DNA from: Thermoplasmata archaeon | GTDB lineage: Archaea; Thermoplasmatota; Thermoplasmata; Lutacidiplasmatales; UBA184 | DNA length: 39,963 bases | Direction of reading: 5' to 3' | Assembly: GCA_021821785.1 (NCBI GenBank) | Contig: JAKACD010000001.1 | Coordinates: forward strand, 1-39,963 | In this document: one piece after another, positions 1 through 39,963 of the stretch | Position numbering within the stretch: the first letter of the stretch is position 1 | How the letters are laid out: each line of letters starts with the position of its first letter | Translations under genes and position numbers: made by a program | The notes under the pieces: generated by a model | Database searches by the model: none | The model's input: only the letters and a program-made list of their open reading frames with translations | Told to the model about the DNA's origin: nothing

Positions 1-74
1 GAGATTTGAACTCCCGTGGCGAGACCGCCACCAGCTTTCAAGGCTGGCGCCTTGCCGGGCTAGGCTACCTCAGC
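1..74 (-). tRNA. tRNA-Ser(UGA), 3' end cut off by the window edge
   Basis: On the minus strand the acceptor half GCTGAGG starts at 74. It is followed by TA, a D arm (GCC stem, loop, GGC), and an anticodon stem CCAGC/GCTGG around loop CTTGAAA with U33 and anticodon TGA. A long variable arm follows (TGGCG/CGCCA stem), which is the class II hallmark of tRNA-Ser, then a T stem GGGAG with loop TTCAAAT. The second half of the T stem and the acceptor 3' strand lie outside the window. There is no intron in the visible part. A TATA element 27 bp upstream fits. Confidence 0.95.
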
Positions 75-100
75 GCGGGGATGGGAGCGGGTCGGCGGGG

Positions 101-108
101 AATAAACC
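101..108 (-). promoter_or_regulatory. TATA box of tRNA-Ser
   Basis: The minus strand reads GGTTTATT here, 27 bp upstream of the tRNA-Ser 5' end, which is the expected TATA to start distance in archaea. It lies between the two tRNA genes, so tRNA-Ser can be transcribed on its own. Confidence 0.6.
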
Positions 109-135
109 CTCGCTCTTCGGGGCCCGCGGAGGGGA

Positions 136-236
136 TGCAGGTGCCGGGAGATCCGCGGGGGACCGGAAGGTCCCGCCGTTTCGAACCCGGGTGGTCAGCT
201 TGGAGGGCTGACATCCTACCACTAGATTACACCTGC
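136..236 (-). tRNA. tRNA-Gly(UCC) with an intron in the T loop
   Basis: The acceptor GCAGGTG (236-230) pairs perfectly with CACCTGC (143-137), with discriminator A at 136. The D arm is ATCT/AGGAT. The anticodon stem TCAGC/GCTGA encloses loop CCTCCAA, giving anticodon TCC. The T stem CCGGG (190-186) pairs perfectly with CCCGG (148-144), but 37 nt rather than 7 separate the halves. Removing a 30-nt intron (179-150) restores the standard loop TTCGAAT and a 71-nt tRNA including the discriminator. Position 33 is C instead of the near-universal U. CCA is not encoded. A weak TATA-like ATTAAC lies near 275-283. Confidence 0.92.
150..179 (-). other. tRNA intron at position 59/60 of tRNA-Gly (bulge-helix-bulge)
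   Basis: This 30-nt insert meets the strict archaeal splicing motif. The exon TTCG pairs with intron CGGA, giving the 4-bp central helix. The two bulges are AAA (181-179) and TCT (151-149). The inner hairpin has 9 bp with one bulged C (175) and a TTCC loop, and the outer helix is the T stem itself. Cutting after the second nucleotide of each bulge gives the T loop TTCGAAT. The fold was worked out by hand. Confidence 0.85.
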
Positions 237-275
237 ACGCCCGCCGCGAGCGAGCGCGGCGACCGGGCCCTGCGG

Positions 276-839
276 TTAATGCTTTTCCGTCGGCGCCCGC
301 CCCGTCGGGGCGGAGAGGTCGACCAGGGCGACCCGCTCGAGGACGAGACCTTCCCACTGGGCCGAGGGGACCGCGTCGCGCTCGGCGGCGGAGACCCCGA
401 GCCGTTCCAGGGTGGCCGCGTCGACCGGGCGCGGGTAGGCGGTCGGGTCCTCGAGGAGCCCGAGCCGGGAGAGGAGCGCCGACGGGTCGAGCGGCCGCTC
501 GGCGACCACGACGAACTGCTCGGTGGTATCGGAGACCCCGGCCTTCTCGAGCGCGCGCGGGAGCTGATCGTCCCCGGCGACGTAGAGGGCGAACTCGGCC
601 CCCCGGTCCCTCAGGCGGCTCTCGCCGCGGCTCCGCGAGCGGCCGAGATGCGCCCACGCCGAGAGGAGATGCCGTTCGCCGCCGATGGCGAGCGCGTCGA
701 AGACGGCGACGAGCGCCGGCGACTCCTTCGCCAGTTCTCGCAGGGTGCGTACGAGGGTCGCGGTCGACGGCTCGCCCGCGGTGCGTCGACGGGCCCCGAC
801 CGCGCGGAGGGCGCGTTCTTCGGGCAGCGGGAGCGGCAG
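276..839 (-). CDS. KEOPS complex subunit Cgi121; probable CTG start
   Basis: Cgi121 (TPRKB family) binds the Bud32 kinase in KEOPS and helps deliver tRNA for N6-threonylcarbamoyl-adenosine synthesis at A37 of tRNAs reading ANN codons. The core is clear: FDALAIGGERHLLSAWAH, then EFALYVAGDDQLPRALEKAG, and a C-terminal hydrophobic strand. The start is unusual. The frame holds no ATG, GTG or TTG between the conserved core and an ATG at 980, which would overlap the upstream hydrolase by 131 nt and add an Arg/Ser-rich tail. A GAGGAGGT ribosome site, overlapping the hydrolase stop, lies 4-5 nt before CTG at 839; I use that start (187 residues). Same operon as the MBL gene. Family call good, start uncertain. 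Confidence 0.75.
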   Translation of the reverse strand: MPLPLPEERALRAVGARRRTAGEPSTATLVRTLRELAKESPALVAVFDALAIGGERHLLSAWAHLGRSRSRGESRLRDRGAEFALYVAGDDQLPRALEKAGVSDTTEQFVVVAERPLDPSALLSRLGLLEDPTAYPRPVDAATLERLGVSAAERDAVPSAQWEGLVLERVALVDLSAPTGRAPTEKH

Positions 840-849
840 AGGAACCTCC

Positions 850-1461
850 TCACTCCGCCAGGAAGCGGAGGAACTCCTCGCGGGTCCGGGGTTGGAGCGT
901 GTAGTTCTCCGCTCGCTCGCGCCCGATCGTGGACGTGGGCGTCGGACCGTAGTCGTGACCGGGGAGGACGACGAGCGCATCGTCGAGAGAGAGCAGGCGC
1001 CGATGCAGCGAGTCGTACATCTCCGCCGGGTCGCCGCCGGGCAGGTCCGTCCGGCCGCACTCGCCCACGAACAGGGTGTCGCCGGTCGCCACCTGCCCCT
1101 CGAAGAGGTACAGCACGCTGTCCTTCGTGTGCCCCGGGGTGTGCATCACGCGGAAGCGGAGGCGGCCCGTATCGAAGCCGTCGCCGTCGTCGACCGAGAG
1201 GTCCTGGTGGAGCGGGGCGACGCGGTGCGCGACGACCTTCGCGCCGGTCCGGTCCCGCACGTCCTGGTTCCCCGCGATGTGGTCGGGATGGCTGTGCGTG
1301 TTCAGGATGTACCGGACCTTGACGCGGCGTCGATCGATCGCCTCGAGGACCGGCTCGATCCCGAACGACGGATCGATCACCACGGCCTCGCCCCCCTCGT
1401 CGTCGGCCACGAGGTAGGTGAAGTTGAGATACGGCCCGACACGGAACTGGTCGAGGATCAC
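850..1461 (-). CDS. MBL-fold hydrolase, glyoxalase II/ETHE1-like
   Basis: A 203-residue metallo-beta-lactamase-fold enzyme. The metal motif THSHPDH lies at residues 55-61 (H56, H58, D60, H61), with further ligands H111 (HTPGHT), D128 (ATGDTLF) and H169 (LPGHDYG). The segment GECGRTDLPGGD is typical of the hydroxyacylglutathione hydrolase and persulfide dioxygenase branch, so thioester hydrolysis or sulfur-related detoxification are candidate roles; the substrate cannot be read from sequence. It is the first gene of an operon with the Cgi121 gene, which begins right at its stop. A TATA-like CAAATACC at 1481-1488 suggests a nearly leaderless transcript. Confidence 0.88.
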   Translation of the reverse strand: MILDQFRVGPYLNFTYLVADDEGGEAVVIDPSFGIEPVLEAIDRRRVKVRYILNTHSHPDHIAGNQDVRDRTGAKVVAHRVAPLHQDLSVDDGDGFDTGRLRFRVMHTPGHTKDSVLYLFEGQVATGDTLFVGECGRTDLPGGDPAEMYDSLHRRLLSLDDALVVLPGHDYGPTPTSTIGRERAENYTLQPRTREEFLRFLAE

Positions 1462-1480
1462 AGCCCGGCGAGCGGGGGGC

Positions 1481-1488
1481 GGTATTTG
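1481..1488 (-). promoter_or_regulatory. TATA-like box of the MBL hydrolase gene
   Basis: The minus strand reads CAAATACC 20-27 bp before the ATG at 1461, in the short gap after the neighbouring stop codon. Confidence 0.4.
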
Positions 1489-1498
1489 ACCCCGGGGG

Positions 1499-2413
1499 CT
1501 AGGTGCCGCCGGCCTCGTCCCAGGTCGCGCGGCGGCCGGTCACCGCGTCGAGCACGACCCGGCCGTCCATGCCCTCGGCGTACCAGAACGGAACGTAGAG
1601 GAGGCCAAAGGCCCCGAGCCGGATGTCCTCGAGCGACGGGGCGACCCGCCGGGTCTCGATGACGAGCGCACCTCCATGCTGCTCGGTGTGATCGACGTGC
1701 ACGGTGTGCTCTCGGCGGACCGCCTCGCGCGCGAGGAGGGCCGCCTCCACCTCTCCCAGCTGGGGGACGAGGCGCTGGTGCGGTTCGGCCACCGTCTCGA
1801 CCAGTTCGCGGTCGAGATCGTTCCAGACCTCGGCGCGACGGGAGAGCGCGTTCACCGCGACGAGCTGGCGCAGGACATGGCTCGGACCTCCGTGCGGGGA
1901 GGGGGGCCGAACGCGGTAGGCCGCCACGTAGAACGGAACGAGGCGGAGGACGTAGTGCGAACTGTCGACGCCCGCGATCGTCTCGGCCTCGTCGCGCCCG
2001 ATCCGCGGCCTTACCGTGCGTTCCGCGCCGAGAGGCAGTGCGTAGGGCACCTCGAGCGCGGCCTCCCCGTCCCCCGGCCCGTCGAGGCTCTCGGGGCCGA
2101 TCGGCGACGGGAGAAGGAGCTCGCCCAGCGCGGGGCCCAGCGTCGACGGGTCGAGCACCTCGATCCCGCGGTCGGCGGCGAGCGAGCGGGCGACCGGCCC
2201 GGGCTCATCGTCGTACACGATCGTCCGGTGGACGGCATCGGTCGGGAACCACGCCTCCACTTCGCCGGGCGAGCGGGCGGTGGGAACCACGATCAACGCT
2301 CGGTGGTCCCGCGCCCGGTGCGCGAGCAGCGCATCGCCCCGCGACTCGACCCGGTACCCGGCGGCCTCGAGCAGCCGGCCGAGCACCGTGGACGGCGGGG
2401 CGTTCCGAGGCAT
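1499..2413 (-). CDS. Conserved-looking protein of unknown function
   Basis: 304 residues, not recognised. The N-terminal third (LGRLLEAAGYRVESRGDALLAHRARDHRAL then IVVPTA) reads like the start of a restriction-endonuclease-like or nucleotide-handling alpha/beta domain: a helix, a beta hairpin with D27, and a hydrophobic strand. This is only a resemblance. The C-terminal half is rich in charged helices (LVPQLGEVEAALLAREAVRREH) followed by beta strands containing LLYVPFWYAEGMDGRVVLDAVTGR. There are no membrane segments or Cys clusters. Codon use and GC match the neighbours and the frame is long and clean, so it is very likely a real gene. It is divergent from the DUF72 gene. Confidence 0.75.
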   Translation of the reverse strand: MPRNAPPSTVLGRLLEAAGYRVESRGDALLAHRARDHRALIVVPTARSPGEVEAWFPTDAVHRTIVYDDEPGPVARSLAADRGIEVLDPSTLGPALGELLLPSPIGPESLDGPGDGEAALEVPYALPLGAERTVRPRIGRDEAETIAGVDSSHYVLRLVPFYVAAYRVRPPSPHGGPSHVLRQLVAVNALSRRAEVWNDLDRELVETVAEPHQRLVPQLGEVEAALLAREAVRREHTVHVDHTEQHGGALVIETRRVAPSLEDIRLGAFGLLYVPFWYAEGMDGRVVLDAVTGRRATWDEAGGT

Positions 2414-2519
2414 CGGGAATTCGAAGCGAGGGGGAGGGATATCTCGATTCCGTTCGTCAGGCGAGGTCCGGCGGGCGGGGCTCGCAAAGGGACTTGGGGT
2501 GGTAGGTCCTCGTCCGATC

Positions 2520-3344
2520 GTGTCCCGGTACTGGCTCGGCTGCGCGGGCTGGGCGTACGACGATTGGGTGGGCCCGTTCTACCCGCCGGGCACCCCGCCG
2601 GGGGAATACCTCGAGCGCTACGCCCGCGTCTTCCGGACCGTGGAGGTCGACTCGAGCTTCTACCGGGTGCCGAGCCGGGCCCAGGTCCAGCGCTGGGCCG
2701 AGGTCACCCCCGAGGGGTTCCGGTTCGCCCTGAAGGTGCCGAAGGAAGCGACCCACCCTTCCGGGTCGGCCGATCCGCTCCACTCCCTCGCGCAGTTCTT
2801 CGGCAGCCTCGAGCCGCTGCGTCGCGTCGGGAAGCTCGGTCCGGTGGTCTTCCAGTTCCCCGCCTCGTTCCGCGCGCGGGAGGCGGACCGACTCGATACG
2901 ATGTTGGCCGCGGTCCCCGACGGCTCCTCGATCGCGGTCGAACTGCGGCATGGTTCTTGGTGGACCTCGGAGACCCGGAGCCTGCTCACCTCCCGCCACG
3001 CCGCCCTCGTTTGGTCGGTGATACCGAATCTGGAGCCCCCCGCGTGGGTAACGGCCGACTTCCTGTACGCCCGGTTCGTGGGCGATCGCGCGCTCACACG
3101 GTTCGATGGGATCCAGCGGGACGGTCGGCGCGACCTCGAAACGATGCGCGCCCGGTTCGACCAGGACGGGCGCCTCGCGACGACCGTCTTCGCCTATTCG
3201 AACAACCATTTCATGGGCTTCGGCCCGGCGACGACCGCCCTCCTCGCCGAGATCCTGGGAGAGCCGCGGCCGGAACTCGCGGCGGCCCAGCGCTCGCGGG
3301 GGCAGACGCGACTTGGCGACGACGGGCCGAGCGCGCCCTACTGA
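2520..3344 (+). CDS. DUF72 (YecE-like) TIM-barrel protein
   Basis: 274 residues of the DUF72 family, a TIM-barrel-like fold of unknown biochemical role. Family landmarks are LGCAGWAYDDWVGPFYP at the N-terminus, VEVDSSFYRVP, GFRFALKVPKEATHP, GPVVFQFPASF, AVELRHGSWW and FAYSNNHFMGFGP near the end. The GTG at 2520 places six residues before the conserved GCAGW, as usual for the family; an in-frame GTG at 2499 is the alternative. The last 25 residues are charged and poorly conserved. It stands alone between a divergent unknown gene and cdc48. Confidence 0.85.
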   Translation: MSRYWLGCAGWAYDDWVGPFYPPGTPPGEYLERYARVFRTVEVDSSFYRVPSRAQVQRWAEVTPEGFRFALKVPKEATHPSGSADPLHSLAQFFGSLEPLRRVGKLGPVVFQFPASFRAREADRLDTMLAAVPDGSSIAVELRHGSWWTSETRSLLTSRHAALVWSVIPNLEPPAWVTADFLYARFVGDRALTRFDGIQRDGRRDLETMRARFDQDGRLATTVFAYSNNHFMGFGPATTALLAEILGEPRPELAAAQRSRGQTRLGDDGPSAPY

Positions 3345-3440
3345 CCCGGGGGCCCCCTCGATCGGAGGCGGGAACGAGCGGGCCCCCGGCACGGCGTTCG
3401 TCGGTCCCCGGAGTCCCGCCCAGTCCTCTTCAGGACGGCA

Positions 3441-3450
3441 ATCCTTTTAG
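3441..3450 (+). promoter_or_regulatory. TATA box of cdc48
   Basis: ATCCTTTTAG lies 28-37 bp before the ATG at 3478, so the mRNA probably begins at or just before the start codon. Confidence 0.55.
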
Positions 3451-3477
3451 TCCGACCGGGGGTCCAAATCCTCGCCG

Positions 3478-5703
3478 ATGAGCGAGGCTCTCACGCTCCG
3501 CGTCGCCGAGGCGTTCCAGCAGGATATCGGCCTCGGGACCGCGCGCCTTGACGTCCAGACCCGCCAGCGGCTCAAGGTCGGTCTCGGGGATATCGTGGAG
3601 ATCCGGGGGCGCAAACCGACCCCGGCGATCGTGAGCCGGGCGCAGCCCGACGACGAGGGGAAGGGGGTCGTCCGCATCGAGGCCGTCGTCCGCCGCAACG
3701 CGGGCGTCAGCATCGGCGACCGCATCCAGGTCCAGCGGGTCGACTGCCCCACCGCCGATGCGATCACGATCGCCCCGATCTATGCGGGATCGGCTCGGAT
3801 GGACCTCGGTCCGGGGCTCGAGAGCTTCGTCGCGAAGGCGCTCGCGCGTCGGCCGTTCGTGCGCGGGGACGTCTTCGTGATCCCGGGGGTCTTCCTCATG
3901 GGCGGCTCGCTCCCGTTCATGGTCGTCGCCACCCAACCGAAGGGGATCGTCCAGGTCGCTCCTTCGACCCTGATCACCATCAAGGAGGAGACCGTCAGCG
4001 AGACCGAGGTCGCGGCGCCGCGGGTCTCCTACGAGGATATCGGCGGCCTCAAGGAGAAGCTCGGCCGCGTACGTGAGATGATCGAGCTCCCGCTCAAGCA
4101 CCCCGAGCTGTTCGACCGGCTCGCGATCACGCCCCCGAAGGGAGTGCTGCTCTACGGACCGCCGGGGACCGGCAAGACGCTGATCGCGAAGGCGGTGGCG
4201 AACGAGGCGGGCGCCCACTTCATCGGGATCCAGGGGCCCGAGATCATCTCGAAGTACTACGGCGAGAGCGAGAAGGAGCTCCGCGAGAAGTTCGAGGAGG
4301 CCGAGAAGAACGCCCCGAGCGTCATCTTCATCGACGAGCTCGACTCGATCGCACCCCGCCGTGACGAGGTCGTGGGAGAGGTCGAGCGCCGCGTCGTGGC
4401 CCAGCTGCTCACGCTGATGGACGGGCTCTCGGGACGAGGGAACGTCATCGTCATCGCGGCGACGAACCGGGAGGAGGCGATCGACCCGGCGCTCCGCCGA
4501 CCCGGCCGCTTCGACCGGGAGATCGAGATCGGCGTGCCCACGCAGGAGGGGCGCCTCGAGATCCTCCAGATCCACACCCGCGGGATGCCGATCGAGGGGA
4601 GCGACCGCGACCGGGACCGCGTGCTGAAGGAGCTCTCCGCCCAGAGCCACGGGTTCGTCGGCGCCGACCTTTCCTCCCTGGCGCGCGAGGCCGCGATGCG
4701 GGCGCTGCGCCGCTACCTCCCCGAGATCGATTTCGACCAGCCGATCCCGCTCTCGCTCCTCGAGCGGATGAAGGTCACCGAGACCGACTTCCGGGAGGCC
4801 CTGAAGCAGATCGAGCCGTCGAGCCTTCGGGACGTGGCGGTCGAGGTCCCGACGACCCACTGGGACGAGGTCGGGGGCGTGGAGCGGGTACGGCGGATCC
4901 TCGAGGAATCCGTCGAGCTGCCGTTCAAGAACCCCCAGGTGTACCGCCACATCGGGATCGAACCGCCCCGAGGGATCCTCCTCTACGGTCCGCCCGGGGT
5001 GGGGAAGACCCTCCTCGCGAAGGCCGCGGCCACCGAGAGCCAGGCGAACTTCATCTCGGTGAAGGGTCCCGAAGTGATGAGCAAGTGGGTCGGCGAGAGC
5101 GAGAAGGCGGTCCGGATGATCTTCAAGAAGGCCCGCCAGGCCTCCCCGTCGATCGTCTTCATCGACGAGATCGACTCGATCGCCCCCCGGCGCGGCCTCC
5201 AGACCTCGAGCGGCGTCACCGAACGGATCGTGAACCAGCTGCTCACCTCGATCGACGGGCTCGAGAGCCTCGAGCGGGTGCTCGTGATCGCGGCCACGAA
5301 CCGGCCGGACATCGTGGACGAAGCGCTCCTGCGCACGGGCCGGTTCGACCGGCTGCTCTACGTCGAGCCCCCGAACGCGGCCGGGCGGCTCGAGATCCTC
5401 AAGGTCCATACACGCCGGATGCCGCTCGCGGACGACGTCGACCTCGCGGCCCTCGCGGGGCGAACGGAGGGGTACGTGGGGAGCGATCTCGCCGCGCTCT
5501 GCCGGGAGGCCGGTCTCACGGCGATCCGGGAGAACCTCAAGGCGTCCAAGGTGACGCGGGCCCACTTCGATTCCGCCCTGAAGCAGGTCCGTGGCTCCGC
5601 CGACCCGGAGAACCTCAAGTTCTACGAGGAGTTCGAAAAGCATCTCCTGCGCGACCGCACCGCCCGTCGTCGCGAGGAGCCGGTCGAGGGGATCTACCGC
5701 TGA
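3478..5703 (+). CDS. cdc48: Cdc48/VCP-type AAA+ ATPase
   Basis: A 741-residue hexameric unfoldase that extracts and unfolds proteins, feeding the 20S proteasome in archaea. The N-terminal double-psi barrel and Cdc48 domain cover about residues 1-185. D1 follows with Walker A GPPGTGKT at 227-234 and Walker [16 protein letters not shown]2 has Walker A GPPGVGKT at about 504-511, Walker [15 protein letters not shown] and an intact second region of homology ([20 protein letters not shown]). The protein ends GIYR, which fits a C-terminal HbYX (hydrophobic-Tyr-any) motif for docking into the proteasome alpha ring. Length and both ATPase sites are normal. It is monocistronic. Confidence 0.97.
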
Positions 5704-5736
5704 CGGGCGGCCGGTCGGCCGCGTTGCGAAAGCAAG

Positions 5737-5746
5737 CTATAAGTAG
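5737..5746 (+). promoter_or_regulatory. TATA box of the surface protein gene
   Basis: The sequence GCTATAAGTAG is preceded by a purine-rich GCGAAAGC that fits a BRE. The start codon is about 55 bp further on, so a leader of roughly 30 nt with a GGGAG element is predicted. Confidence 0.6.
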
Positions 5747-5798
5747 TGAGGCTAGGTTCGGCGCGCCGCCCCCGATAGGGGGTTACCGTACGGGAGAT

Positions 5799-8700
5799 GT
5801 GAAACAGTTGGCCCGCCTTGTGTACCGCGCGGCCCTTTGGGCCCTGGTGGTGGTCGTGCTCGCCAGTTCGCTGGCCACCCTACCGGGCGCTCTCGGGGCG
5901 TCCCCGAACTATACGCTGACCGGATATGTCCACCAACCCGGAGGGGCGCCTGTCCCCAACGGCGTTCAGGTCGACCTGGTCTCGCGGGCGACGGGCGTGG
6001 TCTACACGACCACCACCTTCGGCGGCGGAGGCGAGTTCCAGTTCACGACCGTGACCACGTCGGGCGCCATCGCTCCCGGCTACTGGGGCGTCTCGGTGCC
6101 TGCGCAGGGGAACGCGTCGTTCTCCCTCTGCAGCCCGTGCGCCGCCCTCCCGCAACAGCAGAACCCGACGTTCGCCTACCAGTCGGCGACCAACCTTACG
6201 TCGACCCTGTACCCGGTGATCGTTCCGAACGTCCAGGTCCTGGCGTACGGCGCGACCCTGAAGGGCACGGTGTCCGATCAGGCGGGAGGCTCGGCCGCCG
6301 GAGCGACCGTCCACCTGCTCGACCCCATCTACAACGGGCTCGTGCTCGCGAACACGACCACGAACGCGACCGGTGTCTACTCGCTCAAGGTCCCGCTCGG
6401 CTCCTGGGTCCTTCAGACGACCCAGTCCGGTCCGCTCCCGAACTACTCCAACGAGACCGCCGTCACCGTTTCGACGTCGACCGCGACCGCGAACCCGGTC
6501 ATCCAGACCTACCTCGTGTCGGGCTCGATGCAGACGACCAGCGGGGCCCCGATCCCTTCCACAGGGAACGCCACCCTCTTCGACGGTACGAACGGGTACA
6601 TCTACACCCGCCCTACGGCCGTCGGAGGCTACTACGCCCTCGGGACCTACCCCGCGGGCTTCACGAGCGGGTCGCAATCGTTCGATGTGATCCTCGCGTC
6701 GGTCGGCTACTCGACCGGGTACTTCCCGATCGTCGTCTCGAGCTCGTCGCCGATCCTGCAGAACTTCCAGCTACCGGCGCTCCAGCCGGGACAGCAGGGG
6801 GTCTACCAGACCACGCTCGACTTCTCGGGGATCAACCCGGCGACCGGTTCCGGATCCCTGGCCGTCTCGACCGCCGCCTCGCTCGGGAACGACACCGTCT
6901 TCGCGAACCTCCCGAACGCGTCGGTCGGTCAGATGTGGGCCCAGCTCGGACTTGACTTCGGTCACTCGCTCTCGTTCTCGAGCACGTCTCTACCGGCGCT
7001 CTACCAGTTCCTGAAACAGTCCGGTCCGTTCTTCCCCGCCGTTCAGGCCGGGACCTCGGTCAACGGCACCCAATTCGTGGGACCGTCGTCCTCGGAGAAC
7101 CTCACGAGCTACTCTTCGACCTGCAGCGGCTCCTGCGGCCTCGCGAGCACCGCCACCCTCTCCCTCGGCTGGTCCGAGTCGTACGCGCTGAACGGGACGC
7201 TGTTCAAGAACAGCAGCTCCTACACGATCGCGTTCAACTTCCAGCACCCCGTGAGCGCGGATGCGTACGACTACTCGGTCGTGCTCCCGGCAGGCTACGT
7301 CCTGAAGGCGGACACCCCGGCGCCCGCCAACACGCAGCTCGTGCCGGCGGGGGCCGGCGGCACCTGGACGAAGTTCACGCTGGTCTCGCAGCCGGGCCCG
7401 AGCGCCGAAGGGTCGGCGCAGTTCACGATCGTGAAGTACTCGGCCCTGACGGCGATCGTCAACGCGAGCGTCACCAACTTCGCGTTCTCGAGCCATAATG
7501 TGCTGAACTCGACCCGGGGGAACTACACCGTCGAGGTCGGAGTGGGACAGAACGTCACCTTCTCCGCCCTCAACTCGCTCTACCCCTCGGGCACGAACGG
7601 CACCCGGTTCAACTGGACCTTCGGGGACAAGTCGAGCGCGAGCACCTCGGTCGGGACGACCTACCACATCTACAGCGCCGCAAGCGGCGCCACGCCGTAC
7701 TCCGGAACGCTCAACGTGACGAGCTCGGGCGGGCTCACGGACCAGACGACCTTCCACGTGTGGGTCGGAAACGGCCCCGTGACCGCGGGCCTCGCGAACA
7801 ACGCGACCGCCAACGAGTCGAAGACGGTGTCCAGCACGACCTATCTCTTCGTGAACTGGGGGACGACGCTCCACTTCAACGCGACGACGAGCACGGCGGC
7901 GATCAACGGCTCCGCGGCCCCGGTCGCGGGGATCATCTCGGTCGCCTCCTACCGATTGAGCGCCTGGGGCGGGTTCTCCACGATCATCGGGAACTACTCG
8001 ATCGCCCAGGGGAGCGCCTACCTCGCGTTCTCGAACCTGAGCTACCAGTTCCTGGGCGCGGGCAAGTACCTCTCCCACGGTGTGGTCGCGGGGAACACGG
8101 TCGCGTTCGCGGGATGGCAGTACAACCTGACCCTCACGGTCTGGTCGGCGACCGGGCAGTCCGCGAGCACGACGCTCGTCATCCTGGTGAACGACACGGA
8201 GAAGCCGGTCTCGGCGTTCCAGATCCTGAACTCGGCGAGTAAGCCCATTACGGGCACGGGTCTCGTAGCCGGATCGAACGCGTCCGCCGAGGTCCTCCTC
8301 AACGGGGCCAATGCGAGCGACCCGCACAACGGGAGCATCACGCACTACTACTGGCTCGTCACGAACGGTGGCAACTCCTCGATCCACTTCGGGTTCAACT
8401 CGACGACGGTCCGACCCTATCCCGCGGTCTGGCTCTCGGCCGCCGTGCACGCCTACACGGTGAACCTCACCGTCACGGACGCGAACGGCAACACCGGGTA
8501 CGCGACCCAGTCGCTCACGGTGTCGGTGAACTCGACGATCACGCCGGTCATGGCGGCGAACAACCTCACGGCGCCGGCGACGCTCACGGACGGCTCGAGC
8601 TACACGATCTGGGTCAACGTGACGACGGGCGGCGGGACGAAAGCGGTCGCGACCAGCGTGACCGTCGCGTTCTACTTCACCACGCCGAGCGGTACGAGCC

Positions 8701-9137
8701 GCACCTACATCGCGGGCTCGCCCGGCTCGGTGAAGTTCTACAACTACACCTCCGCCGGGGTCGTGAACTCGCAGCCGATGGCGGTCGGAACGCTGAGCAG
8801 CCTCGCGTACAACGTCACCGTGCGCGCGGTGATCACGTGGACGCCGGCGGTCTCGGGGAACTACGTTCTTTACGCGAACGTGAGCGCGGCGAACCAGTTC
8901 ACCGGGAGCACGTCGACCTCGAACGTGGTGAGCACGTCGATCACGATCAACCCGAACCCGACCACGCAGACCCTCGAGTACGTGGCGATCGGGGTCGCGG
9001 TGGTCGTGGTGCTCGGGCTGATCATCGTCTACTACCGCCGCCGCTCGCGACGGGGCAGCGCGCCGAAGCCGAGCTCGGGCCGCGGCGGGCTCGAGCGCGG
9101 GTCGAAGCGCAGCGAGGACGAAGAGGACGAGGAGTAG
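5799..9137 (+). CDS. Large secreted, membrane-anchored surface glycoprotein
   Basis: 1112 residues from GTG 5799 (GTG 5820 is possible). An N-terminal Arg followed by the hydrophobic run ALWALVVVVLASSLATLPGA is a signal peptide. Next come two or three carboxypeptidase-regulatory or CnaB-like beta domains (LTGYVHQPGGAPVPNGVQV; LKGTVSDQAGGSAAGATVHL; a third starting VSGSMQTTSG). A PKD domain with WTFGD lies near residue 605 and a second PKD-like domain near 815-910. The C-terminus has one transmembrane helix (YVAIGVAVVVVLGLIIVYY) and a cytoplasmic basic then acidic tail. The body is rich in Asn, Ser and Thr with very many N-X-S/T sequons, so heavy N-glycosylation is expected. It is probably a cell-envelope or adhesion protein; the exact role is unknown. 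Confidence 0.88.
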   Translation: MKQLARLVYRAALWALVVVVLASSLATLPGALGASPNYTLTGYVHQPGGAPVPNGVQVDLVSRATGVVYTTTTFGGGGEFQFTTVTTSGAIAPGYWGVSVPAQGNASFSLCSPCAALPQQQNPTFAYQSATNLTSTLYPVIVPNVQVLAYGATLKGTVSDQAGGSAAGATVHLLDPIYNGLVLANTTTNATGVYSLKVPLGSWVLQTTQSGPLPNYSNETAVTVSTSTATANPVIQTYLVSGSMQTTSGAPIPSTGNATLFDGTNGYIYTRPTAVGGYYALGTYPAGFTSGSQSFDVILASVGYSTGYFPIVVSSSSPILQNFQLPALQPGQQGVYQTTLDFSGINPATGSGSLAVSTAASLGNDTVFANLPNASVGQMWAQLGLDFGHSLSFSSTSLPALYQFLKQSGPFFPAVQAGTSVNGTQFVGPSSSENLTSYSSTCSGSCGLASTATLSLGWSESYALNGTLFKNSSSYTIAFNFQHPVSADAYDYSVVLPAGYVLKADTPAPANTQLVPAGAGGTWTKFTLVSQPGPSAEGSAQFTIVKYSALTAIVNASVTNFAFSSHNVLNSTRGNYTVEVGVGQNVTFSALNSLYPSGTNGTRFNWTFGDKSSASTSVGTTYHIYSAASGATPYSGTLNVTSSGGLTDQTTFHVWVGNGPVTAGLANNATANESKTVSSTTYLFVNWGTTLHFNATTSTAAINGSAAPVAGIISVASYRLSAWGGFSTIIGNYSIAQGSAYLAFSNLSYQFLGAGKYLSHGVVAGNTVAFAGWQYNLTLTVWSATGQSASTTLVILVNDTEKPVSAFQILNSASKPITGTGLVAGSNASAEVLLNGANASDPHNGSITHYYWLVTNGGNSSIHFGFNSTTVRPYPAVWLSAAVHAYTVNLTVTDANGNTGYATQSLTVSVNSTITPVMAANNLTAPATLTDGSSYTIWVNVTTGGGTKAVATSVTVAFYFTTPSGTSRTYIAGSPGSVKFYNYTSAGVVNSQPMAVGTLSSLAYNVTVRAVITWTPAVSGNYVLYANVSAANQFTGSTSTSNVVSTSITINPNPTTQTLEYVAIGVAVVVVLGLIIVYYRRRSRRGSAPKPSSGRGGLERGSKRSEDEEDEE

Positions 9138-9190
9138 GGGCCCGAGCCCCTCCCCCAGTCGAACCCTTTCTTTCCTTCCTTTTTCAATTC
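9137..9190 (+). terminator. Hairpin plus T-rich terminator after the surface protein gene
   Basis: A GGGGC/GCCCC hairpin (9137-9150) sits on the stop codon, followed by a strongly T/C-rich stretch (CCCTTTCTTTCCTTCC then TTTTTC) at about 9164-9185. Such U-runs act as archaeal terminators. Confidence 0.6.
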
Positions 9191-9309
9191 CCTGCGCGCG
9201 GCGCGGAGGGAGGCCGCTCGCCCGACCGGGGCGTCCCTATCGCAGTCGCCACCGGTGGGCTGAAGAACGACGGAGGAGCCCCCCGGAGGGCCGTTCGGTC
9301 CTTGGGGGA

Positions 9310-9507
9310 TTACCCGTACGGTCCGACCTCGTCCAAGAGGTCCACGTGGGTCAGGAGCATGCGCCGGCAGCAGTAGCGCTCGAGACCCAGGGCATCCAGG
9401 ACGGCGCCGGCGGGCTCGCCGCGGGCGGTCCGCTCCCGGTACTCGTCCCAGTACTGGCCGATCACGGCGCCGCAGGTGAAGCAGCGCACCGGTACCATCA
9501 TCGTCAT
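9310..9507 (-). CDS. rpoN: DNA-directed RNA polymerase subunit N (Rpb10)
   Basis: A 65-residue zinc protein of the RNA polymerase assembly platform with RpoD and RpoL. The Rpb10 signature is intact: VPVRCFTCG at the N-terminus and [17 protein letters not shown] at the C-terminal side, with the CX2C and adjacent CC pair that bind zinc, and [11 protein letters not shown]. It is the last gene of the rpl18e-rpl13-rps9-rpoN operon, 19 nt after rps9. Many archaeal genomes continue with rpoK, eno and rps2; here the operon stops and convergent DNA begins. Confidence 0.97.
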
Positions 9508-9526
9508 GGCAGGAACCTCCGTAGCC

Positions 9527-9934
9527 TCAGCGGTACGACTTCTGCCGCCGCTTGCGCGCTCCGCGGCCCCCCGGGCGCTTCGGGAGCTTGCGGCGCGGGT
9601 CGTTCACGATGAGCGAGCGGTCGTAGTGCTTGAACTGCTCGCGGAGCGAGGCGTCCTTGAGCCACTCGAGCAACCCCCGGGCGACCGCGGTGCGGGCGGC
9701 CGAAGCCTGGCCGACGACGCCGCCCCCGGTGGCCCGCACCGAGATGTCGAGCGTCTTCGCGCGCTCCCCGATCATGAGGAGCGGCTCCTGGATCTTCTGG
9801 CGCACGAGCTCGGGCTCGACGAGCTCGAGCGGTCGGTCGTTGAACCGGACGAGGCCGATCCCCTTACGGACCGACGCGCGGGCGACCGCCGCCTTGCGCT
9901 TGCCGGTGGTCAGGACGACGACCGGGGCTCTCAT
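9527..9934 (-). CDS. rps9: 30S ribosomal protein uS9
   Basis: 135 residues. It has the uS9 core ([29 protein letters not shown], then [21 protein letters not shown]) and ends in the archaeal/eukaryotic basic tail KRRQKSYR that reaches the P-site tRNA. Its start overlaps the rpl13 stop by 4 nt, so the two are translationally coupled. Confidence 0.98.
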
Positions 9935-10374
9935 ACGTGCGCTCCCAAGAGGCGGGTGATCGCTTCCAACGTGATCGGCGGGCGCGTGGACGGCCGGGCC
10001 TTCGCCGGGGCGAGCGTCTCGGCCGAGGCGCCCTGGTAGGTGGGCGGGACCCCGATATGGACCTCGAGGCGCGCGAACGCGACCTTCCCGCGGGTCTTGA
10101 GATGCGGCAGCATCCCCCGCACCGTGCGGCGGAAGATCCGGTCCGGATAGCGCGGATAGTGCGGGCCGGTGCGCTTCGATCCGCGCGCCCGCTCCGCGGT
10201 ATAGTGCGCGAGGACCTGGGCCCGGCTCCCGGTGACGACCGCCTTCTCGGCGTTCAGCACGACGATCGTCTCGCCCCGCAAGAGGCGCTGGGCGATCAGG
10301 CTCGCAGCCCGTCCGACCACGAGGCCGGTCACGTCAATGACGGTCGGGGTCGGCGCGGCGTCGGCGCTAGACAA
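9931..10374 (-). CDS. rpl13: 50S ribosomal protein uL13
   Basis: 147 residues, archaeal form. Core motifs are VIDVTGLVVGRAASLIAQRL, IVVLNAEKAVVTGSR, RTGPHYPRYPDRIFRRTVRGMLPH and TRGKVAFARLEVHIGVPP. It overlaps rpl18e by 8 nt and rps9 by 4 nt, typical of this conserved operon. The first ten residues are a nonconserved Ala/Pro extension. Confidence 0.98.
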   Translation of the reverse strand: MSSADAAPTPTVIDVTGLVVGRAASLIAQRLLRGETIVVLNAEKAVVTGSRAQVLAHYTAERARGSKRTGPHYPRYPDRIFRRTVRGMLPHLKTRGKVAFARLEVHIGVPPTYQGASAETLAPAKARPSTRPPITLEAITRLLGAHV

Positions 10375-10732
10375 GGAGCCTCACCCCCGTCCCGTCCGGG
10401 CGGGACTTTACGAGGTCATGGAGCGAGAGCGCCGTGCCGCCGGCGGCGTGGATCTTCGACTTGGCCCCGGCGGAGTACGCGAAGGCGGCGACCGTGAGCC
10501 GCTTCGAAAGCGCGCCCGCGGCCAATAGCTTCCCCGGCACGACCACCGTCTCCTCGGCCTCGGCGAGCCGGTCGAGATGCCCGACGTTCGCGGGCGAGCT
10601 CTGGTGGCGGGATCGCTCGAGACGGTCGGCGACCGCCTCCCAGATCGGGGCCTTTTGGGTCCGGGCCGTCCGGCGCAGCTCTCCGAGGAGACGGACGAGC
10701 TCGGTGTTCTGCTTGCGAACAGTACGAGGCAT
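10367..10732 (-). CDS. rpl18e: 50S ribosomal protein eL18
   Basis: 121 residues, the normal archaeal length. It begins MPRTVRKQNTELVRLLGELRR and carries the family segments APIWEAVADRLERSR, VVVPGKLLAAGALSKRLTVAAF and HAAGGTALSLHDLVKS. It is the first gene of the ribosomal operon, with a TATA box about 30 bp before the ATG, so it is likely leaderless. Confidence 0.98.
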   Translation of the reverse strand: MPRTVRKQNTELVRLLGELRRTARTQKAPIWEAVADRLERSRHQSSPANVGHLDRLAEAEETVVVPGKLLAAGALSKRLTVAAFAYSAGAKSKIHAAGGTALSLHDLVKSRPDGTGVRLLV

Positions 10733-10760
10733 GGGCGGGACGCCTCCGACCCGGGTGCTC

Positions 10761-10770
10761 GATATAAGCG
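10761..10770 (-). promoter_or_regulatory. TATA box of the rpl18e-rpl13-rps9-rpoN operon
   Basis: The minus strand reads CGCTTATATC about 30 bp upstream of the rpl18e ATG (10732). Confidence 0.65.
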
Positions 10771-10854
10771 TTGCCGCCTCGGGAACGCTCGTCGCGGCCG
10801 CGCGCCCGGTCGGCGGTGGCGGCTCGTCCGAGACGGCTTCCGATACTCACCAAC

Positions 10855-10864
10855 GGTTAAATAC
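10855..10864 (+). promoter_or_regulatory. TATA box of the PRC-barrel/GT2 operon
   Basis: GGTTAAATAC lies 35-44 bp before the ATG at 10899, in the divergent region shared with the ribosomal operon. Confidence 0.6.
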
Positions 10865-10898
10865 GCGCCGCCGCCATTCGCGCCGCGAGGCCCTCCCC

Positions 10899-11141
10899 AT
10901 GCGCAAGTTCCTCACCGAGCTCCGCGGCAAGACCGTGATGACGAATGACGGACAGATCCTGGGTCTGATCGACAACTTCGTCGTCGACACGCTGACCGGT
11001 GGGATCGCGCACGTCCTCGTGACGCCGAGCGAGGATGTCGAGCAACGCCTCTTCCAGAGCGACGCCTCGGGCCGTCTCGTGCTCCCCTTCAAGAGCATGC
11101 GCGCGGTGAAGGATGTCGTCGTGATGGACATTGGGAAGTAA
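10899..11141 (+). CDS. Small PRC-barrel domain protein
   Basis: 80 residues forming a single PRC-barrel: FLTELRGKTVMTNDGQILG, IDNFVVDTLTGGIAHVLV, then LPFKSMRAVKDVVVMDIGK. Single PRC-barrel proteins are common in euryarchaea; some are linked to cell division together with SepF and FtsZ, others to RNA processing (inference from family reports). Here it is the first gene of an operon and overlaps the following glycosyltransferase start by 11 nt. The ATG follows a GC-rich leader after the TATA box. Confidence 0.85.
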   Translation: MRKFLTELRGKTVMTNDGQILGLIDNFVVDTLTGGIAHVLVTPSEDVEQRLFQSDASGRLVLPFKSMRAVKDVVVMDIGK

Positions 11142-11979
11142 GCCCGATTCTCCCCCGCTCGTCTCGGTCGTAATCACCGTCCGCAACGAGGCGTCCCGCC
11201 TCGCCCCGCTGCTGGACAGCCTGCTCGCCCAGGCGCCGCCGTTCGAGGTCGTCCTCGTCGACGCCGAGAGCCGCGATGGCACCTACGAGATCGCGCAGGA
11301 GTACGCCGCCCGCCACCCGGGCGTGATCCGCGTCTTCCGCCAGCCCTGTTCCCGCGGCATGGGCCGGAACGCCGGCGTTGCGGCCGCCCGGGGCGAGTAT
11401 GTCGCCTTCACGGACGGCGACTGCTTCGCGGACTCGAACTGGGTCGCCCGGATCCGCGAGGGGCTCTCGATCGCCCCGGTCGTAGCCGGTCAGACCGTGA
11501 TGGTCGGCCGACCGAGCTACAGCCGGCTCGTACGGATCGAGCTGTTCCAGAGCGGCTACGACGTGACGTATCCAAGCTGCAACCTCGCCTACCATCGAGC
11601 GCTGTTCGAGCAGCTGGGCGGCTTCGACCCGCGGTTCATCACCGCGGAGGATATCGACCTCAATCTGAGGGCGGTACAGCTGGGCGCCTCGATCCTCTAC
11701 CGCCCGGACGCCACGATCTACCATTATGGACGGACCACCTTCCTCCGGTTCCTCTACCAGGCGTTCTGGAACGGCTATGGCCGTAAGCAGCTCACCGAGA
11801 AGCACGGCAGCCTATGGGGCCGCTACCGGATTCGCCGCCTGATCTCGGGCCAGCGGGGGCCGATCGCGTGGTGCCGCCTTCTTGCCGCGCTCGCCGGCTA
11901 CGGGGCCCGAGTGGTCACCGCTTCCGACCGACGACTCACGAACGGAGCCGGGTCGACCCCGGCGAATTCTCCCCCCTGA
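11131..11979 (+). CDS. Family 2 glycosyltransferase
   Basis: 282 residues. A GT-A fold enzyme transferring a sugar from a nucleotide- or lipid-linked donor. N-terminal VSVVITVRNEASRL and VVLVDAESRDGTYEIA form the nucleotide-binding strands, FTDGDCFAD holds the DXD-type metal site, and ITAEDIDLNLRA supplies the catalytic-base ED. The C-terminal part (FLRFLYQAFWNGYGRKQL) is an amphipathic helix with no clear transmembrane segment, so the enzyme is probably peripheral on the inner face of the membrane. The TTG start lies inside the end of the PRC-barrel gene, implying coupling. Possible role in N-glycan or surface sugar assembly; acceptor unknown. Confidence 0.88.
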   Translation: MGSKPDSPPLVSVVITVRNEASRLAPLLDSLLAQAPPFEVVLVDAESRDGTYEIAQEYAARHPGVIRVFRQPCSRGMGRNAGVAAARGEYVAFTDGDCFADSNWVARIREGLSIAPVVAGQTVMVGRPSYSRLVRIELFQSGYDVTYPSCNLAYHRALFEQLGGFDPRFITAEDIDLNLRAVQLGASILYRPDATIYHYGRTTFLRFLYQAFWNGYGRKQLTEKHGSLWGRYRIRRLISGQRGPIAWCRLLAALAGYGARVVTASDRRLTNGAGSTPANSPP

Positions 11980-12017
11980 TCCCGCGGCCGGGCCAATGAT
12001 CCCCCGAAACCGGGGGT

Positions 12018-12377
12018 TCAGTTCGCCTTCAGGAGTTCGGCGACCTTCACGACCTCGGCCATGACCTTGGGGAGGTCGGCCGACTGGTCGACCACCGCGA
12101 CCAGGAGCGCCTTCTTGCCGCTCCCGACGATGATGGTCTTCGAGTCGTTCCCTTCGATGACGATCCGCTCCGGAGGGGAGCGGTTCAGCTCGGTGTTCGC
12201 CGTCGCGGCGGCGCCGAGGATCGTCGCGCACATGATGGCGAACGTCTCGGTATACACCCCCGCCGGCACATCGGCGTACAGCACGAGGCCGTCGCGCGAG
12301 ACGAGGGCGGTCGCGATGCCCCCGATACGGGTCTTGAGGTCCTTGATCACTGCCCCGACGTTCCCGGTCGCCATCAT
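12018..12377 (-). CDS. Roadblock/LC7 domain protein
   Basis: 119 residues covering one Roadblock/LC7 fold: a helix VGAVIKDLKTRIGGI, strands ATALVSRDGLVLYADVP, a long helix ETFAIMCATILGAAATAN, strands PERIVIEGNDSKTIIVGSGKKALLVAVV and a C-terminal helix. Such proteins dimerise and usually regulate small Ras-like GTPases (MglB-type in bacteria). No partner GTPase is in the window. It is 16 nt downstream of, and likely co-transcribed with, the V4R-domain gene, suggesting a two-protein sensor or regulator. The start may be the first or second Met. Confidence 0.88.
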   Translation of the reverse strand: MMATGNVGAVIKDLKTRIGGIATALVSRDGLVLYADVPAGVYTETFAIMCATILGAAATANTELNRSPPERIVIEGNDSKTIIVGSGKKALLVAVVDQSADLPKVMAEVVKVAELLKAN

Positions 12378-12393
12378 TGTCCTTCCGACCTGC

Positions 12394-12795
12394 CTACAGT
12401 TCCTCGATCCGGAAATGGCACTCGGGGTGACCGGTGCTCGCGCACATCTCTTCTGTACACTTAACGCGGCCCCCTTTAAAACGTTCGTAGAACTCGCGGA
12501 GCATCCCCCGGAGGCGGTGGCATGTGGGTATGTCGCTCGGGGCGACCTCGATCGAGCCCTTCACGACCACGTCCCGATCCCCGAAGGTGATCGACTCGAC
12601 CCAGCCGCGCTCCTTCAGGAGCTGACCGGCCCGCTCGAAGAACTTCGCACGGTCCTTCAAGGCCTCATCGGCCATCCCCACGCCGATCACCGACCCCTCC
12701 TTGAAAAAGAGGCCGTGGCAGGCGTGCGACATCACGCCTTCGTAGAGCTCTTTGATCTGCCGGAGCTCCGCCTGGTCGATCTTGACCGAGCGCAT
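12394..12795 (-). CDS. V4R-domain (4-vinyl reductase-like) small-molecule sensor protein
   Basis: 133 residues made of a single V4R-type domain. It begins with a helix (QAELRQIKELYEGV), continues with HACHGLFFKEGSVIGVGMADEALKDRAKFFERAGQLLKERGWVE as partly conserved core, and ends with the characteristic Cys/His-rich segment KCTEEMCASTGHPECHFRIEEL. V4R domains bind small hydrophobic molecules and often control partners. The Cys and His residues (MSHACH, C in KCTEEMC, HPEC) could hold a metal. It has its own TATA box 27 bp upstream, so it is leaderless and first in an operon with the Roadblock gene. Confidence 0.75.
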   Translation of the reverse strand: MRSVKIDQAELRQIKELYEGVMSHACHGLFFKEGSVIGVGMADEALKDRAKFFERAGQLLKERGWVESITFGDRDVVVKGSIEVAPSDIPTCHRLRGMLREFYERFKGGRVKCTEEMCASTGHPECHFRIEEL

Positions 12796-12820
12796 GGACG
12801 GGGCGGGGGACCGCGGGCCC

Positions 12821-12830
12821 CGTATATAGG
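12821..12830 (-). promoter_or_regulatory. TATA box of the V4R-Roadblock operon
   Basis: The minus strand reads CCTATATACG, 27-35 bp upstream of the ATG at 12795. Confidence 0.65.
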
Positions 12831-12833
12831 GAT

Positions 12834-13607
12834 TCAGTCGGGTGGGACCCGCTCGGTCCCTTCGGTCGCTTCCGTTTCCGCGACCCCTCGACCGGGCGCG
12901 AGGGTCGCCTCGAGGGCGTCGAGGCTCGTCATCCGCCCCAGGCGGACCTTCGGCCAGGCGTCGTGCCGGTCGAGAAGCACGGCCGCGAGGCCGGCGCGCG
13001 CCGCAGCTCGCACGTCGCTCCAGAACAGGTCGCCTACGAACGCGGCCCGGGCCGGAGCCGAGCCGAGCCGTTCTACGGCCTGACGGAACGCGGCCGGGTC
13101 CGGAGCGACCGGCCCCGAAGGGTCCCCCGCGCCAACGAGGAGCTCCTCCGAGATCCCGACCCGGTGCAGCAGCCAGCGAGCCGGTTCGAGCGGAAGGGGC
13201 GTAAGTATCCCGACACGGATCCCGCCGGCCGCGAGCCGGGCGAGCGCCGGGGCGACGTCCGGGTACCGTTCCACTTCGGCGGCCGGCCGGAGGATGCGAC
13301 GCACAACCGCCTCCGTCTCCTCGGTCGGGAGCGAGTGGCCCGCGATCGCCCAGAGGGTGTCGGCGAGATGCCGGGAGAGCGCGGCGACATCTGCGGCCGG
13401 AGCTTTTCCCCGCAGCCCCTGCCAGCGGCGCCGGTCCCACGCCTTCAACGAGCGACGCACCGCCGATCGGATCCGCCGCTCGCCGAGCACGGGACCCTGC
13501 GGACGCCAAGCCCACTGCCAGAGCGCCGGAGTGTGGAACGGCACGAGCACGTCATCGAGGTCGAAGACGACCGCCTCGAGCTCGCGGGCGCCGTATCGGA
13601 GCGTCAC
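12834..13607 (-). CDS. HAD-superfamily hydrolase, motif III lysine missing
   Basis: 257 residues. Motif I is VVFDLDDVL (nucleophile D16, acid/base D18). A helical cap covers about residues 22-110. Motif II is GILTPL with T136. Motif IV is VGDLFWSDVRAAARAG (D193, D198). The usual motif III Lys before PDP is replaced: the sequence is GPVAPDPAAF, with A168 where KPDP is expected. The nearest alternatives are Arg residues in helix 174-180. The enzyme may be a phosphatase with altered stabilisation or may have lost activity. It lies 19 nt downstream of the coiled-coil gene in the same direction. Confidence 0.85.
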   Translation of the reverse strand: MTLRYGARELEAVVFDLDDVLVPFHTPALWQWAWRPQGPVLGERRIRSAVRRSLKAWDRRRWQGLRGKAPAADVAALSRHLADTLWAIAGHSLPTEETEAVVRRILRPAAEVERYPDVAPALARLAAGGIRVGILTPLPLEPARWLLHRVGISEELLVGAGDPSGPVAPDPAAFRQAVERLGSAPARAAFVGDLFWSDVRAAARAGLAAVLLDRHDAWPKVRLGRMTSLDALEATLAPGRGVAETEATEGTERVPPD

Positions 13608-13626
13608 CGTCGGCTCCCTCGCGCGC

Positions 13627-14490
13627 CTATCCGCGCCCGCTCTTCTGGAGTTCGAGCAGGTCTTCGGTCGAGACCTTCTCGCCCTTCTTGAGGCGGGCCA
13701 GGAAATCTTCCTCGCGCGGGGGTTCGACCTCGCCCCAAGACGCCGGGGCCCGACCGCCGCGCGCCGCGTAGAGGAGCTTCTCGATGTCCCGAACCTCCTC
13801 GATCGCGGCGATGTGCTGCCGATGGGCGTCGTCGGCCTGCGCCTTGACCTCGAGGAGCTTCGCCTGCACCTCGTCGGCCTGCCGCCGAAGCTCGTCCACC
13901 GATTCGTAGAGCGTGACCATCGCCTCGTGCTCGCGCTGGGCGTCCTCCGCGGCGTGGCCGACCGCAGCGTGGTGCTTCTCCGCCTCGTCGCGCGCCTCGG
14001 CGAAGGCCTTCATCGTCTGCTCGACCTCGGGATCCTGGCGCAGCTCCTGGTCCTGCTCCCGGATCGCCGCCTCGAGGCGCTTCATCTCCTCGATGAGGCG
14101 CTTTTCTTGCTCGCCCGTCAGGGCGGTGGTCATGTGACGGAACTCGAGCTCCTTGAGCTCCTTGCGGAGCCGCCAGACCGGGACCGCGCCGGGCCGCGGG
14201 GCGCGGGCCCGTTTGAGCTCCTGGACCTTGTCCCCGAGCTCCTGGAGCTTGTGGTTCCACTCCTCGCGCAGCCGCTTCTCTTCGCGGACCTGGCTGTTGA
14301 GCAGATCCCGCTGGCGACGGTGCTCCTGGGCCTCGGAGCTCTTGAAATGCAGTTCATCCAGGATGCGGGAGCGCTGCTCCGCCGTCGCCCGGGCCTCGGC
14401 GTTCAGCCGGTCCCGACGGGCCCGAGCCTCGTCGGCCCGCGCGTTCGATTCCGCACGTCGCTTGTCCAGTTCTTCGGTCGCGTCGCTCAA
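13627..14490 (-). CDS. Coiled-coil protein (COG1340-like)
   Basis: 287 residues, almost entirely charged alpha-helical coiled coil from residue 5 to about 245, broken near residues 98-107 by a Pro/Arg-rich hinge (ARAPRPGAVPVW). After the break comes RLRKELKELEFRHMTTALTGEQEKRLIEEMK, the conserved centre of the archaeal COG1340 family. The C-terminus ends with a short segment EEDFLARLKKGEKVSTEDLLELQKS. There is no ATPase domain, so it is not an SMC protein. Family members have no proven function. It is divergent from herA and upstream of the HAD gene. Confidence 0.82.
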   Translation of the reverse strand: MSDATEELDKRRAESNARADEARARRDRLNAEARATAEQRSRILDELHFKSSEAQEHRRQRDLLNSQVREEKRLREEWNHKLQELGDKVQELKRARAPRPGAVPVWRLRKELKELEFRHMTTALTGEQEKRLIEEMKRLEAAIREQDQELRQDPEVEQTMKAFAEARDEAEKHHAAVGHAAEDAQREHEAMVTLYESVDELRRQADEVQAKLLEVKAQADDAHRQHIAAIEEVRDIEKLLYAARGGRAPASWGEVEPPREEDFLARLKKGEKVSTEDLLELQKSGRG

Positions 14491-14550
14491 CCGGCCACCG
14501 CTCCGCCCCGGGAAATCACCCGGTCGAGGAGGCGTTCGACAAATGCGCGC

Positions 14551-14560
14551 GATATAAAGG
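14551..14560. promoter_or_regulatory. TATA box between the coiled-coil gene and herA
   Basis: GATATAAAGG on the plus strand reads CCTTTATATC on the minus strand. It is about 65 bp from each start codon, so it could serve either direction with leaders of about 35-40 nt. A second, weaker CTAATATG (14604-14611) is close to herA. Confidence 0.45.
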
Positions 14561-14623
14561 CTTCCGACTGACCCGCCCGGGTGCGTTTCGCCTGCCGCGT
14601 CAGTCTAATATGCCGCCCCCCGG

Positions 14624-16084
14624 ATGAAACGCGCCGTGGAAGAGGTCGGCCGGATCTTCGGGGACGTCGGCCTCGGCCAGTTCCAGCTCAACCTCGCCCG
14701 GCCGGTCGAACGCGGGGATTATCTCGCGGTGGAGGACGAGATCCATGGCAAGGTCCTCTGCCAACTGGACGACCTGAAGCGCAAGAGCGACTTCGATCTC
14801 GAGCGCGCCGGCGCGACGAGCAGCGTCGAGGAGGTCCCGATCCATGAGAACCTCCTCGGGATCGCGCGGATCATCGGCTACCGAGATGGACAGGGTCTCG
14901 TCAAGCTCCCGACGATCCCGTTCCGCCCCGGGGCGCACGTCTACCGGGCCGAGGAGCCGCTCATCGCCGAGGTCCTCGGGCTCAAGCACCGGGCGAACTC
15001 GGGCGCGTACGTGGGGCTCTTGCGCAACCACGAGCTCAAGGTCGAGCTCGACATCAACCAGCTCGTCCAGCGGCACGTGAGCGTGCTCGCGAAGACCGGC
15101 GGCGGGAAGAGCTACCTCCTGGGGGTCCTCATCGAGGAGCTCCTGCGCCACAAGGTCACCTGCGTCATCATCGACCCGCACGGGGAGTACGGCTCGCTCC
15201 GGTTCCCCGCCGAGAAGAACGGCGTCCACGCCCGCTTCAACGTGGAGTCCCAGGGCTTCGGCCGCCAGGTCCAGGAGTACTCCCCGGACGCGACGCTCAA
15301 TCCGTCCGCGAAGCCGCTCACCTTCTCCCTCCGCCACATCGATCCGCGGGACCTTCTCGTCTTTATGGGCCTCACGAACGTCAAGACGTTCCTTGCTCCG
15401 CTGAAGCAGCTGATCGAACGGGTGGCGACCGCGAACCCCGACTACTCCGTGCGCGACCTGGTGCGCGCGGCCGAAGCCGGTGAGGGGGTCGTGGCGGAGA
15501 CGCTCCACGAGCGCCTCGAGTACGTGGAGCAGACGAAGCTCCTCGGCCCGGTCGGGACGAGCCTCAACGACCTCGTCAAGAAGGGCGAGGCGACCCTGGT
15601 GAACCTGCGCGGGGTCGCCCCCGACGTCCAGGAGCTCGTCGTGGCCCGCATCGCCTCGACGCTCTTCGAGAACCGGAAGAAGGACAAGATCCCGCCGCTC
15701 TTCCTCGTGGTCGAGGAAGCCCACAACTTCGCCCCCCAGCAGGGGACCGCGACCTGCTCCCGGGTCCTGAAGAACATCGCGAGCGAGGGGCGGAAGTTCG
15801 GGCTCGGCCTGTGCGTCGTTACCCAGCGGGCGGCCCGGATCGACAAGAGCGTGCTCTCGCAGTGCAACACGCAGCTGATCCTCCAGGTGACGAACCCGCT
15901 CGACCTGAAGGCGATCGCCCAGTCGATCGAGGGGCTCACATCGGGGATGACCGAGATGATCCAGTCGCTTCCCGTCGGCGTCGCCCTGATCACGGGGGGC
16001 GGGTACCACACGCCGCTCTTCTGCGAGGTCCGACCGCGGGCGACGCGCCACGGCGGCGAGAGCGTGCAGATCGTCGCCGCGTAG
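14624..16084 (+). CDS. herA: HerA-type hexameric ATPase (DUF87)
   Basis: 486 residues. HerA is a bipolar DNA translocase that works with the nuclease NurA and Mre11-Rad50 in end resection. The N-terminal beta barrel (about 1-125) has GRIFGDVGLGQFQLNL and GDYLAVEDEIHGKVLCQL. The HAS/ATPase core contains Walker A KTGGGKS at 157-163, IDPHGEYGSL, Walker B LFLVVEEAHNF, and a sensor segment LCVVTQRAARIDKSVLSQCNTQLIL. The C-terminal region PVGVALITGGG closes the ring. The usual partner gene nurA is not adjacent; the next gene is a methyltransferase, and a long coiled-coil protein is divergent. Confidence 0.92.
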   Translation: MKRAVEEVGRIFGDVGLGQFQLNLARPVERGDYLAVEDEIHGKVLCQLDDLKRKSDFDLERAGATSSVEEVPIHENLLGIARIIGYRDGQGLVKLPTIPFRPGAHVYRAEEPLIAEVLGLKHRANSGAYVGLLRNHELKVELDINQLVQRHVSVLAKTGGGKSYLLGVLIEELLRHKVTCVIIDPHGEYGSLRFPAEKNGVHARFNVESQGFGRQVQEYSPDATLNPSAKPLTFSLRHIDPRDLLVFMGLTNVKTFLAPLKQLIERVATANPDYSVRDLVRAAEAGEGVVAETLHERLEYVEQTKLLGPVGTSLNDLVKKGEATLVNLRGVAPDVQELVVARIASTLFENRKKDKIPPLFLVVEEAHNFAPQQGTATCSRVLKNIASEGRKFGLGLCVVTQRAARIDKSVLSQCNTQLILQVTNPLDLKAIAQSIEGLTSGMTEMIQSLPVGVALITGGGYHTPLFCEVRPRATRHGGESVQIVAA

Positions 16085-16103
16085 GCCGGGGTCAAGAGCC
16101 GTT

Positions 16104-16961
16104 GTGGGCTCCGGCCCGGCGGTGACCGTGCCCCGCATCGCCCCGCGCACCGTCCGACGCCGGGTCTTCGGGCGCGACCCGGCGACCTACGACCGGGTCC
16201 GTCCCAGGTATCCCGATCGGGTCTACGCCATCCTCGAAGAACGGTGCGGTCTCGGCCCGGGGACCTCGGTCTTCGAGATCGGCCCGGGCACCGGAATCGC
16301 GACGCGGGAGCTCCTGCGCCGCGGGGCCGGTCCGATGACCCTCATCGAGCCGGACGCGCGGATGGCGCGCTACCTCGGCGCCTCCCTCGGCCGGGCCCGT
16401 CGCCGGGCCACGATCGTGGTCGTTCCGTTCGAGAGGGCCGCGCTCCCGGCGGCGACCTTCGACCTCGGCGTGGCCGCCACGAGCTTCCACTGGCTCCCCG
16501 AACGGGCCGCGCTTCGAAAGGTGGCCCGGGCGCTCCGACCGGGAGGATGCTGGGCCGCGTGGAGCAACTCGACCGGCGCCCCCCCGCTCGCCACTCCGTT
16601 CCAGCGGGCGATCCAGCCTCTCTACCGTCGGCTCTTCCCGCGGGGTCGACCGCCCACGAGGGCCGCGGCCCTCGCCGAGCGGCGGGCCCGTCTCCGCGCG
16701 CTGCGCTCGGTGGACCGGTTCGAAGAGATCGCCTTCGAGGAGATCGCCTGGAGTCGATCGCTGGGCACGGCCGACCTGCGGACGCTCTGGGGAACCTTCT
16801 CGGAGATCGCCACCCTGCCGGTCCGCTCTCGGGATCGGTTCCTCGACGACCTCGCACGCATCGCCGACGCGCAGTTCGACGGCCGGGTCGAGCTCCCGAT
16901 GAGGACCCGGATGTACACCGCCCGGCGGGTCGGCGGCCGAAAACGGGGCCGCGACGACTAG
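16104..16961 (+). CDS. Class I SAM-dependent methyltransferase
   Basis: 285 residues from GTG 16104 (GTG 16122 also possible). Motif I is VFEIGPGTGIATREL; the acidic residue ending strand 2 is in TLIEPDARM; ATFDLGVAATSFHWLP and ALRPGGCWAAW are motifs IV-V of the Methyltransf_11 type. The N-terminal FGRDPATYDRVRPRYPDRVY is the motif seen in small-molecule methyltransferases of the UbiE-like group. The C-terminal cap is Arg-rich. Substrate unknown. It follows herA by 19 nt and its stop codon TAG is interleaved with the convergent pepA stop in a shared CTAG. Confidence 0.85.
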   Translation: MGSGPAVTVPRIAPRTVRRRVFGRDPATYDRVRPRYPDRVYAILEERCGLGPGTSVFEIGPGTGIATRELLRRGAGPMTLIEPDARMARYLGASLGRARRRATIVVVPFERAALPAATFDLGVAATSFHWLPERAALRKVARALRPGGCWAAWSNSTGAPPLATPFQRAIQPLYRRLFPRGRPPTRAAALAERRARLRALRSVDRFEEIAFEEIAWSRSLGTADLRTLWGTFSEIATLPVRSRDRFLDDLARIADAQFDGRVELPMRTRMYTARRVGGRKRGRDD

Positions 16962-18484
16962 GCGCGGGCCGAATCGAGGAGGTAGCGGGTGATGAGCCGC
17001 ACCCCGAACGCCGTCATGCCGAGGTTCTGGTAGGACGGCTGGTACTTGTACGTCGTGAGCGAGGTGTACGCCGGACCGGCGATATCGAGGTGCGCCCAGG
17101 GCGTAGTGCCCACGAACGTCTCGAGGAACGCGGCGGCGGTGAGCATGCCCGCGGGCGGGATCTCGGTCGAGTTCCGCACGTCGCCCACGTCGCTCTTGAC
17201 GAGCTCGCGGTGGTAGTCCGTGAGCGGCATCCGCCAGATCGGCTCGCCGGTCACGGCGGAAGCGGCGAGAAGACCCTGCGCGAGCCGCTCGTCGGTCGAA
17301 ACGAGCCCGGCGGTGTTGTCGCCGAGGGCCACGACCTCGGCCCCGGTCAGGGTCGCGAGGTCGATGACCTCGTCCGGCTTGTACTGCTGGGTGACGTAGG
17401 AGAGCCCGTCCGAGAGCACGACCCGGCCCTCGGCATCGGTGTTCAGGACCTCGATCGTCTTGCCGCTGTAGGTCCGCACGATGTCGCCGGGCCGGTAGGC
17501 AGACCCGCTCGGAAGGTTCTCGGCCGCGCAGAGCACGCCGATCACCCGGGGCGGAACCTTGAGGGTCGCCGCCGCGCGCAGGATCCCGAGGACCGCCACG
17601 GCGCCGGACTTGTCGAACTTCATGTGGGCCATGCTCGCGGACGGCTTGATCGAGATCCCGCCCGAGTCGAAGGTGATCCCCTTGCCGACGACCGCGATGG
17701 TCTTGCCCCGCTTCGACCCTCCCGGGTATTCCAGGAGGATCATGCGGGGCGGATGGGTCGAGCCGCCGCCGACCGCGAGGAGGCCCCCGCAATGCATCTC
17801 GGCGAGCTTCTTCTCGTCAAAGACCGTGACCTTGAGCCCGAACTCCTTCCCGAGCGCCCGAGCCTCCTCCGCGAGCCGTTCCGGCGTCGCGGTATCGGCG
17901 GGAAGGTTGCCGATGTCCCGGGTCCAGACGACGGTATCGTCGATCGAGGACTGCTCGGCGAGCGCCTTCTTCAGGGCGGCCTCCTCCCGGGCGAACTCGT
18001 CCCCGAGGTGGATCGACGTCTCTTCGACGTTCCCCTCGGTCTTCGTCTTGTACTTCACGAACTCGTACACTCCGAGCACGGCCCCATCGGTGATCGCCCG
18101 GATCGCCGACTCGCTCGTGACCGGCTCCACGACGACCGAGGGCAGGCGGACGGCGAGGGTCCGGACCCCCTTGCCGCGCAGGCCCCGCACGACCGAGGCG
18201 ATCGCGCGGCGGAGGGCTTCGGGGTCGTACTTCGATCGGGGTCCGACCCCGATCAGCACGAGGCGGCCACGACCATCGGGCCGGTGGAAGACGGTGAGCT
18301 CCTTCGGTTTCCCGCGGATCTCCTTCTTGTCCCAGGCCGCGCGGACGAGGCCCTTCGTCGCCTCATCCTCTCGGGCCAGGGCGTGGGGGAACGTGTCGTC
18401 CTTCTCGGACCGTTCGAAGACAAGGGAAACGACCGCGTCCGCCGCCGCGGTGAGCCCGTCACGACGGTCGATCTCGACCTTCAT
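16958..18484 (-). CDS. pepA: Leucyl aminopeptidase, M17 family
   Basis: 508 residues. A dinuclear metallo-exopeptidase that trims peptides, for example proteasome products. The N-terminal macro-like domain runs to about residue 170. The catalytic domain has VGKGITFDSGGISIKPS (metal Lys and Asp), AHMKFDKSGAVAVLG, and the M17 signature NTDAEGRVVLSD with the catalytic Arg. The canonical DMGG/DMSG after MK is DKSG here. The C-terminal part carries the usual LTGA and GDNTAG segments. The start is the ATG at 18484; an upstream extension would run into sepF. It is 10 nt downstream of sepF and likely in the same operon. Confidence 0.95.
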   Translation of the reverse strand: MKVEIDRRDGLTAAADAVVSLVFERSEKDDTFPHALAREDEATKGLVRAAWDKKEIRGKPKELTVFHRPDGRGRLVLIGVGPRSKYDPEALRRAIASVVRGLRGKGVRTLAVRLPSVVVEPVTSESAIRAITDGAVLGVYEFVKYKTKTEGNVEETSIHLGDEFAREEAALKKALAEQSSIDDTVVWTRDIGNLPADTATPERLAEEARALGKEFGLKVTVFDEKKLAEMHCGGLLAVGGGSTHPPRMILLEYPGGSKRGKTIAVVGKGITFDSGGISIKPSASMAHMKFDKSGAVAVLGILRAAATLKVPPRVIGVLCAAENLPSGSAYRPGDIVRTYSGKTIEVLNTDAEGRVVLSDGLSYVTQQYKPDEVIDLATLTGAEVVALGDNTAGLVSTDERLAQGLLAASAVTGEPIWRMPLTDYHRELVKSDVGDVRNSTEIPPAGMLTAAAFLETFVGTTPWAHLDIAGPAYTSLTTYKYQPSYQNLGMTAFGVRLITRYLLDSARA

Positions 18485-18494
18485 GGCCGGGCGC

Positions 18495-18875
18495 TCAGAA
18501 CGACGGACGAATCTTCTGCCGGTCGATCCGGATCCCGGCGGGAGTGATCGCGAGCAGGTTCTTCGCGATCCCGGCGACATCGCCTCCGGTGTCCTTGGCG
18601 ACGTTCTTCAGGTCCACGCTCATCCGCTTCACGGCCATCTGGTCGTTCGCAATCGAGGTGTAGTCGAGCAGCACGATGTCGCCCTGGTAGGCGAGCTTGG
18701 TGACGTGGTGGAGGTCCTCGAACCGGAGGATCTCGGCGAGACGGACGGTGCCCTTCGTGCCCGCGAGCGCCCCGGCCTCGTCCTCGAACTGCATCGTGCC
18801 GAGATCGAGGAACGAGCCCTCTTCCAGTGTGTCCGAACCGTGGTGCCGCCGAAGGATTCCGCTCTTTTTCATCAT
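18495..18875 (-). CDS. sepF: Archaeal SepF-like cell division protein
   Basis: 126 residues. Archaeal SepF anchors FtsZ to the membrane. The short N-terminal MMKKSGILRR helix could act as the membrane-binding segment. The core is the DUF552/SepF fold: VRLAEILRFEDLHHVTKLAYQGDIVLLDYTSI, a helix VKRMSVDLKNVAKDTGGDVAGI, then LLAITPAGIRIDRQKI. The GGDVAGI and TPAGIRIDR segments are diagnostic of the archaeal branch. An FtsZ gene is not in the window. Operon with pepA; a TATA box is about 45 bp upstream. Confidence 0.9.
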   Translation of the reverse strand: MMKKSGILRRHHGSDTLEEGSFLDLGTMQFEDEAGALAGTKGTVRLAEILRFEDLHHVTKLAYQGDIVLLDYTSIANDQMAVKRMSVDLKNVAKDTGGDVAGIAKNLLAITPAGIRIDRQKIRPSF

Positions 18876-18916
18876 GGAGACGCGCCCCGCTTCTCGGCGC
18901 CTCGACCGATGGGTCG

Positions 18917-18926
18917 CTTATTAAGG
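18917..18926 (-). promoter_or_regulatory. TATA box of the sepF-pepA operon
   Basis: The minus strand reads CCTTAATAAG about 43-51 bp upstream of the sepF ATG, giving a leader of roughly 15 nt. Confidence 0.5.
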
Positions 18927-18943
18927 GTATTGTTCCACTGTCG

Positions 18944-19711
18944 TTAGTCGGAACCGTCGGCCGCGGGGTTCGGCGGAACCTCGGGCCGGGGGAAGCGTAG
19001 GCAGAAGGTGACCCGGTAGACCTCCTGGCCGTTCTTCCGGCCGAAGAGGCTCGCCGACTCCTTGATCGCGACCCCGTACCGCTGCTTCGCGAGCTTGGCG
19101 ATCGAGCGAGCAGGCAAGGTCTCGGTGAAGTAGCAGTCCCAGCCTTCGGGGAGCTCCTCGCGCCAGGAGACCGCCTTTCGCCAGTCCGGACGGGCTTCGC
19201 GGACGAGCTCCGCCCAGATACGGTCGAGCCGGGCCCGGAGCGCCGGGGCCTTCTCTCCCCGATCGTCGGCCACCCCCCGCAGCTGGATGATCGCGGTGTA
19301 GTACCGGCCGCTCTTGCGGCTGCAGTCCGGACAGCTCCTCGAGACCACGCGTACGGTGAGCGGCACCTCGACGTCCCTCGGGACTCCCCGAAACACGACA
19401 TGGAAGCGCCCGACGAGCTCGCGCTGGTTCGCCGTCGCCGCCACCTCCTCCCACCGGGTCCGGCGGAGGCCGACCTCGGGATGGAACTCGAGGAACGGCG
19501 CGAGGTCCTCGGCGGTCAAGAGGCGACTCGCTCCCGCCCGCTCCCAGTGGCCCCGCATCTCGCGCGCCCCGCAGTGGGGACAGACGGTGACCGTCCCCTG
19601 CCGCCGGGCGAAGACCAGGACCGTTCGGTCGGCGGCGCACGGCGCGCACATGCCGGCGACGAGCTCGCGGTCCGTGGCGCCGCAGACGACGCAAAACTCG
19701 CCCGTTCCCAT
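18944..19711 (-). CDS. Nmd3-family large ribosomal subunit biogenesis protein
   Basis: 255 residues. The archaeal Nmd3 homologue is presumed to act in late 50S maturation. Zinc-binding CXXC pairs lie at C7/C10, C22/C25, C44/C47 and C127/C130, consistent with the two treble-clef fingers of the family; the last is in SRSCPDCSRKSGRYY. The C-terminal half, including GWDCYFTETLPARSIAKL and KNGQEVYRVTFCLR, matches the Nmd3 OB/SH3-like part. The C-terminal ten residues are disordered. It is 19 nt downstream of the DUF424 gene, a common archaeal pairing with translation genes. Confidence 0.9.
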   Translation of the reverse strand: MGTGEFCVVCGATDRELVAGMCAPCAADRTVLVFARRQGTVTVCPHCGAREMRGHWERAGASRLLTAEDLAPFLEFHPEVGLRRTRWEEVAATANQRELVGRFHVVFRGVPRDVEVPLTVRVVSRSCPDCSRKSGRYYTAIIQLRGVADDRGEKAPALRARLDRIWAELVREARPDWRKAVSWREELPEGWDCYFTETLPARSIAKLAKQRYGVAIKESASLFGRKNGQEVYRVTFCLRFPRPEVPPNPAADGSD

Positions 19712-19730
19712 GTTCTCCCCGTACGATGGC

Positions 19731-20048
19731 CTAGCCGACCATCGCGAAGATCTCCGCGTGGGGCACCCCGCCCAGCGTGCCCGCGCTGCCCGGCGCGATG
19801 TAGCCCCCCTCCTCCGCGAGCTTCAGCACCCGCTCGCCGAGGAGGTTCGCGATCGTCGCCCGCTCGAGGGCCCACAGGATCTCTTCGGAGGAGACCTGAC
19901 GCTCGCCGTAGAACTGCGAGGAGATGCGGACGGTCCGACCCGCCTCGCCGACCGGCAGGTCGCGGCCGAGCAGCTCGGCGTCGCACGCCGCGACGACGAA
20001 CTCCGCCCGGACCTTGTGGACCCGCATCACGAACCCGGTCTCTACCAT
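19731..20048 (-). CDS. DUF424 family protein
   Basis: 105 residues from the ATG at 20048; an internal ATG at 20027 (MRVHKVRAEFVVAACDAELLG) fits the usual family start better. The conserved pattern is AACDAELLGR, a segment ISSQFYGERQVSSEEI, ALERATIANLLGERVL and GVPHAEIF near the end. The family is archaeal and of unknown function; a translation link is suggested only by gene neighbourhoods. First gene of an operon with nmd3. Confidence 0.88.
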   Translation of the reverse strand: MVETGFVMRVHKVRAEFVVAACDAELLGRDLPVGEAGRTVRISSQFYGERQVSSEEILWALERATIANLLGERVLKLAEEGGYIAPGSAGTLGGVPHAEIFAMVG

Positions 20049-20083
20049 GCGTTCGGCCCCTCGCCCTAGGAAGGAAAGGCAGG

Positions 20084-20093
20084 GAATAAATGG
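20084..20093 (-). promoter_or_regulatory. TATA box of the DUF424-nmd3 operon
   Basis: The minus strand reads CATTTATTCC 36-45 bp before the ATG at 20048, in the 63-bp gap after the mcm stop. It separates this operon from mcm transcription. Confidence 0.55.
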
Positions 20094-20111
20094 ACTACCG
20101 ACCCGAGCCGC

Positions 20112-22232
20112 CTAGAAGCGGATCAGCTGGAGCTGGTTCGGTCGCGCCTCGATGATCTCGCCCTGGTTGCGCAGGGACTGGAGCAACGCTTCCGCCTTGG
20201 CGGCGGCGATCCCGGCCTTCTCGGCCGCCTCCCGGAACTGCTCGATCGCGAAGAAGCCGCCGTGCTCCTCCTGGAGCTCGCGCATGATCCGCATCACGAT
20301 GTCGAGGCGCTCCCGCTGGCTGTGGCTGACGCCGGACTGGGTGAGGTCGATATCGAGCTTCCCCTCCTCGGTCATCGAAACCCGCCGCAGGAACGTCTCG
20401 ACGATGTGGATCGCGCGCTGGGAGTCCTGGACCTCCACCATGCCCGAGAGACGCGCGCGGGCCGCGGCCTCGCTCAGGCGGACCAGCGCCTCGAGCTGGC
20501 GGGCCGTGATCGGGACCGGGGCGTTGGGCTCCTCGCCCGCCTTCCGCACACGCACGTAGTAGTTCTCGAGCTCGTCCAGCGCCTCCTGGGAGAGGGACGG
20601 CTTGAGGTTCTGCCGTGCGTAGGCGATGTATTTCTTGAGGAGGTCCGGAGAGAAGGGGGCGGCGGAAGCTCCGCCTATCCCGACTTCGCCCCGGTTCTCC
20701 GCGCCGATGTCGCGGTGCGAGGCCAGGATGCGATTTGCGAGCCGACGGTCGCGCTCCTGGTCGGGCAGATCCTTGATCGAGAAGATCACGTCGAACCGAG
20801 AGAGGAGCGTCGGCGGCAGGTCGAGCTGCTCCGCGATCGTCCGGTCGTTCGTGAACCGGCCCCACTTCGGGTTCGCCGCGGCGAGCACCGGGCATCGCGC
20901 GTTCAAGGTGGAGGTGATCCCGGCCTTCGCAATGGAGACGGTCTGCTGCTCGAGGGCCTCGTGCATCGCGGAGCGGTCCTCCGCGCTCATCTTGTCGAGC
21001 TCGTCGATGATCGCCATCCCCCCGTCCGCGAGGACGAGCATACCGGCCTCGAGCACCCAGCGGCCCCCGGCGAAATCGTCCTTGACCGCCGCCGCCGTGA
21101 GCCCGGCGGCGGTGGCCCCCTTGCCGCTCGTGTAGATCCCTCGCGGGGCGACGTCCGCGATGTACCGTAGGAGCTGGCTCTTCGCCGTGCCGGGGTCGCC
21201 GACAATGAGGATGTGGATGTCCCCGCGGACGCGCACGCCGTCCGCGTGCCGCTTCTCGACCCCGCCGAAGAGCTGGAGCGCGATCGCCTCCTTCTCCTCC
21301 TCCATCCCTTTGATCGTGGGGGCGAGCGAGAGGACGATCTTGTCGACGACCGTCGGGTCGCCCCGGAACCGCTCGATGAGCGCGAGGTCCTCCGGCGAGA
21401 TCTCGATATCCTCGTACTCGCGGACCTTCGATTCGAACGAGTTCCCGATGACCATGAGGTCGAACGTCGTGTTCCGGACGACCCCCCCGCGCGAGGCGCT
21501 CGCCCGCTGGAAGCTCTTCATCACCCCGTTCAGGATGATGCGGTTCCCGGGGAGGACCTTCCCGGCGAGGTCCTCGGTCAGGAGGACATTGAGCCCCTGC
21601 GGATGCGCCCCGTGCCGCAGCTGCTCGGGGTGCTCCTGGATCTCGATCCGCTGGGCGTCGACGTAGGTCGACTCCTCGGCGACGAGCCGGAACCGCGTGC
21701 GCCCCTGGGTCTTGCCGCACCCGCCCTGGGACTCGGGACACTCCAACGGCTCGCGGAAGACGAGCGACGCCTCGTCCTGAGGCTCGTGGAACTTCGTCCG
21801 GCACGCGACGCACTCGAAGACGGCGTCGCGGATCTGGGGGCGGACCTCGCTCACCCGGCGGACGATCCCGTCGATGGCGATCAGCCGGTTGAGGTCGGAC
21901 TCCCGGATCGCCCGGATCGAGCGCCGTGCGGTCGTCGGGAGGCCCACGACGCGCAGACGCAGTCGGTCCGCCTCGGGCCCGGCGACCGGGAGGAGCTCCC
22001 GCATCGCCCGCAGGCCCGCTCCGAGCACCTCCTCGGGACGCTCCAAGAGGATGTCCGCGAGGCCGGTGTCGGCGCCGTCGACCGAGGGGAAGGGAACCTC
22101 CAGCGACCGCTCTTCGGGGAATCGATCGTGAAGCTGCAGGATCTTCGGACGCAGCCCGGCCTCTTCGAGCACCGCCGCCCACCGGCTCTGGAGCTCGGGC
22201 GGCGCGGGGAGGGTCCTCTTGACGGCGACCAT
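20112..22232 (-). CDS. mcm: MCM replicative DNA helicase
   Basis: 706 residues, the usual archaeal length. The N-terminal A domain is followed by a zinc finger (C141, C144, C165, C172) and an OB fold. The AAA+ core has Walker A GDPGTAKS at 345-352, the helix-2 insert, Walker B LADGGMAIIDELDKM, sensor 1 AAANPKWGRF and arginine finger LLSRFDVIF. A winged helix ends the protein (GGFFAIEQFREAAEKAG). The start MVAVKRTLPAPPEL at 22232 lies 13 nt after aspS, indicating co-transcription with aspS and pyrG. It is a single intact copy without an intein. Confidence 0.97.
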   Translation of the reverse strand: MVAVKRTLPAPPELQSRWAAVLEEAGLRPKILQLHDRFPEERSLEVPFPSVDGADTGLADILLERPEEVLGAGLRAMRELLPVAGPEADRLRLRVVGLPTTARRSIRAIRESDLNRLIAIDGIVRRVSEVRPQIRDAVFECVACRTKFHEPQDEASLVFREPLECPESQGGCGKTQGRTRFRLVAEESTYVDAQRIEIQEHPEQLRHGAHPQGLNVLLTEDLAGKVLPGNRIILNGVMKSFQRASASRGGVVRNTTFDLMVIGNSFESKVREYEDIEISPEDLALIERFRGDPTVVDKIVLSLAPTIKGMEEEKEAIALQLFGGVEKRHADGVRVRGDIHILIVGDPGTAKSQLLRYIADVAPRGIYTSGKGATAAGLTAAAVKDDFAGGRWVLEAGMLVLADGGMAIIDELDKMSAEDRSAMHEALEQQTVSIAKAGITSTLNARCPVLAAANPKWGRFTNDRTIAEQLDLPPTLLSRFDVIFSIKDLPDQERDRRLANRILASHRDIGAENRGEVGIGGASAAPFSPDLLKKYIAYARQNLKPSLSQEALDELENYYVRVRKAGEEPNAPVPITARQLEALVRLSEAAARARLSGMVEVQDSQRAIHIVETFLRRVSMTEEGKLDIDLTQSGVSHSQRERLDIVMRIMRELQEEHGGFFAIEQFREAAEKAGIAAAKAEALLQSLRNQGEIIEARPNQLQLIRF

Positions 22233-22245
22233 GCAGCGTGCTCCC

Positions 22246-23556
22246 TTACGGGTCGAGGCGGTAGCGGTCCCGGGGGAAGAGGCGGGCCTCCCGTATATTG
22301 GAGAGCCCTGCCAGGACCTGGACCAGGCGATCGATCCCGATCGCCCAGCCGCCGTGCGGCGGCATCCCGTACCGGAACGCCTCGAGGTACCCCGTGAACC
22401 CGGCCGGATCGAGCCCGGCGGCGCGGATGTTCTCGACCAACCGGTCAAGACGGTGCTCGCGCGGCCCCCCGCTCATGATCTCGAGCCCGCGGTAGTCGAG
22501 GTCGAAATAGCCGGTGAGCGCGGGGTTCGCGTCCTGGCGCTGCGCGTAGAACGTGTGCGCCTTCACCGCCGTCGGGAAGTCCGTGAGGAAGTAGAACGGA
22601 GAGCCGTACTCCCGCACCGCGCGCTCGCCGATGGCCTTCTCGTCCTCCGTTCCGAGGTCCCGCTCCGCGCCGGGCCGCCCGAGCCATTCCTCGCTGACCG
22701 AGAAGGGGATCCGAGGGAACGGCGCCTTCGGCTCGGGGATCCCGCGCACGAGCGGATTGCCGCGGTCGGAGAGGTCGCGGCGAACGAATGCGAGGGTATC
22801 GATGATCAGCTCTTCCACGAGCGTGCGCAGGTCCTCCGCCCCCTCGATGTACCCGACCTCCGCGTCGAGGCTCGTGAACTCGGTCAGGTGGCGGACCGTG
22901 TCGGAGGGCTCGGCCCGGAACGCGGGCGCGATCTCGAAGACCCGCTCGAAGCCGGCCCCGATCAGCATCTGCTTGTACAGTTGCGGGCTCTGCGCGAGAT
23001 ACGCGCGCGATTCGAAGTACTCGACGGGGAAGAGCGTCGCGCCGCCCTCCGCGCCCTGCCGAAGGATCTTCGGGGTCTCGACCTCGTAAAAGCCGCGCTT
23101 CAGGAACGCCGCTCGGAACCCGGCGAGCACGCTCGTCCGAAGCTCGAAGACGGCGCGGACGGCCGGCTTCCGCAGGTCGAGGACCCGGTGGTTCAACCGG
23201 GTGTCGAGCTCGGCCCCGACCTTGTCGACGACCCCGAGGGGGAGCGGGACCTCGGCGCGGGCGATGACCGAGACGCGGGAAGGATGCAGCTCGACCCCCC
23301 GCTGGCTCTTCTCGGAGCGACGGGCGGTCCCCTCGACCTCGACGACCGACTCCCGAGGCAGGTTCGCGAACAGCTCGAAGAGCGCCGGGTCGGCCGAGCC
23401 CTTCTTCAGCGTGACCTGCGTCGATCCGCGCACGTCTCGCACGATCGCGAACGCGACCCCGCCGAGCGCGCGGTAGTCTTCGAGATGGCCCGCGATCCGG
23501 ACGACCTGTCCGTCCAGCTCTCGGAGCTCATGCGAGAGCCGACGGGACGCCGACAG
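22246..23556 (-). CDS. aspS: Aspartyl-tRNA synthetase; probable CTG start
   Basis: 436 residues from CTG 23556. Class II synthetase charging tRNA-Asp (possibly tRNA-Asn too). The C-terminal catalytic domain has motif 2 EIAPAFRAEPSDTVRHLTEF and motif 3 GGWAIGIDRLVQVLAG; YLAQSPQLYKQMLI and YEVETPKIL are typical. The N-terminal OB fold reads ELDGQVVRIAGHLEDYRALG and is complete only if translation begins upstream of the first normal start, GTG 23442, which would remove about 38 residues. CTG 23556 lies 8 nt after a GGAGGT ribosome site and gives the normal family length. It overlaps the pyrG end by 29 nt. Confidence 0.9.
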   Translation of the reverse strand: MSASRRLSHELRELDGQVVRIAGHLEDYRALGGVAFAIVRDVRGSTQVTLKKGSADPALFELFANLPRESVVEVEGTARRSEKSQRGVELHPSRVSVIARAEVPLPLGVVDKVGAELDTRLNHRVLDLRKPAVRAVFELRTSVLAGFRAAFLKRGFYEVETPKILRQGAEGGATLFPVEYFESRAYLAQSPQLYKQMLIGAGFERVFEIAPAFRAEPSDTVRHLTEFTSLDAEVGYIEGAEDLRTLVEELIIDTLAFVRRDLSDRGNPLVRGIPEPKAPFPRIPFSVSEEWLGRPGAERDLGTEDEKAIGERAVREYGSPFYFLTDFPTAVKAHTFYAQRQDANPALTGYFDLDYRGLEIMSGGPREHRLDRLVENIRAAGLDPAGFTGYLEAFRYGMPPHGGWAIGIDRLVQVLAGLSNIREARLFPRDRYRLDP

Positions 23557-25162
23557 GGCGAACGACCTCCTTCCGGGCGAGCGCGGCGCGCACGAGCGCG
23601 AGATAGAGCGGATGGGGCGACTCCGGCCGCGAGAGGAACTCCGGGTGGTACTGTACGCCCACGAAGAACGGATGGTCGGGCGCCTCGAGGACCTCGACGC
23701 GGCCGTCGACCGCGCGCCCCGTGACGCGAAGGCCGACCTTCTCGAACCGCTCGAGGTACTTCGGGTTGATCTCGTAGCGGTGCCGGTGGCGCTCCCAGAT
23801 CTCCGTCTTGCCGTAGAGCGCCGCGACCTTCGACTCGCGAGCGAGCACGACCCGCTGCGCGCCCAACCGCATGGTCCCGCCCATGTCGTTCACGGTCTTC
23901 TGTTCCTCGAGAAGGCAGACGACCGGATCGGGGGTCTCGGGATCGATCTCGGTCGAGTTCGCGCGCGGGAGATCGAGGACGTCCCGGGCGTACTCGACGG
24001 CCGCCATCTGGAATCCGTAGCAGACGCCGAGGAACGGGATCCCCTTGGTCCGGGCGATCCCGATCGCCTTCACCTTCCCTTCGACGCCCCGGGCGCCAAA
24101 GCCCCCCGGGACCAGGACGGCGTCCGACCGCTCCAGCCGGGCGATGAGCGACGGGTTGCGCGGGATGTCCTCCGAATCGTACCACTGGAGGTGGATGTCG
24201 ACCCCGAGGTGGCCCTGGCAGTGGTGGAACGCCTCCGAGTGGGAGAGGTAGGCATCGCGGAGATCGGTGTACTTTCCGACGACCGCCACCTCGATGGCCG
24301 CGGTGCCGCGGCGGTAGGTCGCCAGGAACTCCTTCCACGCGGCAAAGTCCGGCGGGCGGTCGGGGAGCCCGAGAAGCCGGGTGAGCCGCGTGCCGACGCC
24401 CTGGGCCTCGAGGACGAGCGGGACCTCGTAGATCACCGACTGGTCCGGCACGGAGATCACTGCCTCGGGCGGCACGTCGCAGAAGAGGGAGATCTTCGTC
24501 TTGATGTCCGAGGAGAGCGGCGCGGGGCCGCGCGCGATGATCAGGTTCGGCCGGATCCCGATCGCCCGCAGCTCGCGGACCGAGTGCTGCGTCGGCTTCG
24601 TCTTCGCCTCGCCGACGGGGCCCACGACGGGGACGAGCGTGGTGTGGACGAACGCCATGTGGCCCTCGCCGAGCTCGTAGGAGAGCTCGCGCAGGGCCTC
24701 GAGGAACGGCATCGACTCGATGTCCCCGACCGTGCCGCCGACCTCGACGAGGATCACGTCGGCGCCCGCCGCCTGGCAGACCTCCCGGATCGTCCGCTTG
24801 ATCTCGCCGGTGACGTGGGGGATGATCTGGACGGTGTTCCCGAGGTAGTCGCCCCGCCGTTCCTTCTCGATCACGGCGCGGTAGATCTTCCCGGTCGTCA
24901 GGTTGTGCGTGCCGCTCAGGCTCTGCCCGAGGAAACGCTCGTAGTTGCCGAGGTCGAGGTCCGCCTCCGTCCCGTCGTCGAGAACGAAGACCTCTCCATG
25001 CTGGTACGGGTTCATCGTGCCCGCGTCGACGTTGAGATACGGGTCGATCTTCAGGATCGTGACGGCAATTCCCCGCGCCTTCAGGAGCCGGCCGAGGGAG
25101 GACGTCGTGATCCCCTTGCCGAGCCCCGAGATCACCCCGCCGCTTACGACAATGACCTTCAC
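23528..25162 (-). CDS. pyrG: CTP synthase
   Basis: 544 residues from GTG 25162, matching the usual 530-550. Converts UTP to CTP with glutamine. The synthetase domain begins VKVIVVSGGVISGLGKG and contains KIDPYLNVDAGTMNP and QIIPHVTGEIKR. The class I amidotransferase domain has the oxyanion segment VPGGFGARG, the nucleophile in GVCYGFQ and the His-Glu pair in QYHPEF. An upstream ATG at 25198 is in frame (MARPFYKPAETL) but lies at the TATA box, so GTG 25162 is favoured. It heads the pyrG-aspS-mcm operon. Confidence 0.96.
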   Translation of the reverse strand: MKVIVVSGGVISGLGKGITTSSLGRLLKARGIAVTILKIDPYLNVDAGTMNPYQHGEVFVLDDGTEADLDLGNYERFLGQSLSGTHNLTTGKIYRAVIEKERRGDYLGNTVQIIPHVTGEIKRTIREVCQAAGADVILVEVGGTVGDIESMPFLEALRELSYELGEGHMAFVHTTLVPVVGPVGEAKTKPTQHSVRELRAIGIRPNLIIARGPAPLSSDIKTKISLFCDVPPEAVISVPDQSVIYEVPLVLEAQGVGTRLTRLLGLPDRPPDFAAWKEFLATYRRGTAAIEVAVVGKYTDLRDAYLSHSEAFHHCQGHLGVDIHLQWYDSEDIPRNPSLIARLERSDAVLVPGGFGARGVEGKVKAIGIARTKGIPFLGVCYGFQMAAVEYARDVLDLPRANSTEIDPETPDPVVCLLEEQKTVNDMGGTMRLGAQRVVLARESKVAALYGKTEIWERHRHRYEINPKYLERFEKVGLRVTGRAVDGRVEVLEAPDHPFFVGVQYHPEFLSRPESPHPLYLALVRAALARKEVVRPVGVPSALA

Positions 25163-25194
25163 GAGTGTCTCCGCGGGCTTGTAGAAGGGACGGG

Positions 25195-25203
25195 CCATAA
25201 AGA
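25195..25203 (-). promoter_or_regulatory. TATA box of the pyrG-aspS-mcm operon
   Basis: The minus strand reads TCTTTATGG 33-41 bp upstream of GTG 25162, predicting a very short leader. Confidence 0.5.
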
Positions 25204-25263
25204 TGGTGGCCCCCGGCCCTCCGCCGGCACCTGACGAACCCGCGCCGGAGGCGAACGGCGAGC

Positions 25264-26061
25264 CTAGAACGGCACCCGTCGGCCGGAAGAATCCCGGTGG
25301 AACCGACCGAAGTCGGGAACCCCCTTGAGACGCTCTGCCGGGAAGACCGGACCGTCCGTGCACACATGGAACGGACCGAGCGCGCAGGCATCGCACATCC
25401 CGATCGCGCACTTCATGTGCCGCTCCATCGAGCAGTGCACCGGAACGCCGAGCGGCTCGGCCGCCGCAATCACTTTCCGCATCATCACCTCGGGCCCGCA
25501 GGTCCAGACCGCCTCGAACTCGCCGCGGGCGAGCTCGGACTCCGCCACGGTCGTGACGAACCCGGCGTGACCCTCCGAGCCGTCATCGGTCGCGACCTCG
25601 ACCCGGGCCCCCATCGCGCGGAAGCGGTCCCGAAAGAGCAGTTCGGAGGCCCGTGTCGCGCCCAGGGCGACCGTGACCTCGGCCCCCCGCGCGCGCGCCG
25701 CTTCGGCTGCCGGAGCGAGGACGGCGGCTCCCGAACCGCCCGCGACGACAAGGATCCGCCGGGGGCTGAGGTCGAACCGGTTGCCGTACGGACCCCGGAT
25801 CCCGACCTGGGTCCCCGGGGCGACCGACTGCACATGGCGGCTGGTCTCTCCCATGACCTTGACCGTGATCCCCTTCGAAGGCCCGTCCGTGTAGGAGAGC
25901 GACATCGGGAGTTCGTCGTCGCCCGGGAACCACACCATCACGAACTGTCCGGGGAGGGCCGGCGGAGCGTACGGGAACCGGAGCGTGACCGTGGAAGGGG
26001 TCTCCTGGACCCGGTCGGTGACCCGCACGATCGTGCGCACGGGCCGGCGGTAGCGGACCAC
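25264..26061 (-). CDS. pyrK: Dihydroorotate dehydrogenase electron transfer subunit
   Basis: 265 residues from GTG 26061. The FAD/[2Fe-2S] subunit passes electrons from PyrD to NAD+. The FAD domain has LPGQFVMVWFPG and LPMSLSYTDG; the NAD-binding part contains ILVVAGGSGAAVLAP and TCGPEVMM; the iron-sulfur Cys residues are C218, C223, C226 and C234 in MKCAIGMCDACALGPFHVC. Downstream of pyrD with a 39-bp gap, the standard class 1B pairing. Confidence 0.95.
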   Translation of the reverse strand: MVRYRRPVRTIVRVTDRVQETPSTVTLRFPYAPPALPGQFVMVWFPGDDELPMSLSYTDGPSKGITVKVMGETSRHVQSVAPGTQVGIRGPYGNRFDLSPRRILVVAGGSGAAVLAPAAEAARARGAEVTVALGATRASELLFRDRFRAMGARVEVATDDGSEGHAGFVTTVAESELARGEFEAVWTCGPEVMMRKVIAAAEPLGVPVHCSMERHMKCAIGMCDACALGPFHVCTDGPVFPAERLKGVPDFGRFHRDSSGRRVPF

Positions 26062-26100
26062 CGATATAGCCCCTCGGTCGGCCGTCGTGGGGCGACGGGC

Positions 26101-27018
26101 CTACACGCGGGTATGGGCGGCGCCGACCGCGTCCTCGAACCGAGCGAACCCGAGTTCGTCGAGCAGCCCGGCGAGCTCCCGGGGAAGGCGGGCGAACACA
26201 CTGATCCCATCGAACGCCACCGCAGTGCCGACCTCGACCGCGCGGGCCCCGGCCATCGCGTACTCGAGCGCGTCCTGCCCGCTGCCGATGCCGCCGATCC
26301 CGATGATCGGGATCGACACCGCCTCGTAGATCTGCCAGATGCAGGCGAGCCCGATCGGCTTGATCGCTGCGCCGCTGAGCCCGCCGAGCCCGTGGGCGAG
26401 CACCGGCCGTCGAAGGTGGACGTCGATCGCGAGGGCCCGCACGGTGTTGATCGCGCTGACCGCGGCCGCCCCCCCGGCCTCGGCCGCGCTCGCGAGGCCC
26501 GCCGGGTCGGACGTGTTCGGCGTGATCTTCGCGATCACAGGGACTCGGACCTCCGCGACCACGGCACGGACGATCTTCTCCACGTCCTCCGGCTCGCTGC
26601 CGACCTCGGTCCCGAACCCTTCCGCGTGCGGGCAGCTTAAGTTGAGCTCGATCGCGATCACTCCGGTCGCGGCCATCCGGCGCGCGAGGCGAGCGAACTC
26701 GGTGGCATCCCCCGCGAAGACCGACCCGATGACCAAAGCCCCGGCCCGCTGAGCGACCTCGATCTCCCGGGGATACTCCCCGATACCGGGGTTCGGGAGG
26801 CCCATCGCGTTCAGGAGTCCCCAGCGTTCGTACGTCTCGATGGTCGGGTTCGGGTAGCCGGCACGGGGCACGGCCCCGATCGACTTCGTGATGACGCCCC
26901 CGGCCCCCGCCGCCCATGCCCCGGCGAGGGAGTCCCCGCTCTCCCCCCAGACCCCGGAGGCGAGCAAGAACGGGTTGCGCAGGGACAGCCCCGCGAACCG
27001 GACGGAAAGGTCGGCCAC
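26101..27018 (-). CDS. pyrD: Dihydroorotate dehydrogenase, class 1B catalytic subunit
   Basis: 305 residues. FMN TIM barrel oxidising dihydroorotate to orotate. K45 (GGVITKSIG), the class 1 catalytic Cys C129 in ELNLSCPHAEGFG, the substrate Asn residues in LLNAMGLPNPG, and FMN phosphate loops GIGGIGSGQDALEY and GTAVAFDG are all present. The Cys base and the neighbouring pyrK define class 1B (NAD-linked). The start is close to a TATA element shared with clpB. Confidence 0.96.
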   Translation of the reverse strand: MADLSVRFAGLSLRNPFLLASGVWGESGDSLAGAWAAGAGGVITKSIGAVPRAGYPNPTIETYERWGLLNAMGLPNPGIGEYPREIEVAQRAGALVIGSVFAGDATEFARLARRMAATGVIAIELNLSCPHAEGFGTEVGSEPEDVEKIVRAVVAEVRVPVIAKITPNTSDPAGLASAAEAGGAAAVSAINTVRALAIDVHLRRPVLAHGLGGLSGAAIKPIGLACIWQIYEAVSIPIIGIGGIGSGQDALEYAMAGARAVEVGTAVAFDGISVFARLPRELAGLLDELGFARFEDAVGAAHTRV

Positions 27019-27040
27019 GACTCCGGAGTACGGGTGGTGC

Positions 27041-27050
27041 GCTTAAATCG
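27041..27050. promoter_or_regulatory. TATA element shared by divergent pyrD and clpB
   Basis: GCTTAAATCG lies 24-33 bp before both the pyrD ATG (27018, minus strand, read as CGATTTAAGC) and the clpB ATG (27074, plus strand). Both transcripts could be leaderless from one symmetric TATA box in a 55-bp gap. Confidence 0.55.
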
Positions 27051-27073
27051 CCTCGCCCGGATATTGCGAAGCC

Positions 27074-29679
<2,606 letters not shown>

Positions 29680-29683
<4 letters not shown>

Positions 29684-30627
29684 CGACGAGCGTCACCGTG
29701 GCGGTCGTCGGGGCCGTCGACCTCGCGAAGGAGCTCGGGAAGAAGGGGACCAGCTCCGATCTGACGCTCTTCAACACCGCCCACGACGAGCACGCGATCA
29801 CGGTGGTCGAGCCGACCCAGTTCCCCGAGAAGATCCCCCCGCTCCTCACCGCGCTCGCGATGGCCGACCGCTGCCTTCTCATCGTGGCCGAGCTCACCCG
29901 TTCGGTCGCGGAAACGATCGCCGTCCTCGAGCTCGTCGACATCGACACCACGGTCGTCCTGGGTCCGAACGTCGGCGAGGCCGAGGTGGCGCGGGCGTTC
30001 AAGGGCGGCCGGCTCGCCGGGGCCCCGCGCGTCGCCCTCGACCTGCCTCACCTTCGTGAGCTCGTCGAGTCATGGACGGCCCCCACCCGGGAAGGACCCG
30101 TCCGCGTCCCGATCGACCACTCGTTCCCGGTCAAAGGCGTCGGCGCTGTCGCCCTGGGCGTCGTCCGGCAGGGGACGCTCAAGGCGCACGAGCGCCTCCG
30201 ATTGTACCCGACCCCGAAGGAGGTCGAGATCCGATCGATCCAGGTGCACGACATAGACCGGAAGGAGGCGATGAGCGGCGAGCGGGTCGGCGTCGCGCTG
30301 CGCGGCATCGAGGCGGACGAGCTCTCCCGCGGGCAGGTGCTCGCACCGGAGGGCACCCTCGCCACGGGTCGATCGCTCTCCTTCGGCCCGCTCGAGCGGT
30401 GCCGGTACTATCGGGGGGATGCCGGGCCCGGGGCCCAGCTGCACCTCTCGCTCGATCTGCAGGCGGTCCCGGCCCTTCTCGAAGAACTGACGCCGACGAC
30501 GACGCGGGTGAGCCTGGACCGGGACGTGGTGTTCGCGCCCGGGGCCTGGGCATACCTGCTGGACCTGGACGTCCCGGCCGGCCCGCGGTTCCTGGGTCGG
30601 GCCCGGCTGCTTCCCGCGAACGGCTGA
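29680..30627 (+). CDS. EF-Tu/SelB-like protein with a degenerate GTPase domain
   Basis: 315 residues. The first ~115 residues keep the outline of a translational GTPase domain, but the P-loop consensus GHVDHGKT is replaced by GAVDLAKE, and I see no DXXG or NKXD motif, so GTP binding is unlikely. The following part is a well-preserved EF-Tu domain II: HSFPVKGVGAVALGVVRQG, EIRSIQVHDIDRKEA and SGERVGVALRGIEADELSRG, then a domain III-like beta region. It resembles the domain-2-only SelB-like paralogues of some euryarchaea. Function unknown; it may bind tRNA or rRNA. The start overlaps the clpB stop by 4 nt (ATGA), so the two are coupled. Confidence 0.82.
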
Positions 30628-30686
30628 CGAGCGGCGTACCGACCCATCGCGACGACCGTCAGAGGCGGCGCCCGCGCGGCGGCTCC

Positions 30687-31892
30687 TCAGGCGAACATCG
30701 TGACCGACTCCTTGCGGAGCTCTTCCTCGCCGACGACCTTCTCGATCGCCCGGTCGAAGTCGGCGCTGGTCACGCTGTCGCGCTCTTCGCGGATCGCCCA
30801 CATGCCGGCCTCCGTGCAGATCGCACGGATGTCGGCCCCGGTCGCGCCCTCGCAGCGGCTCGCGAGCGCCTCGAAATCGACCGTCTCGCGGATCGCCATG
30901 CCGCGGCTGTGGATGCGGAAGATCTCCGCGCGGCCCTGGTAGGTCGGCACGGGGATCTCGATGATCCGGTCAAAGCGACCGGGCCGCAGGAGGGCGTCGT
31001 CCAGGATGTCCGGTCGGTTCGTGGCGGCGATGATCTTGACGTTCGAGAGCGGCTCGAAGCCGTCCATCTCCGCGAGCAGCTGCATGAGCGTCCGCTGGAC
31101 CTCGCGGTCGCCGCTGGTCGCGACCTCCAGCCGCTTCGCGCCGATCGAGTCGACCTCGTCGATGAAGATGATCGTCGGGGCCTTCTCGCGGGCGAGCTGG
31201 AACAGCTCGCGGACGAGGCGGGCGCCCTCGCCGATGTACTTCTGGACGAGCTCGCTCCCCACGAGTCGGACGAACGTCGCGTTCGTGTGGTGCGCCACGG
31301 CCTTCGCGATCATCGTCTTCCCCGTCCCGGGCGAGCCGATGAGCAGGACGCCCTTCGGCGGGTCGACGCCGACCTTCTTGTAGAGCTCCGACCGGAGCAG
31401 GGGGTACTCGACGGCCTCCCGGATCTCCCGGATCTGCTCGGTGAGCCCGCCGATGTCCGTGTAGGTGACGCTCGGCTTGTCGACGATCTCGCTCGCGGTC
31501 ACGAGCGGGTCGAGCGAGGCCGGCAGCACGCCCATCACCGCGAGGGTCTGCTTGTTGAGCGCGACCCGGCTCCCGACCGTGAGCTTCCCGTGCTCGACGG
31601 TCTCGGCGGAATTGACGACAAAGTCGGGCCCGGTCGACGACTTGACGATGACGCGCCCGTCCGTGAGCACGTCCCGGACGCTCCCGACGATGAGCGGCGG
31701 ATAGCGCAGGCGGTCGAGCTCGGTCTTGAGCCGCTTGACCTCCCGCTGGAGGCGGAGGATCTCGGCCTCCATGTAGTGGCGTTCGCTCTCGACCCGCTTG
31801 ATCGCCTCCGCGAGCTGGGTGTTCCTCAGCTCGAGGAAGTTCACTCGGTCGAAGGCGTCGTGGGGCGCCGCGGGAGCTTCCGGGTCGCTCAT
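30687..31892 (-). CDS. pan: Proteasome-activating nucleotidase (PAN)
   Basis: 401 residues. Hexameric AAA+ regulator that unfolds substrates for the 20S proteasome. The N-terminal coiled coil is at about 15-63, the OB domain at 65-130, Walker A GSPGTGKT at 186-193, Walker B IIFIDEVDSIGAKR, and SRH ATNRPDILDDALLRPGRFDR. The last residues are VTMFA: the C-terminal HbYX slot reads M-F-A, so Phe replaces the gate-opening Tyr. Divergent from pantoate kinase with a 94-bp region holding a palindromic TATA box and two operator-like repeats. Confidence 0.96.
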   Translation of the reverse strand: MSDPEAPAAPHDAFDRVNFLELRNTQLAEAIKRVESERHYMEAEILRLQREVKRLKTELDRLRYPPLIVGSVRDVLTDGRVIVKSSTGPDFVVNSAETVEHGKLTVGSRVALNKQTLAVMGVLPASLDPLVTASEIVDKPSVTYTDIGGLTEQIREIREAVEYPLLRSELYKKVGVDPPKGVLLIGSPGTGKTMIAKAVAHHTNATFVRLVGSELVQKYIGEGARLVRELFQLAREKAPTIIFIDEVDSIGAKRLEVATSGDREVQRTLMQLLAEMDGFEPLSNVKIIAATNRPDILDDALLRPGRFDRIIEIPVPTYQGRAEIFRIHSRGMAIRETVDFEALASRCEGATGADIRAICTEAGMWAIREERDSVTSADFDRAIEKVVGEEELRKESVTMFA

Positions 31893-31928
31893 GGTGGTCT
31901 GAACCGCCGTTCCCGGCGACTGACGAGA

Positions 31929-31969
31929 TTCTTAGAACATGGCCGCTTATAAGTAGTCGTTCTTAGAAC
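31929..31969. promoter_or_regulatory. Bidirectional PAN/pantoate kinase promoter with paired TTCTNAGAA palindromes
   Basis: A palindromic TATA box CTTATAAG (31946-31953) is centred between two identical 10-bp repeats TTCTTAGAAC at 31929-31938 and 31960-31969. Each repeat contains the dyad TTCT-T-AGAA, and the two are 31 bp apart, close to three helical turns. They fall between the TATA box and the expected start site in both directions, a position where a bound protein would block RNA polymerase. Confidence 0.65.
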
Positions 31970-31986
31970 CCCGGTCGAGGCGGCCG

Positions 31987-32889
31987 ATGGGGGACGCGGC
32001 GGCAACGGCGGAGGCGTTCGCTCCCGGTCACGTGACCGCGGTGTTCTGTCCCCACGCCGAGGCCCGCGACCCGCGAGCCCGTGGCTCCGAGGGCGCTGGG
32101 CTCGTCCTGGAGCTCGGAGTGCGCGCCCGAGCCCAGTACCGGTTGGGCGGGCCCCGCCGGCTGAGGGTGACGAGCGATCTCGCACGTCCCTTGCCGATCT
32201 CGACCGAGGTGGCGCGGCGGCTTCTCGGGGAACGCTCGGGCCGGCTCGACCTGCACCTCACGCACGCGCTCCCGGTCGGCCAGGGATTCGGCACGAGCGC
32301 GGCCGGGGCGACCGCCACCGCCCTCGCCGTCGGCGCGCTGTTCCGGATACCGCGGGGTCAGTTACTCGCGACCGCTCACCTCGCCGACCTCTTCGGGGGC
32401 GGCGGCCTCGGGGGCGTCGCTGCGATCCTCGGGGGCGGCTACGAGCTGCGCCGGCGGGCCGGGCTTCCCCCGTGGGGCGAGGTGCTCCACGCGTCGTTCC
32501 GCCCAACGATCCTGATCGGGGTCGTGGGGGACCCGATCCCTTCCCCGTCGATCTTGGGGAGCCCCCGGTGGCTGCGGCGCATCGAGCGGGCCCGGGCGGT
32601 TTGGGCGGACCTCGGACCGCGCAGTGCACCGGAGGAACTGTTTGCCGCCGGCGAGCGGTTCACCGACCGGATCGGACTGGCTTCGCCCCATCTCCGGGCG
32701 GTGCTCCGGTCGGCGCGACGCCACGGCGCCCAGGCGTTCCAGGCGATGTTCGGCGAGAGCTTCGTCGCGCTCCCTCGCTCCCCGGCGCACCGGAGAAGGC
32801 TGATCGACTGGCTCGAGGCGGTGGGGATATCGACCGTCGAGATGAGCACGGACCCGAGAGGGGCGCGTCGGCGGCCCGTCACCGGCTAG
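31987..32889 (+). CDS. Pantoate kinase (GHMP family)
   Basis: 300 residues. Archaeal pantoate kinase phosphorylates pantoate to 4-phosphopantoate, the archaeal route to coenzyme A. GHMP landmarks are the N-terminal EAFAPGHVTAVF, the ATP loop LPVGQGFGTSAAGATATALA and a glycine-rich DLFGGGGLGGVAAILGGG. The substrate segment GDPIPSPSILGSP and C-terminal FGESFVALP follow PoK rather than mevalonate or homoserine kinases. The partner phosphopantothenate synthetase gene is not in the window. A leader of under 10 nt is predicted from the shared promoter. Confidence 0.9.
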   Translation: MGDAAATAEAFAPGHVTAVFCPHAEARDPRARGSEGAGLVLELGVRARAQYRLGGPRRLRVTSDLARPLPISTEVARRLLGERSGRLDLHLTHALPVGQGFGTSAAGATATALAVGALFRIPRGQLLATAHLADLFGGGGLGGVAAILGGGYELRRRAGLPPWGEVLHASFRPTILIGVVGDPIPSPSILGSPRWLRRIERARAVWADLGPRSAPEELFAAGERFTDRIGLASPHLRAVLRSARRHGAQAFQAMFGESFVALPRSPAHRRRLIDWLEAVGISTVEMSTDPRGARRRPVTG

Positions 32890-32927
32890 CGGTCCGACTC
32901 ACCGCCCCCCCGCTCCCGGGCGCAACG

Positions 32928-32935
32928 CTTTTAGA
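32928..32935 (+). promoter_or_regulatory. TATA box of rpl10e
   Basis: CTTTTAGA lies 25-32 bp before the ATG at 32960, so the transcript is likely leaderless. It resembles the cdc48 promoter (CCTTTTAG). Confidence 0.55.
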
Positions 32936-32959
32936 GGGAGGGCCGTCTCGGCGGCGCCC

Positions 32960-33472
32960 ATGACGCGCAAGCCGGCCCGCATGTACCGCAAGGTCGAAGG
33001 GCAGGTCTACACCCGCCGCGAGTACATGGGCGGTGTTCCGAACTGCCGCATCACGCAGTTCGACACGGGGAACCTCCACGAGGAGTTCCCGCTGAGCCTC
33101 ACCCTCGATACCGAGGAGGCGGCCCAGGTCCGGGACATCGCCCTCGAGGCGGCCCGGGTCAGTGCGGTGCGGGTCCTTGAGAAGACCGCGCCGAACCAGT
33201 TCCGCCTGAAGGTCCGACGGTACCCGCACCAGATCCTCCGCGAGCACAAGATGGCCATGGGGGCCGGCGCCGACCGTATCTCGGACGGCATGCGCCGCGC
33301 CTTCGGAAAGCCGGTCGGTCACGCGGTGCGCGCGGCGATCGGGACGGCGTTGCTCACGGTCTATACGACCGAAGCCCACCTGGCGGACGCCCGCGAAGCG
33401 CTGCGCAAAGCCTCCCACAAGCTCCCGGTGCCGACCCGGGTCATTGTGGCGGGGCTGACGACGGCTTCGTAG
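32960..33472 (+). CDS. rpl10e: 50S ribosomal protein uL16 (archaeal L10e)
   Basis: 170 residues. Typical start KPARMYRKVEGQVYTRREYMGGVPNCRI, then FDTGNLHEEFPLSLTL and FRLKVRRYPHQILREHKMAMGAGADRISDGMRRAFGKPVG, the loop lining the tRNA corridor of the large subunit. Length is normal. Its last 32 nt overlap the convergent uspA coding end. Confidence 0.97.
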   Translation: MTRKPARMYRKVEGQVYTRREYMGGVPNCRITQFDTGNLHEEFPLSLTLDTEEAAQVRDIALEAARVSAVRVLEKTAPNQFRLKVRRYPHQILREHKMAMGAGADRISDGMRRAFGKPVGHAVRAAIGTALLTVYTTEAHLADAREALRKASHKLPVPTRVIVAGLTTAS

Positions 33473-33920
33473 CCGCGGGGCGTACGACGAGCACCGGGCA
33501 CGGTGCGTGGTTCACCATCGCGCTCGAGACGCTGCCGAGCAGCAACCGGCGCGCTGCCGATAGACCCCGTGACCCGACGACCAGAAGGTCCGTCGGGTTC
33601 TGCTCGAGATGCGCCAGAATCTCATCCACGACCACCCCTTCGTCGCAGAGCCCCGTCACGCGCGTTACACCGGCCGACTCGGCGCGGCGCACGGCGGCGT
33701 CCACGATCTCCCGGTAGTGCGCGAGCTCGCTCTCGGGCACGGTGCTCGGCACGTAGGGCTCGGCCGCGGTGACGTAGACCGGCGAGAGCGGCGCGACCGA
33801 AAGGACCACGAGGTCGCTGTTATAGCGGCGGGCCAGGTCGATCGCATAGTCGAGGGCGATCGCCGCGTTCGAAGAGCCATCGATCGAGACTGCGATCCGC
33901 CGGAAGCGCTCTTCGACCAT
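33441..33920 (-). CDS. Universal stress protein, UspA family
   Basis: 159 residues, one Usp domain. It starts FRRIAVSIDGSSNAAIALDYA with the conserved D in the ATP pocket and ends with the nucleotide loop VVGSRGLSAARRLLLGSVS, then CPVLVV, matching G-X2-G-X9-G(S/T) for ATP binding. The C-terminal ATKPSSAPPQ tail is disordered and encoded antisense to the end of rpl10e. Codon use upstream of the ATG at 33920 supports this start over longer frames. Confidence 0.92.
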   Translation of the reverse strand: MVEERFRRIAVSIDGSSNAAIALDYAIDLARRYNSDLVVLSVAPLSPVYVTAAEPYVPSTVPESELAHYREIVDAAVRRAESAGVTRVTGLCDEGVVVDEILAHLEQNPTDLLVVGSRGLSAARRLLLGSVSSAMVNHAPCPVLVVRPAATKPSSAPPQ

Positions 33921-34077
33921 CGTCCCTCGTATCGTGTGCCCGCTACATGGGGATTGCGGCCCGGCCTCGCATTCCGCGGGGCGATCCTTCGACCTCTTCC
34001 CCGAGATTCCGGCCCACCGGTGCGGGGGTATGTGCCGTGCTCGGCGGCGCCCGAGAGCGAACAGGGCCGCACAATCA

Positions 34078-34085
34078 TTTTTATC
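34078..34085 (+). promoter_or_regulatory. TATA box of the zinc-ribbon protein gene
   Basis: An AT-rich island CATTTTTATC in very GC-rich surroundings, 35-42 bp before GTG 34120. Confidence 0.5.
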
Positions 34086-34119
34086 AGGGGGCCACCTCCA
34101 TTCTTCGAAGGGTGCGTCC

Positions 34120-34704
34120 GTGCCTCCCGTATGTACGAACTGCGGCGCCGGTGATTTCGTCTGGGTGAACGACCTCAAGACCGGCACGATCGGGGGCGGC
34201 TCGCTTTCGATCCGCTCGCGGGGCGAGCTCGCCCTAGGGACGCGGATCTGCCGGGCCTGCGGCCACGCCGACCTGTTCCTGAAGGACCCGGCGATACTCA
34301 AGATGCCCCACACCTGGCGCCCCGGGGAGTTCGTTCCGATCCCGGCGCGTCCTTCACCGTCCCACCACGGCGGGACGGCGGCGCCCCCGAGCGCGCCCGC
34401 CCCGGCCGCTACTTCCGCGCCCCCGCCACCGGTAGCCCCCGCGGCCCCCCCGGCGGGCTCGAACGCTCCGACCCCTACGACGGCGCCCGCCCCCCCCGTC
34501 CCACCTTCCTCACCTCCGAAGGCCGACCCCCCGGCGCCCCCGGAACCTGAGACCTCCTCGGTGGCTCCCGAGCCGCCGCGCGCACCTCCTTCGGAGCCGG
34601 TAGCGCCGGCGCGGCCGACCCCGCCCGCCGCCCCGGAGGAGTCCGCGAGCGAGCCCCCCGCCGCCAAGCGGTCCCCCCGTCGCCGAACGACGAAGTCGAA
34701 GTAG
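34120..34704 (+). CDS. Zinc-ribbon protein with a long Pro/Ala-rich tail
   Basis: 194 residues from GTG 34120. The N-terminal ~65 residues form a zinc ribbon (CTNCG at C5/C8, CRACG at C44/C47) with beta strands between (GGSLSIRSRGELALG) and a final LFLKDPAILKMPHTW. From about residue 75 the protein is disordered: many PAP, APP and PPA repeats with scattered acidic residues, ending in a basic KRSPRRRTTKSK tail. The layout resembles a ligand- or nucleic-acid-binding head on a flexible tether. No known family is recognised beyond the zinc ribbon. The tail may be a low-complexity expansion driven by GC content, but the stable frame and basic end argue it is translated. Confidence 0.75.
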   Translation: MPPVCTNCGAGDFVWVNDLKTGTIGGGSLSIRSRGELALGTRICRACGHADLFLKDPAILKMPHTWRPGEFVPIPARPSPSHHGGTAAPPSAPAPAATSAPPPPVAPAAPPAGSNAPTPTTAPAPPVPPSSPPKADPPAPPEPETSSVAPEPPRAPPSEPVAPARPTPPAAPEESASEPPAAKRSPRRRTTKSK

Positions 34705-34760
34705 GCCGCTCGACGACCCGTTTCTCCCCCGCCGATTCGGGCGCGGGTCGGCGGCCAGGG

Positions 34761-36500
34761 CTAGACCGCCCAAGCCCGGGGCAGCTGACCGGTGGACCGG
34801 ATCCGGGACAGTGAGGCGTGGACCGCGAACTCGCGGGCCTCGTGCGTCGGCACTTCTTCCGCGCCGATCGGAACGGACAGCGGTCCCTCCTCCGGCCGCG
34901 GCGCACCGGAGAACCGGACGATCACGATCGGGGCGAAGATCATTGGCACGAGCCAGAGCGCGTTGAAGACGGAGGCGAGGGGGTTGACCAGGACCGAGCC
35001 GATGAGCAGGACGCCCTCGAGGACCAGCGAGTAACGGGCGATCCGGATCACCTCGCGGAGATGGAGCGGGGCCTCGCTCTTCGGTGTCACGGGGACCTGC
35101 CGGATCTTCCGCCGGAGGTAGGCCACGATGCTGATCGCCTCGTACGGGAGCGAGATGGCGCTCACGGCCGCGCTGAGCCACCGGTGGCGCCAGTACGTGC
35201 CCCAGCCGATGCCGCACTTCAGGTAGATGATGATCGTCGGGACCGAGGCGAGGAGGCCGACCAGGAAGAGGTAGCGGAGCAGCGGGATCGACCAGAACGT
35301 GCCGGCGGGGTTGGTGGCAAAGCGCCCGAGGAAGGCGAGGGCGGCCGCCGGGGTCGACGCGAAGCCGTAGACGGTGAGGAGCATCCCAAGGGGGAGGATG
35401 AGGTTGGTGAAGTGGGCCCACGGGGTCTGCCATAGGTGGAACTTGCGCGCCGGCCCGATGTGGGAGCGGCGCGAGAACCCGACGAACTCCATCGCCCCCC
35501 GGGTCCACTTGTTCTGCCGCTTGATGAACCCCCGAACGTTCTCGGGCATCGCCTCGTAGGTGTGGAGGGGGACGAACCGCGAGTGCCAGTCCCGGTCGGC
35601 GAGCGCCACGGCGGTCGCGAAGTCCTCGGAGACGTACCCTTCGACAAAGCCGCCGAGCTCCGCGACGGCGCTCGTCCGGATCAGGACGTTGTGGCCGTAG
35701 CAGAAGACCGCGTCGAGCGCGTTCGCGAGGTGGGATTCCCAGACGTACTGGCCGACGCGGGTCATCGGGGCCAGGGTCTGCACGAACCGAGTGTCGAAGT
35801 TCCAGATGTTGATCATTCCCTGGAAGATCGCGACCCGCGCGTTGCCGGGGTGATCGGCGTACTTCAACGCCTCCCCGACCCAGTCGGCCGGGAGGAACGA
35901 GTCGGCATCGAGCAGGACGAAGTAGTCGTACCTCGCGCCGTGCTCCCGGAACCAGTCGTTGATCGCCCCCGCCTTGAAGCCGCGGCGGGCGCTCCGTCGC
36001 ACGACCGTATAGCCCCGTTCCTGGGAGATCGCGTCGACGGTCGCACGGGCGGCCGGGTCGCTCGAATCATCGAGGACGAAGACGTCGATCGGGTAGCTCT
36101 GGTGGATCGCCCGAAGGCACTCGGGCACCACGTCGTTCATTGTCGTGTAGAGGACCGCGACCTTCGCGTGTCGCGAGAGCGAGGCGAGGGCGGGGAGCTC
36201 TCCGCGTCGGTACACGAGGGCCACCGTCTGCCGGGCCAGGCCGTACGCGCTCCCCACGAACAAGGCCGCGAGGACGCCGAAGAGCGCGACCGAGGCCGGG
36301 TGGCTCCACTGGATGACGAAGTAGCCCATGCCCCCCACGAGCGCCGCGTAGTAGGCGATGAAGAGCCCGTAGAACAGCCCGCGCACCTCGGGATGATTCG
36401 GAGGGGCGCTCGCATAGGTGACCGGGGTGATCGGCCCGGTCCCAGCGCCCGGAGGCACAAGCCCCCCGCGAAGTGCTTCCGGGCGATCCGGCATTGCCAT
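34761..36500 (-). CDS. Membrane family 2 glycosyltransferase (cellulose synthase-like)
   Basis: 579 residues. Two N-terminal transmembrane helices (FYGLFIAYYAALVGGMGYFVI; VALFGVLAALFVGSAYGLA) precede a cytosolic GT-A domain with VAVLYTTMNDVVPECLRAI, VFVLDDSSD, FVLLDADSF (DXD), GYVSEDFATA (catalytic base) and RQNKWTRG where the acceptor motif QXXRW normally sits. At least four more hydrophobic segments follow (LPLGMLLTVYGFA; LFLVGLLASVPTIIIYL and others) and a soluble tail. A processive polysaccharide synthase or lipid-linked sugar transferase is likely. It is not near other polysaccharide genes. The start is likely the first Met of MAMPDRPEAL. Confidence 0.9.
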   Translation of the reverse strand: MAMPDRPEALRGGLVPPGAGTGPITPVTYASAPPNHPEVRGLFYGLFIAYYAALVGGMGYFVIQWSHPASVALFGVLAALFVGSAYGLARQTVALVYRRGELPALASLSRHAKVAVLYTTMNDVVPECLRAIHQSYPIDVFVLDDSSDPAARATVDAISQERGYTVVRRSARRGFKAGAINDWFREHGARYDYFVLLDADSFLPADWVGEALKYADHPGNARVAIFQGMINIWNFDTRFVQTLAPMTRVGQYVWESHLANALDAVFCYGHNVLIRTSAVAELGGFVEGYVSEDFATAVALADRDWHSRFVPLHTYEAMPENVRGFIKRQNKWTRGAMEFVGFSRRSHIGPARKFHLWQTPWAHFTNLILPLGMLLTVYGFASTPAAALAFLGRFATNPAGTFWSIPLLRYLFLVGLLASVPTIIIYLKCGIGWGTYWRHRWLSAAVSAISLPYEAISIVAYLRRKIRQVPVTPKSEAPLHLREVIRIARYSLVLEGVLLIGSVLVNPLASVFNALWLVPMIFAPIVIVRFSGAPRPEEGPLSVPIGAEEVPTHEAREFAVHASLSRIRSTGQLPRAWAV

Positions 36501-36680
36501 CGGACGGGGCCAACTGCCCCCCCTATCACCTCACTTTTGGCGCAAGCCCCGAATCCGTAGGCGCAATCCCAGCAACCTATTGCCCGTACCTCCAGGCAGA
36601 ATCCCGGTGGAAGGAAGCCGGAACGAGGCACCGGGGGTTCGGTGGTCCGCCGCCAGACCAAGAGAACGGCGCCGATGTCG
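36501..36680. other. 180-bp gap between the GT2 gene and the M1 aminopeptidase gene
   Basis: Both flanking genes are on the minus strand. The gap has lower GC than its neighbours and a weak A-rich CAAAAGTG (minus strand, 36532-36539) that could be the GT2 TATA element. I see no tRNA, hairpin terminator or convincing short gene. Confidence 0.4.
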
Positions 36681-39125
36681 CTAGCTTAAGGCGCCGGGAA
36701 GTGGGTCGGAAGGACCCCCTGCCTCGCGGGTGGCGTTCTGGCGGAGCCGCGTCGCGAGCCGCAACGACTCGAGTCCCTGAAGCACGGCGTTCTGGGCTTC
36801 GGGCGGTCGGTGCTCGAGGAAGTACCGCTCGACCCGGTCGGGGTTGTCGATCCCGAGCGACCGGAGGCCCCGCCTCAAGAAGTCGCTCAAGAGCGGGGTA
36901 CCGGCCCACAGCCGGGAGAGCTGAGGACCCTGCTCCTGGATCCACGCGAACAACTCGGGTCGGGCGGCCGGATTCGAGGCCATCTCGAGGAGGAGTTCCC
37001 GCGCGCGAGAGGGCGTCACCCCCGGACTGGGGATCAGCCCGAGGACCTTCCGGGCCACCGCGGCATCGGGCAGCGCGGCGAGGCCGACGACCATCTGCAG
37101 TCGCTCCGCATCATGGTCGGCGGCCCGCAGCCGTCCGAGCAGGGGGTCGAACGCGCCGGCGCGGTGGTCGAGCGCATAGGCCAGGGCCACAGGACCCCGC
37201 AGCTCGGCCGGAAGCGCGTCGAACTCGGCAAAACGTGTCGCGAGCGTCCGGGCGAACTCGGGGTCCACCCGCGCCCGCGTCTCGGCCAGAAGCTCCCGCA
37301 GCACCCGGGCGTCCTCGGGCTCGCGGGCGCGGGGGTCGAGGCCGATCGCCTCGAGCTGGGTCCGGAGGAACGCACGGGCTCCCTCGCGGAACGACGCCAC
37401 CTCGTACAGCGGGACCAGCAGGTTATCCAGGGCCCCGGCCATCGTACGGACGGGCAGGGCGCCGCGCAACTCCCCGGCAGCCCGAGCGAGCGAAAGGAAC
37501 CGCTCGAGGGGTAGGAGGCCCGCGTAGAGGAATGCGTGGGTATCGGTGATGAGCCCCCACTGGTCAATGGGGTCGAGGGAGGGAAGCTCGGAGAGGACCG
37601 ATTCGAAGAGGCCCGCATCCAGGTCGATCCGGCACATCGTCGTGCGGCCCGGATCGATCCTGAGGCCCCGCGGCGAAGCGAGGGGACGGGAGACCGCCGG
37701 CCCTTCCCAGAGCGTCTCGAAGTCCCCTTCGGGGGTCCGCAGTCGAAGCGGGATCGGCCAGACCGCGGGCGCGGGCGCCCCGTCCGCGCGGAAGCGTTCC
37801 TGGGAGAGCGAGAGCTGTCCGCGCGACCAGCGAGCGTGGACGACCGGGAAGCCCGGTCGGGTCAGCCACTCCGACATAATGTGGGAGACCGGTCGACCCG
37901 AGACCTGGTCCAGCGCCGTCCAGAGGTCCGCGGCCGACGCGTTGGCGTACTGGTGCCGGGTGAGATAGTGCGAGATTCCCTTTCGGAACGTCTCCTCCCC
38001 GAGGTAGGATTCGATCATCCGAAGCACGACCGCGCCCTTACCGTAGGTGATCTCGTCGGCGATCTCTCCCAAGGCCTCGGGGCTATCGATCGGTACGTGG
38101 ATCGGATGGGTGGAGTCGAGGGCGTCCATGTCCAGCGCCGGACGCACCCAGCGGTTCAGGAACGACGACCAGGAATCCTCCGAGGGATATTGGTGGGAGA
38201 CCAGGCGGTACCCGACGAACGTCGCAAACGCCTCGTTGAGCCAGAAATCGTCCCACCAGGCGGCCGTGACCAGATTCCCGAACCACTGGTGGGCGATCTC
38301 GTGCGCGAGGGTCTGGAGAACGCCCCGTCGGCTCAGGGCGCTCGTCGTCGGATCGACCAGCACCGCGGTCTCCCGGAACGCGATCGCCCCCCAGTTCTCC
38401 ATCGCACCGGCCCAGAAGTTCTCGAGCGCGACCAGGTCGAGCTTCGAAAGGGGGTACGGCACTCCGTAGTACTCCTCGTACGCGGCCAGGATCTCGACCG
38501 CTCGCTCGGCACAGTATCGCCCGGCGGCCGCGCGGCCCGGCGACGTCGCGACCGTGACCGACCAGCGGTCGCCCGGCAGGGTGATCGTATCGAACGGCCC
38601 GAGGCCGAGATACAGGAGGTAGGCGGACATGGGCGGGGTCGGCTCGAACACGAGTACCCGCCGCCCGTCGACCGTCCGCTCGGACCGGGCCGGCGTGTTG
38701 AAGATCACGCGGGCCTCCGCGTCGACGGTCAGTGTGAGATGGTAAACCGTTTTGACAGTCGGATGCTCGAACGTGGGGAGGAGCCGTCGCGCGCCGGTCG
38801 GAAAGAGCATCGTCGTGAGCACATAGCTCGGGCCCGCGGGAGACTGGTAGAACCCGACGAGCGAGGAAGGGTCGACCACTCCGTGATAGGCGATCTCAAG
38901 CCGGTGCCCCCCCGGGCTCACGCCGTCGATCTCGAGCGCGCCCTTCGCCGTCTCTTCGCGGTACGCCACCCGCCGTCCGTCCAGTTCGACGAACTCGACC
39001 GTCAGATGGTCGCAATCGATCGTCAGGGGGTCGGCCACCCCGTCCAGCTCCAGCCGGACCGTTCCGTGGAACGTACGTTCCCGGTACCGCACGTCGAGCT
39101 TCCAGTCGATCCGTTCGACCCGCAC
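36681..39125 (-). CDS. M1-family aminopeptidase (tricorn-interacting factor F2/F3-like)
   Basis: 814 residues from GTG 39125. Zinc exopeptidase that trims N-terminal residues from peptides. After an N-terminal beta domain come the exopeptidase motif GAMENWG at 240-246 and the zinc site HEIAHQ at 275-280 with the third ligand E298 in WLNEAF. The C-terminal alpha-helical bowl is present at normal length. The substrate-side segment MLFPTGARRLLPTFEHP differs from the family QFEATDARRAFPCWDEP in several residues. A longer frame reaches ATG 39308 but its N-terminus is Arg/Pro-rich and unlike the family. It likely finishes peptides from the proteasome with PepA. Confidence 0.93.
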   Translation of the reverse strand: MRVERIDWKLDVRYRERTFHGTVRLELDGVADPLTIDCDHLTVEFVELDGRRVAYREETAKGALEIDGVSPGGHRLEIAYHGVVDPSSLVGFYQSPAGPSYVLTTMLFPTGARRLLPTFEHPTVKTVYHLTLTVDAEARVIFNTPARSERTVDGRRVLVFEPTPPMSAYLLYLGLGPFDTITLPGDRWSVTVATSPGRAAAGRYCAERAVEILAAYEEYYGVPYPLSKLDLVALENFWAGAMENWGAIAFRETAVLVDPTTSALSRRGVLQTLAHEIAHQWFGNLVTAAWWDDFWLNEAFATFVGYRLVSHQYPSEDSWSSFLNRWVRPALDMDALDSTHPIHVPIDSPEALGEIADEITYGKGAVVLRMIESYLGEETFRKGISHYLTRHQYANASAADLWTALDQVSGRPVSHIMSEWLTRPGFPVVHARWSRGQLSLSQERFRADGAPAPAVWPIPLRLRTPEGDFETLWEGPAVSRPLASPRGLRIDPGRTTMCRIDLDAGLFESVLSELPSLDPIDQWGLITDTHAFLYAGLLPLERFLSLARAAGELRGALPVRTMAGALDNLLVPLYEVASFREGARAFLRTQLEAIGLDPRAREPEDARVLRELLAETRARVDPEFARTLATRFAEFDALPAELRGPVALAYALDHRAGAFDPLLGRLRAADHDAERLQMVVGLAALPDAAVARKVLGLIPSPGVTPSRARELLLEMASNPAARPELFAWIQEQGPQLSRLWAGTPLLSDFLRRGLRSLGIDNPDRVERYFLEHRPPEAQNAVLQGLESLRLATRLRQNATREAGGPSDPLPGALS

Positions 39126-39370
39126 GGTCTCCGGACTCCTCCGCGGAAGATAGCGACTTACCCCTCTTCCCGATGGCGAACGGGGTCCAAGTGGGGATAG
39201 GATTCCGGGAGGGAGAGAGGAGAAGTCCCGGACGCGGTATCGCCCGGACCACGGATCCTCCGGGCCCGAGGCGAAGGGACGGGGGAGGGATCGCCGGGCC
39301 TCGGCCATTCGGCGCCGGGCGGAGCCGAATGGAGGAGGGAAGAGCGCGGCCGCTCCGCTAAGAATACACC
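39126..39370. other. 245-bp gap between the M1 aminopeptidase gene and tRNA-Met
   Basis: No gene is supported here. The 5' half could be read as an N-terminal extension of the aminopeptidase, but its composition is unlike a domain. There is no clear TATA box for the aminopeptidase gene. Confidence 0.4.
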
Positions 39371-39473
39371 TAGCGGGGCATGGATTTGAACCATGGATCT
39401 ACGGGTTATGAGCCCGTCGGGATTTCAGGACGGCCGACCTCGTCGGTCGTTTTCCTGACTACCCTACCCCGCT
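39371..39473 (-). tRNA. Initiator tRNA-Met(CAU) with an intron in the D loop
   Basis: The acceptor AGCGGGG (39473-39467) pairs with CCCCGCT (39378-39372), discriminator A at 39371. A1-U72, and the three G-C pairs in the anticodon stem ACGGG/CCCGT around loop CTCATAA, mark it as the archaeal initiator. The T arm is CATGG TTCAAAT CCATG. Between the two halves of the D arm an extra 28 nt (39451-39424) form a hairpin; without it the D region has the same 21-nt length as the Haloferax volcanii initiator that I recall. Mature length is 75 nt including the discriminator. CCA is not encoded. Confidence 0.95.
39424..39451 (-). other. tRNA intron in the D loop of initiator tRNA-Met (bulge-helix-bulge)
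   Basis: The 4-bp central helix is exon CAGG (39457-39454) with intron CCTG (39429-39426). Both bulges are AAA (39453-39451 and 39425-39423). The inner hairpin is ACG-A-CCGAC over GTCGG-C-CGT with one A/C mismatch and loop GAG. Cutting after the second A of each bulge leaves the D loop intact, near position 20/21. The outer helix is the short D stem, four nucleotides away on the 5' side, which makes this side weaker than in the tRNA-Gly intron. Confidence 0.8.
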
Positions 39474-39497
39474 GCGGGGCGAGGGAGGAGGAGGCCC

Positions 39498-39505
39498 TAT
39501 ATAGG
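39498..39505 (-). promoter_or_regulatory. TATA box of initiator tRNA-Met
   Basis: CTATATAG, a palindrome, lies 25-32 bp upstream of the tRNA 5' end at 39473, matching the distance seen for tRNA-Ser. Confidence 0.7.
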
Positions 39506-39542
39506 CCGTTCTCCCGAAAATCGCCGGCGCCGGGCCGCGGGC

Positions 39543-39963
39543 TCAGTGCGCGAGGCTCAGATCCTCGCGTTCTCGCTTCTGCAGCCGTTCCCAGTCGGAT
39601 CGGACCTGGGCCTGGATGAGGGTCACGTCATCCGGGGTGAGGTGACGGAAGCGGCCCTGGGCCGAGAGGTACTCCGCGACGGGCTTGAGCTGCCCCGTCT
39701 TCCGGGTGATCCGCAGCCGGCCCTCGACGACCTCGTAGAGCGGGAAGACGCCCGTGTCGGTCGCGAGGCGACCCAGGGCGATGGTCTGCGCCGAGTCGAA
39801 CTTCCAGCCCGGAGGGCACGGCGTGAAGATGTGGAAGAAACGGGGGCCCACGATATCGCGGGCCTTCTCGACCTTCTGATTGAAATCCTCCGGGAACGCG
39901 GGATTGAGGGTGGCCGCGTACGCGGGTCGGTGGGCGAGGACGATGCCCATGACGTCCTTCTTC
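39543..39963 (-). CDS. 2-oxoacid:ferredoxin oxidoreductase beta subunit, C-terminal part
   Basis: The window edge cuts the gene, leaving the last 139 codons. The visible part reads KKDVMGIVLAHRPAYAAT, LNPAFPEDFNQKVEKARDI, FFHIFTPCPPGWKFD and GVFPLYEVVEGRLRIT, matching the C-terminal third of pyruvate-type beta subunits (PorB), which oxidise 2-oxoacids to acyl-CoA with ferredoxin and a thiamine diphosphate cofactor. The TPP site lies outside the window. Pyruvate specificity is the best guess; 2-oxoglutarate or other acids are not excluded. The alpha subunit would be expected beyond the right edge. Confidence 0.88.
   Translation of the reverse strand, partial: KKDVMGIVLAHRPAYAATLNPAFPEDFNQKVEKARDIVGPRFFHIFTPCPPGWKFDSAQTIALGRLATDTGVFPLYEVVEGRLRITRKTGQLKPVAEYLSAQGRFRHLTPDDVTLIQAQVRSDWERLQKREREDLSLAH

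Follow-up and report, generated by a model that had tools for sequence, protein, structure and literature searches.

Short tRNA introns that share the BHB motif are described for the crenarchaeal Thermoproteales, Nanoarchaeota, Thaumarchaeota, some Euryarchaeota and Asgard archaea from soil in the portions of the literature drawn on here (PMC4090602, PMC8450103, PMC4033280, PMC11291895). In these groups the introns occupy the D-loop 20/21 and T-loop 59/60 sites and affect many tRNAs, and the soil Asgard archaea are on record as very intron-rich (PMC11291895). Initiators that need splicing are known as well: the initiator tRNA-Met (iMet) of Nanoarchaeum equitans is split at 37/38, while that of Thermofilum pendens is permuted at 59/60 and 37/38 (PMC3218864). 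On the side of the enzymes, reviews, in the sections used here, link non-canonical tRNA introns to endonucleases with an additional RNA-binding loop, and relaxed motifs, they state, call for an enzyme of the (alpha beta)2 or epsilon2 type that has a CSL or ASL loop (PMC6379350, PMC4033280). The alpha4 and alpha'2 enzymes are classed in the same review sections as narrow; (alpha beta)2 and epsilon2 alone are held to remove relaxed motifs efficiently, alpha'2 enzymes processing them inefficiently (PMC6379350). Species with a CSL or ASL loop tend toward diversified intron positions, according to an excerpt of PMC12397907, and an excerpt of PMC4033280 calls Korarchaeum the sole alpha2 archaeon with non-canonical introns and notes that it has the loop. 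The literature on relaxed-motif cutting by homodimeric enzymes is nevertheless divided. Homodimeric enzymes do cut bulge-helix-loop motifs according to the relevant section of PMC8707768, and the A. fulgidus alpha'2 enzyme cuts a bulge-helix-loop at 37/38 in full-length pre-tRNA, as given in the section used of PMC6379350.

The gene described here lies in a 39,963-nt stretch of DNA from a Thermoplasmata archaeon, which is called the window in the following. The window is part of contig C36 of a MAG of 1,685,664 bases in 99 contigs that is 91% complete. We take its genus to be that of Ca. Lutacidiplasma silvani, order Lutacidiplasmatales, following the part of PMC9287336 used here; the intron sequence itself is common to a genome placed in the window's genus (G402) and to Ca. 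Lutacidiplasma silvani AcS3-62. A preliminary description had read an initiator gene interrupted by a 28-nt intron near position 20/21, with symmetric AAA bulges and a CAGG/CCTG helix. Bulges and helix are present in the sequence as described, and the intron is confirmed by our reading of the gene, by the fold of the precursor and by the genes of the genus. We are highly confident that this is the organism's initiator tRNA-Met gene, carrying an archaeal BHB intron of 28 nt at 20/21 that, to judge from the sequence, would be excised by an alpha'2 endonuclease, with the exons joined by RtcB. The parts of the locus are the following.

39371..39473, minus strand: pre-tRNA of the initiator tRNA-Met (CAU), 103 nt with the intron and 75 nt spliced, read by hand
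39452..39473, minus strand: 5' exon with the 5' strands of the acceptor and D stems and the D loop through G18 G19 A20 A20a, from the sequence and relatives
39424..39451, minus strand: D-loop intron, 28 nt, position 20/21, placed by the BHB register
39371..39423, minus strand: 3' exon, A21 to discriminator A73, from the sequence
39454..39457, minus strand: CAGG, exon strand of the BHB central helix, holding G18 G19, from aligned sequences
39426..39429, minus strand: CCTG, intron strand of the BHB central helix, from gene comparison
39451..39453, minus strand: 5' splice-site bulge AA/A, from gene comparison
39423..39425, minus strand: 3' splice-site AA/A, within an internal loop and without an adjoining outer helix
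39430..39450, minus strand: inner hairpin of the intron, 9 pair positions and a 3-nt loop, from covariation
39498..39503, minus strand: TATATA, candidate TATA box, 25-30 nt upstream of the tRNA 5' end, from the sequence

The marks of an initiator are all present: A1-U72, three G-C pairs in the anticodon stem, the CAU anticodon and the CTCATAA loop. A1-U72 and the three anticodon-stem G-C pairs are known marks of archaeal initiators. The exons form a 7-bp acceptor stem, an ACGGG/CCCGT anticodon stem and a normal T arm, and by eye an ATA stands at an offset matching that of the candidate TATA box in most genus loci compared. A1:U72 is also named as a feature of eukaryotic iMet (PMC8450103). After removal of the intron a 75-nt tRNA with all arms of normal size is left, whose predicted exon-exon junction reads CAGGAAATCCC and whose D loop, CAGG-AAA-TCCC, has the length found in sister genera without the intron. 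Computed without modifications, the minimum fold of the spliced 75-mer differs from the cloverleaf. The Rfam model RF00005 matches 39371-39444 with 34.6 bits (gathering 29), and the true 5' exon, 39452-39473, falls outside this match because the model aligns with the 3' exon and fills its 5' part with intron sequence. ARAGORN, run with the bacterial code, reported zero tRNAs across the whole window; tRNA counts for judging MAGs can overlook the tRNAs of such lineages.

Within the genus an exact match to the anticodon arm was found in 31 of 37 genomes, giving 32 genes, and the intron was present in all 32 read. A 32nd genome holds an initiator copy that is truncated at a contig end and also has the intron, for a total of 33 initiator genes in 32/37 genomes, 33/33 of them interrupted. 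The patterns used gave no initiator match in the other five of the 37, nor in two genus genomes of the phylum sample; four further genus genomes of that sample (G271, G329, G377, G402) carry the intron. The absence of a second, intron-free initiator, on which the preliminary description depended, held up: none occurs in the window's own assembly or in the 32 of 37 genus genomes with an initiator gene, although with a MAG that is 91% complete a second initiator could be missing from the assembly. We also scanned contigs with one fixed D-arm pattern, which other D-arm sequences would escape, and a D-loop insert of 20-50 nt, and obtained 69 loci, labelled as 64 Thermoplasmata (UBA61 and UBA184 among them), one Ca. 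Lutacidiplasma silvani, two Euryarchaeota and two bacteria. The last two (L071 and L125, labelled Acidobacteriaceae and 'bacterium') hold initiator genes of the Lutacidiplasmatales type and are probably mis-binned.

For the conservation of the exons we used the 67 genes of the Lutacidiplasmatales type, L091 and L108 being set aside for their differing exons. The 32-nt stretch of 3' exon past the search pattern is identical in 65/65 genes that reach that far (of the remaining two, one agrees as far as read and one ends earlier), and the 5' exon stretch has a single variable base (A in 59, G in 8). The splice sites are almost as constant: the 5' bulge is AAA in 65 genes, AAC in one and ATA in one, the 3' bulge is AAA in 64 and AGA in three, and the intron strand of the central helix is CCTG in 65 and ACTG in two.

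Pairing was followed in an alignment (A1) of 43 sequences, namely 42 distinct ones from 66 matching loci plus the window. They were selected for a 31-nt insert between CAGG and TCCC and for exons fitting a fixed pattern, so that the invariance of the exons in A1, CAGG included, is imposed by the selection; 24 of the 69 scanned genes have other insert lengths and were left out. All four pairs of the central helix are formed in 43/43 sequences, CAGG being part of the selection pattern. In the inner hairpin, 7 of the 9 pairs show a double-sided change in at least one of the 43 sequences, and 93.5% of the cells are paired. Double changes occupy 30 cells compared with 8.9 in shuffles, which do not preserve the relatedness of the sequences, and 0/500 shuffles reached as high. 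Over the whole structure 98.2% of the cells are paired, against 34.7-48.1% when the structure is slid along the alignment; sliding by -2 also gives 7 pairs with double changes, but only 15 such cells. Across A1, 25 of the 33 pairs are invariant, and the inner pair 28-40 is unpaired in 14/43 sequences.

The splice sites of the initiator form a BHB motif in relaxed form, AA/A, CAGG/CCTG, AA/A. The strict hBHBh' motif is absent, with 0 contiguous outer pairs beside the 3' bulge, the D stem GGG/CCC of the precursor being separated from the 3' site by unpaired UAGU/U. The inner helix is there and the outer helix is absent, and the motif is of the relaxed HBh'/bulge-helix-loop type. The precursor fold beats 200/200 shuffles (z -4.78), and the outermost and innermost pairs of the central helix have probabilities above 0.9 in 43/43 aligned sequences. 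In every one of the 43, the BHB conformer lies above the computed minimum of the free RNA, at a mean of -48.8 vs -51.8 kcal/mol and thus with a mean gap of 3.0 kcal/mol, and a competing pair, 21-44, which intrudes on the 5' bulge, exceeds a probability of 0.5 in 22. The window is the worst case (BHB form -44.3, minimum -49.5 kcal/mol, gap 5.2) and the sole one in which the inner pair 25-43 falls below 0.5, at 0.05; both are due to an A.C mismatch at one of the nine inner-hairpin pair positions of the window sequence.

The type of splicing endonuclease, which the preliminary description had named as a point to settle, is alpha'2 homodimeric, with dimerisation predicted from the sequence. One ORF of 364 aa, on contig C98 outside the window, holds two PF01974 repeats in one frame, and no second PF01974 ORF was found in the window's own genome even at E 10. 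Its PDB matches are 5x89, 1r0v, 2gjw and 1a79. The stretches KYGAHFRAY, NAHARY and VRKEF align with like residues in the relatives shown, and we take Tyr, His and Lys in the C-terminal repeat to be the catalytic residues. The closest solved relatives are 5x89, a 359-aa EndA-like protein, and the A. fulgidus and M. jannaschii enzymes, the species of the matched chains being taken from the part of PMC6379350 used here. At the place where enzymes of the A. pernix type have the specificity loop our enzyme reads YGSRVGDRLELSLIE, equal in length to the native A. fulgidus sequence YGSEKGDLVTLSLIE; chain 3p1y has 10 extra residues there and is presumably the A. fulgidus enzyme carrying an engineered loop. 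A CSL/ASL insertion between YGS and LSLIE of the catalytic repeat occurs in 0/29 aligned Thermoplasmata sequences. The ligase RtcB is encoded as well (PF01139, E 7.1e-173). Among 61 relatives, 55 have a PF01974 match, and most show two repeats of one ORF. A single additional weak match occurs in each of the genomes G055, G057 and G059. In G011 a strong match in a short contig-edge ORF (L152, G011:C108), besides that genome's two-repeat ORF, comes either from a duplicate contig of a strain or from a genuine additional copy.

The preliminary description had further noted that two of the three tRNAs in the window have non-canonical introns and had suggested that the genome is rich in them. Both statements proved right. 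The two are iMet and a tRNA-Gly:

136..236, minus strand: pre-tRNA-Gly(TCC) with a 30-nt T-loop intron, 150-179, at 59/60; central helix 4/4, the T stem serving as outer helix

The third, tRNA-Ser(TGA) at 1-74 (minus strand), is truncated by the contig end and has no intron in the part that remains. What seems to be the same gene stands complete at the end of contig C51, with 15 upstream bases shared, probably an assembly overlap. Across the assembly, RF00005 at E 10 gave 37 matches, one of them the contig-end duplicate of Ser-TGA, and a model of our own, R1, added His-GTG and Pro-GGG, which makes 38 tRNA genes in all. Fifteen of these are interrupted, 13 of them non-canonically. By eye, the introns of Tyr and Leu-TAA sit at the canonical place; those of iMet and Arg-GCG lie in the D loop, and those of Asn, Arg-TCT, Arg-TCG, Ser-GCT, Gln-CTG, Pro-TGG, Ser-GGA, Gly-TCC, Ser-CGA, Asp and His in the T loop, so that 11 of the 13 non-canonical introns share one site, 59/60. 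With eleven T-loop introns, introns of the BHB type are common in this genome. These tRNA and intron counts are lower bounds, and Ala-GGC, Thr-TGT, Glu-CTC, Pro-CGG, both Ile, Trp, Leu-TAG and Lys-TTT were not encountered by RF00005 or R1.

Ten of the T-loop cases were scored by a script that weighed solely cuts restoring a T arm, a fit that is thereby imposed; in each there is one register that leaves a perfect T arm and gives five outer pairs. Four of them pair 4/4 in the central helix, five 3/4 and Asn 2/4; for Asn the T-arm-restoring register ranks second in the list of the script. Together with His, scored by hand at 4/4, the central helix is complete in 5/11 T-loop introns, and the outer helix is there in every case scored. 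R1 was built from four T-loop intron tRNAs of the own genome (alignment A3), all with a complete central helix, and scored the best 150 of 2,248 first-look candidates there. Its best matches lean to complete central helices because it was built from four such cases, and among these best matches are 24 T-loop loci of relatives, with an outer helix of five pairs in 24 and a central helix of 4/4 in 21. The Arg(GCG) intron (L132, G000:C53:560-611 and flanks) is 34 nt long, has a GTAG/CTAC central helix and lacks an outer helix when read in the register that yields a normal D loop. The two D-loop introns of the genome are thus relaxed (HBh' or bulge-helix-loop), since no outer helix abuts in the D-loop-restoring register. 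In a relative (L180, G038), a tRNA-Gln apparently has a short T-loop insert and another interruption near the anticodon.

In the phylum sample the initiator pattern occurs, among the matches listed, in 12 of 14 genus genomes, with the insert in 12/12, and in six of nine other genomes of the family, with the insert in G344 (genus g25) alone. The initiators of G096, G157 and G339 (g24), G241 (g26) and G397 (g27) lack it, as do those of G037, G038 and G039, the three genomes that represent the order's two remaining families in the sample. The D loop of the intron-free sister genera g24, g26 and g27 reads CAGG-NNN-TCCC; that of G038 is TAGG-AAA-TCCC, and those of G037 and G039 are one base shorter. 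A tree of 29 endonuclease sequences, from which G402 dropped out as its locus gave no endonuclease sequence, splits the intron-bearing g1 and g25 from all others with a support of 100. The simplest reading is one gain of the intron before g1 and g25 diverged, although the intron may instead have been lost in the remaining genera. In G146, the other genome of g25, the initiator pattern had no match. G053 and G060 belong to other families within the class and likewise have an intron at this D-loop position, as do L091 and L108. The initiator of L108 (isolate STF1_128) seems to be interrupted in both the D loop and the T loop, that of L219 (G052) seems to hold a T-loop intron with an uninterrupted D loop, and in L033 (G059) a partial D-arm repeat (TAGCCAGGAAATCCC) stands a few tens of bases upstream of an intact initiator.

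One may ask whether the insertion is removed at all, or whether it is a permanent extension of the D arm with which the initiator works in the form of an enlarged D loop. The computed folds would agree with this, as the isolated sequence prefers a stable extended D-arm hairpin over the BHB form. However, the junction bases obey the BHB rule in nearly all of the 67 genes while the hairpin varies, and removal restores the D-loop length of the intron-free sister genera. An extension that stays would lock G18 and G19 in a helix, and the 11 T-loop insertions of the same genome split the TTCRAAT loop, which is sensible only if they are spliced. We therefore regard retention as very unlikely. It is extremely improbable that we are looking at a pseudogene in decay while a normal initiator exists at another locus: a MAG that is 91% complete in 99 contigs would have room for such a second gene, but the invariant 3' exon stretch (65/65), the 5' stretch with its one variable base, the intact initiator features and the absence of intron-free copies from those 32 of the 37 genus genomes in which the gene was found all argue for a functional one.

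If the intron is real, a divergent second endonuclease or partner subunit could still be the one that removes D-loop introns, in place of the alpha'2 protein detected. The D-loop introns of this genome have no outer helix, and the statement that relaxed motifs need an (alpha beta)2 or epsilon2 enzyme with a loop (sections of PMC6379350 and PMC4033280) would fit such an enzyme. Against it stand the single PF01974 ORF at E 10, the relatives, most of which likewise have two repeats of one ORF, and the reported cutting of bulge-helix-loop motifs by homodimeric enzymes (PMC8707768, in the section used) and by the A. fulgidus enzyme at 37/38 (PMC6379350, likewise in part), and we consider a second enzyme unlikely. 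We are similarly doubtful that the initiator intron is a copy of an intron in some other tRNA of this genome, an origin proposed for the introns of Thermoproteales, which are reported to transpose between tRNAs (PMC4090602). At least 12 of the 78 pairs among the 13 introns have a shuffle p below 0.05, where about 4 are expected, but the lowest p of all 78 is 0.010, with no strong pair, and of the 12 pairs that include the initiator intron only that with His falls below 0.05 (0.033). Moreover, the shuffles kept base content only, and a shared hairpin and GC structure can explain the mild excess.

For the spliced BHB intron that we favor, the anatomy suggests the following course. The precursor would fold so that CAGG of the D-loop exon pairs with CCTG at the 3' end of the intron, leaving AAA at each junction; the alpha'2 endonuclease would cut behind the second A of each AAA, and RtcB would ligate the exons to a standard 75-nt initiator. 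We infer that cleavage and ligation occur, which enzyme is responsible and in what order processing runs. In the mature tRNA, G18 and G19, together with TTC of the T loop, form the elbow between D loop and T loop. Since CAGG contains G18 and G19, the precursor is without this elbow until it is spliced, and splicing should come ahead of elbow-dependent steps for D-loop and T-loop introns alike. At 59/60 the T stem adjoins the splice site as an outer helix, which should aid a narrow enzyme.

Whether the loop-less alpha'2 endonuclease of Lutacidiplasmatales processes many non-canonical introns, the relaxed D-loop intron in the only initiator gene included, is in our judgment evenly balanced. If it does, the CSL/ASL loop would be required neither for the spread of introns nor for relaxed motifs, the clustering of most introns at 59/60 would be accounted for by the T stem, which offers an outer helix from the start, and all protein synthesis of the genus would hang on one splicing event. 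The relaxed initiator intron is a natural in vivo test of loop-less alpha'2 enzymes on relaxed motifs. A loop-less, intron-rich clade would open the loop rule to a direct test that needs one purified enzyme and two substrates from nature, T-loop introns with an outer helix and D-loop introns without.

In the open-licence PMC literature we found, among the matches listed, no description of these tRNA introns of Thermoplasmata or Lutacidiplasmatales or of this initiator intron, and the word intron is absent from the main text of the Lutacidiplasmatales paper in the part used here (PMC9287336). The preliminary description had called a D-loop intron in an initiator unusual. This needs to be qualified, as D-loop introns at 20/21 (PMC4090602) and interrupted initiators (PMC3218864) are each known; what is surprising is their combination with a loop-less alpha'2 enzyme. 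The genome resembles those of the archaeal groups named at the outset in its motif, its short introns, its two sites and the many tRNAs affected. Unlike those groups, it belongs to the Thermoplasmata, its only detected endonuclease is alpha'2 without a CSL/ASL loop, and 11 of the 13 non-canonical introns found in it are concentrated at 59/60. Its initiator needs splicing, as do those of N. equitans and T. pendens, but it is a continuous gene with one D-loop intron, and this holds for all genus initiators found. With Korarchaeum cryptofilum, whose enzyme is alpha2 according to the excerpt of PMC4033280, it shares a homodimeric enzyme together with non-canonical introns; the Korarchaeum enzyme reportedly has a specificity loop, whereas the present one has no insertion there. 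The EndA enzymes of A. fulgidus and Thermoplasma acidophilum have two repeats in one chain, as here, and are listed as narrow in the section used of PMC6379350, whereas the present genome has 13 non-canonical introns, of which two lack an outer helix. Non-canonical BHB introns are a known kind; what sets this case apart is how many of them a Thermoplasmata lineage with a loop-less alpha'2 enzyme carries, one of them, relaxed, in the only initiator gene found.
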